A stretch of DNA of 64,000 bases from the NCBI GenBank assembly GCA_028825445.1, contig JAPKAD010000003.1, forward strand, positions 1 through 64,000, written 5' to 3'. Positions 1-64,000 of the stretch are shown piece by piece. The notes beneath the pieces are model-generated. The model ran no database searches. It was not told the DNA's origin and saw only the letters and a program-made list of their open reading frames with translations. The DNA comes from Octadecabacter sp. Its GTDB lineage: Bacteria > Pseudomonadota > Alphaproteobacteria > Rhodobacterales > Rhodobacteraceae. The translations under genes were made by a program, and so were the position numbers. Numbering within the stretch: position 1 is the stretch's first letter; the number at the start of each line of letters is the position of its first letter.

Positions 1-230
1 CACCGAATGCCGGTTGGCCTGAAGCGGCAATGGCCCCAGCACTTGACGTGTCATTATCCGGACCACGCAGTTATGGTGGCGCACTTGAGGAATTCCCTTG
101 GGTGAACCCAGAGGGGCGCAAAGATGTGGGACCTGACGATGTGGACGGTGCAATCGGGTTACTGTGGAAAGCATGGGCGCTGGCCGCCGGCACGGCAATT
201 GTGAGCAGAGTTATGATTGTGTTGCTGTGA
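1..230 (+). CDS. cobD: Adenosylcobinamide-phosphate synthase CobD/CbiB, C-terminal part (5' end outside window)
   Basis: Only the last 76 codons are present; the frame is open to the left edge. The visible start [14 protein letters not shown] is the conserved C-terminal block of CbiB/CobD, followed by GPRSYGG and a final hydrophobic helix ([19 protein letters not shown]). The family makes adenosylcobinamide phosphate by attaching the aminopropanol arm to adenosylcobyric acid at the membrane. The assignment rests on this short but characteristic tail. It fits the cobalamin genes 6 kb downstream. The ATG at position 30 in the ORF track is internal, not the true start. Confidence 0.85.
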
Positions 231-266
231 TCGTGCGTTAACCTGCCCTTAACACATGGAGGTCCT

Positions 267-1430
267 ATGCTAAAATCTCTTTTTATTTCGGTATTTCTTT
301 TTGCTGTCCCGATGGCTGCACAATCCTGCGGAGGAAAATTTTCCAGTTTTTTGGACAGGTTGGTTGATGAGGCAGAGTTAAGCGGCATTTCTCGTACGAC
401 TGCCAGAGAGTTTCTGGCAGGAGCAAAACAAAATCAAGCAGTATTAACGGCGGATAAATCACAGGGTTTTTTTCAGCGTAATTTCATCGACTTTTCACAA
501 CGACTCATATCAAATAACCGTATTGAAAACGGCCGTTTTCAGGCTCAACAGCAAGATGCCATATTTAATCGTATCAATACTGACTTTGGAATACCGCGAA
601 GTGTATTGCTAGCATTCTGGGCGTTTGAGACTGACTTTGGCGCGGTGCAGGGTGATTTTAATACCCGGAATGCTTTAGTAACTTTGGCGCATGATTGCCG
701 TCGACCAGAGCTGTTTCGCCCACAGGTTTTCGCCGCAATGGAGCTTTTTGCTCGTGGCGATTTTAACCCCAAAATCACAACGGGTGCATGGGCAGGTGAA
801 ATTGGCATGGTACAAATGCTGCCTAGTGACATAATCGAAAATGGGCGTGATGGGGATGGGGATGGGCTTATTTCACTCAAAACTTCTGCGCCAGATGCGT
901 TGCTGTCGGGAGCATCAGTTTTGTCATCACTAGGCTGGCAGGCAGGTCAACCTTGGTTACAAGAAGTTACAGTTCCGGCAGACATGGACTGGGCGCTATC
1001 TGGCATCGAGACTAAATTGGCGGTGGCTGATTGGGCAGCAATGGGGGTTTTAGCGCGCAATGGCCAACTGGCAGATTTGCAAGCGTCGTTAATTTTGCCC
1101 ATGGGACGCAAAGGTCCAGCGTTTCTAGCCTATCCCAATTTTGATGTTTATTTTGAGTGGAACCAATCATTCGTTTACGTGCTGACAGCGGCTTATTTCG
1201 GGACACTTTTGGAGGGTGCACCTGTCTATAACGGGGGTAATCCGGATGGTGGGTTAACCGGCGAACAAGTCCAAGCCTTGCAACTAAAACTGGAAGGGCA
1301 CGGGTATGATGTTGGTGGTGCAGATGGAATTTTGGGTGCGCGATCGAGGATCGCCATTCAAGCAGAACAAATCCGGCTTGGGATGCCAGCAGATGCATGG
1401 CCTACGATTGCTTTGTTAAACGCACTTTGA
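267..1430 (+). CDS. Secreted lytic murein transglycosylase, MltB-like with C-terminal peptidoglycan-binding domain
   Basis: A signal peptide covers roughly residues 1-19 (MLKSLFISVFLFAVPMAAQS). It is followed by an SLT_2/MltB-type catalytic domain, with the probable catalytic Glu at residue 121 in LLAFWAFETDFG, and a PG_binding_1 domain at about 315-385 (GLTGEQVQALQLKLEGHGY). The family cleaves the MurNAc-GlcNAc bond of peptidoglycan with 1,6-anhydro product formation in the periplasm. A strong Shine-Dalgarno sequence (GGAGG at 255-259) supports the ATG at 267. It lies 36 bases after cobD on the same strand and may be cotranscribed. The family is clear; the exact Mlt class is less so. Confidence 0.9.
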   Translation: MLKSLFISVFLFAVPMAAQSCGGKFSSFLDRLVDEAELSGISRTTAREFLAGAKQNQAVLTADKSQGFFQRNFIDFSQRLISNNRIENGRFQAQQQDAIFNRINTDFGIPRSVLLAFWAFETDFGAVQGDFNTRNALVTLAHDCRRPELFRPQVFAAMELFARGDFNPKITTGAWAGEIGMVQMLPSDIIENGRDGDGDGLISLKTSAPDALLSGASVLSSLGWQAGQPWLQEVTVPADMDWALSGIETKLAVADWAAMGVLARNGQLADLQASLILPMGRKGPAFLAYPNFDVYFEWNQSFVYVLTAAYFGTLLEGAPVYNGGNPDGGLTGEQVQALQLKLEGHGYDVGGADGILGARSRIAIQAEQIRLGMPADAWPTIALLNAL

Positions 1431-2339
1431 TGATAAATTTTAAAAATGGAGGATCCTCACAACGCAAAAACACGACTTGCACAAATTTTGGCTTTTGTGG
1501 CGTAGCAGCGCCATATTGGAGCTGCGCATTTCTGGGTGCATTTAGATGACGCCAATGATGTATCTACCCTTTTTTAAATCAGTTAGCCGGCTTCACTGCA
1601 ATCCTAAGAAATTGAGCATATTGAGCAAAAAATAGTCCTGCCTAAAATTAAAAAGAGCGGCAATCACACTATATCTAACGGCTTTACGCTTTGGCCCCAT
1701 TGCCCTTGATCGCCTACTTGAATGTCAACGAATACGTTTAACCCAAGTGCCTAATCGCTAATATGTTGACTTATTTTACTGATGACTGCCCATTTCTGCG
1801 GGCGCCACTGCAGAGGTATTGCACGACCCCACGTTACATGACGATATTTAAATTGCGCGACAGCTTCGCCTGACGTTTTCAACAAGATGTCGATTGAACG
1901 CAAACACGCTGCACTTGGCGACTATACCCTAATCCTTCGTCAAAATATGCTAAGCTATAAGGTTGGCAGAAGCCTATTTTGCAGGAGCATTGCGGGATTT
2001 TTACCACGCCTACATGCGGAAAATATTGGTGCGAACGGCCCACAAATTCGCCTACCATTGTATCGGATTTAATGCTCACGCATTTTCATGCAAAGGATCG
2101 CTCTGCATGGCTTGCCGCCATGCCACACCGCGTAACTAACGGAGCTTATCGATACAATGAACCGCTAGCACTTTTTATATCGGGCGACAGATGTTGAGGT
2201 CGACATGTTTTACGCTGGGACACGAACGGTAAAACTTGAATTAGTCAGCGCATTCAAATTGAATGTTAGTTAATTGAGATGGATTTAGAGCTTAAAAAGA
2301 AAGTTGAAAAGCTCCTGCTAAAAAGGTGTGTTACACGAG
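1431..2339. other. About 0.9 kb tract without a convincing gene
   Basis: Only short overlapping ORFs of 60-72 codons occur here, on both strands, and none reads as a known protein or has a good ribosome binding site. It separates the convergent 3' ends of the transglycosylase and smc genes. The smc-proximal end contains AGCTC...GAGCT arms (about 2304-2341) followed on the minus strand by TTTTC, which may help end smc transcription, but the arms are short. It could be a fully decayed gene. Confidence 0.4.
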
Positions 2340-5300
2340 CTAAGCCACCATCGTTGAAGCAGCTTTCAAATCAACAGACACTAGCTGGCTAACACCTTGC
2401 TCACCCATCGTCACACCATACAAACGATCCATCCGTGACATGGTGACAGCGTGGTGCGTGATGATCAAAAACCGCGTATCTGTGCGCCGTGTCATCTCAT
2501 CGAGCAGGTCACAAAAACGAGTGACATTGGCATCATCAAGCGGTGCGTCCACCTCATCAAGAACACAGATTGGCGCAGGATTAGCAAGAAAAACCGCGAA
2601 AATAAGTGCCATCGCCGTTAAGCTTTGTTCGCCGCCTGACAGTAAGGATAGCGTACTGAGTTTTTTGCCGGGTGGTTGGCACATGATCTCCAGCCCCGCC
2701 TCAAGCGGATCATCAGATTCAATCAAAACCAGCTTGGCTTCACCACCGCCAAACAGGTGTTTGAACAAGGTACCAAAGGATTCATTAACCTGTTGAAAGG
2801 CCGTGAGCAGGCGTTCGCGGCCTTCTTTATTCAAGCTGGCAATACCCGTACGCAGAGCGCGAATTGCATCATCAAGATCGGTTTTTTCTTTAACCAATAG
2901 ATCGTGTTCTGACTGAACCTCTTTGCCGTCTTCTTCGGCACGCAAGTTCACAGCACCCAGCGCATCACGTTGGCGTTTTAGACGGTTCACGTCGTTTTCA
3001 ATCGCTTCGGATGCAGGCATCTTATCAGGATCAACGTCGAGCTTCTCAAGCAAATTTTCGGGTGTCGCCTCCAACGCCTCATGGATACGAGCCGCTGCGT
3101 ATTGCGTGTTTTCTTTTGCAGCGTCAGCGCGGGCTTCTGATCTTGCACGAGCTTCACGGGCTTCTGACGCGGCGCGTTCAGCGTCACGTTCCGCCATAGT
3201 CGCATCGCGCAGAACTGTTTCAGAAACGGCTAGTGTATCAGCAGCTTCTTTGCGCCGGTCGTCAGCCTCACCAATGGCGTCTGCAAGTTCATCGCGTTTG
3301 ACGGCAATTTCATCAGGCGCAGTCATCGCCTCTTTCAGCTCATCTTGCGCGGTATGCTTGCGCTCTTGTAGTTCATCCGAACGTTTGTTCGCAGTTTCAA
3401 GGCGATGTTTCCAGCCACTGACTTCTTTAGTGATTTCCTGGCTACGCTTGGTGCGGGAATCCCCCTCACGGCGGACGTCATCATAGCCAGACCGCTTAGA
3501 CATCATGGTCATACGGGCCGCCTCAACAGTCATTTTTATGTCTTCAACTTGGCCACGAGCCTCGTCCAAATTACCCAATCCTTTAAAGGTACTTTCGGCT
3601 TCGCTCAAAGCGCGACGCCCTAACATTGTTTCTTCCTCATAGCGTGCCACAGCTAAACCACTTGATTCCAGTTTACCGTCTGCCAAAGTGCGGTCCGCCT
3701 CCGCACGAGACAGAGCGCGATTGGCATCTCCTACTGCCCCATCTGCAGAGCGGCGCGCATCACGCGCCGCTTGATCTGCCTGTGCCAGATGCGCCAGACG
3801 GGTCGTCAGAATTTCGTGTGCTTGGCGCATCTCATCTGCCTTGGCTGCCGCATTATGCAGGTCTTTTTTTAGCACACCCAATCGGTTAAGCTGTTGAAGG
3901 CGCAGGGCAGCTGCTGATGGCGCGTCTTCGGCGGCGGCACGAAATCCATCCCAGCGCCACATGTCACCCTCAATGCTAACCAACCTTTGACCGGGTGCAA
4001 GGTCCTTTTGCAAACGCGCACCATCAGTGGCATCAACAAGACCCACCTGCCCCATGCGCCGCACAAGGACCTCAGGTACAGAGACATAGCTGGTAAGCGA
4101 ATTAACACCTTCAGGGAGAAGTTGTGGTTTTACATAAGCTACAAGCGCCACCCACCCAGACCCCATTTCAAAGGTGATAGCGGGGGCTTTGAGATCATCG
4201 GACAGCGCAGCCCCAAGGGCCTTTTCATAGCCTGAGTTCACGCGCAGTTGGTCAAGAATCTGGGCACCTTCGGAACTACCACGTTCCACAAGTTTAGACA
4301 AAGCGCCAGTTTCTGCGCGCAGGACACTGGCCTCACCTTCGGCTTCTGATCGTAGGCCACGTGCGTCAGCCTCACGGTTTTGTGTGTCAGCGCGAGCTAC
4401 TTCGGCCCTCGCCAACACATCTTCGGCTTTGTCAGCGCTTACACGCGCAAAAGCTTCACTGGCCTTTGCAACCTCGAAATCTTGCGCCACATTAGCTAGA
4501 GCCTCCGTTGCATCGGTGCGAGCAGCTACAGCACGCTGGGCTTCAGACTCGTTTTTAGCAAGCGTCTTGCGATAATCATCTATGAGGCGTTGTGCGGATT
4601 GGTGACGTGCAGCTAGACGCGCCACATCTTCTGTCATCTCACCCAATATAGCTTCGCGATCCGCGAGGATTTGCGCACCATCGGTGGACGCCACACGCGC
4701 GTTTTCGAGGCGGTCATCGTGCCCCGCACTTGCCTTGGCAATCTCACGCGCTTCCCAGTCAAGACGCTCAATGGTTTCGCCCGCGTCTTTGTTCAACCCA
4801 GCTTCACGTTCCATATCGAGGGCCAGTTGTGCTATCCGTTTAGACAGTACATCAATGGTCTGCTTAGCGCGGGCTTCTTGGTCGGCCAGCGTGTCACGCT
4901 GAACAAGAAGGCGTTGCAAAACCGCGGCAGCGATTGCTTCTTCTTCGCGCAAAGCAGGCAGTGCATCTTCAGATATTTGGCGGACTTTGACAGACTGGCG
5001 AGCAGCAACTTCAGATGTGGCGGCATTCGTTGTTCGGGTAAGCAATTGATCGGCTGCTAAAGCGCGGGCTTCGTCGGCTTCTTTCCAACGTCGATACAAA
5101 AGTAGGCCTTCTGATTGGCGTAATTCGTCACCAATGGCACGGTAGCGTGCGGCCTGACGTGCTTGACGCGCTAGTGCGCCAAGCTGCGTCGCCAGCTGTT
5201 CAATCACATCGTCCACCCGAGCAAGGTTCTGTTCAGAGCCTTTGAGTTTTAGTTCCGCTTCATGTCGACGTTGATATAGCCCCGAAATGCCTGCCGCCTC

Positions 5301-5795
5301 TTCAAGGATGCGGCGGCGAGCTTTGGGTTTGGAATTGATCAGTTCGGCAATTTGACCCTGCCGCACCAACGCGGGGGAATGGGCGCCAGTAGATGCGTCA
5401 GCAAACAACATCTGCACATCGCGGGCGCGTACGTCTTTGACGCCAACTTTATAAGCTGAACCAACATCACGGGTAATCCGGCGCACAATTTCAAGGTTAT
5501 CTGTATTATTGAACGCAGCAGGCGCGAGGCGTTCACCATTATCAATTACGAGTGAAACTTCTGCAAAATTACGAGCAGGACGGGTCGCAGCACCTGCAAA
5601 AATCACATCTTCCATACCGCCACCCCGCATCGCTGTAGGGCGGTTTTCGCCCATGACCCAGCGCAGCGCCTCGAGCAAATTGGATTTGCCGCACCCGTTC
5701 GGTCCAACCACACCAGTCAGCCCATCCTGAATAATCAGGTCGGTGGGGTCGACGAAGCTTTTAAAGCCGTTAAGGCGTAGGCGGGAAAACCGCAT
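2340..5795 (-). CDS. smc: Chromosome segregation protein SMC
   Basis: A 1151-residue SMC protein, the usual length for bacterial SMC. The N-terminal head has Walker A GPNGCGKSN. Two long Ala/Glu/Arg-rich coiled-coil arms flank a central hinge. The C-terminal head has the ABC signature LSGGEQSL and Walker B PICVLDEVDAPLDD. The dimer, normally with ScpA and ScpB (not in the window), compacts and separates chromosomes. The ORF opens at 5837, but the family normally begins MRFSRLRLNGFKSF, so the in-frame ATG at 5795 is chosen. The upstream ATG has its G-rich stretch directly abutting the codon. Downstream on this strand there is no cotranscribed gene. Confidence 0.97.
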   Translation of the reverse strand: MRFSRLRLNGFKSFVDPTDLIIQDGLTGVVGPNGCGKSNLLEALRWVMGENRPTAMRGGGMEDVIFAGAATRPARNFAEVSLVIDNGERLAPAAFNNTDNLEIVRRITRDVGSAYKVGVKDVRARDVQMLFADASTGAHSPALVRQGQIAELINSKPKARRRILEEAAGISGLYQRRHEAELKLKGSEQNLARVDDVIEQLATQLGALARQARQAARYRAIGDELRQSEGLLLYRRWKEADEARALAADQLLTRTTNAATSEVAARQSVKVRQISEDALPALREEEAIAAAVLQRLLVQRDTLADQEARAKQTIDVLSKRIAQLALDMEREAGLNKDAGETIERLDWEAREIAKASAGHDDRLENARVASTDGAQILADREAILGEMTEDVARLAARHQSAQRLIDDYRKTLAKNESEAQRAVAARTDATEALANVAQDFEVAKASEAFARVSADKAEDVLARAEVARADTQNREADARGLRSEAEGEASVLRAETGALSKLVERGSSEGAQILDQLRVNSGYEKALGAALSDDLKAPAITFEMGSGWVALVAYVKPQLLPEGVNSLTSYVSVPEVLVRRMGQVGLVDATDGARLQKDLAPGQRLVSIEGDMWRWDGFRAAAEDAPSAAALRLQQLNRLGVLKKDLHNAAAKADEMRQAHEILTTRLAHLAQADQAARDARRSADGAVGDANRALSRAEADRTLADGKLESSGLAVARYEEETMLGRRALSEAESTFKGLGNLDEARGQVEDIKMTVEAARMTMMSKRSGYDDVRREGDSRTKRSQEITKEVSGWKHRLETANKRSDELQERKHTAQDELKEAMTAPDEIAVKRDELADAIGEADDRRKEAADTLAVSETVLRDATMAERDAERAASEAREARARSEARADAAKENTQYAAARIHEALEATPENLLEKLDVDPDKMPASEAIENDVNRLKRQRDALGAVNLRAEEDGKEVQSEHDLLVKEKTDLDDAIRALRTGIASLNKEGRERLLTAFQQVNESFGTLFKHLFGGGEAKLVLIESDDPLEAGLEIMCQPPGKKLSTLSLLSGGEQSLTAMALIFAVFLANPAPICVLDEVDAPLDDANVTRFCDLLDEMTRRTDTRFLIITHHAVTMSRMDRLYGVTMGEQGVSQLVSVDLKAASTMVA

Positions 5796-6068
5796 TGGGG
5801 CTGCCTTGAATGATTCTGTAGAACATAGTTTCGCCATTCCCGCGCATGTGAGTCAACTGACACCTACTGGATATGCTAAAATCAACCGGTTTATCCACAA
5901 TATATTGTGATTTATGAGTTATTTTAGCCGTAAAAATATTTTAGTTTTAGTAAATTTTACTTTTTACAAATTTAACTAAAATTTTGACAGAAAAAAGAGG
6001 CACGTCGGAAATGGCCAAAACACGACGGAAATAGCCTTGACCAGTGCCCCAGCAGAGCGCACAACGTC

Positions 6069-6272
6069 CATGCATGGTTCATTGCGGTTCGGCTAAGCCG
6101 GAGCGTGGATCAAATGGGAATGTGGTGCAGGCTGATCCATATAGGAGGCCAAATGCCACAGCCGCCCCCGCGACTGTAAGCGGTGAGTGTTCGTCCACAT
6201 CCACTGAGGGAAACCTTGGGAAGGGGGACGAAGTTCACATTGACCCGCGAGCCAGGAGACCTGCCATGCGTG
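6069..6272 (+). promoter_or_regulatory. Cobalamin (adenosylcobalamin) riboswitch upstream of cbtB
   Basis: The aptamer landmarks occur in order: GGGAATGTGGTG, then CAGCCGCCCCCGCGACTGTAAG, then CCACTGAGGGAAACCTTGGGAAGG, then the B12 box GCGAGCCAGGAGACCTGCC (about 6248-6264). A closing P1 helix can be drawn between CATGCATGG (6069-6077) and CCATGCGTG (6264-6272). Beyond it a small hairpin (CCGTC at 6283-6287 with GACGG at 6294-6298) lies just before the Shine-Dalgarno sequence AAAGGAG of cbtB. A translational expression platform is therefore plausible, but that part is inference. Such switches turn genes off when the coenzyme is bound. Confidence 0.95.
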
Positions 6273-6315
6273 ATGAAACCGACCGTCGGGGATGACGGGC
6301 CAAAGGAGAATACAC

Positions 6316-6498
6316 ATGACTTCTAAAGCTAAAACAATCGCACAAACCCAAACACGCACAGACCTAGCTCTGTTGCCAGTTGCATTTTCCATCCTTGCTG
6401 GAATTATGTTATTATTCGCATCAGGTTATGCTCAGGCATCCGTTCTGCATGACGCGGCGCACGATCAGCGCCACGCCATGGCATTTCCCTGCCACTAA
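6316..6498 (+). CDS. cbtB: Cobalt transporter subunit CbtB
   Basis: A 60-residue protein with one membrane helix at about residues 18-38 (LPVAFSILAGIMLLFASGYA) and the CbtB C-terminal signature HDQRHAMAFPCH, whose His and Cys residues probably bind the metal. The family is a small partner of CbtA in B12-regulated cobalt uptake. The ATG at 6316 has AAAGGAG eight bases upstream; the ORF track start at 6292 would begin inside the riboswitch leader. cbtA follows after 19 bases. Regulation by the upstream riboswitch is expected. Confidence 0.93.
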   Translation: MTSKAKTIAQTQTRTDLALLPVAFSILAGIMLLFASGYAQASVLHDAAHDQRHAMAFPCH

Positions 6499-6517
6499 TA
6501 GTCAGCACCTGAGATTT

Positions 6518-7198
6518 ATGTCGGCTAAATTGCTGACCAGCGCTGTGTTCGCTGGCGTTGCTGCAGGGTTGATTGCCGCCCTATTGCAATTTTATTTCGT
6601 AATTCCGACGCTGCTTGAGGGAGAACTCTTTGAAGGCGGCGAACGGATTCATTTTGTCACTGATGGATCACCCCAAAGTGAACGTGGATCGCCTAGCTTG
6701 GGAAGTGATCTTGGACGTCATTTAATGACGGTCGGCTTTAATTTAGTCACCTACGTAGGCTTTGGATTCTTGCTCCTGGCAGTAATGGCTGCAACAGAGA
6801 TGAAGGGGTTAACCAAGATCACGGCACGTAGTGGAATTATTTGGGGGTTGGCTGGTTTCATTGCCGTTCAGATGGCCCCAGCAATGGGTCTGCCACCAGT
6901 TTTGCCAGGGACGATTGGTGCTGAAGTTGAAGCACGACAGGCGTGGTGGTTGGGAACAATTATTGCTTCAGGCTTAGGTTTGTGGATGATTGCATTCTCG
7001 CGTGGTTCAATTGCCTTGGTGGGTATCGTATTATTGGCTGCGCCACAGTTTATAGGTGCGCCCCAGCTAGATACCTACTGGGGGGTGGCCCCACCCGAAT
7101 TATCTGCACAGTTTGTGTCTTTTAGTTTGGGCGCCGCCGCCGTGGGCTGGACCTGCCTTGGATTTTTTTCAGCGTGGTTTTGGACTCGCGCAAGTTAG
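6518..7198 (+). CDS. cbtA: Cobalt transporter subunit CbtA
   Basis: A 226-residue integral membrane protein beginning MSAKLLTSAVFAGVAAGLIA, the usual CbtA start. It has about five hydrophobic segments and a conserved acidic/His loop (LLEGELFEGGERIHF). CbtA is predicted to form the membrane channel or permease for cobalt together with CbtB. The ORF track opens at 6380, but those 46 codons overlap cbtB and do not look like the family, so the ATG at 6518 is used. The stop codon overlaps that of the DUF1636 gene on the other strand (TAG 7196-7198, opposing TAA 7195-7197). Confidence 0.92.
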   Translation: MSAKLLTSAVFAGVAAGLIAALLQFYFVIPTLLEGELFEGGERIHFVTDGSPQSERGSPSLGSDLGRHLMTVGFNLVTYVGFGFLLLAVMAATEMKGLTKITARSGIIWGLAGFIAVQMAPAMGLPPVLPGTIGAEVEARQAWWLGTIIASGLGLWMIAFSRGSIALVGIVLLAAPQFIGAPQLDTYWGVAPPELSAQFVSFSLGAAAVGWTCLGFFSAWFWTRAS

Positions 7199-7515
7199 GC
7201 AGGAATCCTTCCAACAAGACAGAAACGCAAAGCTCCAGCTGCCCGCGCGTCCAAAATTTGCCCGTCGGAACTTGCTGCATAAAGCTTGGCAAAGGCCTCG
7301 ATGTCTTCAGGGGCATCAGGATCTACGCCAGTAAAAAGATATGCGGCTTTCCCTGCCGCACGCACTGCAAAGCTAACGGGCTTGTCGCAGACGTTCATGC
7401 AGTCGGTGGTTTCTACTGCAACGCGCCCAATCAAGGCTTTTGCCAAATCCGCACCACCTGAACAGCCGGTGCACACAATGAAACGGTCACCATTTTTAAC
7501 AGAAGTGTCGGCCAT
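7195..7515 (-). CDS. DUF1636 family protein, small cysteine-containing protein
   Basis: A 106-residue protein with CTGCSGG near the N-terminus (about residues 16-22) and DCMNVCDKPV in the middle, four cysteines spaced like a thioredoxin-fold [2Fe-2S] ferredoxin. DUF1636 proteins have no settled function but recur beside cobalt transport and CobW genes. The start at 7515 has GAAAGGAAAG upstream; the ORF track start at 7554 is too long. It is convergent with cbtA and divergent from cobW, with 62 bases between the two starts. An iron-sulfur or metal-handling role is inferred from the cysteines and neighbours. Confidence 0.8.
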   Translation of the reverse strand: MADTSVKNGDRFIVCTGCSGGADLAKALIGRVAVETTDCMNVCDKPVSFAVRAAGKAAYLFTGVDPDAPEDIEAFAKLYAASSDGQILDARAAGALRFCLVGRIPA

Positions 7516-7577
7516 CTGACTTTCCTTTCGGCCCCATTCGGGCCATATATTCAAATTACTTTATAAGGATAAGATCC

Positions 7578-8654
7578 ATGGCTGCCAAGATTTCTGCCAC
7601 TGTTGTTACTGGTTTTCTCGGAGCGGGTAAAACCACACTTATCCGGCACATGCTAGAAAACGCCAAGGGAAAACGCATCGCGCTAATCATCAATGAATTT
7701 GGTGATCTGGGCGTCGATGGTGATATCCTAAAGGGCTGTGGAATTGAGACATGTAGTGAAGATGATGTGGTTGAACTTTCCAACGGATGTATCTGTTGCA
7801 CTGTCGCTGATGAATTCATTCCAACAATGGAAATGCTGCTGGGTCGCGATAACCCGCCTGATCACATTGTTATTGAGACATCCGGACTGGCGCTGCCGCA
7901 ACCGCTTGTGCGCGCTTTCAACTGGCCAGGCATTTCGACCCGCGTGACGGTTGATGGCGTAATCACAGTGGTGGATGGCAAAGCTGTGTCTGACGGGCAG
8001 TTTGCCCACAATATCGCTGCCGTAGATGCCCAGCGTAAACTGGATGAGAATTTAGACCATGAAACGCCGCTATCAGAGCTATTTGAAGACCAGATTGCTT
8101 GCGCAGATATGATCGTCGTCAACAAGACAGATTTGCTAACAGACAGTGAAGCTGAACATCTGCGTGCTGTGCTGAAATCCGAAGCCCGCAAAGGTGTTCA
8201 GGTTGTAACTGCTACAATGGGCGCGTTACCAGTTGACGTCTTACTCGGCCAGGGTAGCGCCGCCGAGTGTGATTTGGATGCACGCCATGAGGTACATCAC
8301 CTTCATCATGACCACGACGATAATCATCATGAAGATTATAACGTCGGCCATGAACACGCTCATGGCCATGATGAGTTTGAAAGCTTTGTAGTCGAATTGG
8401 GCGAGATTGCCGATGCCAATGCATTCTCAGTAAAAGTTGCCGATGTGATCCGTGCCCATGATATTTTACGCCTCAAGGGGTTTGCGGCCGTTCAGGGCAA
8501 GCCCATGCGTCTGACGTTGCAAGCCGTTGGCCCACGTGTGGATACGTATTTTGACCGTCCATTTGGTACGGCTCCACGAATGACGCGGCTGGTAGTTATC
8601 GGTCAGACAGGGCTAAAACAGGCAGAAATCGAAGCAGCCCTAAAAGCAGGATAA
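7578..8654 (+). CDS. cobW: CobW, G3E-family GTPase (cobalamin biosynthesis metallochaperone)
   Basis: A 358-residue COG0523 protein. The P-loop GFLGAGKT is at residues 12-19, the metal-binding CICC motif at 71-74, the base-recognition NKTD at about 178-181, and a His/Asp-rich stretch (HHLHHDHDDNHHEDYN) at about 237-262, followed by the CobW C-terminal domain. CobW proteins use GTP binding to hold and deliver a metal, proposed to be cobalt for the CobN chelatase. The ATG at 7578 has AAGGAT upstream. The His-rich linker is typical of the family. It lies between cbtA and cobN, which supports the cobalt assignment over a zinc paralogue. Confidence 0.94.
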   Translation: MAAKISATVVTGFLGAGKTTLIRHMLENAKGKRIALIINEFGDLGVDGDILKGCGIETCSEDDVVELSNGCICCTVADEFIPTMEMLLGRDNPPDHIVIETSGLALPQPLVRAFNWPGISTRVTVDGVITVVDGKAVSDGQFAHNIAAVDAQRKLDENLDHETPLSELFEDQIACADMIVVNKTDLLTDSEAEHLRAVLKSEARKGVQVVTATMGALPVDVLLGQGSAAECDLDARHEVHHLHHDHDDNHHEDYNVGHEHAHGHDEFESFVVELGEIADANAFSVKVADVIRAHDILRLKGFAAVQGKPMRLTLQAVGPRVDTYFDRPFGTAPRMTRLVVIGQTGLKQAEIEAALKAG

Positions 8655-8658
8655 TAAC

Positions 8659-9108
8659 TTGATCACGGTTGAAGCAGGCAATCCGTTTGCCCCCCAAGCC
8701 CGCGTGTTACTTGAGGAAAGCCATGCGCTGATGCAAAGCCTTTTTCCAGCTGAAGAGAATTATTTTCTCAGCCTAGATGCTTTGTGCTCGGACAATATTC
8801 ATTTCTTTACTGCACGGCGGGGTGACGTGGTTGTTGGCGTTGGAGCTTTGGCAAATCACGGCGCGTATGGGGAATTAAAGTCGATGTTCGTCGAAGAAGC
8901 TTCACGTGGGCAAGGTGTGATAGACGCGATCATGCGCCAAATCGAAGACCACGCTCGCAGTTTGGGGTTAGCATTGTTGCGTTTAGAAACAGGGACACTT
9001 CTTTATGCAGCACACAAAACCTATGCACGCCATGGCTTTGCTGTTTGCGGCCCTTTTGGGGAATACCAAGACGCTGAATTTTCGATTTTTATGCAAAAAA
9101 CACTATGA
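8659..9108 (+). CDS. GNAT family N-acetyltransferase
   Basis: A 149-residue single-domain acetyltransferase. The acetyl-CoA-binding motif is visible as MFVEEASRGQGVIDAIMRQIEDHA (about residues 75-97), with the preceding strand GELKS. A final LLYAAHKTYARHGFAVCGPFGEY block is typical of GNATs. It starts with TTG at 8659, four bases after the cobW stop, so it is probably translated from the same message. The substrate cannot be read from the sequence. Its place between cobW and cobN may reflect only operon structure. Confidence 0.88.
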   Translation: MITVEAGNPFAPQARVLLEESHALMQSLFPAEENYFLSLDALCSDNIHFFTARRGDVVVGVGALANHGAYGELKSMFVEEASRGQGVIDAIMRQIEDHARSLGLALLRLETGTLLYAAHKTYARHGFAVCGPFGEYQDAEFSIFMQKTL

Positions 9109-9110
9109 AT

Positions 9111-9269
9111 TTATTTTTTCGCCTTTTCAGCATTCGCTTTCATCTTAGCGAGAAGTTCTTCTTTAGTCGGGCGCTTATTAGACGGTTTTTTGCCGCCAAA
9201 AGCATTATGTTCTGTGTGGTGCGGCTGACCTTTAGGGCCTTTGGGCGCACCGGATGCTTTGTAATCCAT
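9111..9269 (-). CDS. Small basic hypothetical protein (52 residues)
   Basis: The protein starts MDYKASGAPKGPKGQPHHTE and ends in a Lys/Ala/Glu helix (TKEELLAKMKANAEKAKK). It has no membrane segment and no cysteines. The ORF track gives a 164-residue ORF from 9605, but the upstream part overlaps cobN. The internal ATG at 9269 has AGGAGAAC at the right distance, so it is the likely start. It sits on the opposite strand between the GNAT gene and cobN. Short Lys/Gly/His-rich proteins of this kind are conserved hypotheticals in Rhodobacterales, as far as I recall. The function is unknown. Confidence 0.7.
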   Translation of the reverse strand: MDYKASGAPKGPKGQPHHTEHNAFGGKKPSNKRPTKEELLAKMKANAEKAKK

Positions 9270-9301
9270 AATTGTTCTCCTGTTTATAAAGGCTTTAGCT
9301 G

Positions 9302-12300
9302 ATGCATTTGTTAGCAGCAACTCCGGGTGCGATTGATGACGGTAAAGAACCTGTTGATCTAGGACAAACGCCTGCAGATGTAATCGTGATTTCTGCAGCT
9401 GATACCGAGTTGGCGGCACTGTCTGCCGCGCGTGGTGAAATGATGAACCCGCCGACACTAAGGCTCGCCAGCATGATGCACCTGATCCATCCAATGTCTG
9501 TTGATCTGCATTTGGATACCTGCGCAACCAAATCGCGATTGGTGATTGCTCGCTGTCTGGGCGGTGTCGGTTATTGGAAATACGGCGTTGAACAATACGC
9601 CGCACGCCTTCGGGCTGCAGGCGTGCCTCTGGCGCTGCTGCCCGGCGATGATAAGCCCGACGAAGAACTACGTGCTATGTCAACGATAAAAGACGCAGAT
9701 TACGATGCACTTTGGTCCTATCTGGTCGAAGGTGGGCCAGAGAATTCAATTAATTTCTTAGCATTTGTGAAGGCTATGCTGGACGGCGGCGACGCGCCAG
9801 TATCTGCGCGCCCTTTACTTAAAGCAGGTGTGTATTGGCCAGGTACAGGTATTTCAGACTTGGCGAGCGCACAGATGGACTGGACGGATGGAGCCCCTGT
9901 GGTGCCTATCATTTTCTACCGTGCCTTGGTGCAGGGCGCAGGATTAAATCCAATCAACCGACTGGTAAAATCACTACTGCGTTTAGGGATGAACCCCCTA
10001 CCTGTCTTTGTAGCGTCACTAAAAGATCCATTGTCCCAAGCGACATTGGAACAACTGTTCACTGACACACCCCCTAGTGTGATTCTGAACTGCACAAGCT
10101 TTGCAGTTGGATCACCTCATGCTGGCGACAGCGCCAGCCTAAACCCATTAGCTGCCCCATTCACCAACCGCGCGCCAGTGTTTCAGGTTGTGCTGGCAGC
10201 ATCATCGGAGGCTGCTTGGTCTGAAAGTTTGAATGGCCTTTCCGCCCGCGACATTGCGATGAACGTTGCATTACCCGAGGTTGATGGCCGTGTGTTATCG
10301 CGCGCGATCAGTTTCAAAGGTGAGGCTTATTTTGACGCTGCCACAGAATGTCCTATAGCGACCTACCGTGCTGTTGGCGATCGCGTAACGTTTGTGGCGC
10401 ACCTTGCAATGAAGTGGGCCAAACTGAGGGTTACACCGCAAATAGATAAAAAAGTTGCTTTGGTACTGGCCAACTATCCTAATAAAGACGGGCGATTAGC
10501 CAATGGTGTTGGGCTTGATACGCCAGCTGCGACAGTTCATGTTCTGGGCTTGTTGGCTGCACAGGGCTACGACATCAACGCTCCCGCCGACGCACAGGTT
10601 TTAATGAAAACAATGATGGCAGGGCCAACAAATTGGCTAACAGATCGTGCAGATCGCAACGGTGGCGAAGTTCTGCCATTTGAGATCTACCAAAAATATT
10701 TTAATGCACTGCCTTGGGACGTCAAACAGCAGATTACAGACCGCTGGGGGGCATCAAAATCTGATCCATTTTTGCGAGACGACGGGTTCGCATTATCAAT
10801 CCACCGCTTTGGCAACGCCGTTGTCGCCTTGCAACCAGCGCGTGGATATAACATCGACCCAACCGATACCTATCATTCGCCCGATCTAGTACCACCGCAC
10901 AACTATCTTGCATTCTATTTTTGGCTACGACACCACTGGGAGGCGGATGCCATTGTGCACATGGGTAAGCATGGCAATCTTGAGTGGTTGCCCGGTAAAG
11001 CCACCGCGTTAAGTGAAGCTTGCTGGCCAGAGGTCGTGCTGGGGACCACTCCACATATCTATCCTTTTATCGTGAACGATCCAGGTGAAGGTACGCAAGC
11101 GAAACGCAGAGCGGCAGCCGTCATAATTGATCACCTAACACCACCGCTGACACGAGCTGAAAGCTACGGGCCATTGCGCGACCTCGAAGCTTTAATTGAT
11201 GAATACTACGAAGCTGCAGGGGTCGATCCACGCAGAATTGAGCTTCTGCGGAGTGAAATCTTGTCGCTTTCAGAGGTAACTGGACTTGGAAAAGACGCAG
11301 GCTTTGTGGGGGATGAAGACGGTGATCTAGCAAAACTGGATTCCTATTTGTGTGAATTGAAAGAAGCACAAATTCGCGATGGACTGCATATATTTGGGCA
11401 ATCACCTATCGGCACATTAGAACGGGATTTGGCGATTGCGTTGGTCCGCGTTCCACGGGGTGATGGGACAGGTCGTGATGCATCACTACTCCGAGCCTTG
11501 GCTGCGGATTTAGCGTTAGACTTTGACCCTCTAGATTGTGAAATGGCTACATCAACGGCTAACAAACCTTCCATTTTAGAGCGCTTAAGCGATGATACAT
11601 GGCGCACACAGGGCGATACAGTCGAGCGGTTAGAACTTTTTTCCAAAGCTCTATTGGATGGCACCTCAGAAGCTCCTGGGCCACAATCACAGGATGTCAT
11701 GGGCGAGATCAAGCAGGTAGTTTTAACTGTTGTACGGGCGTGTGGAGAACATGAAGGCGCAGGGCTCCTGAGCGCGCTTTCTGGACACTTTGTCGTACCA
11801 GCGCCATCAGGCGCACCGACCCGCGGACGTTTGGATGTGCTACCGACAGGTGGAAATTTTTATTCCGTTGATGCCCGCGCCGTTCCGACGCCAACAGCTT
11901 GGAAACTGGGCTGGAAATCTGCAAATATGTTGATTGAAAAACATCTGCAAGATCACGGTGAATGGCCCCGTTCAATGTTGGTGACTGCTTGGGGCACGGC
12001 AAACATGCGAACAGGTGGTGATGATATTGCGCAGGCTATGGCATTAATGGGCGTGAAACCGAAATGGGACGTAGCAAACCGACGGGTTACTGGATTTGAA
12101 GTTCTGCCTGAGGGCGTTTTGGGAAGACCACGTGTGGATGTAACTTTGCGGATAAGTGGATTTTTTCGCGATGCCTTTCCACAGTTGATAGCGCTTTTTG
12201 ATAGCGCTGCTAAGACAGTGCAAAAGCTTGATGAAAGTGCAGATCAAAACCCCGCGGCTGCGCGATTACGCGCGGGTGAGGCAAGCGCGCGGGTATATGG

Positions 12301-12979
12301 ATCAAAACCCGGTGCATATGGCGCAGGCCTTCAGGCAATGATTGATGAAAAATTGTGGGGCAACCGCGATGACCTTGCGGATGCCTACCTAGAGTGGGGC
12401 GGATACGCTTACGGTGCAGGTGCTGAAGGCGTCCAGGATCGTAGCGGCTTCGAAGCGCGCTTAGGTCAAGTTGAAGCGATCGTACAGAATCAAGACAACC
12501 GCGAACACGACGTATTGGACAGCGACGATTATTACCAATTTGAAGGTGGTGCAGCTGCGGCAGTTGCCAGCCTTCAAGGGCGCGAAAGACCAATTTATCA
12601 TAATGACCATTCGCGACCTGACCGCCCAGTCATCCGTACTTTGGAGGATGAAATCGGGCGCGTTGTGCGATCTCGCGTAGTAAACCCAAAATGGATCGAA
12701 GGCGTCAAACGACACGGCTATAAGGGTGCGTTTGAGATGGCTGCTACGGTAGATTATCTGTTCGCTTTTGCAGCGACCACGGGTGCAGTACGCAATCACC
12801 ATTTCGACCTCGTAGAAGAAGCATATCTGGCTGATGATCATACGCGCGAATTTATCGCTGAACATAACGCCCCCGCGCTGCGTGAGATGGCCCAGCGTTT
12901 GCAAGAAGCGATCGAACGCGGACTTTGGGTTCCAAAAAGCAATTCCGCACGCGCCAGAATTGGACAGCTGTCAAAGTAA
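9302..12979 (+). CDS. cobN: Cobaltochelatase subunit CobN
   Basis: A 1225-residue protein, the expected size for the large subunit of the aerobic ATP-dependent cobaltochelatase (CobN/magnesium chelatase H family). The family blocks HMGKHGNLEWLPGK (about 553-566) and VTAWGTANMRTGGDDI (about 895-910) are present. With CobS and CobT it inserts Co2+ into hydrogenobyrinic acid a,c-diamide in the cytoplasm. CobS and CobT are not in this window. The ATG at 9302 has AAAGG upstream. It follows cobW and the GNAT gene, interrupted by a small minus-strand gene, so it probably has its own promoter. Confidence 0.97.
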   Translation: MHLLAATPGAIDDGKEPVDLGQTPADVIVISAADTELAALSAARGEMMNPPTLRLASMMHLIHPMSVDLHLDTCATKSRLVIARCLGGVGYWKYGVEQYAARLRAAGVPLALLPGDDKPDEELRAMSTIKDADYDALWSYLVEGGPENSINFLAFVKAMLDGGDAPVSARPLLKAGVYWPGTGISDLASAQMDWTDGAPVVPIIFYRALVQGAGLNPINRLVKSLLRLGMNPLPVFVASLKDPLSQATLEQLFTDTPPSVILNCTSFAVGSPHAGDSASLNPLAAPFTNRAPVFQVVLAASSEAAWSESLNGLSARDIAMNVALPEVDGRVLSRAISFKGEAYFDAATECPIATYRAVGDRVTFVAHLAMKWAKLRVTPQIDKKVALVLANYPNKDGRLANGVGLDTPAATVHVLGLLAAQGYDINAPADAQVLMKTMMAGPTNWLTDRADRNGGEVLPFEIYQKYFNALPWDVKQQITDRWGASKSDPFLRDDGFALSIHRFGNAVVALQPARGYNIDPTDTYHSPDLVPPHNYLAFYFWLRHHWEADAIVHMGKHGNLEWLPGKATALSEACWPEVVLGTTPHIYPFIVNDPGEGTQAKRRAAAVIIDHLTPPLTRAESYGPLRDLEALIDEYYEAAGVDPRRIELLRSEILSLSEVTGLGKDAGFVGDEDGDLAKLDSYLCELKEAQIRDGLHIFGQSPIGTLERDLAIALVRVPRGDGTGRDASLLRALAADLALDFDPLDCEMATSTANKPSILERLSDDTWRTQGDTVERLELFSKALLDGTSEAPGPQSQDVMGEIKQVVLTVVRACGEHEGAGLLSALSGHFVVPAPSGAPTRGRLDVLPTGGNFYSVDARAVPTPTAWKLGWKSANMLIEKHLQDHGEWPRSMLVTAWGTANMRTGGDDIAQAMALMGVKPKWDVANRRVTGFEVLPEGVLGRPRVDVTLRISGFFRDAFPQLIALFDSAAKTVQKLDESADQNPAAARLRAGEASARVYGSKPGAYGAGLQAMIDEKLWGNRDDLADAYLEWGGYAYGAGAEGVQDRSGFEARLGQVEAIVQNQDNREHDVLDSDDYYQFEGGAAAAVASLQGRERPIYHNDHSRPDRPVIRTLEDEIGRVVRSRVVNPKWIEGVKRHGYKGAFEMAATVDYLFAFAATTGAVRNHHFDLVEEAYLADDHTREFIAEHNAPALREMAQRLQEAIERGLWVPKSNSARARIGQLSK

Positions 12980-13804
12980 AAACTGGAAGATTTCAGTGTA
13001 GTGGCAGTACTCAGTTTTAATATGACGGCAGGGACATTTGTCCTAACCGACCGTTATCATTGCTATGGACGACTGAATTGTGCTCCACCAAGTGATAATT
13101 TAACGAAAAGACGTATAATTTTGAAACTCAAGAGTGATGGGGGGAATTGTTGCAAGCTTTATGGCGCGTATGCGATTCCCTCATGCGAGTAATGCAAAAA
13201 CTCTTCGAACAAACTACTGTTCGTACGCTGCATCACGGACACAACTTCAAGGTCAGTCACTGCGAGTTTCATAAATATAACGGCGCAAAAACCCAATGCA
13301 TCCTTGCTAGGATGAGCCTGTTTGGAGAGATCCATGATTGGTGAAGTGAATGAGGCCAACCGTGTCAATCTTAACTACGAATTTGGGTATAATCCAATAA
13401 CTCTGCAGCTCCGTTAGATTTCAAGCATAAATATCTGAACATTTGATTGCGACCTATTTCAACATCTGTTCTCCCTTCCAGCTTGCGGGAAAGCATGTAA
13501 CCAGAAACCACAAACTCTGCTTGGTTGGTGCGAGAGTTAATGTTGGCGTGTATTCAGTGTTTGTACGGAGCAGTTCAAAGCTCATATTAAGAAGGTACAC
13601 TTAAACAAACGCCCCTATTCTATTGTGAGTATTTCGGTAAGTACGCTTTGAAGCGCAGGTGACAGTGTAAACTAGGCTGTTAGGCCGGACACCGCTTTAA
13701 TTGCCAGTAACACCTTGATCCACATTTTAACCCCCCTTTTTGTTTGTTAACATCTCTGTCAGGATATGGCTAAAAAAACCCTTTATTTTGCATGGGATAT
13801 AAAC
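12980..13804. other. 0.8 kb gap between cobN and cobO without a convincing gene
   Basis: Only short ORFs are seen, such as a 69-codon minus-strand ORF at 13159-13368 that I do not recognise and that lacks a clear ribosome binding site. No cobalamin riboswitch landmarks (B12 box, CCGCNACTGTAAG-like core) were found here. A C-run and T-run (ACCCCCCTTTTTG) lies about 65 bases before cobO. The stretch reads like eroded sequence. Confidence 0.4.
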
Positions 13805-14446
13805 ATGAGTGATAACAACGCCCCAAAGCCGGTGGACGCCACCGCAGACGCTGACCGCCACGCCATCAAGATGGCCAAAAAGAAGGTGGCACGTGATAAA
13901 ATAATGGCAACCAAAACTGACAAAAAGGGTCTGGTGATCGTTCATACCGGCAAAGGGAAGGGTAAGTCATCCGCTGCTTTTGGAATGATTTTTCGCCACA
14001 TTGCCCATGGCATGCCCTGCGCAGTTGTACAATTTATCAAGGGTGGCATGTCCACGGGTGAGCGCGATTTGATCTTGTCTAAATTTGCTGACGAATGTGA
14101 GTTCCACACGATGGGCGAAGGATTTACTTGGGAAACGCAGGATAAAACGCGTGATACTGAGATGGCGATGGCCGCATGGGAAAAGGCCAAGGAATTGATC
14201 CGCGACCCTACCAATTCGATGGTCTTGCTAGATGAGATCAACATCGCAATTCGCTATGATTATGTGCCGATAGCTGACGTAGTTACGTTTTTACGTGATG
14301 AAAAGCCGGAAATGACCCATGTGGTTTTAACGGGACGTAATGCACATGTTGATTTGATCGAAATTGCGGATCTAGTCACTGAAATGGAATTGGTCAAGCA
14401 CCCCTTCCGCAGCGGCATCAAGGCACAGATTGGCGTGGAGTTTTAA
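13805..14446 (+). CDS. cobO: Cob(I)yrinic acid a,c-diamide adenosyltransferase CobO
   Basis: A 213-residue CobA/CobO-type corrinoid adenosyltransferase. The N-terminus KKVARDKIMATKTDKKGL leads into the P-loop HTGKGKGKSSAAFG (about residues 47-60), and MVLLDEINIAIRYDYV is the conserved Walker-B-like block. It transfers the adenosyl group of ATP to Co(I) corrinoid. The ATG at 13805 matches the usual family start; the ORF track adds 13 residues. The upstream ribosome binding site is weak. The CorA-like gene begins three bases after its stop, so the two are probably cotranscribed. Confidence 0.95.
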   Translation: MSDNNAPKPVDATADADRHAIKMAKKKVARDKIMATKTDKKGLVIVHTGKGKGKSSAAFGMIFRHIAHGMPCAVVQFIKGGMSTGERDLILSKFADECEFHTMGEGFTWETQDKTRDTEMAMAAWEKAKELIRDPTNSMVLLDEINIAIRYDYVPIADVVTFLRDEKPEMTHVVLTGRNAHVDLIEIADLVTEMELVKHPFRSGIKAQIGVEF

Positions 14447-14448
14447 TC

Positions 14449-15396
14449 ATGTTACCAGTTCCCGTCTGTGCCTTTGACATCGCCCCAGATGGAGTAGCAA
14501 CTCAATGCGAGATAGATAACGCACAAAATGCCGGTTGGCGATGGTTGAACCTTGATCAGGCCGATCCCGCGCTTAGTGATTGGTTGAGCAAAAACGTCCC
14601 CGCTTCGGTTGCTGTGGCGTTGCAATTACCAAAAACGCGGCCACGATTTGATCTACTGACTGAAGGGGCGTTGATTAATTTGCGTGGTGTAAACCTCAAC
14701 ACAGGAGCACTGCCAGAAGACATGATCAGCCTACACATTTGGGCAACAGCAGATCTCGTTATCACAGTGCGCAAGCGCACGATCATGGCGTTGGAAGCCA
14801 CACGTCAAGAGATGGTTTTAGGCAAAGGTGCCAAGACCACGTCGGCTTTTTTAGCTGAGATAGCCGAGGAGCTGACACAGCGAATTGAGGCCGAATCCAT
14901 AATCTTGGAAGACCGCGTGGACGAACTTGAAGAAGCAATGATCTCAAAAAAATCGATAAACGCAGACGAAATGCTCAGTCTGCGCCAATCCTTGATAAAA
15001 ATGCGCCGTTTTATTGGCCCACAACGCAAAGCATTGCAAGATTTTAGTATCGCGAAAAATGGGTTGCCCGATGTCAAAACTGCGCCGCATTTGCTGGAAA
15101 CCGCCAACCGCGCATCGCGTACCGTTGAAGCACTAGACGCCGCACGGGACAGAATGGCCGTGATGCAGGAACATCTTGATATAGAAACTACAGCAGCGAT
15201 GGGGCGCAATGGTTATATCCTAAGCATTGTGGCTACGGTTTTCATGCCTCTAGGGTTTCTAACTGGGTTGTTCGGAGTAAATATCGATGGCATGCCAGGA
15301 CTGGACACGCCATGGGCTTTCAAAATGTTATGTGGAACTTCTGTAGCTTTTGGCCTACTTTTGTATTTTTTATATCGCACATTAAAATGGCTTTGA
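14449..15396 (+). CDS. CorA/ZntB-family divalent metal transporter
   Basis: A 315-residue protein with a long cytoplasmic domain and two C-terminal membrane helices (about 252-275 and 288-310). The loop between them carries GVNIDGMPG. The GVN replaces the GMN of classical CorA and points to the ZntB branch, which carries Zn2+ and other divalent metals. The stretch LEDRVDELEEAMISKKSINADE is the helical funnel part of the cytoplasmic domain. It starts three bases after cobO. Metal specificity cannot be read; the neighbourhood makes cobalt a possibility. Confidence 0.88.
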   Translation: MLPVPVCAFDIAPDGVATQCEIDNAQNAGWRWLNLDQADPALSDWLSKNVPASVAVALQLPKTRPRFDLLTEGALINLRGVNLNTGALPEDMISLHIWATADLVITVRKRTIMALEATRQEMVLGKGAKTTSAFLAEIAEELTQRIEAESIILEDRVDELEEAMISKKSINADEMLSLRQSLIKMRRFIGPQRKALQDFSIAKNGLPDVKTAPHLLETANRASRTVEALDAARDRMAVMQEHLDIETTAAMGRNGYILSIVATVFMPLGFLTGLFGVNIDGMPGLDTPWAFKMLCGTSVAFGLLLYFLYRTLKWL

Positions 15397-15406
15397 AGGG
15401 GATGAA

Positions 15407-15742
15407 ATGACACGTTTATTAACAGAATTTGGCATGGGAACATCACTGCGCCGTCAGGATTACACGCAGGCCGCAAAGCGAGCTTTGCAGGATGCGCTTT
15501 GGCACAATTCGATCAATCTGGCTGAGCTTTACGGCCAGCCCAAAGAGGCGATGCAGATCACGATTGAAATTGGTGTGCAGCAGCCCGACCGTGTGGATAC
15601 AGAAGCATTGCGCGACATCTTCCCGTATGGACAATTAACGTTTGTGGTCGTGCACGGTGGACTTGATGTACCGCGGCCCGACGGATTACCAACTGTAATC
15701 GCAAACGTGGCCTTGTCAGTTGCATTGGAATTACCAGCATGA
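15407..15742 (+). CDS. Lin0512 family protein, first of a tandem pair
   Basis: A 111-residue protein starting MTRLLTEFGMGTSLRRQDYT. The EFGMG, the DYTxAAxRAxxDALxHxSI block and the C-terminal VVVHGGLDVPRPDGLP match the Lin0512 family, which has no established function. GGGG at 15398-15401 lies upstream of the ATG. It follows the CorA-like gene after 10 bases and overlaps the next gene by ATGA. No catalytic motif is apparent. The two neighbours are similar along their whole length and could form a hetero-oligomer. Confidence 0.8.
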   Translation: MTRLLTEFGMGTSLRRQDYTQAAKRALQDALWHNSINLAELYGQPKEAMQITIEIGVQQPDRVDTEALRDIFPYGQLTFVVVHGGLDVPRPDGLPTVIANVALSVALELPA

Positions 15743-16092
15743 GTAATGATCAGAGGTTTATTGTCGAAATGGGCATGGGAAATGACCTGTACGGGCTGGA
15801 TTACACCAAAGCCGCAAAACGAGCGATTGAAGATGCGTTGCGTCATTCATCAATTCCGCTTTTTGAAGCCACAGGCCTGAGCCATGATATCATGCGCGTG
15901 CAAGTTACCGTTGGCGTTCAAGAGCCTGATGCGGTGGATTGCGCAGCTTTGATCAGCGGATTACCAAGAGGGCGCGCAACAGTCCAAGCAGTAAAGGGCG
16001 GGTTGAATGTAACCAACCCTAACACTGGAAACATCATAGTGATCGCATCAGCCGCTGTTGAGGCGTTCCTACCGCTGCAGCACAAGGGTTAA
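15739..16092 (+). CDS. Lin0512 family protein, second of a tandem pair
   Basis: A 117-residue paralogue of the preceding gene. It shares MGMGNDLYGLDYTKAAKRAI, the ALRHSSIPLFEATG helix, GVQEPDAVD and VKGGLNVTNPNTGNIIVIA at matching positions. The start codon overlaps the previous stop in an ATGA junction, suggesting coupled translation and roughly equal amounts. The function is unknown. Its place at the end of the cobO operon suggests a link to corrinoid or metal metabolism, which is inference only. Confidence 0.8.
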   Translation: MSNDQRFIVEMGMGNDLYGLDYTKAAKRAIEDALRHSSIPLFEATGLSHDIMRVQVTVGVQEPDAVDCAALISGLPRGRATVQAVKGGLNVTNPNTGNIIVIASAAVEAFLPLQHKG

Positions 16093-16149
16093 TCACGGTA
16101 CTTGGCAGCAAAATTTTTGAATGTCAGGATAATCTCAAAGGAGCCCACC

Positions 16150-17472
16150 ATGCCAGATACAACCCGCATAAACCCGACAGTGCCCAATGACCTTGACAGC
16201 TTTTGGATGCCGTTCACGGCTAGCGAGATGTTCAAAGACAATCCACGCCTAATCTCAAAGGCCGAGGGCGTGCGTTACACCACAGTTGAAGGACATGAAT
16301 TGTTGGACGGTACTGGTGGGCTTTGGTGCTGTAATGCAGGGCACAATCATCCAACAATCACCAAGGCAATACAGGATCAAGCCGCAACTCTTGATTTTGT
16401 TCATAACTTCAATCAAGGCCATCCGTTGGCGTTTGAAGCGGCAGCGCGTGTCACAGCGCTTGCCCCCGGTTTTGATCATGTTTTTTTTACAAACTCAGGG
16501 TCCGAAGCAGTGGATACCGCACTGAAAATTGCGCTGGCCTTCCACAAAACACGTGGTGATGGTGATAGGCGCATTTTGGTGGGTCGTGAAAAAGCCTATC
16601 ATGGCATAAATTTTGGTGGACTTTCTGTTGGTGGGCTTGGGCTAAACAAGGGGCAATTTGGGACACTTTATCCTTCGACGGCGCACATGCGGCATACATG
16701 GCTGCCAGAAAATACTAATTCGCGCGGGCTACCAGAGCATGGTGCAGAGCTAGCAGATGATCTACAGCGCCTGTGCGAATTGCACGGAGGACACACAATT
16801 GCGGCGGTGATTGTTGAACCAGTTTCGGGTGCTGGTGGGGTGTTTCCACCGCCAGTTGGCTATCTGAAACGCCTACGTGAAATTTGTAATGCGCACGGTA
16901 TTTTGTTGATTTTTGATGAGGTAATTACTGGCTTTGGTCGTATGGGGACGCCATTCGCGTTTGAAGCATTTGGTGTACAGCCAGACCTTGTGACCTGCGC
17001 CAAGGGCATGACCAACGCTACTGTCCCCATGGGTGGCGTTTTGGCAACTGCAGAGGTGCGTGATGCGTTCCGAAACGGCCCCGCAAAGATGCCTGATCTT
17101 TTCCACGGTTACACCTATTCCGGCCATCCCCTGGCATCAGCGGCTTGCATTGCGACGTTAGATGCTTACCGCGACGACCAGATTTTTGAGAACTCGGCGG
17201 CGATGGCAGCTCCGTGGGAGGATATGCTGCATTCACTAACCGATATCCCTGCAATTATGGACGTGCGAAATTGCGGCATCTTGGGTGCAGTACATTTGAA
17301 ACAAGACGGAGCAGTCGGGGATGCTGGACGCGCAGCTTATGCTGGTTTGTGGGACGCAGGATTGATTGCACGGCCTGTGGGTGATGCGCTGTGTCTGTCG
17401 CCGCCATTGACGATTACCCAAGATCATGTGAATGAAATTGGCGCGAAATTGCGGGCACAATTGGCCGCTTAA
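16150..17472 (+). CDS. Class III omega-aminotransferase, beta-alanine:pyruvate type
   Basis: A 440-residue PLP enzyme. The N-terminus (DLDSFWMPFTASEMFKDNPR) and DGTGGLWCCNAGH resemble beta-alanine:pyruvate transaminases. TNSGSEAVDTALKIA is the phosphate-binding motif, FDEVITGFGRMG holds the cofactor-binding Asp, and CAKGMTNA (about residue 285) holds the Schiff-base Lys. The family moves an amino group from an omega-amino acid or amine to pyruvate. The start at 16150 has AAAGGAG upstream; the ORF track start at 16102 is 16 codons too early. Its stop overlaps that of the convergent TPP enzyme. The exact donor is uncertain. Confidence 0.9.
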   Translation: MPDTTRINPTVPNDLDSFWMPFTASEMFKDNPRLISKAEGVRYTTVEGHELLDGTGGLWCCNAGHNHPTITKAIQDQAATLDFVHNFNQGHPLAFEAAARVTALAPGFDHVFFTNSGSEAVDTALKIALAFHKTRGDGDRRILVGREKAYHGINFGGLSVGGLGLNKGQFGTLYPSTAHMRHTWLPENTNSRGLPEHGAELADDLQRLCELHGGHTIAAVIVEPVSGAGGVFPPPVGYLKRLREICNAHGILLIFDEVITGFGRMGTPFAFEAFGVQPDLVTCAKGMTNATVPMGGVLATAEVRDAFRNGPAKMPDLFHGYTYSGHPLASAACIATLDAYRDDQIFENSAAMAAPWEDMLHSLTDIPAIMDVRNCGILGAVHLKQDGAVGDAGRAAYAGLWDAGLIARPVGDALCLSPPLTITQDHVNEIGAKLRAQLAA

Positions 17473-19124
17473 GGTTTTGCCAATCCGCTGAGCGTTAAGC
17501 TGGTCGATAGCGCATCCTCACTGACGACCAGTTCAATCACGGCGAAGGTACCGCTGGCTTGTGCGCGTTCAAATGCGGCTGCAAAGTCTGCGGTTTTTGT
17601 GACAGTTTCGCCGTGCCCACCATAGGCGCGAGAGAGGGCCGCGAAGTCAGGATTGGCTAACATTGTACCTGATACCCGACCTGGGTAATGTTTTTCCTGA
17701 TGCATGCGGATCGTACCATAGCGCCCGTTGTTAACCACCACGACGATGGGTTTAGCGCTGTGTTGCGCGGCTGTCGAAAGTTCGTTGCAAGTCATTTGGA
17801 AACAACCGTCCCCAGCCAGACAGACGACTGTGCGACCAGGGTATTCGATGGAAGCCGAAATCGCTGCCGGAAAGCCGTAGCCCATTGATCCAGACGTCGG
17901 GGCAAGTTGTGTGCCATGTTGTTTATAAACGAAATACCGATGCAAGAACGCAGCGTAGTTGCCCGCACCATTAGTCAGGATTGCGTCATCAGGAAGCGTG
18001 TTAGACAGCCACGTTATGACCTGTTCTAACTTCACATCGCCAGGGGTTTCATTGGGCGTTATCCATATGTCATAATCAGTGCGCGCGGATTTGGTCCAAT
18101 TCTCCCAGTTAGCATTAGATGCAGGCAATTTTGAAAGCGCGCGGGTAAACAATACAGCATCAGTTGTTACGGCAATATCGGGTTGATAGACGTGACCGTG
18201 CTCATTAGCGTCTGCATGGACATGCAAAATCGCGCAATGTGGGTTGGCTGGGTCGATCAGCCTGTAACCTTGAGTTTCGATGTCACCAAGGCGTGAGCCA
18301 ATCAAAAGTAGTGCATCAGCATTACGAACGCGCTGCGCCAGCTTAGGATTAACACCAACATTTAGATCCCCCACATAATTTGGATGGCGGTTGTCGAGGT
18401 AATCTTGACGGCGAAACCCCAGTGCAATTGGTAGATTTTGCACAGTCGCAAACGTGGCAAGGTCATGAGCAGCTTGGGGCGACCAATGTGGACCACCAAC
18501 GAGAACTAGTGGCCGCTCAAACTCACTCAACCACTCTAACGCGTCTTTCGCAACGTTAGTCAGATCAGGGCTAAGTTTGGCGATCAGTCCGGACCTGTCA
18601 TCAACCTCAGCCAATGCGGACAACATGTCTTCAGGTAATGCCAATACTACCGGGCCAGGGCGGCCTGACGTGGCAACATGGAATGCACGGGCAATGTATT
18701 CGGGTAGGCGGGACGTTTGCTCTATTTCCGTGACCCATTTGGCAAGGCCACCAAACAGAGATTTGTAATCAACCTCTTGAAAAGCTTCGCGGTCACGGTC
18801 CTCAGCGCGGATTTGCCCGACAAACAAGATCATTGGCGTACTATCTTGCATCGCGATATGCACGCCCGCACTGGCGTTCGTAGCACCTGGGCCGCGGGTG
18901 ACAAAAGCTACACCAGGCTGACCTGTCATTTTGCCATAGGCGTCAGCCATCATCGCAACACCACCTTCTTGACGGCAAACGACATTGTCGATTCCAGCAT
19001 CAAACAGGCCGTCAAGCGCTGCAAGGAAGCTTTCGCCAGGGACGGAAAATACCCGTCGCACACCGAATCGAACCAGCTGATCAACAAGGATTTGACCACC
19101 ATGTCTTGTCGTGGTGCGTTGCAT
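17469..19124 (-). CDS. Thiamine pyrophosphate-dependent enzyme, acetolactate-synthase-like
   Basis: A 551-residue protein with the three domains of the TPP-enzyme superfamily. The N-terminal domain contains the activating Glu in VVCRQEGGVAMMADAYGKMTG (about residue 53). The central domain carries VLVGGPHWSPQAAHDLA. The C-terminal domain has the cofactor motif AGDGCFQMTCNELSTAAQ and then VVVNNGRYGTIRMHQE. It is not sulfoacetaldehyde acetyltransferase or classic IlvB by its start and motifs, so the substrate is open. AGGAGAAT precedes the start. It is convergent with the aminotransferase, with overlapping stop codons, and divergent from the FMN reductase. Confidence 0.87.
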   Translation of the reverse strand: MQRTTTRHGGQILVDQLVRFGVRRVFSVPGESFLAALDGLFDAGIDNVVCRQEGGVAMMADAYGKMTGQPGVAFVTRGPGATNASAGVHIAMQDSTPMILFVGQIRAEDRDREAFQEVDYKSLFGGLAKWVTEIEQTSRLPEYIARAFHVATSGRPGPVVLALPEDMLSALAEVDDRSGLIAKLSPDLTNVAKDALEWLSEFERPLVLVGGPHWSPQAAHDLATFATVQNLPIALGFRRQDYLDNRHPNYVGDLNVGVNPKLAQRVRNADALLLIGSRLGDIETQGYRLIDPANPHCAILHVHADANEHGHVYQPDIAVTTDAVLFTRALSKLPASNANWENWTKSARTDYDIWITPNETPGDVKLEQVITWLSNTLPDDAILTNGAGNYAAFLHRYFVYKQHGTQLAPTSGSMGYGFPAAISASIEYPGRTVVCLAGDGCFQMTCNELSTAAQHSAKPIVVVVNNGRYGTIRMHQEKHYPGRVSGTMLANPDFAALSRAYGGHGETVTKTADFAAAFERAQASGTFAVIELVVSEDALSTSLTLSGLAKP

Positions 19125-19207
19125 AGTTATTCTCCTACTTTACAGTGATTCACTGGTCAGATGATGCAAAGCATCTATTTGATTGATAAACAATGATTGG
19201 AAGCACC

Positions 19208-19735
19208 ATGACGTATCTCTTAGGCCTATCCGGATCGCTGCGCGCTGATTCGACAAACACAAAATTGATGCACGCGGCGGCGGTGTCTTTTGGTGGTGAT
19301 CTGCATGTTGGAAATTTGCGCTTACCGCTTTATGACGGTGATCTGGAGGACACAGAGGGCATTCCTCTAGAAGTACAGGCCCTTTCAGATCAGATTGCCA
19401 GCGCACGGGCCGTTATTATTTCAACGCCAGAGTATAACAAATCCATTTCAGGTGTTTTGAAAAATGCGCTAGATTGGGTCAGCCGCACGAAAGGTGCGCC
19501 ATGGTCTGGTAAGCCTGTTGCGATTGTATCTGCAACTGCGGGACGATCTGGCGGAGAGCGCACACAGACTGCACTGCGCGCCTGCATGATGCCGTTTCGC
19601 CCGCTTGTATTACAGGGACCTGAAATGTTGCTCGCAACAAGCTATGAGCAGTTTGATGCAGACGGTAAGCTGGTCAGCACAATTTACCAGAAGACACTGG
19701 ATGATTTAATGGTAGCATTACGCGATATTTCTTAA
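19208..19735 (+). CDS. NADPH-dependent FMN reductase family protein
   Basis: A 175-residue flavodoxin-like protein. The FMN phosphate-binding loop GLSGSLRADSTNTKLMHAA is at residues 6-24, followed by STPEYNKSISGVLKNALDWVSR (about 74-95), the hallmark of the NADPH-dependent FMN reductase/chromate reductase family. It reduces flavin or quinone-like acceptors with NAD(P)H in the cytoplasm. The ATG at 19208 has GGAAG upstream, better placed than the ATG at 19193. It is divergent from the TPP enzyme and faces a decayed glyoxalase-like gene at its 3' end, whose stop overlaps its own. Confidence 0.88.
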   Translation: MTYLLGLSGSLRADSTNTKLMHAAAVSFGGDLHVGNLRLPLYDGDLEDTEGIPLEVQALSDQIASARAVIISTPEYNKSISGVLKNALDWVSRTKGAPWSGKPVAIVSATAGRSGGERTQTALRACMMPFRPLVLQGPEMLLATSYEQFDADGKLVSTIYQKTLDDLMVALRDIS

Positions 19736-20124
19736 ATCAGATTGGCGATTTTGATCAAGTTACCATCTGGATCGAGAATATAGATAGACATAATTGGTCC
19801 TGTGGCACCAGTGCGGGGGATGGGACCAACTTCAATCAACACGCTTGTTTTGGTGAAATATGCGGCCCACTCTGTGATGGGCGTATCACTGAGAAAAAAA
19901 GATCTGCGCTGCCTGATACCGGATGGGCTGCTTTTGGAGAAAACCAGCGCCGATTTGATGCAAGTTTATTTTTTGCTAACCGAATTTGACAGCCGTTCTG
20001 GTTGTACCACCTGCCACCTTGAATCGATATGGCGACATGCCCAAAATATCACCATAAAACTTAACACTTTTTCGATTGAGCTGACTGTCAGCACAAGGTG
20101 ATCCAGTGATATCAGGTTCGGCAC
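19732..20124 (-). pseudogene. Decayed VOC/glyoxalase-family gene
   Basis: Read on the minus strand, the sequence gives LISLDHLVLTVSSIEKSVKF and YGDILGM (the typical VOC N-terminus), then AVKFG, an in-frame TAG (19976-19978), and QKINLHQIGAGF. It continues in a second frame as AAHPVSGSADLFF and in a third as LSDTPITEWAAYFTKTS and MSIYILDPDGNLIKIANLI. The frame changes lie near 19940-19955 and in a run of seven A at 19894-19900. A GTG at 20122-20124 could have been the start. One nonsense codon plus two frameshifts make a functional product unlikely. Intact members bind a divalent metal and act on small ketoaldehyde-type or related substrates. Confidence 0.88.
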
Positions 20125-20160
20125 TTGCGGGCCCCATTCAGATTAGTCAAAAACATCAGT

Positions 20161-20967
20161 ATGACAGAACACGGCTCACCAACACAAACGCTAACCGATG
20201 TAATGGACCCGGCACGTGCGCGGGCTTTACAAGCGACATTGGGAATAGAACAAACCATTGAAAGTGGCAGCATGCTGCCATCATTCTTTCACCACATCTA
20301 TTTCTGGAACCCACAACCACCTGACAACCTCGGGTGCGACGGGCATCCGGCTCTTAGCGAATTTGTTCCCAATATGGGCAACGATCTTAGAAAGCTAAGA
20401 CGGATGTGGGCCGCAGGGCGGTTGATGTTCCATGGCCCGCTAATGGCAGGTGTTGTGGCTGAAAAGACTTCAGTGATTGAAGGCGTGACGCGCAAGACTG
20501 GACGGTCAGGACCATTAGCGTTTGTGCGTATTCGCCATGACATTCGCCAACGCGGTACCGTTGCGCTAACTGAGTGGCAAGATTTGGTTTATCGCGAAGG
20601 CAGTAGTGAAGCACCAGCCCGTCCTGACGCGAAGACGAATGAAACGCACTCAGAAGTGGTGGATTTTGACACAACGGCACTGTTTCGCTATTCCGCGCTA
20701 ACGTTCAACGGGCATCGCATCCACTATGACCGCACCTATGCTCGAAATATCGAACTATATGATGATTTAGTCGTACACGGACCATTGTTGGCGCAGCACT
20801 TGATGCTGATGGGTGCGCGCCAGTTGGGCACACCGCTAACAGAGGTAACCTACCGCGCAACGGCACCGCTAATGTTACCACATTCTGCAACACTCTGTTG
20901 GGCGGATGGGGCAGCGTGGGTGCGCGGGCCAAACGGAGAGCAATGCATGGAAGCTCAAATGCGTTAG
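20161..20967 (+). CDS. MaoC-like/FAS1-like dehydratase (mesaconyl/itaconyl-CoA hydratase-like)
   Basis: A 268-residue protein with two hot-dog halves. The N-terminal half has the FAS1-like dehydratase motifs HHIYFWNPQPPDNLGCDGHP and RMWAAGRLMFHGPL. The C-terminal half has FRYSALTFNGHRIHYDRTYA, which contains the hydratase His/Asp region, and VVHGPLLAQHLM. Relatives hydrate or dehydrate acyl-CoA thioesters such as mesaconyl-C4-CoA. The ATG at 20161 is preferred over 20125, which would overlap the pseudogene promoter side; the ribosome binding site is weak. The precise substrate is not visible. Confidence 0.82.
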   Translation: MTEHGSPTQTLTDVMDPARARALQATLGIEQTIESGSMLPSFFHHIYFWNPQPPDNLGCDGHPALSEFVPNMGNDLRKLRRMWAAGRLMFHGPLMAGVVAEKTSVIEGVTRKTGRSGPLAFVRIRHDIRQRGTVALTEWQDLVYREGSSEAPARPDAKTNETHSEVVDFDTTALFRYSALTFNGHRIHYDRTYARNIELYDDLVVHGPLLAQHLMLMGARQLGTPLTEVTYRATAPLMLPHSATLCWADGAAWVRGPNGEQCMEAQMR

Positions 20968-20982
20968 GCGTTAGGCGTTAAA

Positions 20983-22017
20983 TTAAAGACTGGCTTGCGG
21001 ATCAAAGTCTTCTGGAATTATGTTTTTTCCTGTCAAGATAAAGTCTGCCAAATTTTCAGCCGCCAGCGGTGCCATCCCAAAGCCAATCTTGAAGCCACCA
21101 TTGGCGATAAAATCACCTTTCCTAAACGGGTGTGCGCCAAGCATTGGCGCACGGGTTCGTGCACGTGGACGCACACCAGCCCAGCGGCAAATTTCACAGG
21201 CATGCTGCAATGCGGGGACAGCAGCGCGTGCTTTGGCGATAAGTGCGTCGCATTGAGCGTCAGTGCTATTCGTATCATCAAATTCGCGTTCCGTCGTCGA
21301 CCCAATCGCAGTGGTACCGTCCGCATGCGGAATGATGTGCAGCCCATCGACAAACAATTGCGGCTTAGTTCGCGCGTCGTATTCCAGTAGCACTGCTTGG
21401 CCTTTGATGCCTGCGCCAACCATACGTGTGTGTTGATTGCTAAGATGTTCGAGGCCCTGCCAACCTGTTGCCCAGACAACTGCACCTTCATCCGGTGCCT
21501 CAGTTAAAATTTCTCCACCACGTGCCACTACTGCCGCGGCCAGAGCCGCGCAGCCTTGCGCAGGGTGCAAACGAGCGGTGAGTGTATCATGAATATACAG
21601 GCCTGTCGGAGACTGGGATACGAAGTCGGAAGGAGCTGGAATGACCTCCCAGATTGCGCGGTCCTGCCAGTGCGTCACAGCACTTACGATTCGGGTTTTG
21701 GCCAGCAAAAGGGCTGCGTCATTTGCGATGGGTTGCAGCCGTCCAGTACGGCCATACCCTGAGGACAAGCCACCAGTGGTTTCGACCTCGCCCCACCAGC
21801 TATCAGCCATCAGAAGACTTTTAAGTTGGAATGCCTTTTTGGGGTTCCATTGTTCCGGCACATGCGGCGCCAATGCGCCAACTATACCACCAGATGCGCC
21901 AGATCCGACGCCGTTTGGGTCGATCACGCGCACAGTCGCGCCCGCCTTTAGGCAGGCCCACGCAACTGACAGGCCAAACACCCCCGCTCCGCGCAAAGTT
22001 ACATCCACCGTTGCCAT
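20983..22017 (-). CDS. FAD-dependent oxidoreductase (DAO family), next to mnmD
   Basis: A 344-residue DAO-type flavoprotein. The N-terminal Rossmann segment is VDVTLRGAGVFGLSVAWACLKAG, where the usual GxGxxG reads GAGVFG. It is followed by GSGASGGIVGALAPHVPEQW, the FAD-binding region. The C-terminal block is GDFIANGGFKIGFGMAPLAA. The ASGxxxGALxP motif and the divergent neighbour mnmD recall the C-terminal oxidase domain of fused MnmC, which removes the carboxymethyl group from cmnm5(s2)U34 in tRNA. A ThiO/glycine-oxidase-like role is the main alternative. It shares a 74-base intergenic region with mnmD. Confidence 0.8.
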   Translation of the reverse strand: MATVDVTLRGAGVFGLSVAWACLKAGATVRVIDPNGVGSGASGGIVGALAPHVPEQWNPKKAFQLKSLLMADSWWGEVETTGGLSSGYGRTGRLQPIANDAALLLAKTRIVSAVTHWQDRAIWEVIPAPSDFVSQSPTGLYIHDTLTARLHPAQGCAALAAAVVARGGEILTEAPDEGAVVWATGWQGLEHLSNQHTRMVGAGIKGQAVLLEYDARTKPQLFVDGLHIIPHADGTTAIGSTTEREFDDTNSTDAQCDALIAKARAAVPALQHACEICRWAGVRPRARTRAPMLGAHPFRKGDFIANGGFKIGFGMAPLAAENLADFILTGKNIIPEDFDPQASL

Positions 22018-22091
22018 TACCGTTGCCTGCTTTCATTATTGCGCCTAATGCGCACGTTTGATCTTAGCGCGGACAAATAGGACACAATTAC

Positions 22092-22763
22092 ATGACAGAC
22101 CAGCGGGCAGATGTGGAATGGCGCGATGGAGTCGTGCCAGTTTCAGTCCAGTTTGATGATCCGTATTATTCACTCGATGATGGGGTCGCAGAAACGCAGC
22201 ATGTGTTTTTATGTGGTAATGATTTGCCTACTCGTTTTTGCGACGGGTTTCATGTGGCTGAACTAGGTTTTGGTACTGGGCTAAATTTTCTGGTTACGCT
22301 TGCAGCGTGGCGGGCAGCAAATGTAACGGGCAAACTGCATTTCACCAGCTTTGAAGCCTTTCCAATGCAAGTGGCTGAAATGCGGTACGCGTTAAAGGCA
22401 TTTCCCGATCTACCAATTGATGTCTTTTCAACTGATACGAATGAGGGAGTTCTAGCCCCCACTCTGCACGGTCCAGATTTTGAATTAACAGTTATTTTTG
22501 GAGATGCGCGTAACACCTTAGCCAATTGGAACTGCCAGGCAAATGCATGGTATCTGGACGGGTTTTCACCAGCAAAGAACCCCGAACTTTGGGAAGAAGC
22601 GTTACTCGAGCAAGTTGCAGCACATACGCTCAGTGGTGGCACGGTTGCGACTTATACGTCAGCAGGATTTGTGCGCCGTGGACTTGCAACGGCCGGATTC
22701 ACAGTCAGTCGTGTACAGGGATTTGGGCGCAAGCGGCACATGACGCGCGGAACACTCGCGTGA
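22092..22763 (+). CDS. mnmD: tRNA (5-methylaminomethyl-2-thiouridine)(34) methyltransferase MnmD
   Basis: A 223-residue SAM-dependent methyltransferase corresponding to the N-terminal domain of MnmC. PVSVQFDDPYYSLDDGVAET opens the protein, the SAM loop is VAELGFGTGLNFLVT (about residues 55-69), and the catalytic-region motif is WYLDGFSPAKNPELW (about 150-164). It methylates nm5(s2)U34 of tRNA to mnm5(s2)U34. The fused oxidase domain of gammaproteobacterial MnmC is absent; a DAO-family gene lies divergently next door instead. Its TGA overlaps the GTG start of the EamA permease. Confidence 0.93.
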   Translation: MTDQRADVEWRDGVVPVSVQFDDPYYSLDDGVAETQHVFLCGNDLPTRFCDGFHVAELGFGTGLNFLVTLAAWRAANVTGKLHFTSFEAFPMQVAEMRYALKAFPDLPIDVFSTDTNEGVLAPTLHGPDFELTVIFGDARNTLANWNCQANAWYLDGFSPAKNPELWEEALLEQVAAHTLSGGTVATYTSAGFVRRGLATAGFTVSRVQGFGRKRHMTRGTLA

Positions 22764-23626
22764 CCACGCAAAATATTCGACTTGGCATCATACTGATGAT
22801 TGCCACGACGTTTGTGTTTGCCGTGCAAGACGGGATCAGCAGACATTTGGCGGGGCAATACAACGTGCTGATGATCGTAACCATTCGCTACTGGTTCTTC
22901 GCAGCATTCGCAATTGCTATTGCACGGCGACAAACGGGGTCGGTACGAAAGACGGCGACCACCACCCAACCGGCCCTGCAGATCTTTCGCGGCCTGCTCT
23001 TAGCTTCAGAAATTTGCATTATGGTATGGGGATTTGTACTATTGGGATTGGTTGAGGCCCATGCGATATTTACCTGTTATCCATTACTGATTGCCGCACT
23101 GTCCGGCCCAATATTAGGAGAGAACGTTGGCTGGCGACGATGGGCAGCCATCGGTGTCGGTTTCGTTGGCGTTCTGATCATCCTCCAGCCCGGCATCACA
23201 GTGTTTAGCCCAGCAGCTGCGGTTCCACTTCTGGCAGCACTCATGTTTGCACTTTACGGATTACTGACGCGCTACGCGGCGCGGCGCGACCGCACAGCGA
23301 CATCATTCTTTTGGACAGGTATTGTAGGAGCAGTCGCGTTAACCCCATTGGGATTGTGGATGTGGGAACCAATGATTGGATCTGATTGGTGGTGGATGAG
23401 TGCGTTGTGCATAACCGGCGTGGCGGGGCACTGGTTGTTGATCAGGGCCTATGAAATTGCCGAAGCCAGTGCAGTTCAGCCCTTTGCCTACCTACAATTA
23501 GTGTTTGCTAGCGCTATTGGTTTGAGCGTTTTTAACGAAACTTTAGCCCTAAATGTGGCAATTGGAGCAGGGTTGGTCGTTTCAGCGGGAATATTCACCC
23601 TGTGGCGGGCACAGCGCTCTGCATAG
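22760..23626 (+). CDS. EamA/DMT-family permease
   Basis: A 288-residue membrane protein with about ten hydrophobic segments and two EamA repeats (about residues 10-140 and 150-285). It starts VTTQNIRLGIILMIATTF with GTG at 22760, overlapping the mnmD stop as GTGA. This start removes 78 codons that the ORF track reads inside mnmD. The second half ends with LVFASAIGLSVFNETLALNV, a typical EamA helix 9-10 region. Such permeases export or import metabolites; the substrate is unknown. A terminator is not evident; the convergent transglycosylase gene ends nine bases later. Confidence 0.9.
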   Translation: MTTQNIRLGIILMIATTFVFAVQDGISRHLAGQYNVLMIVTIRYWFFAAFAIAIARRQTGSVRKTATTTQPALQIFRGLLLASEICIMVWGFVLLGLVEAHAIFTCYPLLIAALSGPILGENVGWRRWAAIGVGFVGVLIILQPGITVFSPAAAVPLLAALMFALYGLLTRYAARRDRTATSFFWTGIVGAVALTPLGLWMWEPMIGSDWWWMSALCITGVAGHWLLIRAYEIAEASAVQPFAYLQLVFASAIGLSVFNETLALNVAIGAGLVVSAGIFTLWRAQRSA

Positions 23627-23635
23627 TCATTCCCG

Positions 23636-25786
23636 TTAGTTAACTTCACGCGCGAATGGTCGAGTGGGTTGTGGTTTTGCGAGCTGGTCTGGCGCAATTA
23701 ATCCCTCAAGACGCACGGGTGGGCTCAGCGGCATCGGCATAGCTTCTCCAATAGGATCTTTTATTAGCGCATCAGTTGAGCGCACAGTGCGGGCAACAGG
23801 CCGGATTACGGGCGCCCTGCCTATCAAAATATCAGTGAAGCGCACGGGACCAATTTTCCCAGTCAGTCGTGCGCGGTAAACCAAAATGCCTTCGGTTACA
23901 CGCATAACATAGTTGCGGGTTTCGCGGAACGGGATGTGTTCAATCCAGTCGATCACGTCTACTGGGTTGGGGTTCAGCACATTAATGCGCGGATCACCAC
24001 GCTCAGTCATCCAAGATTTTGGACGGCTTGGGCCTGCGTTATATCCCGCCGCAATCATCACGGGACTATCGCCAAATTGACGTATCAAATACGCGAGGTA
24101 TTCGGACCCAAGGGTGGCGTTGTATTCCCAGTCTGTCGTTAAACGGCCACTACTGTAGGGCAACTCAAGCCATTCCGCTACCTCCTGAGCTGTGGTGGGC
24201 ATCAATTGCATCAGGCCCAGCGCGCCGACACGGCTGCCCGCATCAGTGCGAAATTCAGATTCCTGACGCGCAATCGCTAGGGCCAAGGCAGGTTCAACAG
24301 GCAGGTCAAGGTTAGCCATCGGGTGCACTGGGAAATATGCATCCTGCACCAGAAGATCACCACGCACGGCAGCTTTTGCAATTAAAATAGAATAAAACGG
24401 TTCCTCAAGATCCATGAATAGCGCGCCAAGTTGCCCGATTTCCTGTCGGTTCATATCCACCGCGGCATCACGAAAAAACAACACAGCAAGGCCGCGTTCG
24501 TCTGCATCAAGCAAAGCTAGCCCAACGCGCACAAGTTCATAATTGAGTATCGGGCTCCTGCGCCAATCACCAAAACTTTCGCCACCTGTGATGTCAGGGT
24601 TCAAAGTCAGACCGAGCTTTTCAGCTGACAGTAGTCCATAGAATGATGTCTGATGCTGCGCGCTCATTTGAAACCCCAAAATCGCGGCGTCGGCGTCTCC
24701 TAAGACTTCATGAGTGCGGCCAAGCCAATAGCCCGCACGGCCCTTTGATATGGGTGATGAGACTGACGCATCAAAACGTTTAAAATGCGCCAACGCAGCG
24801 TCATAGTCTTGCATGTGAATAAGGGCGATATAGCCTGCCAACCATTCAAGGTCGCTGTAGTTATCCTCATCAGGATGAATAAAATGCTGCGTTGCAAACC
24901 TGTACGCCACTGTAATATTGCTTTCACGCATGTGCCAACGCGCAAGGATACGTCGCCATGACCCCCAGCGCCAGGGGATACCTAGACGTTCAGCACTAGT
25001 TGATTGCATTGCGAGAATAGTACTCGCTTCAGTAAAATCTCCTTGATTAGCCAGCCGACTAAACCGATCATAATGCAGACCAGCGTTTTCTTGTAGACGA
25101 TCAGGAATTAAATTTTCAAAGGCTTGAATGTCGCCGTCACGGTTAATGTTCGCAAGACGCGCACGGATCAGTGCTTTTTGGCCCTCGTCCAGTAGCGGCA
25201 CAATATTGGCGGCATCACTGGTGCGCCACCGCCACAATAACATGTTGGCGCGCGCAAAGTGGTGCGAGGCTACGACATCTGGAAATGCGGTTACAATCGC
25301 TTGATGACCAGACGTTGTGAAAGCTGACGTGAGCCACAGATTGACTAACATAGCGTCAGCCTCGTATTTGCGGTCATCGGTAATCAATGCATTGGCGTAG
25401 GCGACAGCGCCTTGTCCAGTTTCAACATTTGCTCCGTCAAAGAAAGCTAGGACGTCAGCGTCTGGAATAGTTTCATCAATAACGCGTTCTGCATTGGCGC
25501 GAATGCGATCATTGCCAGGCCAATCGGGGTGACGTTCTAAAAAACGGGTGTAACTGGTAAACGTAAAGTCTATGTCTGTGTCACGTAATTGCATCCACCC
25601 AAGCAAGTCTTGCTCTAATACTGAACTACCAGCAAGGCTATCATAGGCTCCTTCCGCATCGCCATCTGCCAACATTGCAAGCGCGCGCGTAAATGACGGT
25701 GTTTCACTTATGTCAGTTGCGTTCTGTGCTACGGCAGATGTTGCCAGTAAAAGAGAAGCGACGCATATGGCCTTAATGGTAATAAT
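23636..25786 (-). CDS. Soluble lytic transglycosylase (Slt70-like), apparent ATT start
   Basis: The C-terminal SLT domain is clear: ALAIARQESEFRTDAGSRVGALGLMQLMPT carries the catalytic Glu and the GLMQ motif. It is preceded by a long helical superhelix as in Slt70. The enzyme cleaves peptidoglycan glycan strands in the periplasm. The ORF track starts at an internal ATG (25675). The same frame extends upstream and encodes a good signal peptide (KKIITIKAICVASLLLATSAVAQ) before a TAA, but contains no ATG, GTG or TTG. The ATT at 25784-25786 has TAGGGA eight to nine bases upstream and is proposed as the start. Alternatively the gene has lost its start codon. Confidence 0.85.
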   Translation of the reverse strand: MITIKAICVASLLLATSAVAQNATDISETPSFTRALAMLADGDAEGAYDSLAGSSVLEQDLLGWMQLRDTDIDFTFTSYTRFLERHPDWPGNDRIRANAERVIDETIPDADVLAFFDGANVETGQGAVAYANALITDDRKYEADAMLVNLWLTSAFTTSGHQAIVTAFPDVVASHHFARANMLLWRWRTSDAANIVPLLDEGQKALIRARLANINRDGDIQAFENLIPDRLQENAGLHYDRFSRLANQGDFTEASTILAMQSTSAERLGIPWRWGSWRRILARWHMRESNITVAYRFATQHFIHPDEDNYSDLEWLAGYIALIHMQDYDAALAHFKRFDASVSSPISKGRAGYWLGRTHEVLGDADAAILGFQMSAQHQTSFYGLLSAEKLGLTLNPDITGGESFGDWRRSPILNYELVRVGLALLDADERGLAVLFFRDAAVDMNRQEIGQLGALFMDLEEPFYSILIAKAAVRGDLLVQDAYFPVHPMANLDLPVEPALALAIARQESEFRTDAGSRVGALGLMQLMPTTAQEVAEWLELPYSSGRLTTDWEYNATLGSEYLAYLIRQFGDSPVMIAAGYNAGPSRPKSWMTERGDPRINVLNPNPVDVIDWIEHIPFRETRNYVMRVTEGILVYRARLTGKIGPVRFTDILIGRAPVIRPVARTVRSTDALIKDPIGEAMPMPLSPPVRLEGLIAPDQLAKPQPTRPFAREVN

Positions 25787-25968
25787 TTTCTTGGTCCCTA
25801 TTTATCTTTTGACGTTTGGTTTTGGTTTTAGTCGTTTGTTGCATTCGTTCCACAAATGTAAATCATCAAGGCGTCACCGCAACTCACAAACTTGGCAAAG
25901 GCGGAAAACCCTACTAAAGAACCATTATTAACGGACCAATTTGGGTCCCCCTATTTAGGATGCGTATC

Positions 25969-26841
25969 ATGATCAAAGGGTCTCTACCTGCTCTTGTCAC
26001 GCCGTTCACGAACGGCCAGCTAGATCTTAATACGCTAAAAAAACTTGTCGAGTGGCATTATGAACAAGGTTCACACGGGATAGTGCCCGTGGGCACAACC
26101 GGTGAAAGCCCAACATTAAGCCATACTGAGCATGATTTGGTTGTGAAAACCGTTGTTGACGCAGCAGCTGGGCGTTTTCCTGTGGTAGCTGGTGCAGGCT
26201 CAAACAATACTGCTGAAACCGTTCGTTTAGTCAACGCAGCAAAAGTAGCTGGCGCAGATGCCGCGCTGGTGGTGACACCGTATTACAATAAGCCGACGCA
26301 GCGTGGATTAATTGAACATTTCAGTCAGGCGGCCGACTGCGGCTTGCCTATTATTATTTATAACATTCCCGGCCGCTCAGTGGTTGATATGTCACCTGAA
26401 ACAATGGGTGAGTTAGCTAAGCATAACATGATTGTTGGCGTAAAAGATGCAACAGGCGATTTGGCGCGGGTACCTAACCAGCGCCTGTTCTGCGGCACAG
26501 GCTTTGTCCAAGTATCCGGCGAAGACCCCACAGCGATCGGATTTAATGCACAGGGCGGTGTTGGCTGCATTTCAGTCACGGCGAACGTCGCGCCAAAACT
26601 GTGTTCTGAGATGCAGTTGGCCACCTTGGCAGGTGATTACGCATCAGCATTAACAATCAATGACCGTTTGATGCCGTTACACAGGGCTATCTTTAGCGAA
26701 CCAGGATTGGCAAGTGCCAAATATGGCATGTCTTTACTTGGTTTGTGTTCGGATGAAGTGCGATCCCCACTGACAACCCTGACAAATGAGACCAAGGAAC
26801 TAATGCAAGATGCGATGACGCATGCGGGATTATTGAATTGA
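25969..26841 (+). CDS. dapA: 4-hydroxy-tetrahydrodipicolinate synthase
   Basis: A 290-residue aldolase of the DapA family. [10 protein letters not shown] opens the barrel, [12 protein letters not shown] holds the conserved Thr-Thr pair, [13 protein letters not shown] holds the catalytic Tyr, and [12 protein letters not shown] (about residue 161) holds the Schiff-base Lys. It condenses pyruvate with aspartate semialdehyde in lysine and diaminopimelate synthesis. AGGA upstream of the ATG at 25969 fits better than the ATG at 25960. A rho-independent terminator follows. It is divergent from the transglycosylase gene. Confidence 0.97.
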
Positions 26842-26874
26842 TCTAGGTCAGGCCTGGATGCTTTAAATTTCGTA

Positions 26875-26912
26875 AGTGAGTGGAAATATTTCCCGCTCAC
26901 TCATATTTTTTT
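26875..26912 (+). terminator. Rho-independent terminator of dapA
   Basis: AGTGAGTGG and CCCGCTCACT form a stem of about nine pairs around AAATATTT, followed by CATATTTTTTTG. It begins 33 bases after the dapA stop on the same strand. Confidence 0.8.
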
Positions 26913-28304
26913 GCATTAACTAGGTTACGGACCTCAAATCAGTTGTTCAGTCACCATATGCCTTACGCCAATTGGGTCGCCGCAAAAACACCAGCAACTA
27001 AGGAGAGCTGTTCCTAAAAATACAGTTTAAAATCTTAGCTATTGGCATAGACATCACCAAAATTAATAACTGCGCTGAAAACGCCACGACAGTTAATGTT
27101 GGCGGACTAGAAGGCAGCAGCAATCAACAAGATGGCCAAAATAATAAAATAAGCTTGTTTCAAAATCACCAACTTGCAGGTGTGAAAAGCTAATTTGGCA
27201 TCGCTATATGCCCCTCATCGTCGGGGCTGTAGTTCTGATAGCACAGCTCTCAGATTTGGCTGCCCACAACGCCGCGCCACAAACTGCCCAAAAAGCGCTG
27301 ATTAGCGACAATGAATGGCAAAAAAATGTGTGGCGGCGAAAGCGGCCGTCAGCAATCTGACAGAGGCGTCATGAGGGCTATAGCAACCGCACTCACACGT
27401 TAGGGCTGGCAGTTAAATTCTTTTTTCCCGCCAATATAAACTTGTAGCGCTACTATAAGTCAGCAGCCTTAATATTCACCTCGACAAAAAAAGTTCATTT
27501 GGCATTGGTCCGTTACACCTTGGCCTGCCTGGGGGTATTGATCGCGTGAAAGGCAGAAATTACGCCGGACGTCGCAAAACAAGGGTAGTCAAGCGCCTAC
27601 ATGCAGGCCCAATCAACCGTGTTACTTTCGCTGACGTAAACGTTAAGTTATTTTGGGAAAATATTTGATCAGTGAGATCATAAACTTTAGTAAAATTTTT
27701 GTGATGGCTTACGAACAGATCACCAGAGCGACACAGATATTCAGATGCAGCTTTAGACCGGTGCAAATTTTATCAGCCACCCAATCCACTTTCTTCGTTT
27801 ACGCCAGAAACCTTGGATCTGCACTAAACCTCGTCATTTGACACAAAACTTTGCAATTTATGAATGAGGATTTTTTTACGACATTGGCCATTAGGCACCA
27901 ATACATGCCTAATCTTTGGCGAATCTGTGCCGCCAGATCAAAAGATGCTAAATTAAAATATAGCGCGCATCATGTGTCCAGTATTTAAATGCAGCAAAGG
28001 GTTACACACATTTGAACGGTTTCGGAGTGCGGTATTGTTGACCGCAATCCCACAAAATTGGGCCATGAGCGCGGACCAAGGTCTTGATCCTGTCGACTCA
28101 CACTAACCCAACGTGGTCAATGACACCTTGCAGATCGTTCCCTGAGCCCGTGCTACGGAAAGACTCAAACAGCAGATGGTCATCCAAAAATATAGCAAAA
28201 GCGACTTTATTATCGATGGTGGAGGAGAGCATGGTTAGACTTTGTAGGTTTTGACCTTCCAACGGCTTGTCGTTATGCTTGCCTTCCCCTATCAGAGCAG
28301 CGTT
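26913..28304. other. 1.4 kb tract between dapA and smpB without a convincing gene
   Basis: In related genomes dapA and smpB are often close neighbours, as far as I recall, so this spacer looks enlarged. It contains short open stretches: MPLIVGAVVLIAQLSDLAAH (27208-27360, 50 codons, one hydrophobic start) and a 69-codon open stretch at 27459-27668 containing GPLHLGLPGGIDRVKG. A 75-codon minus-strand ORF (28098-28325) overlaps the smpB start. None is recognised or has a good ribosome binding site. Eroded genes are the likeliest explanation. Confidence 0.4.
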
Positions 28305-28781
28305 ATGGCAAAGAAACCTGATCAAAACCCAAATTACAAAGTCATCGCCGAAAACCGGCGAGCTAGGTACGATTTTGCAATCGAATCCGATGTTGAGTGC
28401 GGGATTATACTTGCTGGGTCTGAAGTAAAATCTCTGCGCGTAGGCCAGTCCAATATCGCAGATAGTTATGCGACGGTAGCAGAGGGCGAGCTCTGGCTAA
28501 TAAATTCGTATATAGCGCCGTACCAGCAAGCGATGTTTCCACATGAAGACCGTTCGCGGCGCAAGCTGTTGGTTTCCAAACGTGAGCTTGTAAGGATGGG
28601 CAATGCTATATCGCGTGAAGGGATGACTCTTGTTCCACTGGTAATGTACTTTAATCACAAAGGCCGCGTAAAAGTTAAGATCGCGATCGCCAAAGGTAAG
28701 CAAAAACAAGACAAACGCGCGACCGAGGCTGCCCGAGATTGGGGTCGCCAGAAGGCCAGGTTACTGCGCCACGGAGACTAA
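28305..28781 (+). CDS. smpB: SsrA-binding protein SmpB
   Basis: A 158-residue protein with the SmpB fold. [15 protein letters not shown] opens it, [19 protein letters not shown] is the tmRNA-binding region, and the basic tail [20 protein letters not shown] folds into the decoding site. SmpB brings tmRNA to stalled ribosomes for trans-translation. The family start [18 protein letters not shown] gives the ATG at 28305; the ORF track start at 28251 is 18 codons early. No tmRNA gene was recognised nearby. Confidence 0.96.
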
Positions 28782-29312
28782 TTTACGACTAGGGCGACAC
28801 ATTTCAGGATTGATCCTGCAGTCTTCTCACTATGGGTCTATTATTCTTTGCTATTAGCTTAACTATAATGAAGTAAATGGCTCTCTTAGAGTACATATAT
28901 ATCTACGTGAACCCTGAAAAAAGTATTTAGGACTATAGAATTAACTCCTGGATTTTTTGTGCTCAGCGCTGCAGGGCATGGTGGACGATCACATTATCGA
29001 TAGAATTGCTGACGCCCTAAACTACAGGAAAAGTTTAAATACAATTTTTGTTGCTATTAGCGGTTTAGGCGCAGGCCCCGTTCAGGTTCTATGGATTTGG
29101 GTGCCTCGACTGGCGCTAAAGCTATAACTGCCGGCGGCATTGGCAGCGTAATCAAGAATATGATGTCCTAGGGCTGAACCTCGTCTTAAGGATGAATTAA
29201 AGTCACTCAGTAGTGCCATGGTGCCCCTTTATGTATCGCAAACCTTGCACAGGATCGGACTCGGCGTTAGGGACGTATCGTTCCCGCAACGCTCACACAC
29301 ATGGGGTATTCC
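28782..29312. other. 0.5 kb tract without a recognised gene
   Basis: No ORF of useful length is present. One short frame reads LGASTGAKAITAGGIGSVIK (around 29099-29170), a glycine/alanine-rich membrane-like stretch that ends in stop codons on both sides, possibly a remnant. No tmRNA piece could be drawn despite the smpB neighbour. Confidence 0.35.
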
Positions 29313-30170
29313 ATGGCTTTTGATGACACAAAAACTCTTGTTTCGACCGACTGGCTTGCTGATCATCTGAAAGATCCTGACTTGCGGGTTTTAGATGCGT
29401 CTTGGTATCTCCCAGATATGGGGCGCGATGCTCTGGCCGAATACTACGGCGCACATATTCCGGGTGCGCGTTTCTTTGACTGCGACGATGTGAGCGACCA
29501 CCGATCTGAGCTGCCCCACATGGTTCCTCCAGTCGAAAAATTTATGTCGCGTATGCGTAAACTAGGCGTGGGCGATGGCCACCAGATTGTGGTCTATGAC
29601 GGTGCGGGCTTGTTTAGTGCCGCTCGGGTTTGGTGGTTGTTCCGGTTAATGGGAAAAACCGATATAGCCGTTCTCGATGGTGGATTTCCAAAATGGAAAG
29701 CCGAAGGTCGCACGATTGAAGATTTACCTCCTGTTGTGCGCGATCGCCATATGACGGTGAAGCGTCAGAACCATATGGTGAAAGACGTTACGCAAGTCGC
29801 ATCCGCATCTAAACTAAATGATTATGTAATTATCGATGCTCGCGCACCGGAACGGTTCCGCGGCGACGTACCAGAGCCCCGCGAAGGGCTTCGATCCGGC
29901 CATATTCCGAATTCGCGCAACGTGTTTTATCGCGATCTTTTGGCCCCCAATGATACGTTAAAATCCAACAAAGACATGGCCAAAGTGTTCCAAAAGTCGG
30001 GAGTTGATCTTTCCAAACCCGCCATATTATCATGTGGGTCTGGTATCACAGCATCCGTGCTCGCCCTCGCTATGGAGAGGATGGGCAAGTTCGATCACGC
30101 AATTTATGATGGAAGCTGGTCCGAATGGGGCACATTCCAAGATTCACCAATCGCAACAGGAGACGCCTAA
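29313..30170 (+). CDS. sseA: 3-mercaptopyruvate sulfurtransferase
   Basis: A 285-residue tandem-rhodanese protein. The inactive N-terminal domain includes GAHIPGARFFDCDDVSDH. The C-terminal domain has the active-site loop CGSGITA with Cys at residue 241, the CG(S/T)G(V/I)T form typical of mercaptopyruvate rather than thiosulfate sulfurtransferases. It moves sulfur from 3-mercaptopyruvate to an acceptor. The ATG at 29313 is chosen over 29301 because the family begins near MAFDDTKTLVST and GGGG lies about eight bases upstream. Its TAA overlaps the next ATG (TAATG). Confidence 0.93.
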   Translation: MAFDDTKTLVSTDWLADHLKDPDLRVLDASWYLPDMGRDALAEYYGAHIPGARFFDCDDVSDHRSELPHMVPPVEKFMSRMRKLGVGDGHQIVVYDGAGLFSAARVWWLFRLMGKTDIAVLDGGFPKWKAEGRTIEDLPPVVRDRHMTVKRQNHMVKDVTQVASASKLNDYVIIDARAPERFRGDVPEPREGLRSGHIPNSRNVFYRDLLAPNDTLKSNKDMAKVFQKSGVDLSKPAILSCGSGITASVLALAMERMGKFDHAIYDGSWSEWGTFQDSPIATGDA

Positions 30171-31354
30171 TGTTTGCGCACCTCAATCCACAGCCGAAAG
30201 ATAAAATTCTCGCCCTTGTAGCTGCTTACAAAGAGGACCCACGCAACAACAAGGTTGATCTTGGCGTTGGCGTTTATAAAGATGCAAGTGGCAACACGCC
30301 CGTTATGAGGGCAGTCAAAGCAGCAGAACGGCGGCTGGTAGATGAACAAACATCCAAGGCCTATGTTGGGCTAGCTGGCGACCCCGCGTTTTCAGATGCC
30401 ATGATTGATCTGGTGCTAGATGGCAAAGTGGCACGCGAACGCGTTGCCGCAGTCGCAACACCTGGCGGGACAGGCGCAATCCGTCAGGGTCTTGAGCTGA
30501 TCAAGCTGGCGGCACCTAATGCAACGGTTTGGATTTCTAACCCAACATGGCCAAACCATCCATCGATTATTAAATACCTTGGTATGCCGATGGCCGAATA
30601 TCGCTATTTTGACGAAGCAACACGCGGCGTCGACTTTGACGGTATGCTAACTGATCTTAGGCAGGTCAAATCTGGTGATGTCGTGCTATTGCATGGCTGC
30701 TGCCACAACCCGACAGGTGCAAACCTGACAGCGCAGCAATTACAGCAAGCTATTGAAGTTATAAAGAAAATTGGCGCGATGCCGTTTGTGGACATCGCCT
30801 ATCAGGGCTTTGGCGACGGCTTAGATGCAGACGGAGCCGCAACCCGCACAATCGCTGCCAGTTTTGACAATGTGTTAATTGCGGCATCCTGTTCAAAAAA
30901 TTTCGGAATCTACCGCGAACGCACGGGCATCTTGATGGCAATTGCTCGCAATGAAGACGAACGTAACTTGGCGCAGCAAAATATGTCCTACCTGAACCGT
31001 CAAAATTTTAGCTTCCCACCCGATCATGGCGCCCGTGTAGTTACGATGATCCTGACCGATCCCGAACTTCGTGCTGATTGGGAAGCCGAGCTGGAAATCA
31101 CCCGTCGTGGGATGCTAGATCTGCGCCACCAGTTGTCCAGCGAATTGCGTCGGCTGTCCAACTCTGACCGTTTTGATTTTCTAGCAACTCACCGTGGTAT
31201 GTTTTCTCGCCTTGGAACGACTCCGGAAAAGGTTGAAAAACTGCGCGCCGATCACGGAATTTATATGGTGGGCGACAGCCGAATGAACATTGCAGGTCTG
31301 AATGCAAACTCTGTTCCAATACTGGCCAAAGCAATTATTGACGCAGGAATTTAA
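30170..31354 (+). CDS. Aromatic amino acid / aspartate aminotransferase (class I)
   Basis: A 394-residue class I PLP aminotransferase of the AspC/TyrB group. YVGLAGDPAF and TPGGTGAIRQ bind the cofactor phosphate, HGCCHNPTGAN is the conserved Asn-Pro-Thr-Gly block, and CSKNFGIYRERTG holds the Schiff-base Lys243. It exchanges amino groups between aspartate or aromatic amino acids and 2-oxoglutarate. The start overlaps the sseA stop by one base, so the genes are translationally coupled. The ORF track start at 30125 lies inside sseA. Mercaptopyruvate can arise from cysteine through aspartate-type aminotransferases, so the pairing may be functional. Confidence 0.9.
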   Translation: MFAHLNPQPKDKILALVAAYKEDPRNNKVDLGVGVYKDASGNTPVMRAVKAAERRLVDEQTSKAYVGLAGDPAFSDAMIDLVLDGKVARERVAAVATPGGTGAIRQGLELIKLAAPNATVWISNPTWPNHPSIIKYLGMPMAEYRYFDEATRGVDFDGMLTDLRQVKSGDVVLLHGCCHNPTGANLTAQQLQQAIEVIKKIGAMPFVDIAYQGFGDGLDADGAATRTIAASFDNVLIAASCSKNFGIYRERTGILMAIARNEDERNLAQQNMSYLNRQNFSFPPDHGARVVTMILTDPELRADWEAELEITRRGMLDLRHQLSSELRRLSNSDRFDFLATHRGMFSRLGTTPEKVEKLRADHGIYMVGDSRMNIAGLNANSVPILAKAIIDAGI

Positions 31355-31432
31355 TCCCTCATCTTTTAAGTTAACGGTGGCGTGTTCAGGAGACTGGGCG
31401 CGCCATTTTCTTATCCTTAAAGGATTGATCAC

Positions 31433-32058
31433 ATGCCAAATACTGCCCTTATAACTGGTGCATCCGGTGGCATTGGTGCTGAATTCGCCCGTTATCATTC
31501 ATCAAAAAAAGGTGATCTAATAATAGTAGCGCGCCGTTTGGATGAACTAAACATGCTAAAAAGAGAACTCGAATTAGCGCATGGCGTCACAGTTCATGTT
31601 ATTGCGCAAGATCTTGGCGAAACAGACGGGGCCGACGCACTGATCACCACCGTTGATGCACTTGATGTGCCAGTCAATATACTGATAAAAAACGCTGGCT
31701 TTGGCGGGCACGGCAGACATATCGATCGTAAACTGGCAGATGAACACGCGATGATTGATCTCAACATCAAAGCCTTGGTAACGCTGCCAAATGTGTATAG
31801 CAGCACAGGGCAGTAGACATATTTTACAAGTTGGATCGACGGCAGGCTTTATGCTCGGACCTTTGCAGGCAGTATATTTTGCCACTAAAGCCTTTGTAAA
31901 TTCATTTAGTCAGGCGCTGGACCAAGAGTCGCGCTGTGATGGCGGGGAAATTAGTGACTGTGAATGAACAACAGCTAAATATTTTAGTCCAATGGATTAT
32001 CCCACTCCTGCCGCGCCGCACTGTGTTGAAAATGATCCAGAAAATACAGTCTAAATAA
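31433..32058 (+). pseudogene. Decayed short-chain dehydrogenase/reductase (SDR)
   Basis: The first 127 codons are intact (NAD(P)-binding TGASGGIGAEFA, then IKNAGFGGHG where the usual Asn-Asn-Ala-Gly reads Lys-Asn-Ala-Gly) and end at a TAG (31814-31816). The gene continues in another frame as HILQVGSTAGFMLGPLQAVY and FATKAFVNSFSQAL, which carries the catalytic YxxxK. After further damage a third piece reads LVQWIIPLLPRRTVLKMIQK and ends with TAA at 32058. The whole is shorter than a normal SDR gene of this type by about 150 bases. Frameshifts and an internal loss make it non-functional. Confidence 0.88.
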
Positions 32059-32077
32059 CATCAACCTTTAGAGACGC

Positions 32078-32110
32078 AAAAAGGCCCTGCATTGATAAAC
32101 AGGGCCTTTT
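32078..32110 (-). terminator. Rho-independent terminator of the glnK-amtB operon
   Basis: The sequence AAAAAGGCCCTG and CAGGGCCTTTT forms a near-perfect stem around a 10-base loop. On the minus strand it is followed by T residues (GGGCCTTTTTGC) and begins about 20 bases after the amtB stop. It could also work in the other direction. Confidence 0.88.
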
Positions 32111-32130
32111 CGTCTGACAGTCAAGGTGAA

Positions 32131-33474
32131 TTAACCTTTTGAAAATTCCGGATAGGCTTCCATACCAAGCTCGGCCATATCAAGACCCATCATCTCTTCT
32201 TCTTCGCTCACGCGAATCCCCATTGTTGCCTTCAGGGTTAGCCAGACAATTGAGCTGACAACAAAGACAAAAGCACCGACTATAATGATTGAGATCACTT
32301 GCCCACTGAGGGTCGCATCGCCATTAGTCAGCAAGACCGCAAGCGTGCCCCAAATACCTGCAAACAGGTGGACAGGAATGGCACCAACAACGTCGTCGAT
32401 CTTCATTTTATCGAGGAAAGGGACACCAAAGACAACTATCACCCCACCAATTGCGCCAATAATGCCAGCCATTCCAATTGAAGGTGTCAACGGTTCAGCT
32501 GTGATAGACACAAGACCAGCAAGTGCGCCGTTCAGGACCATCGTCAGGTCAACCTTCTTATAAAGAACCTGAGTCAGGATCATTGCGGCCAAGGCACCGC
32601 ATGCTGCAGCCATATTGGTGTTGGCAAAAATACGGCTAATGTCAGCAATGTTGCCAGCTGTATCCATGTACAGCTGAGAACCACCGTTAAAGCCGAACCA
32701 ACCAAGCCAAAGGATAAACGTACCAAGTGTTGCAAGCGGTAAATTAGAGCCCATAAATGGGATAACTCGACCGTCTTTATATTTGCCCAAACGAGGGCCA
32801 AGGATAATCGCTCCAGCCAAAGCAGCCCAACCACCTACCGAATGCACGACAGTGGAGCCCGCAAAGTCAAGAAAACCGTACTGGCTGTCGAGAAAACCAC
32901 CGCCCCATTTCCAGGATGCCTGGATTGGGTATATGAGACCAGTTAAGATGGCGGTGAATATCAGGAATGGCCACAGTTTAATACGCTCAGCTACGGCACC
33001 GGACACAATGGACGCGGTTGCAGCACAAAACATCAACTGAAAGAAAAAGTCAGACCCGACAGTCGCATAACTCAGATCAGCTTCGACACCCGCAAGGCCT
33101 ACAGGTTCCATAACGGCGGGCGAGAATAGGATGCCCAAATACCCACCAGCGTCATCCGACCCCATGGTCCATGAGCCGAGCGGATACATCAGGTTGTAAC
33201 CAACTACGTAGTAAGCAATCGCTGCAAGCGAAAATAAACCCATGTTCTTGGTTAGTTGCATGGCCACATTTTTTTGGCGCACAAGACCTGCTTCGAGCAT
33301 TGTGAAACCAGCGGCCATCCAAAACACCAGAAAGCCACAAACCAGGAACATAAAACTGGTGAAAATAAAACCAATTTCAGACATTGGCGGTGTTACATTA
33401 GCCTCTTGTGCAAGGCCAAGCGTCGGAAGCGCGATCAACGCGGCGGCGACGGGTAGCATTTTATTGAAAGTCAT
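32131..33474 (-). CDS. amtB: Ammonium transporter AmtB
   Basis: A 447-residue protein with an N-terminal signal peptide (about residues 1-22, ending GLAQ) and eleven predicted membrane helices. The pore twin histidines are visible in STVVHSVGGWAALAG and in AIPVHLFAGIWGTLAV; the Phe-gate region is in FFFQLMFCAATAS. Amt trimers take up ammonium and are plugged by the PII protein GlnK under nitrogen excess. glnK lies 22 bases upstream on the same strand, and a terminator follows. Confidence 0.96.
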   Translation of the reverse strand: MTFNKMLPVAAALIALPTLGLAQEANVTPPMSEIGFIFTSFMFLVCGFLVFWMAAGFTMLEAGLVRQKNVAMQLTKNMGLFSLAAIAYYVVGYNLMYPLGSWTMGSDDAGGYLGILFSPAVMEPVGLAGVEADLSYATVGSDFFFQLMFCAATASIVSGAVAERIKLWPFLIFTAILTGLIYPIQASWKWGGGFLDSQYGFLDFAGSTVVHSVGGWAALAGAIILGPRLGKYKDGRVIPFMGSNLPLATLGTFILWLGWFGFNGGSQLYMDTAGNIADISRIFANTNMAAACGALAAMILTQVLYKKVDLTMVLNGALAGLVSITAEPLTPSIGMAGIIGAIGGVIVVFGVPFLDKMKIDDVVGAIPVHLFAGIWGTLAVLLTNGDATLSGQVISIIIVGAFVFVVSSIVWLTLKATMGIRVSEEEEMMGLDMAELGMEAYPEFSKG

Positions 33475-33496
33475 CTGTCTTTTCCCCTTTCACGAT

Positions 33497-33835
33497 CTAG
33501 ATCGCGTCTTCGTTGGTTTCACCGGTGCGCACGCGCACCGCACTTTGAACATCCAGAACGAAAATCTTGCCGTCCCCAATTTTGTCAGTCTTTGCAGTGG
33601 TGGTGATGGTCTGCACGACCTCATCCGCCATCTCCGAGCTCACAACTATTTCGAGTTTGACTTTTGGCACAAAATTTACAGCATATTCAGCACCACGATA
33701 AATTTCGGTATGACCCGATTGTGCGCCAAAGCCTTTAATTTCTGTCACCATCATTCCGCGCACGCCAATGGCAGTCAGTGCCTCACGGACCTCCTCGAGC
33801 TTGAACGGTTTGATTGTTGCGATAATGAGTTTCAC
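33497..33835 (-). CDS. glnK: PII nitrogen regulatory protein GlnK
   Basis: A 112-residue PII protein. The T-loop KGFGAQSGHTEIYRGAEYAV carries Gln39 for 2-oxoglutarate/Mg-ATP binding and Tyr51, the uridylylation site. The C-terminal KIGDGKIFVLDVQSAVRVRTGE is the other PII signature. It senses 2-oxoglutarate and ATP/ADP and controls AmtB, hence the glnK rather than glnB name. AAGGGAC precedes the start (minus strand). No sigma-54 or NtrC site was convincing in the 268 bases upstream. Confidence 0.94.
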   Translation of the reverse strand: MKLIIATIKPFKLEEVREALTAIGVRGMMVTEIKGFGAQSGHTEIYRGAEYAVNFVPKVKLEIVVSSEMADEVVQTITTTAKTDKIGDGKIFVLDVQSAVRVRTGETNEDAI

Positions 33836-34103
33836 GCGTGTCCCTTCCAGTTTTCGTCATTAGGATGGCTATCTAAGTGGTCATAGAAAGTCTGGTCAGG
33901 TGGCACACCTCAAGACAAGCACGACCGAGTTTCGTGTGCGCATGCAGCATTTTGCCTAAAAATTGCACAATTTCATCACTAAGCCTAAAAATATAGCAGG
34001 CAAAAAATGCCTCTTGGAAAGACTACGTTCTCTACTTTTGGAATCAGGGGCGATAACATAGAAATAATAGACGCCAAATGGCGCAGAGAGCGAGTGGACA
34101 GAC

Positions 34104-36242
34104 ATGACGGGTAAACGAAGATCAAAGCAGCCGTTGGTAGCTGGAAAGCGCCGCAGTCAGCCGCGTAAACCTTCGACACCTGCACGTCGCCGAAAGACCG
34201 CCCCAAAACGGCGCGGCTTGCTCGGAATCTTGCTTTTGCCATTTAAGTGGGTGCTAATCTTGTTTTGGCGTATCGCATGGCGCAGCACGGCCTTAGTGAC
34301 ACTTCTAGTCGGCATTGGCGTGTTCTATTATGCGTCTACCCTGCCCCCAATTGATGAAATGGTTGATGGACGCACGCGAGGATCAGTGACTTTGCTGGAC
34401 GCAAGAGGTGAAACATTTGCATGGCGCGGCGATCAGTATGGCGGCATGATATCGTCAGACGCTGTAAGCGCAAATTTACGTAACGCTGTAATCGCAACTG
34501 AGGACAAACGTTTCTACTGGCATTTTGGCGTAGATTTTTATGCTACTGGCGCCGCAATGGTGCGAAATTTCCGTAATAGCGGCAATCCGTTGTCGGGTGC
34601 GGGTGGATCGTCTATCACGCAACAAACAGCAAAACTGCTTTGTTTTGGTCGCCCATTTGACCCCAAAACTTGGGAAAACGAAACAAAGTATGAAGCCGAT
34701 TGCCGCCGCACAACACTTTGGCGCAAAGTGCAGGAAGCAGTCTATGCCTTTGCAATGGAGGCGCATTACACTAAATCAGAAATCCTAACGATCTACCTAA
34801 ACCGCGCTTATCTTGGTGCTGGCAGCCGTGGGTTTGAAGCTGCTTCTCAACGCTATTTTGGAATTTCAGCCGTCAACGTAAATCCCGCACAAGCGGCGAT
34901 GCTTGCTGGACTGCTCAAGGCACCATCGAGTTTTGCTCCAACACGCAATTTACAAATTTCGCAAGATCGCGGCGCCACAGTGGTCCGCTTGATGGAAGAA
35001 CAGGGTTATCTAACAATATCACAGGCGGCAGACGCCCAAGCTAATCCAGCGACCCTGTCTAAAGCCGCACGGGCGCGGGCTGGCGGCTATTTTGCAGATT
35101 GGGTAATGGACACTGCGCCCAGCTATTTCACCAGTGACACGACAGAAGACGTTATAATCAATACGACGCTGGATCCGCGTATTCAGCGGGCCGCAGAAGA
35201 AGCGCTGGTTTGGACTTTTGAAAACAAAGTCCGAGACGGGTCAGAAGCGCAGGCCGCCATTGTCGTAATGTCGGCAGATGGTGCTGTGCGAGCGATGGTT
35301 GGTGGACGCGACTTGACTGTGTCGGGCGCGTTCAACCGCGCAACACAGGCATTACGCCAGACCGGTTCCGCGTTCAAACCATTTATCTATGCTGCCGCGC
35401 TGGACTTGGGGTGGTCGCCATTTGAAACTGTAGTGGATGAAAGGCGTTGCTGGACCAGTCCTGGATCAGGTGAATGGTGCCCATCAAACTACTCCAACGA
35501 TTTTAAGGGCGAAGTCACTCTTGTCGAAGCGTTGCAACAATCTCTGAACATTCCTGCCGTGATCCTGTCCGAGACAGTCGGTCGCGACATCGTACGCACC
35601 GTGGCCGAAGATTTTGGTATTGTCAGCAATCTTGCGAGCGGTCCCGCACTTGCACTTGGCGCATCTGAAAGCACATTGGTTGAGATGACTGGCGCTTATG
35701 CCGGCATTTTGAACGGTGGCTCTGCTGTGAAACCCTATGGGTTGGTTGAGCTGCGCCTTGCCGGTGAAAGCGAACCACTGCTAACCGCCACAGGTGGTAT
35801 CGGTGAACGCGTAATCCAAGAAAGCTCGGCGCGTGAACTAACATGGATGATGTATCAGGTAGTTGAGGGCGGATCAGGCCGCCGCGCCGCCGTCGAGGGT
35901 TGGGAAATTGCAGGTAAAACTGGCACAACTCAGGGCGCGCGCGATGCGTGGTTCATTGGTTTTAATGGTGATTACGTCGCAGGTGTCTGGATGGGCTATG
36001 ATAACAACACACCACTGACAGGCGTGACGGGGTCTGGCCTTCCGGCGGAAATCTGGTTTGAGACTATGACACGGGTTTTGTCTGGACTAACACCTAAGCC
36101 ATTGCCCATGCAGGCGCATAGAGATCCTGTTGAACCGCAATCCCAAACAGATCAAGGCCCCCATGGCTTGGGTTTCACGCCTGACCAAGCAGACTCGATC
36201 ATCAACAATCTGCTGCGTCGGTTGCAAGGCAATGACGGCTAG
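34104..36242 (+). CDS. Class A penicillin-binding protein (transglycosylase/transpeptidase)
   Basis: A 712-residue bifunctional PBP. A very basic cytoplasmic start (KRRSKQPLVAGKRRSQPRKP) precedes one membrane helix at about 50-75. The GT51 glycosyltransferase has AVIATEDKRFYWHFGVDF with its catalytic Glu, and GGSSITQQTAK. The transpeptidase has SxxK in RQTGSAFKPFIYA, SxN in QQSLNIPAV, and KTGT in IAGKTGTTQGARDAWFIG. It polymerises and cross-links peptidoglycan on the outer face of the membrane. It is like PBP1 forms of Rhodobacterales; the 1A/1B/1C class is uncertain. It is divergent from glnK. Confidence 0.94.
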   Translation: MTGKRRSKQPLVAGKRRSQPRKPSTPARRRKTAPKRRGLLGILLLPFKWVLILFWRIAWRSTALVTLLVGIGVFYYASTLPPIDEMVDGRTRGSVTLLDARGETFAWRGDQYGGMISSDAVSANLRNAVIATEDKRFYWHFGVDFYATGAAMVRNFRNSGNPLSGAGGSSITQQTAKLLCFGRPFDPKTWENETKYEADCRRTTLWRKVQEAVYAFAMEAHYTKSEILTIYLNRAYLGAGSRGFEAASQRYFGISAVNVNPAQAAMLAGLLKAPSSFAPTRNLQISQDRGATVVRLMEEQGYLTISQAADAQANPATLSKAARARAGGYFADWVMDTAPSYFTSDTTEDVIINTTLDPRIQRAAEEALVWTFENKVRDGSEAQAAIVVMSADGAVRAMVGGRDLTVSGAFNRATQALRQTGSAFKPFIYAAALDLGWSPFETVVDERRCWTSPGSGEWCPSNYSNDFKGEVTLVEALQQSLNIPAVILSETVGRDIVRTVAEDFGIVSNLASGPALALGASESTLVEMTGAYAGILNGGSAVKPYGLVELRLAGESEPLLTATGGIGERVIQESSARELTWMMYQVVEGGSGRRAAVEGWEIAGKTGTTQGARDAWFIGFNGDYVAGVWMGYDNNTPLTGVTGSGLPAEIWFETMTRVLSGLTPKPLPMQAHRDPVEPQSQTDQGPHGLGFTPDQADSIINNLLRRLQGNDG

Positions 36243-36266
36243 GTCCTTATGGCAAAACGAGAAAGA

Positions 36267-36386
36267 TTACTGAGCGATATCTGCGCAGTGCGGGTGGCGA
36301 AACACGTAACCATCCCAATCCATGACAATGCCACCGTCGACTTCGGTGTCATTCATCACCATAGCGCGCTCAGTCCAGATTTGGTC
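36267..36386 (-). pseudogene. Short unidentified coding remnant
   Basis: On the minus strand a frame reads QIWTERAMVMNDTEVDG, then GIVMDWDGYVFRHPHCADIAQ, ending in TAA. It is closed upstream by TAG after about 39 codons. The composition looks coding (TEVDGG, DWDGYVF), but there is no plausible start with a ribosome binding site, and I do not recognise the family. It may be the C-terminal end of a lost gene between the PBP gene and mlaC. Confidence 0.35.
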
Positions 36387-36600
36387 CTAGCCCGAACATG
36401 CCAACTTATACATTATTGTATTTATATTAATGATTTTGACAGGTCGCGTCAAAACATTCCATTTCGACGTAATGGAAAATGCCATTATTAATTCGTAATG
36501 AGACGCCGACAAGCAGGATTTGAATTTAATCAAAAGGTCCCATCGTACGGCTTCTCCGCCGAAATTGCTCGACGTAGAACTAGAGCGTGCGCAAAACGCA

Positions 36601-37197
36601 TCAAACGAGATCACTAATTAACGCGTCAAGATTACCACCACGCGCGTCAAGCATCGTGCCAATTTCAGCGCGTTCAGACAGGAGCATGTTAATGCCTTCA
36701 ATAATCAAATTAAAAAACACTGGGCGGCCTGGGCGGTCAGACACGTGAAAATCCACATGAAACGGTGACTGATTGCGCAGAATGGCAAGTGTATTTACCT
36801 CAATATAGCTATTCACAGCTTTTGACCCCTGAACTTGAATTTCACCACCTGCAAATTCATTAAAACGGCTACCATATTTTCTTGCCAGGTAGTTACCAAA
36901 AGCAGAACTAAAGGCACTTTTCTGCGCTTGGGAAGCAGACCGTCCATCGTTGCCCAGCGCATAGGCAGCGATGTAGGGCGTATCAGAATAACGTTCAAAG
37001 ACACCTTTAAAGCTGTTCACCATTGAGTTCATGTTCGCACCTGACTGAATGACGACGTTGATATCTCCTACGGCAGAGTTCACCAAAGCCTCAGCTTCGT
37101 TGCTGGTTAACGCAAAACTTGGCAGTGGCAACGCAGCCAGAACCCCTGCACCGCCAACGGCCATGAGATTACGGCGTGAACAAGTCAGATCAACCAT
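36601..37197 (-). CDS. mlaC: MlaC-family phospholipid-binding protein
   Basis: A 198-residue exported protein. The N-terminus (MVDLTCSRRNLMAVGGAGVLAAL) has a twin-arginine-like signal sequence ending near ALPLPSFA. The Ttg2D/MlaC domain follows, with FERYSDTPYIAAYALGNDGR and QSPFHVDFHVSDRPGRPVFF. MlaC carries phospholipids across the periplasm between MlaA at the outer membrane and the MlaFEDB complex (not in the window). Its ATG overlaps the TAA of mlaA (TAATG), so the genes are coupled. Confidence 0.9.
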   Translation of the reverse strand: MVDLTCSRRNLMAVGGAGVLAALPLPSFALTSNEAEALVNSAVGDINVVIQSGANMNSMVNSFKGVFERYSDTPYIAAYALGNDGRSASQAQKSAFSSAFGNYLARKYGSRFNEFAGGEIQVQGSKAVNSYIEVNTLAILRNQSPFHVDFHVSDRPGRPVFFNLIIEGINMLLSERAEIGTMLDARGGNLDALISDLV

Positions 37198-37979
37198 TAT
37201 TCAAATCCCTCTAGACTAAATTCATTCGAAAACGGGTCGATTTCATCACTTACCGGTGGTTCTAAACCCAGCTCAAAGCGTCGATTCTGCAAGTAAGCCA
37301 TTCGGGCTACTGCATAACTATCTGCGCTATTATACAAGACGCCATCAATCGTATCCATAAATGCACCGCGCGAAATAGCTAAGTTAGCGACCCGCGCGTC
37401 CATTGCATAGTCCAGCTGCGCGGCGGTGCCCACGCTTTGTAATGGGTTAAACAACATATCAATTAAGGTTCCCACGGCGTCCCGTTCGGTAGATGGGCCA
37501 AACACTGGTAATACGAGGTAAGCTCCTTCAGCCACACCCCAAACTGCAAGAGTTTCACCAAAGTCTGTAGTTTCTTCAACCAGACCAATCGCACCTGCGG
37601 GATCAAACGTCCCGCCAATACCAACCGTTGTGTTGATCAAAAACCGCATTGTATTAACGCCCACCCCAACTACGTCGCCTTGCAGCAGCCCATTGGCAAC
37701 CATACTGGGAAGGCCGACGGTGTCTGCGAAACTTGCGACACGTCCAGTGACTTCCGTCGGAAAAGCACTGGCCAATTGGCCAGCAGGTCGTAAAATAGAA
37801 CGATCAATAGATATAAGGAGATCATAGTTGGTTCGATTGCTGGCTTCGTAGGGGTCGTTAAATTTAGCGTCCGGCGTTGGCGCAGTACAAGCCGACTGCA
37901 AAACTAAAGCTATTATAACGCAACTCTTGCGAAAATTAATTTTTACAGAAAGTGGCAAACACATACTCACAATTAACAT
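37197..37979 (-). CDS. mlaA: MlaA/VacJ-family outer-membrane lipoprotein
   Basis: A 260-residue lipoprotein with a signal peptide ending in the lipobox LQSAC (Cys about residue 31). The VacJ domain includes FNDPYEASNRTNYDL, TVGIGGTFDPAGAIGL, DFGETLAVWGVAEGAYLVLPVFGPST and NPLQSVG. MlaA removes misplaced phospholipids from the outer leaflet of the outer membrane and passes them to MlaC. Two starts are possible (37979 and 37964) and neither has a strong ribosome binding site; the longer is listed. It is the first gene of an mlaA-mlaC unit. Confidence 0.93.
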   Translation of the reverse strand: MLIVSMCLPLSVKINFRKSCVIIALVLQSACTAPTPDAKFNDPYEASNRTNYDLLISIDRSILRPAGQLASAFPTEVTGRVASFADTVGLPSMVANGLLQGDVVGVGVNTMRFLINTTVGIGGTFDPAGAIGLVEETTDFGETLAVWGVAEGAYLVLPVFGPSTERDAVGTLIDMLFNPLQSVGTAAQLDYAMDARVANLAISRGAFMDTIDGVLYNSADSYAVARMAYLQNRRFELGLEPPVSDEIDPFSNEFSLEGFE

Positions 37980-39367
37980 TGACAGTTTTTATTTAGGTCA
38001 CAAATTATATTTAACAGGTCTCCGCGGGGATAAATGCACAACTTAGTGACGCATATGCAACCAAGAATTTTTTAATAGTGGCGTAGTTTCAAAGCGAAAG
38101 GCGCAATAGTGTCAATAAGGAATTACACTTTAGGTGAATTGGTTTTTTTAATTAGTTGTCATGGTTCTCGGCACACTTTTAAAATCAAATAACAGTATCC
38201 ACCATAATCTAGCCTCCCAGCCAACAGCCATAGCCTTATGAGAGATCCTCAATAAGCTTTTTAGGGTCGTGGGCTGGCACAGACTTCAGTTGTGCCGACC
38301 AGACAACTTAAAGGCAAAATTATAAAACTCGACAAGATAACTTGCAGCCTTTGCTCGCAGTGTTGCTGAAAACAGTATCAAAATTACAATTGAACCTTTT
38401 AGTAATGAGTTAGCGCGCCACAAAGACGTCCCTTATGACAGCCAAGAGTTTCCATCGATCAATTGGCGCTTCATTTATATTGGTTGCAAGTTCAGCGCGC
38501 GTTCCGGCATAGCCAGACGCGATTGAGTGTTTAAGTGCTTTCATACTTACTGCCAGACGGCAAACCTCTCCCAGCCAGTGAGCTGGTTCCGCGTTAAATT
38601 GCGGTTCGAATCTCTTTAGACATAACTGTCTTATTGCCTGAAATACGTCTCAGGTATTGCAAGAGAATCATTTGTCGGGTATTCAATGAGTTGTGAAGAT
38701 CAATGAATGCCCTTTGGAGCCACCGGTTTCTTAGGGTTTTTTTGTGCCTTAGTCTGCTCCTTTTCCTCAGTTTCATTGTGCTCAAACTTGAGCGGCTAAA
38801 ACCTGTCTGCTAATTATACAATTTTAAGAAGTTACACTGAGCGAATAATTTATAATAATGGTGCTCCAGTTTGACCACTTTAAAATAAGCGCGCCAGAAA
38901 ACGGTATGGCGTATGGCCCAAAAGAATTTGGGTTTGGCGTTGTGATCTTGCCCACTGATTCACTGTTATTATCCGACCACAAGAAGACATGTTTGTTATT
39001 CTAGCACAGGTCTCGCTAACAGACATCGACTTACTAACAATCAGCAAAAGATTGTGTTGCATTTTTAAGCACTTAATCAGCGTACGACAATAGAACTTTA
39101 CGTCACGATCGCTTTAGCGCCCGCCCAAGCTTTAACTAATAATACAAACTGTGGGTCCTGCTAATATACAAAAATTACGGTTAGCGTCGACAAGCTTATA
39201 CGGCTGGCAAGCAACACAACCCTAATTTTAGGCGTGCCAGTTGTTGCATTTATTATTAAGGCGGACCAAACGCCGTTTAACTACCGGATACAGCACAGCT
39301 GTCAGATTACATTGCGCGCACGTTTAGGGACGGTTAGCGTCTCGTAAAATCCCTGAAAGGAACTCTA
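37980..39367. other. 1.4 kb tract without a convincing gene
   Basis: Several short coding-like scraps occur. On the minus strand around 38675-38790 one frame reads HNETEEKEQTKAQKNPKKPV, ending in a stop, and has no start codon. Near 39190-39300 a plus-strand frame reads LIRLASNTTLILGVPVVAFI. Neither is recognised. GCGGTTCGAATCTC at 38601 resembles a tRNA T-loop, but no cloverleaf can be drawn. The tract separates the mlaA promoter side from the ridA operon. Confidence 0.4.
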
Positions 39368-39826
39368 ATGTCCATTGAAGCCCACCTTGCTAAACTTGGC
39401 GTCATCCTACCCGATGCTCCCGCCCCCGCGGCCAATTATATGCCTTGGGTCAGAACGGGCAATCTGTTGTTCATATCTGGTCAGATTGCGGCGAACACGG
39501 ATGGCTTCATCACTGGTAAATTAGGCGAAAACATGACTGTCGAAGATGGTGCTCTTGCTGCCAAAGCCTGCGGTGTTAGCTTGCTTGCCCAACTCAAGGC
39601 TGGCTGCGATGGCGACCTTGACCGTCTTGTTCAGGTCGTAAAGTTAGTCGGGTTTGTAAATTCCACACCTGATTTTGGCGATCAGCCCAAAGTCATCAAC
39701 GGCTGTTCGGACTTCATGGTTGAAGCGCTTGGCGATAAGGGCCGCCACTCACGCAGTGCTGTGTCCGCAGCCTCTCTACCGTTTGGTGTCGCCGTTGAAA
39801 TCGAAGGCATATTCGAGATTTCATGA
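39368..39826 (+). CDS. RidA family protein
   Basis: A 152-residue RidA/YjgF-like protein. It has LLFISGQIAANTDGFITGKL, VEDGALAAKACGVSLLAQLKA and the C-terminal block RHSRSAVSAASLPFGVAVEIEG. It is of the longer subtype common in Proteobacteria, so it may or may not be an enamine/imine deaminase like true RidA. GAAAGGA precedes the ATG. Its TGA overlaps the next ATG (ATGA), and it opens a four-gene coupled unit. Confidence 0.92.
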   Translation: MSIEAHLAKLGVILPDAPAPAANYMPWVRTGNLLFISGQIAANTDGFITGKLGENMTVEDGALAAKACGVSLLAQLKAGCDGDLDRLVQVVKLVGFVNSTPDFGDQPKVINGCSDFMVEALGDKGRHSRSAVSAASLPFGVAVEIEGIFEIS

Positions 39827-40569
39827 TCCTTCCCAAAAACTTCTTTGCGCAGGCCTTTGCCCACCGCGGCTTACACAATGCAAAAGCAGCCGAAAATTCA
39901 ATGGCAGCGTTTCACGCCGCCATTGACGCTGGCTATGGGATCGAACTGGACATACAGCCATCTTTGGACGGTATACCGATGGTATTTCACGACTACGACC
40001 TTGAACGTCTAACCAAAATTTCTGGTCCCATCGCCCAAAAATTAGCGTCTGACTTGGAAGGTATTAAGCTGTCCAATTGTGATGGAAGCATTCCAACACT
40101 TGCCACTGTTTTAAAATTGGTTGCAGGTCGCGTACCTCTATTGATTGAAATTAAGGACCAAGATGGTGCGCTTGGCTTCAATGTTGGGCCATTAGAAAAG
40201 GCAGTTTGCGCGGTACTGGAAGGTTATAAAGGCGACGTTGCGTTAATGTCGTTTAACCCCCATTCTGTCGCTGCATGCCAGACCTATGCACCTAAAATTC
40301 CGCGTGGCATCACCACATGCCCCTATCCTGCCAAAGACTGGCCAACTGTCCCCGAACCTGTGCGCGTCGCCCAAGCAGCGATTCCCGACTTTGACCGTGT
40401 TGGTGCCTGCTTTATCAGCCATCAACAAGATGATCTTACATCGCCTCACGTTACCGACCTTAAATTGCGCGGGGTACCTATCTTTTGTTGGACGATCCGC
40501 AGCACTGCTATGGAAAAACGCGCTCGAAAAATTGCTCATAACATCACATTTGAGGGCTACTGCGCTTGA
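39823..40569 (+). CDS. Glycerophosphodiester phosphodiesterase family protein
   Basis: A 248-residue TIM-barrel protein. The active-site parts are AFAHRGLHN (His-Arg), ENSMAAFHAAID, GIELDIQPSLDGIPMVFHDYDLERLT (metal-binding Glu and Asp plus the second His) and LLIEIKDQ. It hydrolyses glycerophosphodiesters to glycerol 3-phosphate and an alcohol. There is no signal peptide, so a cytoplasmic location is expected. It is translationally coupled to the RidA-family gene by an ATGA overlap. Confidence 0.92.
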   Translation: MILPKNFFAQAFAHRGLHNAKAAENSMAAFHAAIDAGYGIELDIQPSLDGIPMVFHDYDLERLTKISGPIAQKLASDLEGIKLSNCDGSIPTLATVLKLVAGRVPLLIEIKDQDGALGFNVGPLEKAVCAVLEGYKGDVALMSFNPHSVAACQTYAPKIPRGITTCPYPAKDWPTVPEPVRVAQAAIPDFDRVGACFISHQQDDLTSPHVTDLKLRGVPIFCWTIRSTAMEKRARKIAHNITFEGYCA

Positions 40570-40599
40570 CCCAGCGCTCTTAGACGCCACTTGTAGTTT

Positions 40600-41784
40600 A
40601 TGGACGGAAGCACAATTGAAATCACCACGCACAACACACTTAGCGGGATTAAGCCGGCGGAATGGGACATGTGCGCCTGCCCCGAAGCGAGTTCCGGTCG
40701 CGCCATTGACCCATTCACCACCTACCGCTTTCTAAAGGCTCTTGAAGACAGCGGAAGTGTTGGTGCTGGCAGCGGTTGGCATCCACATTATTTGACTGCA
40801 CATCAGGATGGTCAGATGATAGCCTGTGCACCACTTTATGGGAAAAACCATTCACAGGGCGAATACATGTTCGACCACAATTTTGCCCAAGCATTTGAAC
40901 GATCAGGAAAACGTTACTACCCAAAATTACAGATTGCTGTGCCATTTACCCCTGCCACAGGACGGCGGTTTTTGACCCGCTCAGGGTTCGAAGTTCAAGG
41001 CATGTCAGCTTTGGTTCAAGGTACAGTTCAGATCGCATCTGACAATGACCTTTCTTCAATTCACGCAACATTTTGCACAGAGGCCGAGGCCATCGCCGGC
41101 GCGGAGATGGGCCTGTTATCCCGCACATCTCAGCAATACCACTGGTCTAATAAAGGTTATGTGGATTGGGACGATTTTCTTGTGGCGCTCTCAAGCCGGA
41201 AACGCAAAACGCTGCGCAAAGAACGTTTAACGGCGCAAGGATTTGGTGGGGAGATTATCCAGCTAACAGGCGATCAGATTAAACCACAGCACTGGGATGC
41301 CTTTTGGGAATTTTACCAAGACACGGGCGCGCGCAAGTGGGGACAGCCCTACCTAACGCGCAAATTCTTTGATATCGTCCAAGAACGCTTACGTGATGAC
41401 ATTCTACTGGTCTTCGCGATGCGTGATAGTGTTCCCATCGCGGGTGCACTAAATGTTATCGGACGCGATACGCTTTATGGCCGCTATTGGGGTTGTGCAG
41501 AAAATCACCCCTGCCTACATTTTGAGCTCTGCTACTATCAGGCCATGGACTACGCGATTGCCCACGGCATGAAACGGGTCGAAGCTGGCGCTCAGGGTGA
41601 ACACAAACTTGCCCGTGGCTACCTACCAGTTACTACACATTCGTTGCACTGGTTTGGTGATGTCGGTTTTCGCAATGCCGTCTCTGATTATCTGGACGCC
41701 GAACGCGTTGCCGTTGATGATGAAATCGAAATTCTGACGTCCTATGGGCCGTTCAGAAAAATCAAAGTGAAGGAACAAGAATGA
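40600..41784 (+). CDS. FemAB-like (DUF482) GNAT-superfamily protein
   Basis: A 394-residue protein of the FemAB_like/DUF482 family. It contains [55 protein letters not shown] and [18 protein letters not shown], the last a very conserved block. The family is related to peptidoglycan-bridge aminoacyltransferases, but the substrate in Proteobacteria is unknown. It lies between the GDPD gene and phhB, ending in an ATGA overlap with the latter. Confidence 0.9.
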
Positions 41785-42059
41785 GCATTGAGCTGGATCA
41801 AGCAGGCCGTGACACCATGATCGCTGCGGGTTGGGATGTCACCGACACAACTGCGCATAAGACCTTTACGTTTAAGAATTTTGTTGAGGCATTCGGCTGG
41901 ATGACATCGGCCGCTATTGTCGCAGAAAAGATAGACCACCATCCAGAATGGTCCAACGTTTATAAAACTGTGAACGTAACGTTAACGACCCACGACACTG
42001 GCGGGCTATCAAATCTGGACTTAAAACTCGCTAAAAGAATGGATGCGCTGGCAGGATAA
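41781..42059 (+). CDS. phhB: 4a-hydroxytetrahydrobiopterin dehydratase (pterin-4a-carbinolamine dehydratase)
   Basis: A 92-residue protein with [29 protein letters not shown], containing the active-site histidines and the DHHPEW motif, followed by [21 protein letters not shown]. It dehydrates 4a-hydroxytetrahydropterin; in bacteria it can support phenylalanine hydroxylase or molybdopterin metabolism. No phenylalanine hydroxylase gene is in the window. It is the last gene of the RidA-GDPD-FemAB unit. Confidence 0.93.
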
Positions 42060-42077
42060 ATCCTCCAGCGCAATTAA

Positions 42078-42566
42078 TTACATGTCTTCCAAAAGGCCTT
42101 CGCCAGCAGATACTTCGCACAAGCCAGGGTTTTCTTCTTCGTTCAACACTTTAACTTCACCGTCTACCACCAGCATAGCATAACGTTTAGATCGATCAAT
42201 CAAGCCTGCAGGTGGCGCTGAAAACTCCATGCCCATTGCCTTGGTAAACGTCGATTCAGGATCGCCTACCATGGTGATTCCAGCCTCGGTTGCGCCGGTT
42301 GTTTCACCCCACGCGCCCATAACGAATGGGTCGTTGACAGCAACGCAGATGATTTCTTCGACCCCGCGTTCCTTGAATGTATCTTTGGTACGGATGTAAC
42401 TTGGCACATGTGCTGTCGTACATGTGCCCGTATAGGCCCCAGGCACGGCGAAAATCACCACTGTGCGGCCTTCTGTCAATGTTGACACGGAAACGCCCTC
42501 TGGCCCATCGGCACCAAGTCTTACCAGCATTGCATCTGGAACTTTATCGCCTACTGATATTGTCAT
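42078..42566 (-). CDS. Peroxiredoxin, Prx5 type
   Basis: A 162-residue protein starting MTISVGDKVPDAMLV. The peroxidatic Cys49 is in VPGAYTGTCTTAHVPSYI, and EEIICVAVNDPFVMGAWG is the second conserved block. Cys150 (NPGLCEVS) could act as resolving cysteine. It reduces peroxides with a thiol donor. The ORF track extends to 42839, but AAGGGTG upstream of 42566 and the family length fix the start there. It is divergent from the ferredoxin reductase gene and convergent with phhB. Confidence 0.93.
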   Translation of the reverse strand: MTISVGDKVPDAMLVRLGADGPEGVSVSTLTEGRTVVIFAVPGAYTGTCTTAHVPSYIRTKDTFKERGVEEIICVAVNDPFVMGAWGETTGATEAGITMVGDPESTFTKAMGMEFSAPPAGLIDRSKRYAMLVVDGEVKVLNEEENPGLCEVSAGEGLLEDM

Positions 42567-42649
42567 ATTACACCCTTGTTTGGTAATTGCATTAATCGAT
42601 GCCCTCAATATAGGGTCCATTTTGTCAGCAACCAGACGGGAATAGCCTA

Positions 42650-43858
42650 ATGAGTCATATTGTTGTGATCGGCGCTGGCCAAGCGGGCGCTTCTTTGGTC
42701 GGAAAACTGCGCACTGAAGGGTTTGAGGGTGACATAACATTGCTGGGCGCCGAGGATGGCCCACCTTATCAACGACCCGCCTTATCAAAGGCTTACCTGC
42801 TAGGTGAAATGGAGCGTGAACGTCTATTTTTGCGCCCACGTGATTGGTACGAAGGCAATGACATCACCCTACGCACAGGCACCCGCGCAGTGTCAGTCGA
42901 TTCGCAAGCGCGCACAGTCACGCTTGAGGGTGATGAGGTACTGACCTATGATCAACTCGCATTTACCACAGGATCGCATCCGCGCACATTGCCCGCCACG
43001 ATTGGTGGTGAATTAGACGGCGTATTTACTGTCCGCAACCTGGCTGACGCTGATGCGTTAAAGTCAGAATTTCTTACAGGTCGGCATTTGCTGGTAATCG
43101 GAGGAGGCTACATAGGACTTGAGGCCGCTGCCGTTGCTTCAAAAATGGGGCTGCATGTAACCCTTGTTGAAATGGAGACCCGTATTTTGCAGCGCGTCGC
43201 AGCTCCAGAAACATCTGATTATTTTCGCACCCTCCACGACAGCCATAATGTTGATATCCGCGAGGGTGTCAGACTAGATCGTCTTATTGGGGAGGCGCAT
43301 ATCACTGGAGCAATCCTATCTGATGGCAGCCAGATTGATGTAGATTTCGCCATTGTTGGCGTTGGAATTTACCCAGCAACAGCGTTAGCCCAAAGTGCGG
43401 GTGTTGCCTGTGACAACGGTATAGTGACCAACGCATATGGTAAGACGTCCAATCCGCATATCTGGGCCGCTGGCGACTGCGCAACTTCGGATTGGCACGG
43501 CCAAAAAATCCGCCTTGAAAGTGTGGGCAACGCCATAGATCAGGCAGAAATTATTGCATGTAACATGCTTGGTGCAAATCAAATCTACGTACCTAAGCCA
43601 TGGTTTTGGTCTGATCAATTTGACGTAAAACTTCAAATTGCAGGTCTAAATATCGGTTACACCCAAATTATCACGCGTAAAAATGGGGATGCGCAGTCAC
43701 ATTGGTATTACCGCGAAGACACGCTTATCGCGGTGGACGCAATGAACGATCCGCGTAGCTATATGATTGGAAAGCGATTAATTGAGGCTGGAAAGTCGCC
43801 AGCGCCAAGTGTCATTGCGGACCTAAACACAGACATGAAGGCGCTGCTGAAACAATGA
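42650..43858 (+). CDS. FAD-dependent ferredoxin/rubredoxin reductase
   Basis: A 402-residue oxidoreductase of the ferredoxin reductase type seen with oxygenases. The FAD motif is VVIGAGQAGASLVGKLR (residues 4-20), YQRPALSKAYLLG follows, the NAD motif is LVIGGGYIGLEAAAVASKMG (about 147-166), and the second FAD motif is IWAAGDCA. The C-terminal reductase domain contains PWFWSDQFDVKLQIAG. It passes electrons from NAD(P)H to a small iron-sulfur or P450 partner, which is not in the window. It overlaps rsmD by ATGA. Confidence 0.9.
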   Translation: MSHIVVIGAGQAGASLVGKLRTEGFEGDITLLGAEDGPPYQRPALSKAYLLGEMERERLFLRPRDWYEGNDITLRTGTRAVSVDSQARTVTLEGDEVLTYDQLAFTTGSHPRTLPATIGGELDGVFTVRNLADADALKSEFLTGRHLLVIGGGYIGLEAAAVASKMGLHVTLVEMETRILQRVAAPETSDYFRTLHDSHNVDIREGVRLDRLIGEAHITGAILSDGSQIDVDFAIVGVGIYPATALAQSAGVACDNGIVTNAYGKTSNPHIWAAGDCATSDWHGQKIRLESVGNAIDQAEIIACNMLGANQIYVPKPWFWSDQFDVKLQIAGLNIGYTQIITRKNGDAQSHWYYREDTLIAVDAMNDPRSYMIGKRLIEAGKSPAPSVIADLNTDMKALLKQ

Positions 43859-44400
43859 GGATAATTGGTGGCCAACACCGCGGTTTAATGCTGGCAGATG
43901 TAGGCACAGGGGACATCGCTGCGCATCTGCGACCGACCCCTGACCGTGTGCGTGAAAGCCTGTTTAATATGCTGATGGGCCATAGCTTACCACATGGTGC
44001 ACAGGTCTTGGATCTGTTCGCGGGAACTGGTGCGCTAGGAATTGAAGCCCTTTCCCGTGGCGCTTTGCACACAACATTCGTAGATAACGGACGCGTCGCC
44101 CAAGGGCTGATCCGCGAGAACCTAACCAAGGCACGTCGCACACAGGATTCGACTTTGCTTACCTGTGCGGGTGATAAATTGCCCAAACCCTCTGCACCCT
44201 GCCAGCTCGTATTCGTCGATCCACCTTATGGAAAACACCTTGGTGGGCCCGCCGTTCTTGCAGCACAAGCACTTGGCTGGCTGGCTACGGGTGCAATAAT
44301 TATTATGGAAGACAGAGCACCACAACCTGTTGCAGGCTTTGCCCAGATAGACTTGCGTCGTTACGGTGATACCCACATCACCATGTTGCGTGCGCCATGA
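43855..44400 (+). CDS. rsmD: 16S rRNA (guanine(966)-N2)-methyltransferase RsmD
   Basis: A 181-residue SAM methyltransferase. It begins MRIIGGQHRGL and has RPTPDRVRESLFNML, the SAM motif VLDLFAGTGALGIEALSRGA (about residues 51-70) and the catalytic FVDPPYGK. It methylates G966 of 16S rRNA. It is linked by ATGA overlaps to the genes before and after, forming a three-gene coupled unit. Confidence 0.94.
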   Translation: MRIIGGQHRGLMLADVGTGDIAAHLRPTPDRVRESLFNMLMGHSLPHGAQVLDLFAGTGALGIEALSRGALHTTFVDNGRVAQGLIRENLTKARRTQDSTLLTCAGDKLPKPSAPCQLVFVDPPYGKHLGGPAVLAAQALGWLATGAIIIMEDRAPQPVAGFAQIDLRRYGDTHITMLRAP

Positions 44401-45050
44401 ATAAACGCAAGATCCCCGATCTGGTTGTCTTTGACTGCGACGGCGTATTGGTCGACACAGAAGGCCCAATGTTTGATATTTTTGCTGCCAGCATCACCGC
44501 ATACGGCCTGCCAGTAACCGCACATGAACTCGCCACCGAATTTACTGGTGGTACCACCCCAATCATGCGCGACGAGGCAATTCGCAGGGGCGCAGCACTG
44601 CCCCCTAATTGGGTCACCTTGATGAACACAGAAATTCATGCACGTATTGCACAAGGTGTCTATGTATTTGATGGTGTCTTAGACTTAATCACAGCACTTG
44701 AGGACGCGAGCGTGCCAATTTATGTGGCCTCCAACGGTACCATGAAACGCATGGGCTTGTCGCTTGGCCCGTCCGGTTTGTGGGAACGCCTTGCCGGTCG
44801 TATAATGAGCCGTGAAACATTTGCTGCCAAACCGGATCCTGCAATGATATTGCATGCCATGGCCGAAACAGGCGCGCAGGCAAGCCACACTTTCATGATC
44901 GATGACAGCGTTTCTGGCTGCCAAGCTGGAATTAACGCGGATGTACAAACCATTGGTTTTGCGACCGAAGGCCAAGACACACGGCTCACTGCGATTGGCG
45001 CGAGGGTCGCCAATTCTATGGCAGAGGTCAGCCGCCTAATCTTGGGCTAG
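44397..45050 (+). CDS. HAD-superfamily hydrolase (phosphatase-like)
   Basis: A 217-residue HAD protein. Motif I is VVFDCDGVLVDTE (residues 10-22), motif II is YVASNGT, and motifs III/IV are AKPDPAMILHA and FMIDDSVSGCQAGINA. The helical cap lies at about 25-80. It resembles beta-phosphoglucomutase/phosphatase subgroups; the substrate is unknown. It ends nine bases before the convergent map gene. Confidence 0.9.
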   Translation: MNKRKIPDLVVFDCDGVLVDTEGPMFDIFAASITAYGLPVTAHELATEFTGGTTPIMRDEAIRRGAALPPNWVTLMNTEIHARIAQGVYVFDGVLDLITALEDASVPIYVASNGTMKRMGLSLGPSGLWERLAGRIMSRETFAAKPDPAMILHAMAETGAQASHTFMIDDSVSGCQAGINADVQTIGFATEGQDTRLTAIGARVANSMAEVSRLILG

Positions 45051-45059
45051 CCCAATCTA

Positions 45060-45896
45060 TCACTTGTATGTTGGGTGGAATTTGCCTGTAGGTGACACCG
45101 TGAAAATTTCTGCCCCGTCTGCCGTGATCCCAATGGAATGTTCAAACTGCGCTGACAAGGATTTATCACGCGTAACAGCTGTCCAATCGTCCTTTAGAAT
45201 TTTGGTTTCAGGTCGCCCCAAGTTAACCATTGGTTCAATCGTAAAAATCATGCCTTCTTCGAGCACAGGTCCCGTACCAGCTCGCCCATAATGAAGCACA
45301 TTTGGCGGTGCATGAAATACCAACCCCAACCCATGACCACAAAAATCACGTACGACCGACATGCGCTCAGCCTCAACAAAGCTTTGTATCGCGTGGCCGA
45401 TGTCACCAAAAGTATTGCCTGGCTTCGCAACGTCAATTGAAAGCATCAGCGCATCGTGTGTCACCTGGATCAGACGTTCAGCCTTACGGTTCGGTTCTCC
45501 ACCTGCGACGTACATGCGGCTGGTATCACCGAACCAACCGTCAACTATCACCGTGACATCAATGTTGATGATATCGCCATTTTTCAATGTCTTTTCGCTT
45601 GGAATGCCGTGACAAACTACATGGTTCACGCTGATGCAGCTGGCGTGCTGGTAGCCTTTGTAACCAATCGTAGCCGACACCGCGCCCGCCTCATCAACCC
45701 ATTGCGTGATCAAACGATCAAGTTCAGCCGTGGTATGACCAACGGTTACATGCTCTGCTATACGATCCAAAATCTCAGCCGCCAAGCGACCTGCTTTACG
45801 CATACCACCAAATTCACTTGTCTTGTACAGACGAATTCCATCTTTTGTCAGCAGTGCCTTTGATGTGTCCAAAACGTGCATCCTTCTTGCTTGCAT
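45060..45896 (-). CDS. map: Type I methionine aminopeptidase
   Basis: A 278-residue MetAP. The metal ligands lie in NIDVTVIVDGWFGDTSRMYV, GHGLGLVFHAPPNVLHYG, IFTIEPMVN and QFEHSIGI. It removes the N-terminal Met from nascent proteins using two divalent metals. Two in-frame ATGs (45896 and 45881) open the gene and neither has a well-spaced ribosome binding site; the longer is kept. It is 57 bases downstream of sfsA on the same strand. Confidence 0.95.
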   Translation of the reverse strand: MQARRMHVLDTSKALLTKDGIRLYKTSEFGGMRKAGRLAAEILDRIAEHVTVGHTTAELDRLITQWVDEAGAVSATIGYKGYQHASCISVNHVVCHGIPSEKTLKNGDIINIDVTVIVDGWFGDTSRMYVAGGEPNRKAERLIQVTHDALMLSIDVAKPGNTFGDIGHAIQSFVEAERMSVVRDFCGHGLGLVFHAPPNVLHYGRAGTGPVLEEGMIFTIEPMVNLGRPETKILKDDWTAVTRDKSLSAQFEHSIGITADGAEIFTVSPTGKFHPTYK

Positions 45897-45953
45897 TCCA
45901 AATAGAATAAACTTTGCAGGTTCTAAACCCCCTGTATCGATTTCACCAAAAAA

Positions 45954-46658
45954 TTAGTCCACCATATCAAACGGCAAACGCTCTGATATGGTGATCTCGT
46001 CGGGGGAAACTGCACAACTAAAACACATAATTTCAACACCTGACGACTGCGCAGCCTTGAACGCTGCTGCATATGTTGGGTCAAGATCTGCAGCCAGTGT
46101 CACACGGGCACAATCAGTGCGTTGCACCAAAAACAAAAGCACAGCGCGGTGACCTTGTTGTACCATCGCTGCCAAATCGCCTAGATGTTTTGCGCCACGT
46201 GTTGTGACGCTGTCAGGGAATTCTGCCAAACCAGTCTGGCGGGACAAAGTAACTGATTTGACCTCCAAATAGCAATCGCGCCGCCCGTCGCCTGTCAGTA
46301 GAAAATCCACGCGGCTTTTCTCACGGTATTTTACCTCAGGGCGGATGCTATCGTAACCGTCAAGCCCCTCGATTCTGCCCGCCAATGCCTCACCACAGAT
46401 TTTGTTCGCAGCACTTGTATCAATACCCACAAACGAGTTGGGTAATTCAACCAACCGCCATCCCCAGTCAAGCTTTTTTTTGGGGTCGTCGTTTCCTTCA
46501 ATCCAAACCCGCAAACGGTCGTCCTTAAGCCCCATCATTGAGCCAGGGTTAGGACAATGCGCTTTTACAACCGTGCCGTCCTGCAATTCAACATCACACA
46601 AGAACCGCATGTAGCGGCGGATCAGGCGGGCTGGAACAAGAGGTGTGGCAAAGCGCAT
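45954..46658 (-). CDS. sfsA: SfsA, DNA/RNA nuclease (sugar fermentation stimulation protein)
   Basis: A 234-residue SfsA protein. VKAHCPNPGSMMGL near the start, SRVDFLLTG and CYLEVKSVTLSR (the PD-(D/E)XK-like nuclease core) and FPDSVTTRGAKHLGDLA are the family hallmarks. SfsA of Escherichia coli has been described as affecting sugar fermentation genes, and the fold is nuclease-like. It is divergent from the CinA-like gene with 39 bases between them and lies upstream of map. Confidence 0.94.
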   Translation of the reverse strand: MRFATPLVPARLIRRYMRFLCDVELQDGTVVKAHCPNPGSMMGLKDDRLRVWIEGNDDPKKKLDWGWRLVELPNSFVGIDTSAANKICGEALAGRIEGLDGYDSIRPEVKYREKSRVDFLLTGDGRRDCYLEVKSVTLSRQTGLAEFPDSVTTRGAKHLGDLAAMVQQGHRAVLLFLVQRTDCARVTLAADLDPTYAAAFKAAQSSGVEIMCFSCAVSPDEITISERLPFDMVD

Positions 46659-46697
46659 GGGTGCGGCCTATACCATTTCAAAGCGAAGGAAAATATA

Positions 46698-47420
46698 ATG
46701 CAAAATCCAACCGCCGCCATGCTCGTTATCGGGGACGAAATCCTTTCAGGTCGCACACGCGATGCAAATATGTATCACCTTGCCGGGCAGCTAACAGAAC
46801 ATGGGATTGATTTGCGCGAAGTTCGTGTTGTCAGTGACGACGCACCCGCTATTATTTCCGCTGTAAAAGCACTGTCAGCAACTTATGACATTATCTTTAC
46901 CTCTGGTGGCATTGGTCCAACCCATGACGACATCACTGCAGATTGCATCGCAGCCGCCTTTCATGACCATATCGATATTCGGCCTGATGCTCGTGCGCTG
47001 TTACAAGCCCATTATAGTCGTAACGGGCAGGAATTGAATGACGCTCGCCTGCGCATGGCCCGTATACCTGACAGTGCCACCTTAATTGACAATCCGGTCA
47101 GCATCGCACCAGGATTTACTGTGCAAAACGTGCATGTCATGGCAGGCGTCCCTTCCGTATTTCAAGCCATGGTTGCTAGCATTTTACCGACCCTCATAGG
47201 GGGCGCACCGTTACTTTCGCAAACCCTGCGTATTGATCTTGGTGAAGGTGATATTGCTGGACCACTTGGAGCATTGGCCAAGAATTTTGAAGACCTGTCG
47301 ATCGGGTCCTATCCATTTCAAAAAGATGGCAGGTATGGTGCAAATATCGTGATCCGTGGGCAAGATATGGCGCGCATTAATATGGCCATGGATCAGTTAA
47401 AATTGGAGTTTCCTGCATGA
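46698..47420 (+). CDS. Molybdopterin-binding (CinA N-terminal/MoCF) domain protein
   Basis: A 240-residue protein. LVIGDEILSGRTRDANMYHLA (about residues 9-29) and FTSGGIGPTHDDITADCIA are the MoCF_biosynth/competence-damage N-terminal motifs. The CinA C-terminal deamidase domain is absent. Stand-alone forms are common in Alphaproteobacteria; ADP-ribose-pyrophosphatase-like activity is known for full CinA only. GAAGGA precedes the ATG at 46698; the ORF track start is 47 codons early, inside sfsA. ATGA overlap with the next GNAT gene. Confidence 0.9.
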   Translation: MQNPTAAMLVIGDEILSGRTRDANMYHLAGQLTEHGIDLREVRVVSDDAPAIISAVKALSATYDIIFTSGGIGPTHDDITADCIAAAFHDHIDIRPDARALLQAHYSRNGQELNDARLRMARIPDSATLIDNPVSIAPGFTVQNVHVMAGVPSVFQAMVASILPTLIGGAPLLSQTLRIDLGEGDIAGPLGALAKNFEDLSIGSYPFQKDGRYGANIVIRGQDMARINMAMDQLKLEFPA

Positions 47421-48130
47421 CACTCCAAGCCTTAACCACCCTGATTGACGCCACATGGCCTGCCAAATCTATTGTAGACTTGGACGGCTGGAAGATCCGG
47501 AACGGTGCGGGTGGCGGTAATCGTGTGTCTGCGGCGTCACAACTGACATCTAATGCGCAAATTGAAAAAGCAGAATCTGCAATGCGCGCATTTGGCCAGA
47601 CGCCCCTGTTCATGGTGCGCAATGGTGAGGAAGTACTAGATGGCGCGCTCAAAACCGCAGGCTACAAAATCAAAGACCCCGTGACCTTTTACACAGCGCC
47701 TACTGCGCAAATCACGACGCAGCGCCCCCCTGCTGTAACCTGTTTCCAGGTCTGGCCACCCTTAGCGACGCAGGTCGAAATCTGGAATGAAGGTGGCATT
47801 GATGACGCCCGCCTCACCATTATGGCCCGTGCCGCTGGACCGAAAACCACCGTTCTGGGCCGCGTTCAAGACAGGCCTGCAGGCACTGCCTTTTGCGCCA
47901 TTCATAACGGCATCGCGATGCTCCACGCGATTGAAACCCGCCATGCGTTTCGCCGTCAGGGTCTTGGTTGCCACATGATCCGCGCGCTTGCATTCTGGGC
48001 ACAAGAACACAACGCTCACACAATCGCCCTGCTTGTCACACAAGCCAACATTGCGGCTAATGCCCTCTACACTTCCCTAGGGATGATCCCTGTGGGAGGA
48101 TATTATTATCGTATCTATCCGGAGACTTGA
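47417..48130 (+). CDS. GNAT family N-acetyltransferase
   Basis: A 237-residue protein. The C-terminal acetyltransferase half shows AIETRHAFRRQGLGCHMIRALAFWA (about 174-198), with the RRQGLG acetyl-CoA loop, and LLVTQANIAANALYTSLGMIPVGGYYYR, the usual GNAT ending. The N-terminal half (WKIRNGAGGGNRVSAAS) is a degenerate GNAT-like domain typical of this family in Rhodobacterales. The substrate is unknown. It is coupled to the CinA-like gene upstream, and its stop touches the next start. Confidence 0.88.
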   Translation: MTLQALTTLIDATWPAKSIVDLDGWKIRNGAGGGNRVSAASQLTSNAQIEKAESAMRAFGQTPLFMVRNGEEVLDGALKTAGYKIKDPVTFYTAPTAQITTQRPPAVTCFQVWPPLATQVEIWNEGGIDDARLTIMARAAGPKTTVLGRVQDRPAGTAFCAIHNGIAMLHAIETRHAFRRQGLGCHMIRALAFWAQEHNAHTIALLVTQANIAANALYTSLGMIPVGGYYYRIYPET

Positions 48131-48700
48131 ATGACCAAAACCCTTCCTACAGCCCTGAACCTGCCACCAGTCGATCCACTACCAGATCACATTGCCAGAT
48201 ACTTTGCCATCTGTGATGATAAAATTGGGTTCGTACCTAATGTGCTGGCGGCTTATGCATTTGACGCCGCAAAGTTCGACGCGTTTTCTGCAATGTACAA
48301 CGATGTAATGTTGGCTAATTCTGGCCTCAGTAAACTTGAACGCGAAATGATTGCAGTGGTCGTGTCGTCGATCAACAAATGCTTTTATTGTCTCACCGCG
48401 CATGGTCAGGCAGTGCGTGCGCTGTCTGAGGATCCTAAGCTAGGCGAAATGCTAATAATGAACTGGCGCGCGGCCGATCTTAATGTTCGCCAAACGGCTA
48501 TGCTAATATTTGCTGAAAAAATTACCACAGCCAGCTCTGAGACGACTGAGATTGATCGCCAAACATTGCGCGATGTGGGCTTTAGTGATCGCGACATCTG
48601 GGACATCACGTCAGTCACAGGTTTTTTCAACATGACCAACCGCATGGCCAGCGCCACGGATATGCGTCCTAATGACAACTATCACTCCCAAAATCGATAA
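48131..48700 (+). CDS. Peroxidase-related AhpD-like (carboxymuconolactone decarboxylase family) protein
   Basis: A 189-residue all-helical protein of the AhpD-like peroxidase-related family. The CxxC active site is in SINKCFYCLTAHGQAVR (about residues 80-96) with the following His. IGFVPNVLAAYA near the start and DIWDITSVTGFFNMTNRMA near the end are family blocks. It starts directly after the GNAT stop codon. Its TAA (48698-48700) overlaps an ATA that is the apparent former start of the OmpA-family gene. Confidence 0.9.
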   Translation: MTKTLPTALNLPPVDPLPDHIARYFAICDDKIGFVPNVLAAYAFDAAKFDAFSAMYNDVMLANSGLSKLEREMIAVVVSSINKCFYCLTAHGQAVRALSEDPKLGEMLIMNWRAADLNVRQTAMLIFAEKITTASSETTEIDRQTLRDVGFSDRDIWDITSVTGFFNMTNRMASATDMRPNDNYHSQNR

Positions 48701-49743
48701 TCCGCATCCTCGCCCTTCTTCTTGCACCATTACAGACGGCTGCTGTCACTCTCGACATGCCAGCCAACGCAACCCTTGTTGCTGAAGAAATCGTAGGTCT
48801 GTACAGTTACTCTATGCCCACCGCCGCATGGTCCCGCGCAGGAATGCCCATTTTGACAGGAGCTAGAGAAGTGCGCCAACAGGCGTGGTGGATTCATGCG
48901 GCTGGTCTGAGCACTTTTCAATTGTTGCAACCGTTGATCAAACAATTAACTGAAGCAGGATTTGAGGTGCTCTTTACCTGCGTCGATGACGTTTGTGGTG
49001 GCTTTGATTTTCGCTTTGCCACACCAGTATTGCCCGCCCCTGCAATGCACGTCGATTTGGGCGACTACCGCTTTTTTGCAATGCAACGAAACGTTGATAA
49101 CTCTGTCGAGTTGCTCAGCTTACTAGGCAGTCGTTCATCCACGGCGGTGTTTATTCAAATTTTCCGTGTCGGCCCTGCAGACAGCGCCCCCTTGGCTACG
49201 GCAGATGCACCTGTTGTACGTGGTGTTGCGCCAATTATCTCAGGCAGTCTTAGGCGGTCACCGGAAAATCAGGGACGGTTTATCTTAACAGGCTTGGTGT
49301 TCGAAACAGGATCAGCACAACTGGGAGATGCCACCTTTGAATCACTACAGCACCTATCAAACTACCTTTTGGCAAATCCTGATCAGAAGGTTGCGCTGGT
49401 CGGTCATACAGATTCTGTAGGTTCGCTCAATGGAAACATTACGCTTTCCAAACGCCGCGCAGGGTCTGTATTAAAACGATTGGTAACGATATAAAATGTG
49501 CCCCGTAGCCAACTTGATGCACAGGGTATGGGCTATCTTTCCCTAGTCACGACGAACCTTACGGAAGACGGCCGCGAGACAAATCGCCGTGCCGAAGTTA
49601 TCATCACGTCGACACAATACCTCAGGGCCCCTGCACCAGACTGCAGGACAGAACCTGTCTTTCCAAACTTGGCAATGCAGCAAGTAATAGCTATCTCAGT
49701 TAAGAAAAAAACTGCAGCCACATTGCTTGGCTTTTTTAATTAA
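48697..49743 (+). pseudogene. Decayed OmpA-family outer-membrane protein gene (start and frame damaged)
   Basis: From 48697 the frame reads IIRILALLLAPLQTAA, a good signal peptide, but the first codon is ATA within CGATAATCC, where neighbouring genes have ATGA junctions; a single G-to-A change would explain both. The protein continues to the OmpA domain (VALVGHTDSVGSLNGNITLS) and is cut by TAA at 49492-49494 in VTI*NVPRSQLDAQGMGYL. The frame then goes on through TEDGRETNRRAEVIITST and reads past the expected end to 49743. OmpA domains bind peptidoglycan from the outer membrane. A shorter product from the internal ATG at 48757 would lack the signal peptide. Confidence 0.85.
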
Positions 49744-49889
49744 AGTTTACAGCGGCATCAAAAGATATGGTTGGTGCAGATTCTCAAAAAAGAGTTTTAA
49801 ATCATCCTGACTTGAAGATGCACAAACATTTATGGGATCGTCAAGTTGCCAGCGATCTTCCTAACGATAGGCTCGGCGTTGGATATCAA

Positions 49890-50580
49890 GCAGATTTCAG
49901 CTCACGCGTGATGTTGTCCCAGACCCAATGGGCATCGGCTCTGGCCTAACGCTAGGAAGCAGCTGAAGGGTGTCGAGGCGCGGGCGGAAGACGGCTTGAA
50001 CAGGTCATGGGTGGATAAGAACCGTAGTGCTTGTCGGAACGATTTGAAACGACCCATGATATTTTCTCGTCTTCGGGTGGGGCAATGTAATCCTTTAGAT
50101 CAATTATTGAGACCTTTTCTTGCTGTGATGTTCGAATCCTAGAGCAATCTCTTTCACTGCGGTACCATAGCTTTAAAGCATATCGGTGATAATCGCCCTT
50201 GGCGTGCCAAATACCTTGAATAGCTTATGGCAAAATCGACTTGCAGCCCGTTAATTGTGCCAAAACTGCACGAGGATGTCCAGTACATCGCCTTTGCTAC
50301 CGACAGCGCGCCACAGCTAATATTTCTTGCAGTTTATCAGAAGGACAATTTCATCCAAGTACCATTTATCCACCACTTTGGATCAGTCTCGGCGGATCAC
50401 CTCGACATACTGTGACCTGAGTTTAGCAACCCAAGCGCGGATGTTTTCGTAGCTAACAACAACACTGCATGCCGCCAGCAAGTCCTCGAAATCGCGTAAA
50501 ATCAGGGAAATCGGTGATAAGTTCAGACAGTCTATGAAATACTCTCAGGGGGAAACGATGGCCTATAAAGGCGCCAGATT
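49890..50580 (-). mobile_element. Decayed IS6-family transposase
   Basis: On the minus strand, pieces of an IS6-type DDE transposase occur in order: LRDFEDLLAACSVVVSYENI and RAWVAKLRSQ; KWYLDEIVLLI with the first catalytic Asp; LWRAVGSKGDVLDILVQFW; FGTPRAIITDML with the second Asp; SYGTAVKEIALGFEHHSKK; then MGRFKSFRQALRFLSTHD and ADAHWVWDNITREL. Several in-frame stops and at least two frame changes separate them. I could not define terminal inverted repeats or target duplications. It is a long-dead insertion. It lies just after the decayed ompA gene, and could be linked to its loss. Confidence 0.85.
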
Positions 50581-50774
50581 ACTTGGGATTGGTCATACGA
50601 ATACATACCCCGAAAGGAAACGTCTTACAACTTGACGATCCCCCAACCACAAGAATATCCGCATTGCCATTCAGCTAAGGGGCTATAAAAGAATTAGCTA
50701 CAATGCCCAGTATCAACATGACAAATGCAATCCAATGTCTGAGCACGATCATGCATTTCCATTTTGGGGTTTGG

Positions 50775-52844
<2,070 letters not shown>

Positions 52845-52952
52845 TCACGCCAAACGCCGCGTCACCCGGTCTTTACTTTGTAAATATTCCATAGGTGTAG
52901 AGGCTGGCCACCATATTGTCAGATTTCACAGCCAATTCGACCCCATACAAGC

Positions 52953-53342
52953 TCAGTCTTGCAACGTCTCAAGGCAATGGCGCCGAAACACTTTTTTAAG
53001 CATATCCAGCTCAGCACGCAGCAACGACAACTCGGCACGGATGTCTTCTGCCAAAGCATCCCCTGCAATAATTGAAAAGCTACCAAGCATCATAGCTTCA
53101 TGGCGATCTTTTATAACAAAAGTTTGTACGCCATCCGCGATTCGGCTGGCGGGAATTGGCACCCTGACATGCCAACATTCCTGAACGTGGTCTTCTTCTA
53201 CCTCGACCCCATCAACCAGAAAACCCAAGTGCGTAACTTCAATATTTGGCTGCCACGTACCATCACGCCCGTGATGCTTAAGCGATCCATGCCAGATCCC
53301 TTCAATCAGGCGCAGTTTCGTTAGCTCTATCTTGTCAGACAT
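52953..53342 (-). CDS. Hypothetical protein downstream of the DUF6478 gene
   Basis: A 129-residue protein, no signal peptide or membrane helix. It has a beta-rich start (LRLIEGIWHGSLKHHGRDGT, then VTHLGFLVDGVEVEEDHVQE) and ends in a predicted amphipathic helix (ELSLLRAELDMLKKVFRRHC) that could form a coiled coil. I do not recognise a named family. It lies eight bases after the DUF6478 gene with GGAGGG before its start, so the two are cotranscribed and probably act together. Confidence 0.75.
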   Translation of the reverse strand: MSDKIELTKLRLIEGIWHGSLKHHGRDGTWQPNIEVTHLGFLVDGVEVEEDHVQECWHVRVPIPASRIADGVQTFVIKDRHEAMMLGSFSIIAGDALAEDIRAELSLLRAELDMLKKVFRRHCLETLQD

Positions 53343-53350
53343 TTACCCTC

Positions 53351-54124
53351 CTAAACTTCAGCGCGTAGATTGCGCGAAAATGTCATGTCACGAAGTGTAA
53401 CTTGGTTCATCTTTGGTCGCTCAAAGATCAAATCAATCCACATGGACTCCACGCGCTTTTCGTTCAAATTACTGTAGGCAAGATCAAATTCCACCATGGT
53501 CTTGCCATCATTGAGCAGCAGTTCACAGGCAATCTGTTCTGTATTCGGCCCATGCCGCACATTAAGCCGCGCAAAGATCTTCAGCGGGCTTTCTGTTTCT
53601 ATGACCGCGTCCATCCGCAATAGATGTCGCCGCGTCAAATTTTTGCATGATTTTGGTGGCAGTGCTAATGCAAGGCTAAGGAACGTCCCATCAAATTTAA
53701 ACACGTCCATACATAAACCAAATGGCGCCAAATCTTCTTCACGGGTGTTGCGCAGCTGTCGCAGCGTCAGTTCTGAAATCTGGCAATCGTGAAAAATTGT
53801 AACCGCATTACCTAGCATAGTGTTGTTATCAACAGCACTAACTCCCTTTGATGCTAGCGCCCTTTGCCAGAGCTGCGGACGCCACGACCAATCCGTACCC
53901 ACTGGCTTAGGAAAAACTGATGGTCCTATGTGCGGTAGTACCAGGCGGCTATCAGCTTTGTAGATTAGCTCATCTAACTTATGACGTAAAATACGCGCCG
54001 CTTCGCGTTGTTTTAGTAAAAGTGCTAGATCAGCTGTACCAGCCGCATTCGCCGCGCGGGACCAAAATGCTCGCACACGCTGCGCAAGCAGCTTTTCGAT
54101 TAACCCTGTGCGTCGTTGTCTCAT
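53351..54124 (-). CDS. DUF6478 family protein
   Basis: A 257-residue protein. Blocks that I associate with DUF6478 of Rhodobacterales are VGTDWSWRPQLWQ, VTIFHDCQISELTLRQLRNTREEDLAPFGL, FARLNVRHGPNTEQIACEL and EFDLAYSNLNEKRVESMWIDLIFE. The function is unknown. The N-terminus is basic and helical (RQRRTGLIEKLLAQRVRAFWSRA) and has no signal peptide. It is the first gene of a two-gene unit with the following hypothetical protein. Confidence 0.75.
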   Translation of the reverse strand: MRQRRTGLIEKLLAQRVRAFWSRAANAAGTADLALLLKQREAARILRHKLDELIYKADSRLVLPHIGPSVFPKPVGTDWSWRPQLWQRALASKGVSAVDNNTMLGNAVTIFHDCQISELTLRQLRNTREEDLAPFGLCMDVFKFDGTFLSLALALPPKSCKNLTRRHLLRMDAVIETESPLKIFARLNVRHGPNTEQIACELLLNDGKTMVEFDLAYSNLNEKRVESMWIDLIFERPKMNQVTLRDMTFSRNLRAEV

Positions 54125-54606
54125 CAGGTCTGATTAAATCCTTCTGTCAGAATCATACACGCCTAATCGTTTTGTGAAAGGAAACAATTAGAAGACACTC
54201 TCCAGCCAAATCAGCTGTTATCTTTAGAAGTTACCTCTGCTGCAAAAAAATTCTTACTGGTTTCGGCCAATTAAGCCGTCGCCATAAGTCGCCATAACAA
54301 GAAAACGCTCACCTTTAGCGCAGTTTAACTTAATACGCTCGAAACTAAGCACGGATATCGTAACCAGCCGTCCGTTGATGCCCAAGAACCCGCACCAGTG
54401 CGGACCCACTGTGCCTGCAAAAGTAAGGCTTAACATGCCTTGAAAACGCGCATCCAAGCTTTGACAGTGTGGAAATGTTTATTTTGTGGCGAACGGCACT
54501 GTTATAATATTGGCTACATGGCCCATCGTTCCATCTGTTCCAACTTCGCAGTCGCCTAAACCGAACACAGTGACTGCCAAAACACACCCACGCATGCACA
54601 TAACTG
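54125..54606. other. 0.5 kb spacer between ilvD and the DUF6478 gene
   Basis: Only two overlapping short minus-strand ORFs (67 and 99 codons) occur, neither recognised nor with a good ribosome binding site. A dinucleotide run (CCATATATATATG) lies at the ilvD stop end. No clear terminator was found. Confidence 0.4.
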
Positions 54607-56340
54607 CTACAAATCCATATATATATGTCGTTCATGTTTAGCACCAGGATGGGTCACTGCGCCGTCCAGCGCACCGCCAACCAGTTGCGCATACTTCCAC
54701 AGCGCACCAGACGCATAAATCGTCTCTTTTGGGCCTGCCCAATCCACTTTGCGTTGCATGATTGCCGCTTCTGTCAGATCAACCGACAATTCACCTGTGA
54801 GCGCGTTCATCGTGATCATATCACCATCTTTAAGCAAGCCAATCGGCCCACCATGTGCAGCCTCAGGCCCAACATGACCAACACAAAAGCCCCTTGTTGC
54901 ACCAGAAAAGCGGCCATCAGTAATCAGTGCGACCTTCTTGCCCATGCCCTGACCGGACAGTGCTGCTGTTGTCGCCAGCATTTCGCGCATACCTGGGCCA
55001 CCTGATGGCCCCTCATTGCGGATAACCAGCACGTCTCCTTCTTTGTAGCCGCGGGCTTTTACAGCAGAAAATGCATCTTCTTCGCTCTCAAAAACTCGCG
55101 CAGGACCAGTAAAAATTTGTTCATTGTCAGACATGCCTGCCACTTTTACGATGGCGCCATCCGGGGCAAGATTACCCTTTAGTCCAACAACGCCACCAGT
55201 TTTGGTGATTGGGTTCTCTACAGGGTAAATGACCTTGCCGTCTGCCGCACCTTTAATCATGTCCAATTCTTCGCCGATGACTTTACCACTCGCAGTCATG
55301 CACTCGTCATGCCACAGACCTGCTTTGCGCAATTCTTTCATCACGACAGGTACACCACCCACCTCAAATAAATCCTTAGCCACGTACTGACCGCCTGGTT
55401 TTAGATCAACAAAATACGGCGTTTCTTTAAAGATATCACAGACATCGAACAGGTTGAAATCGATGCCCGCTTCGTGGGCAATCGCTGGCAGGTGCAAGCC
55501 GGCATTTGTCGATCCACCCGTGCAGGCGACGACACGCGCAGCATTTTCCAGTGACTTGCGCGTCACCACATCGCGGGCCCGGATGTTTTGTGCAATCAGG
55601 TTCATGACGGCCTGACCAGACGCCTCACCATATTGCGCGCGGTCTTCATAAGGTGCGGGCATTCCAGATGAATTCAGCAATGCCAGACCGATTGCCTCAC
55701 TCACACAAGCCATCGTGTTGGCGGTGAATTGACCACCGCAGGCACCCGCCGACGGGCATGCGATCCGCTCCATCACAGCCAATTCAGCGTCTGTCATTTG
55801 ACCCGCTTGGTATTTTCCAACAGCCTCAAACATATCCTGAACGGTGATGTCTTTACCGTCATGACGACCCGGCAGGATAGAACCACCGTACATGAATACA
55901 GATGGTGTATTCAGACGCACCATGGCCATCATCATTCCTGGCAAGGATTTGTCACAGCCCGCAAGACCGACAATAGCATCATAGCAGTGCCCCCGCATGG
56001 TCAGTTCAACCGTATCTGCAATCGCATCACGTGAAGCCAACGAAGACCGCATGCCCTCATGACCCATCGCTATTCCGTCAGTGACAGTAATAGTGGTAAA
56101 TTCACGCGGCGTGCCATTAGTTTTCCTAACGCCACGTTTGACCGATTGCGCCTGCCAGTTGAGCCCAATGTTACAAGGTGCCGCTTCGTTCCAACAAGTT
56201 GCTACACCGACGAATGGCTGATTAATTTGCTCTTCAGTCAAATCCATCGCGTAGAAATATGACCGGTGCGGTGCGCGCGTTGGGCCTTCTGTGACGTGGC
56301 GACTTGGCAGATTCGTCTTGTCAGTGCGATTTTGATTCAT
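54607..56340 (-). CDS. ilvD: Dihydroxy-acid dehydratase
   Basis: A 577-residue IlvD/Edd-family protein. The iron-sulfur cysteines and Mg ligands are at Cys49 (VGVATCWNEAAPCN), GLAGCDKSLPGM (Cys129, Asp130, carbamylated-Lys position 131) and CTGGSTNAGLHL; CPSAGACGGQFTANTMA is also conserved. The C-terminal half has DGRFSGATRGFCVGHVGPEA. It makes 2-oxo acids in valine and isoleucine synthesis. AAGGATCC precedes the ATG at 56340; the ORF track adds 17 codons. Confidence 0.97.
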   Translation of the reverse strand: MNQNRTDKTNLPSRHVTEGPTRAPHRSYFYAMDLTEEQINQPFVGVATCWNEAAPCNIGLNWQAQSVKRGVRKTNGTPREFTTITVTDGIAMGHEGMRSSLASRDAIADTVELTMRGHCYDAIVGLAGCDKSLPGMMMAMVRLNTPSVFMYGGSILPGRHDGKDITVQDMFEAVGKYQAGQMTDAELAVMERIACPSAGACGGQFTANTMACVSEAIGLALLNSSGMPAPYEDRAQYGEASGQAVMNLIAQNIRARDVVTRKSLENAARVVACTGGSTNAGLHLPAIAHEAGIDFNLFDVCDIFKETPYFVDLKPGGQYVAKDLFEVGGVPVVMKELRKAGLWHDECMTASGKVIGEELDMIKGAADGKVIYPVENPITKTGGVVGLKGNLAPDGAIVKVAGMSDNEQIFTGPARVFESEEDAFSAVKARGYKEGDVLVIRNEGPSGGPGMREMLATTAALSGQGMGKKVALITDGRFSGATRGFCVGHVGPEAAHGGPIGLLKDGDMITMNALTGELSVDLTEAAIMQRKVDWAGPKETIYASGALWKYAQLVGGALDGAVTHPGAKHERHIYMDL

Positions 56341-57519
56341 GGCAGGATCCTTCGAAAATCTAACTTTTAACGCTCTAAATCGCTGTGGCACTGTCTACAA
56401 GTCGGAAGAGGCTTGTCTTATGCCCTTGCACACGGCAGTCAAGGGCGGATGAATTTGTTCATTACGTTACTGTCAGACAAATACACCGTCTCGCGCACCA
56501 ACGATAAATTATTGATCGCTTACATTGGCAAACGCGCACCAGACACTGCCGATACAGTCTGAATGGCAATGCTGGTTAACACATTGGCCACACTGGACGA
56601 AACCAGCTACATCATGGCTATCGTCACACCTTTAATGACTGCGGGCACTGGATAATTGTAATATCTACCCATCCACAAGAATGTCTATTGGTGCACCATA
56701 TTGATATTGACCACTTGAAGACTGTCCTGACAAAGGTCGAATATACAATTTCGTGACCACTATGTCTTGATGATTGCGCGCGCACCAACGTTCAAAGGGT
56801 CAGCTATCTATATTTCTGTAATCATCATTATGTCTATGCTGTAGTACATTTTCCAAATTGGATTATTAGCGATGTACTTATTTGTGCGTTGGCTCCCAAA
56901 AAAAGTATCTAATCCAGCATTAATCGGCGATTTTATCAACTGAACAACTCATGCCGCAATACACATGTTTATAGCCCACCGAGTGCACGCTGTCAGCCTG
57001 TGCTACCTCCCAGGAGCTATTCACCCTGTGTGTTGGCAATTCTAATATGTCAGTTTTTATTTATTACCACTTTGTGCCATTGCTGCTCTTCTTTAGCACA
57101 AGATGTTTTACAGCGATTTTATTCCTAGCGTTTATTTAAATCAGATCCAAATAAATGGTGTTTTGGGCAACCTGCAAAGGTACCTGGACGAGCTTTGTAA
57201 ACAAACAGTAATTTAGATTACTTTGCAGTTTTTTTGTTTGGCTTGATACATTACGATCCCATCTGCTAGAATTGTGATTAAGTCATTTGATCAACTTTAT
57301 TTAGGCTTGTTTGCACTGACTGCCTTTGACGTTAATGATTGGCTCTATGAAACAGCGCTGCTCGTCTGGCCAACTTACAGCCTAGCTTGGGAGCGGTTTA
57401 TTTTATATAAGGCGCTATTATTGCTCACTTTCGAGTTTACTGCACGACTTGCCCTGAAGCGTTGATTGCATTTCATGTCCTGTACCCCTATTTCAAACTC
57501 AACATTATTTGAGGGTCCC
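56341..57519. other. 1.2 kb tract between ilvD and accD without an intact gene
   Basis: The clearest coding-like stretch is a plus-strand frame at 56449-56655 (MNLFITLLSDKYTVSRTNDK, then LLIAYIGKRAPDTADTV, one in-frame TGA, then MAMLVNTLATLDETSYIMAI, ending in TAA), not recognised. A 63-codon ORF at 57274-57465 is also unrecognised. The rest is AT-rich and closed in all frames. It should contain the divergent promoters of ilvD and accD. Confidence 0.4.
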
Positions 57520-58455
57520 ATGAACTGGATTTCCAACTACGTCCGCCCGCGCATCAATTCCATCTTCTCGCGCCGCGAAGTGCCCGAGAACCTCTGGTCC
57601 AAATGCGATGAATGCGGCACTATGCTGTTCCATCGTGAATTGTCAGACAACCTAAATGTCTGCACATCTTGCGATCATCACATGGCAATTACACCGCGCG
57701 ACCGCTTTAGCGCATTATTTGACGGAGGGATTTTTACTGAAGTCAGTGTGCCCTCGCCAACCGCCGATCCCCTACATTTTCGCGATCAGAAAAAATATCC
57801 TGACCGCATGAAAGCCGCTCAACGTAAGACCGGCGAAAAAGAAGCAATGCTTGTGGCGATGGGCGAAATCGGGCGAACACCGATTGTTGCCGCCGCGCAA
57901 GATTTCAGCTTCATGGGCGGGTCCATGGGCATGTATGTTGGCAACGCGATCATCGCAGCCGCCCAGCGCGCCGTAGATTCCAAACGCCCCCTAATCTTGT
58001 TCTCCGCTGCGGGCGGAGCGCGCATGCAAGAAGGTATTCTCAGCTTAATGCAGATGCCACGCACAACTGTCGCAGTCGAAATGCTTAAAGAAGCAAACCT
58101 GCCATACATCGTAGTATTGACCCACCCGACCACAGGCGGTGTGACAGCTAGCTATGCGATGCTTGGCGATGTGCATATCGCTGAACCCGCTGCGTTGATT
58201 TGCTTTGCTGGGCCAAGGGTCATCGAACAAACAATCCGCGAGAAATTGCCCGAAGGCTTCCAGCGGTCCGAATACTTGCTGGATCATGGAATGTTGGATC
58301 GCGTGACACCGCGAGGCAAGATGCGTGACGAATTAATCACGATTACCCGCATGCTTTTAGGCCTTGATCCCGCCGTTGCAGGCGAACTGCCAGCGCCTGA
58401 CACCACCTCAAATATAAATGACCAGACTGAGGTCGCCGGCATTAAACCCGAATGA
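57520..58455 (+). CDS. accD: Acetyl-CoA carboxylase carboxyltransferase subunit beta
   Basis: A 311-residue AccD. The N-terminal zinc ribbon uses Cys29, Cys32, Cys48 and Cys51 ([11 protein letters not shown] and VCTSCDHHM). The carboxyltransferase core has [31 protein letters not shown] and [18 protein letters not shown]. With AccA it moves the carboxyl group from biotin to acetyl-CoA. The start [12 protein letters not shown] matches the family, giving 57520 rather than the ORF track start. It overlaps the following membrane-protein gene by ATGA and heads the accD-folC unit. Confidence 0.97.
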
Positions 58456-58844
58456 TCATACTGCCTGCCCTCATCGGGGCTGCGTTGGCCAAGGCAACGG
58501 TATTTCTTCTGTCACGAGCTGGTGTGCTCCGGTCGGGGATCGTAGCGTTAGTGTTGGTTGCCCTCGCTGGTTTTTGGCCTTTGTTTGCGGTTGCCACCCA
58601 AGATGACAATCAAATTGTGTTACACATTACACTTTTCTTCTGCTTTGCTACTGCGGCCGTGTTGTCGAACAGAGTAGGCATCCAAGGACTCGCATTTGCA
58701 TTGATGGCACACGGTCTACTTGACGTAGCCCTATTTATGACCTTGCATCCTGGCCCGCTTTGGTGGCCTGTATTTAGCGCAGGGTATGGCATCGCATTTG
58801 GCAGCTTGCTCTTCGTATCACTCCGGACTGGGGGCACCACATGA
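58452..58844 (+). CDS. Small membrane protein between accD and folC
   Basis: A 130-residue protein with four predicted membrane helices (about residues 2-20, 28-48, 55-75 and 105-124), and no known motif. It contains [20 protein letters not shown] and [23 protein letters not shown]; the HGxxD and HPGPxWWPVF residues may be functional. It overlaps accD and folC by ATGA at both ends, so production is tied to both. I do not recognise a named family. Confidence 0.8.
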
Positions 58845-60109
58845 CCCACAATTCTGATATAATTCTTGCGCGCATGATGGCACTACACCCAAAGATTATC
58901 GACCTAACGCTGGACCGGATGTGGCGACTGCTAAATGAGCTCGGCAATCCGGAACGCCGCTTGCCGCCCGTAATCCACATCGCCGGCACCAATGGCAAAG
59001 GATCGACACAGGCAATGATACGTGCAGGAATTGAAGCGCAGGGAAAGCGCGTGCATGCCTACACATCCCCGCACCTCGCACGATTCCAAGAGCGTATTCG
59101 GCTGGCAGGTAATTTAATATCCGAAGACGCGCTGACCGAAGTGCTTGATCGCTGTTACACCGCCAACGATGGTAAAAATATAACCTACTTCGAAATCACC
59201 ACTTGTGCGGCACTGCTTGCTTTTGCCGAAACGCCTGCTGATTATACCCTCCTTGAAGTTGGCCTAGGCGGGAGGTTAGACGCGACCAACGTCATGGATC
59301 CAGCACTTTGCATTATTACACCCGTCGACCTTGACCACCAACAGTTTCTTGGTGACACGTTACCTCTGATTACCGCCGAAAAAGCTGGCATCATCAAACG
59401 TGGCGTGCCGTGCATCGTTGGCCCACAGCACGATGACGCAATGGATGTGATCGAAAAAACCGCAGCCCACCTTGGTGCACCACTTATCGCCTTTGGGCAG
59501 CATTTCCATGTCAGTCGCGAACGTGATCGCCTGATCTATCAAGATGAAACTGGCCTTCTTGACTTACCGTTGCCCGCGCTGCCTGGTCCACATCAAATTC
59601 AGAACGCTGGCGCAGTTTTGGCAGCCCTACGGCATCTAGACGCCGAAGAAATGGCTTGCGAAGCGGCCATGACAAACACCACTTGGCCCGCCCGAATGCA
59701 GCGCCTAACGACTGGATTGCTCGTAGATTACTGTGCGCCTGCCGAAATCTGGCTCGATGGCGGCCACAATCCCGCCGCTGGAAAAGCCATAGCTGCCACG
59801 TTAGACACTTTAATAAAACGCCCAACGCACCTAATTTGTGGCATGCTAAATACCAAAGACGTGCTCGGTTTCATGGAACCCTTAGCAGTGCATGCTCAAA
59901 CTCTGACAGCGGTCGCGATCCCTGATGAAGCCAACACCTTACCCGCACAAACAACAGCGGATGCAGCAACATTAGCTGGCATCACAGCCACCACCGCACC
60001 CGATATTTACGCTGCACTCGATGGGATCATTACATCAGCCCCTAACGCGCGCATCCTAATATGTGGATCACTATATTTTGCGGGCCACGTAATTCGGGAA
60101 AACGGATAA
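58841..60109 (+). CDS. folC: Bifunctional folylpolyglutamate synthase/dihydrofolate synthase
   Basis: A 422-residue Mur-ligase-fold protein. The P-loop is HIAGTNGKGSTQAMI (about residues 46-60), TSPHLARFQERIRLAG is the folate-site block, LLEVGLGGRLDATNV and TPVDLDHQQFLGDTLPLITAEKAGI follow, and LWLDGGHNP-like IWLDGGHNPAAGKA marks the C-terminal domain. It adds glutamate to dihydropteroate and folates. It is the last gene of the accD unit, coupled by ATGA to the membrane-protein gene. Confidence 0.95.
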   Translation: MTHNSDIILARMMALHPKIIDLTLDRMWRLLNELGNPERRLPPVIHIAGTNGKGSTQAMIRAGIEAQGKRVHAYTSPHLARFQERIRLAGNLISEDALTEVLDRCYTANDGKNITYFEITTCAALLAFAETPADYTLLEVGLGGRLDATNVMDPALCIITPVDLDHQQFLGDTLPLITAEKAGIIKRGVPCIVGPQHDDAMDVIEKTAAHLGAPLIAFGQHFHVSRERDRLIYQDETGLLDLPLPALPGPHQIQNAGAVLAALRHLDAEEMACEAAMTNTTWPARMQRLTTGLLVDYCAPAEIWLDGGHNPAAGKAIAATLDTLIKRPTHLICGMLNTKDVLGFMEPLAVHAQTLTAVAIPDEANTLPAQTTADAATLAGITATTAPDIYAALDGIITSAPNARILICGSLYFAGHVIRENG

Positions 60110-61643
60110 AACCTCTAACTACTTTCCTGGTGATATTGGCTCTGACTACACGCTCTGCGGAAATTAATCTCTTGTGATAAGTTAAAACCGCTACCCGTGT
60201 GAAACACGATGTCAGTCCCCGATCCGCTAATGAATCACTCACTATTGACCAATTATTAAATTGCCGTCTTTTTCATGATTAGCGACAAATACAAAATATC
60301 GCTCTGGACGTTGTACCTACGAGGGTTAACCCCACGACAACCTGGGGCCTCGTTTTAGCTCAATTGGCATGCACGAGATGGACAAAGTCAAGTGTGGGAC
60401 CGCAAGTGGATAAGCAGACGATTGTGGCAATCTGAGTTTTAGCTTCAATTTCTGATCTAACATTCAGGATTTATACACTAACAATTTGTGGCACACCAAC
60501 ATCGTGAACAACCGATATACATGCTTTCTGGCCTTCCCCACCTTTCCGTACCGCAAGACCGGATTATGGCGGCGTAGCGCCGATTGGTAGCCTGCCATGC
60601 TCTCCCTCTTCCTCTTCAACAAAAAAATTCACTCTCCAAAACTAAAACGCTACACATGTTTTCTTTTGAAGAATAACTAGTGTTGCACCAATAGGTTGTT
60701 TTCAATTTTATTTGAGTATTACTCTTCCAAATAAGCTACAAAGTTTAACGCTCAAATGTAGAGGACAAAAATGACACGCATAGCTTTAACGTCCATATTA
60801 CGTGCTATTTCCACCGTTTGCGCTCAGAAAAATTCATATTTTTACTAAAAACGTCGTGTTCATTCTTTATCAACAAGAGTTCATAGAACTCCCGTATAGG
60901 CACCCGCGAGCAGCCAAGAACCTATGACCTTTTTAATTTTTTTCCCTTTGTGTGAGCCCGTGTTTGTGGCCATTGCTGGCTTACCCTAGTGTCGCGACAC
61001 TGGTTAACTGGATGTAATTGAATCTTTGTTAACTGAGGTCGAACCTGAAAATGGGTTATTGATCGATGCCTGTCTAACCGAAGACCTACCTCCTCACGTG
61101 AGTGAATATTCATCCAGAGAAACTCATATCAATCAATCCGTACCTTGAAGAAATTCGAATTTATTAGGTGTAAAATAATTTTAAATCTTGTTTAACTTTA
61201 CCAGTATTATCTAATTGATGATTTATAATTTTTACACCTGAGACTCAGGAATCGACCACATTGATCATTGTTTTGCTCTCGGGCAGACATCCACCAGAAA
61301 CGATCGGTTATATCGGAGCCAGCATTCAGGTTTGGACGGCATTGGGCCTATCTACCACGGCGATCACTTTATGATGCTTGAACTGCTAAGCTTCCTTGAC
61401 GAATACGTAACACAGGACTGCTGCTTGATAATCAATAGCAACACTGAATGCTTAAAATCGCAGTAACTTAGATATTATACGCACCCTCGGCGCGATTAGC
61501 CAAGTTGGTAGCAACTTTGTCTTTTTAGTGTGATTAACCAATATGCAACGATTTTGAGCCCAATATGCCCTGACTTGTCAGGCCATATCGTATACGAAAC
61601 GACCAGCACCTTTTTATTGCACAACTAGACACTTAATCTGACA
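60110..61643. other. 1.5 kb tract between folC and zapE without a convincing gene
   Basis: No ORF above 66 codons is present. Coding-like scraps include SLLTEVEPENGLLIDACLTE (about 61024-61083, open to a TGA near 61147) and LIIVLLSGRHPPETIGYIGA (about 61262-61330), both unrecognised and lacking starts. A compound hairpin occurs at 60320-60356. This is the largest gene-free stretch in the window. Confidence 0.4.
60320..60356 (+). terminator. Possible rho-independent terminator or structured RNA element
   Basis: CGAGG (60320-60324) pairs with CCTCG (60348-60352), and CCCCA (60330-60334) pairs with TGGGG (60343-60347) inside it, followed by TTTT. A five-base bulge (GTTAA) is on the left side only. 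It lies about 210 bases after folC on the same strand, further than most terminators. Confidence 0.4.
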
Positions 61644-62717
61644 TTAATCTTTGGCCCAATCTACACCTTGCATTTCACGAAGGCGGCTAGCAGTACGTTC
61701 AAATTCAAACACACCTTCGCCTTCCATATACAACATTTCAGGAACCGCCGCGGCGGACGCAATCAACTGAACGCGTCCCTCATAGAGTGCGTCGATCAAT
61801 GTCACAAACCGCTTTGCCTCGTTGAAATTCGATCTGCCTAGGCGTGGAATATCCTCCAACACCAGCACTCTCACAGCACCTGCTAAAGCTAGATAATCCG
61901 CCGCACCCAAGAACACACCGCATAGATCGCGAAATTTCACTCGGGCGACACCGCTTGCAAACGCTGGAATGACAACATCGCGCCCGTTCACCCAAAGTGT
62001 CAGCGGCGCTGCCTTGCCTTTGGTCAGTTCCTGCCAAATGGCCTCAATTCCCGTCCGTGCATCAACATCATTGGGTGTGAAATAACTGGACGAGCCAGCA
62101 AGAACCGATTGGCGATAATCGACCTCACTCGCTAGTTCATGCACAACCATTCGGTCTTTCAGCAAATTGATGAACGGCAAAAATAACTTACGGTTTAACC
62201 CGTCCTTATAAAGATCATCAGGCACACGGTTTGAGGTGGTCACAACTACGACACCGGCTGCAAGGAGCGCCTCAAACAGCCGCCCGACGATCATAGCATC
62301 GGTTATATCACTGATCTGCATTTCATCGAATGCCAGGAACCGCACACGACCCGCCAGATCCGCCGCTACGGGCGCAATAGCATCCTCGACCCCATCCTTG
62401 CGCGCCTCGGCAATCGCGCCGTGGACCCACTGCATAAATGCATGAAAGTGAATACGTTGTTTTGGCACCTCAACCGTCTCGTACAACAGATCCATTAACA
62501 TAGATTTGCCGCGCCCAACCCCGCCCCACATGTACAACCCCTTTGGGCCAATCACGGGAAGCGCCTTGCGAAACCATCCATTCTTCGAGGCTTTTGGAAC
62601 ACTTAGAACAGCAGCTCTAACACGTTCTAACGACGCCAATGCAGCCTGCTGCACCGGATCATCATGCAACTTTCCCTCATCCACGCGAGCTTGATATTCT
62701 TCTTGAACCGTTTTCAT
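61644..62717 (-). CDS. zapE: ZapE/AFG1-type ATPase
   Basis: A 357-residue AAA-type ATPase. Walker A is LYMWGGVGRGKSML (GGVGRGKS at 65-72), RIHFHAFMQWVH follows, Walker B is VRFLAFDEMQISDITDAMIV, and VVVTTSNRVPDDLYKDGLNR and YFTPND are further family blocks. ZapE of Escherichia coli is a cell-division ATPase that acts on the Z ring; AFG1 homologues have a role in respiratory-complex quality control. It is divergent from the MFS gene and stands alone. Confidence 0.94.
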   Translation of the reverse strand: MKTVQEEYQARVDEGKLHDDPVQQAALASLERVRAAVLSVPKASKNGWFRKALPVIGPKGLYMWGGVGRGKSMLMDLLYETVEVPKQRIHFHAFMQWVHGAIAEARKDGVEDAIAPVAADLAGRVRFLAFDEMQISDITDAMIVGRLFEALLAAGVVVVTTSNRVPDDLYKDGLNRKLFLPFINLLKDRMVVHELASEVDYRQSVLAGSSSYFTPNDVDARTGIEAIWQELTKGKAAPLTLWVNGRDVVIPAFASGVARVKFRDLCGVFLGAADYLALAGAVRVLVLEDIPRLGRSNFNEAKRFVTLIDALYEGRVQLIASAAAVPEMLYMEGEGVFEFERTASRLREMQGVDWAKD

Positions 62718-62884
62718 CCTACCTTGTTACGCAGACTGACCCTGCCCCGCAATCCAGGTCACAGCTTCTTTAATTCAAAAATGCACATTTAAATCATCTG
62801 CTTCCAACCACCGACGCTGGTTGTACTATGCACCATGATTATTTCAGAATTGACGCTAAGCTACATTTTATCTTAAAAAGCGCA

Positions 62885-64000
62885 ATGGTCCGTCAAACAA
62901 ACCTTGTCACACCTGTTCTAATTGCAGGCTGCATAATTATTATGATCAGCTTTGCCGTACGCGCGTCATTTGGCGTGTTCCAAATACCTATCGCCGACGA
63001 GTTTGGCTGGGCACGGGCTGAATTTTCCCTCGCAATTGCGTTTCAAAACCTCGCGTGGGGAATCGGGCAACCAATCTTTGGCGCACTTGCCGAACGCCTA
63101 ACCGACCGCAAGGCAATCTTCCTTGGCGCCATCATATACGCCATCGGTCTCGTGCTGTCATCCCAAGCCATCAGCCCCATCGCACACCAGACTTATGCGT
63201 GGCTTGTTGGCTTCGGAATCGCGGGTACGGGCTTTGGCGTAATCCTTGCGGTGGTAGGTCGCGCCGCATCTGATGAAAATCGTTCCATGTCACTGGCCAT
63301 CGCGACCGCAGCAGGGTCTGCTGGCCAAATTTTTGGCCCGCCTACAGCGGAATTTTTACTGAGTTTCATGACGTGGCAATCTGTGTTTCTAATTTTTGCA
63401 GGCATAGTTCTTACATCATTATTAGCCCTTCCAATGATGCGCAGCCCTGTCACAGCTTCCAGACTGGAACTCGAAGAATCCATTAGCCAAGTTGTCTCTC
63501 GGGCATTTAGAGATCCGACTTACACATTGATCTTTTTGGGCTTTTTTTCATGCGGCTATCAACTGGCATTTATCACCGCTCACTTTCCTGCAATGATCAC
63601 TGAAATGTGTGGCCCGATCCTACCCGGTGGGGCGCTGCACACCCTTGGTATCACCACCACTTCCGCCCTCGGTGCAGTCGCTATTTCCCTGATCGGAATA
63701 ACCAATATCGCAGGCACCTTGCTGGCAGGTTGGGCCGGCAAACGCTATTCTAAGAAATACCTTCTTGCAGGAATTTACACAGCCCGAACTATCGCCGCAG
63801 CTGCATTCATTGCTGTACCAATTACTCCCACCAGCGTGATCACTTTTTCCGTCGTAATGGGGTCTTTGTGGCTCGCGACAGTACCGCTTACGAGTGGGCT
63901 GGTCGCTCATATTTACGGGCTACGCTACATGGGTACACTTTATGGGATTGTGTTTTTCAGCCACCAATTGGGTAGCTTCCTTGGGGTTTGGTTAGGCGGT
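62885..64000 (+). CDS. MFS transporter, 3' end outside window
   Basis: The frame is open for 372 codons from ATG 62885 to the right edge, which is why it is missing from the ORF track. It has about eleven hydrophobic segments, starting MVRQTNLVTPVLIAGCIIIM. The MFS motif after helix 2 is seen as FGALAERLTDRKAIFLGA, and SFGVFQIPIADEFGWARAEF is typical of oxalate/monocarboxylate-type (OFA-like) MFS proteins. The substrate is unknown. It is divergent from zapE with 167 bases between the starts. Confidence 0.9.
   Translation, partial: MVRQTNLVTPVLIAGCIIIMISFAVRASFGVFQIPIADEFGWARAEFSLAIAFQNLAWGIGQPIFGALAERLTDRKAIFLGAIIYAIGLVLSSQAISPIAHQTYAWLVGFGIAGTGFGVILAVVGRAASDENRSMSLAIATAAGSAGQIFGPPTAEFLLSFMTWQSVFLIFAGIVLTSLLALPMMRSPVTASRLELEESISQVVSRAFRDPTYTLIFLGFFSCGYQLAFITAHFPAMITEMCGPILPGGALHTLGITTTSALGAVAISLIGITNIAGTLLAGWAGKRYSKKYLLAGIYTARTIAAAAFIAVPITPTSVITFSVVMGSLWLATVPLTSGLVAHIYGLRYMGTLYGIVFFSHQLGSFLGVWLGG

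Follow-up and report, generated by a model that had tools for sequence, protein, structure and literature searches.

The window, a 64-kb stretch of DNA from a genome of 135 contigs whose gene content and relatives point to Rhodobacterales, carries a cobalamin gene island in which two tandem Lin0512 genes, designated A and B, follow cobO. The features of the island, in window positions, are listed below.

6060..6282, plus strand: cobalamin riboswitch ahead of cbtB/cbtA (RF00174, 105 bits)
7578..8654, plus strand: cobW (PF02492 and PF07683)
9302..12979, plus strand: cobN, cobaltochelatase large subunit (PF02514, 1212.6 bits)
13766..14446, plus strand: cobO, corrinoid adenosyltransferase (TIGR00708, 216.8 bits, above the cut-off of 167.75)
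14449..15396, plus strand: CorA-family transporter, ZntB-like with a GVN motif (PF01544, 188.7 bits)
15407..15742, plus strand: Lin0512 gene A, putative subunit A, 111 residues, with GMGTSLRRQD replacing GMGxDxHGxD (PF09585, 107.3 bits)
15739..15742, plus strand: ATGA overlap of the A stop and B start codons, seen in the sequence
15739..16092, plus strand: Lin0512 gene B, putative subunit B, 117 residues, with GMGNDLYGLD, in which D16 and G19 are kept (PF09585, 112.8 bits)
16150..17472, plus strand: class III aminotransferase, AptA-like (NF052567, 581.8 bits against a cut-off of 500)

The cobO, transporter and Lin0512 genes lie on one strand with spacings of 2 bases (cobO to transporter), 10 bases (transporter to A) and -4 bases (A to B), exactly as the original prediction described. 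The cobO product also matches the Pfam CobA_CobO_BtuR model (212.7 bits), and its homologues place the more likely start at 13805 (MSDNN...), with 13 extra codons in the listed frame. Upstream of cobO are the cobalamin riboswitch, cbtA, cobW and cobN. The interval between cobN and cobO (12980-13765) comprises approximately 790 bases without a credible gene; it may be a decayed gene, because the congener G216 has a 403-codon gene immediately 5' of cobO. The aminotransferase gene begins, at its corrected start of 16150, 57 bases 3' of B and is present in all four genomes of the genus and in no other genus. It is followed by genes for a TPP-dependent enzyme, on the opposite strand, and an FMN reductase.

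Both tandem genes encode members of the Lin0512 family, in agreement with the original prediction. The two products exceed the cut-offs of PF09585 (23.4) and TIGR02058 (58.0 for A and 57.1 for B against 56.85) and align end to end with 45% identity over 108 residues (E = 1e-28). The family loop GxGxDxHG is intact in neither protein: A reads GxGxSLRR, and B reads GxGNDLYG, in which the D and G are kept and the H is gone. Judged from their sequences, A and B are both divergent Lin0512 members. A search of the literature library found no paper naming Lin0512, TIGR02058 or PF09585. The original prediction describes the family as having no known function.

The predicted models of A and B (pLDDT 89.6 and 85.4, respectively) adopt the fold of PDB 3c8l, an FtsZ-like protein from Nostoc punctiforme. 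This structure is the sole solved relative and the best solved match of both models (TM 0.83 for A and 0.8 for B; Foldseek E 4.5e-10 and 3.3e-10, respectively) and is also detected by sequence (E 3.1e-9 for A and 2.6e-13 for B). It differs from A and B in being a single-gene cyanobacterial form with a complete loop (GMGIDQHG). The next Foldseek matches, which are the FtsZ C-terminal domain, AroH chorismate mutase, RidA (RidA/YjgF) and IspF, belong to the same alpha/beta class and are weak (E > 0.001, TM < ~0.5), with no sequence relation to A or B in the evidence. Several of these folds place their active sites between subunits.

Lin0512 was found in 128 of 246 sampled Rhodobacterales genomes, 127 of which carry exactly two copies. 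Ninety-nine pair neighbourhoods were read; both genes were present in 96, and the gene caller gave only one Lin0512 gene in L039, L227 and L230. A precedes B in all 96 fully read pairs, and the two frames overlap in 93 of them (4 bases in 60 pairs, 8 in 20 and 1 in 13), a tally that miscounts the window's own pair, for which the script picked a late B start. The tandem arrangement is far beyond chance. Outside Rhodobacterales, most genomes have one copy, and pairs occur in two other alphaproteobacterial families; among the genomes sampled, A/B duplicates were found only in Alphaproteobacteria. Single-copy hosts include Bacilli, Listeria, Enterococcus, Cyanobacteria, Bradyrhizobium and Azospirillum, as well as genomes labelled SAR202, Dehalococcoidia, Actinobacteria and others. 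The single-copy gene mostly stands alone, and no recurrent neighbour was seen across Bacilli, Listeria and Cyanobacteria. One SAR116 genome (G639, contigs C48 and C56; L146 and L269) has a single-type Lin0512 gene in addition to an A-B pair.

In a tree of 70 Lin0512 proteins, A and B form adjacent but separate lineages. Branch support is 100/97 for the B clade, 56/83 for the A clade and 91/85 for A and B together against the single-copy proteins. The simplest reading, which has moderate support, would be a single duplication in an alphaproteobacterial ancestor followed by vertical descent.

The two copies were compared at the loop that ends strand 1 in the predicted models. With window B as the numbering reference, D16, H18 and G19 are present in every one of 78 single-copy proteins. 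A has S, R and R, respectively, at these positions, and the S-L-R-R loop is invariant in all 96 A proteins compared. In B, D16 is retained in 97% and G19 in 100% of the proteins, and position 18 is Y in 58% and H in 42%. A-specific fixed residues are L17, W35, N37, A42 and K49, and B-specific fixed residues are N15, R77 and E108. Outgroup A proteins carry the intermediate loops DIRG, DIQG and SLRQ. This comparison shows that A lost the putative ancestral D-x-H-G loop and fixed S-L-R-R and that B kept most of it. The pair, which lies above both curated cut-offs and has the fold of the solved member, differs from the family at large in comprising two diverged copies instead of one, with D-x-H-G absent from A and H replaced by Y in over half of the B proteins.

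The transporter gene between cobO and the pair was originally assigned to the CorA/ZntB type and included in a candidate accessory module for corrinoid or divalent-metal handling. The assignment holds at the family level: the protein matches the CorA superfamily model PF01544 and contains GVN, and it is closest to ZntB, yet it reaches neither the ZntB nor the CorA equivalog cut-off (193 bits against 292 for the ZntB model NF007092). The place in a module does not hold. A CorA gene is near the pair at only 2 of 99 loci, those of the window genome and the congener G095, which amounts to two of the four genomes of this genus and no other genus; in the congeners G061 and G216, bluB occupies its place. 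A role as a module component is ruled out by this single-genus occurrence, and the CorA gene is a local insertion outside any conserved module.

Linkage of the pair to cobalamin genes is real but partial. The pair is cob-linked, directly 3' of cobO, at 33 of 96 loci, representing 11 of 33 Rhodobacterales genera, and stands elsewhere at the other 63. Of the 71 genomes in which cobO and the pair could both be placed, 25 have them no more than 15 kb apart, against an estimated chance expectation of <1% in a 4 Mb genome; the linkage is far above chance yet partial and dispensable. Two island types are observed, one arranged as cobN-cobO-x-A-B-(bluB or aptA) and the other as DUF1636-cobW-cobN divergent from cobO-A-B-cobQ, the latter often with overlapping frames. 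Both also occur closed up without the pair, as cobO-cobQ in L276, L286 and L291 and as cobO-bluB in L292 and L294, which belong to a genus whose other members carry the pair between cobO and bluB. The pair itself occupies unrelated sites, including trxA-hslV, ABC ATPase-tatAB, cobO-cobQ, cobN-cobO-bluB and others. The deepest branches of the pair's tree are not cob-linked, and the cob linkage needs approximately seven changes on this tree, in which many forks are unresolved. The aerobic cobalamin operons of Rhodobacterales (cobW, cobN, cobO, cobQ and bluB) thus contain or adjoin the pair in one-third of the genera, but operons and pair each also occur on their own, and neither is needed for the other.

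A cobO match is present in 116 of 128 carriers and 94 of 118 non-carriers (p = 0.019, without correction for relatedness). No cobO match was obtained in the remaining 12 carriers, one of which (G226) has a contig end beside the pair. The other 11 all have a PduO-type adenosyltransferase and B12-binding proteins, and in seven of them no CobB/CobQ-type amidotransferase was found either; these seven genomes keep the pair and still use B12. Among single-copy hosts, two Listeria genomes gave no match for a B12-binding domain, a PduO-type enzyme or CobB/CobQ, and Enterococcus nangangensis gave none for the first two. No cobalamin riboswitch lies directly 5' of the pair. The riboswitch of the window is approximately 9 kb upstream and is not the direct leader of the pair, and those of L043 and L035 face the divergent DUF1636-cobW-cobN operon; on these grounds, a cobalamin riboswitch was discarded as the pair's regulator. 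The outcome that the original prediction named as its refutation, with pairs lying mostly off the cobalamin genes or in hosts that lack corrinoid metabolism, is largely what was observed. The adjacency to cobO survives as a feature of 11 genera, and the proposed corrinoid or divalent-metal module is not supported, in view of the 63 loci elsewhere, the pair-free islands, the 11 carriers without cobO (seven of them also without CobB/CobQ), the single-copy relatives in Listeria and Enterococcus and the single-genus CorA gene.

Single-copy Lin0512 genes are found at several loci with thiamin-related genes. At L264 and L267, in genomes sampled from the same phylum as an actinobacterial genome, Lin0512 stands at the 3' end of a TPP-riboswitch operon of the thiZ-thiX-thiY type for uptake of the thiamin pyrimidine. 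The operon has genes for an ABC ATPase, a permease and a binding protein, and the ThiY and Lin0512 frames overlap by 4 bases. Among solved structures, the binding protein is closest to 3ix1, a formylaminopyrimidine-binding protein (E 2.8e-48). At L268, the same riboswitch and a permease gene lie upstream of Lin0512. The regions concerned are L264:7377-10414, L267:131-3175 and L268:4352-7515. In two Bradyrhizobiaceae loci (L113:7983-8998 and L114:7983-8998), a TenA-family gene, whose score of 126 bits is slightly below the curated cut-off of 130, lies 11 bases 3' of the single-copy Lin0512 gene.

Other neighbours were also recorded. In many Bradyrhizobium genomes, Lin0512 is followed after 4 bases by a gene for a GNAT acetyltransferase and preceded by one for an acetolactate-synthase-like TPP enzyme, as at L110:8010-9026. 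At L257:1688-5584, Lin0512 is flanked by the E1 and E2 genes of an operon for a 2-oxoacid dehydrogenase of the acetoin type. In two distant genomes, a fumarylacetoacetate-hydrolase family gene lies no more than ~60 bases 5' of Lin0512; it is divergent at L141:7120-8336 and co-directional at L153:6591-7757. Hydantoinase genes near Lin0512 in SAR202-type genomes and in g55 were noted as non-adjacent or inconsistent, and a Halobacillus transporter beside Lin0512 was rejected as ThiXYZ because its binding protein is closest to taurine/sulfonate types.

The Rhodobacterales pair shares neither this linkage to ThiXYZ-TenA salvage of the thiamin pyrimidine nor a co-occurrence with it. Across the 246 genomes, TenA shows no association with the pair (66 of 128 carriers and 51 of 118 non-carriers, p = 0.20), and ThiC shows a weakly negative one (15 of 128 and 27 of 118, p = 0.027, uncorrected); a thiamin co-occurrence in this order was rejected on these results. 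ThiC is present in only 42 of the 246 genomes, so the ThiC route to the thiamin pyrimidine seems closed to most of the Rhodobacterales sampled. No TPP riboswitch was found near Lin0512 in 18 other diverse loci, in the 64-kb window or in 8 Rhodobacterales loci. AmMP-using marine roseobacters have no clear YlmB deformylase and do not grow on FAMP (PMC10470507), which points to a missing step in that pathway. Nothing here ties the A-B pair to this AmMP/FAMP step, as the pair has no TenA association.

The combined observations are best accommodated by a reading in which A and B assemble, as its two subunits, into a small cytosolic hetero-oligomer whose genes travel as a portable unit and have repeatedly come to lie next to cofactor genes; as a whole, this reading is considered somewhat more probable than not. 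An ancestral single-gene Lin0512 protein with an FtsZ C-terminal/AroH/RidA-type fold would have been duplicated once in an alphaproteobacterial ancestor. B kept most of the strand-1 loop (D16 and G19, while roughly half of the B proteins have Y for H18), and A lost the loop and fixed S-L-R-R. To judge from its conservation, the loop may be catalytic. Because related folds place the active site between subunits, the active sites may be mixed, combining the ancestral acidic loop of B with the two arginines of A. The substrate would be a small metabolite, probably anionic. A cofactor-related metabolite is the best guess for its class, drawn weakly from the cobO/cobQ/bluB, thiXYZ and tenA neighbours. 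The overlap of the two frames may couple their translation. The pair would have no pathway fixed by its position; in part of Rhodobacterales, it would have come to lie directly 3' of cobO, where it is probably co-transcribed with the cob genes. A two-subunit complex, as the original prediction proposed, is the natural reading of the overlapping frames, the constant A-B order (96 of 96), the two copies in 127 of 128 carriers, the adjacent lineages, the complementary loop change and the many unrelated sites, although at the level of sequence the complex is a candidate.

That candidate status leaves some room for A and B as separate homo-oligomers with different substrates, still neighbours through operon inertia since they arose in tandem. 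Such duplicates are linked from the outset, their linkage could serve only to balance dosage, and the complete loss of the conserved loop in A would also fit a new function. Inertia alone poorly explains why the two genes have moved as a unit, with A always ahead of B, to numerous unrelated sites, and separate homo-oligomers are regarded as unlikely, if still a serious contender. A family-wide role in the metabolism of thiamin (vitamin B1), for instance in salvaging its pyrimidine half, with the alphaproteobacterial pair as one version of it, would account for the riboswitch operons of L264 and L267, the riboswitch and permease gene of L268, the 3ix1-like binding protein, the TenA neighbour in L113 and L114 and the TPP-dependent enzymes that flank Lin0512 in Bradyrhizobium and at L257. 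This role is thought improbable in view of the TenA and ThiC counts and the 18 loci without a TPP riboswitch, and the linkage may stem from a single lineage. An accessory factor of corrinoid metabolism, which might handle cob(I)alamin or a precursor between CobO and CobQ, would fit the position downstream of cobO in two island types, the 1- to 4-base overlaps frequent in cobO-A-B-cobQ, the BluB gene adjoining the pair in several genera and the higher frequency of cobO in carriers. The 63 loci elsewhere, the early branches without cob linkage, the islands that lack the pair (two of them inside a mostly pair-bearing genus), the seven carriers that lack both cobO and CobB/CobQ (though they keep a PduO-type enzyme and B12-binding proteins), the single-copy relatives in genomes without detected corrinoid proteins and the lack of a preceding cobalamin riboswitch make such a factor quite improbable.

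The preferred hetero-oligomer can also be set in a broader and speculative frame. Given the place of Lin0512 next to tenA and in a thiXYZ operon under a TPP riboswitch, the family could be an unrecognised group of vitamin-cofactor salvage enzymes, with an alphaproteobacterial A/B heteromer that has mixed sites and was partly drawn into the cobalamin operon; this extension is rated as rather unlikely. To our knowledge, the TPP-riboswitch operon is the first pathway lead for Lin0512.

The tandem pair inside the cob island is an accurate observation of an ordinary kind. Of greater interest are the complementary decay of the conserved loop in the two copies and the thiamin-riboswitch operon in which the single-copy gene lies. 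For annotation, the position beside cobO is no ground for calling the pair a cobalamin protein. Lin0512 is widespread in Bacilli, Cyanobacteria, Alphaproteobacteria and others and has one solved structure, and the complementary loss of a fully conserved loop in a split pair offers a concrete target for mutagenesis. The pair is probably a two-part protein of its own and not a dedicated B12 module.
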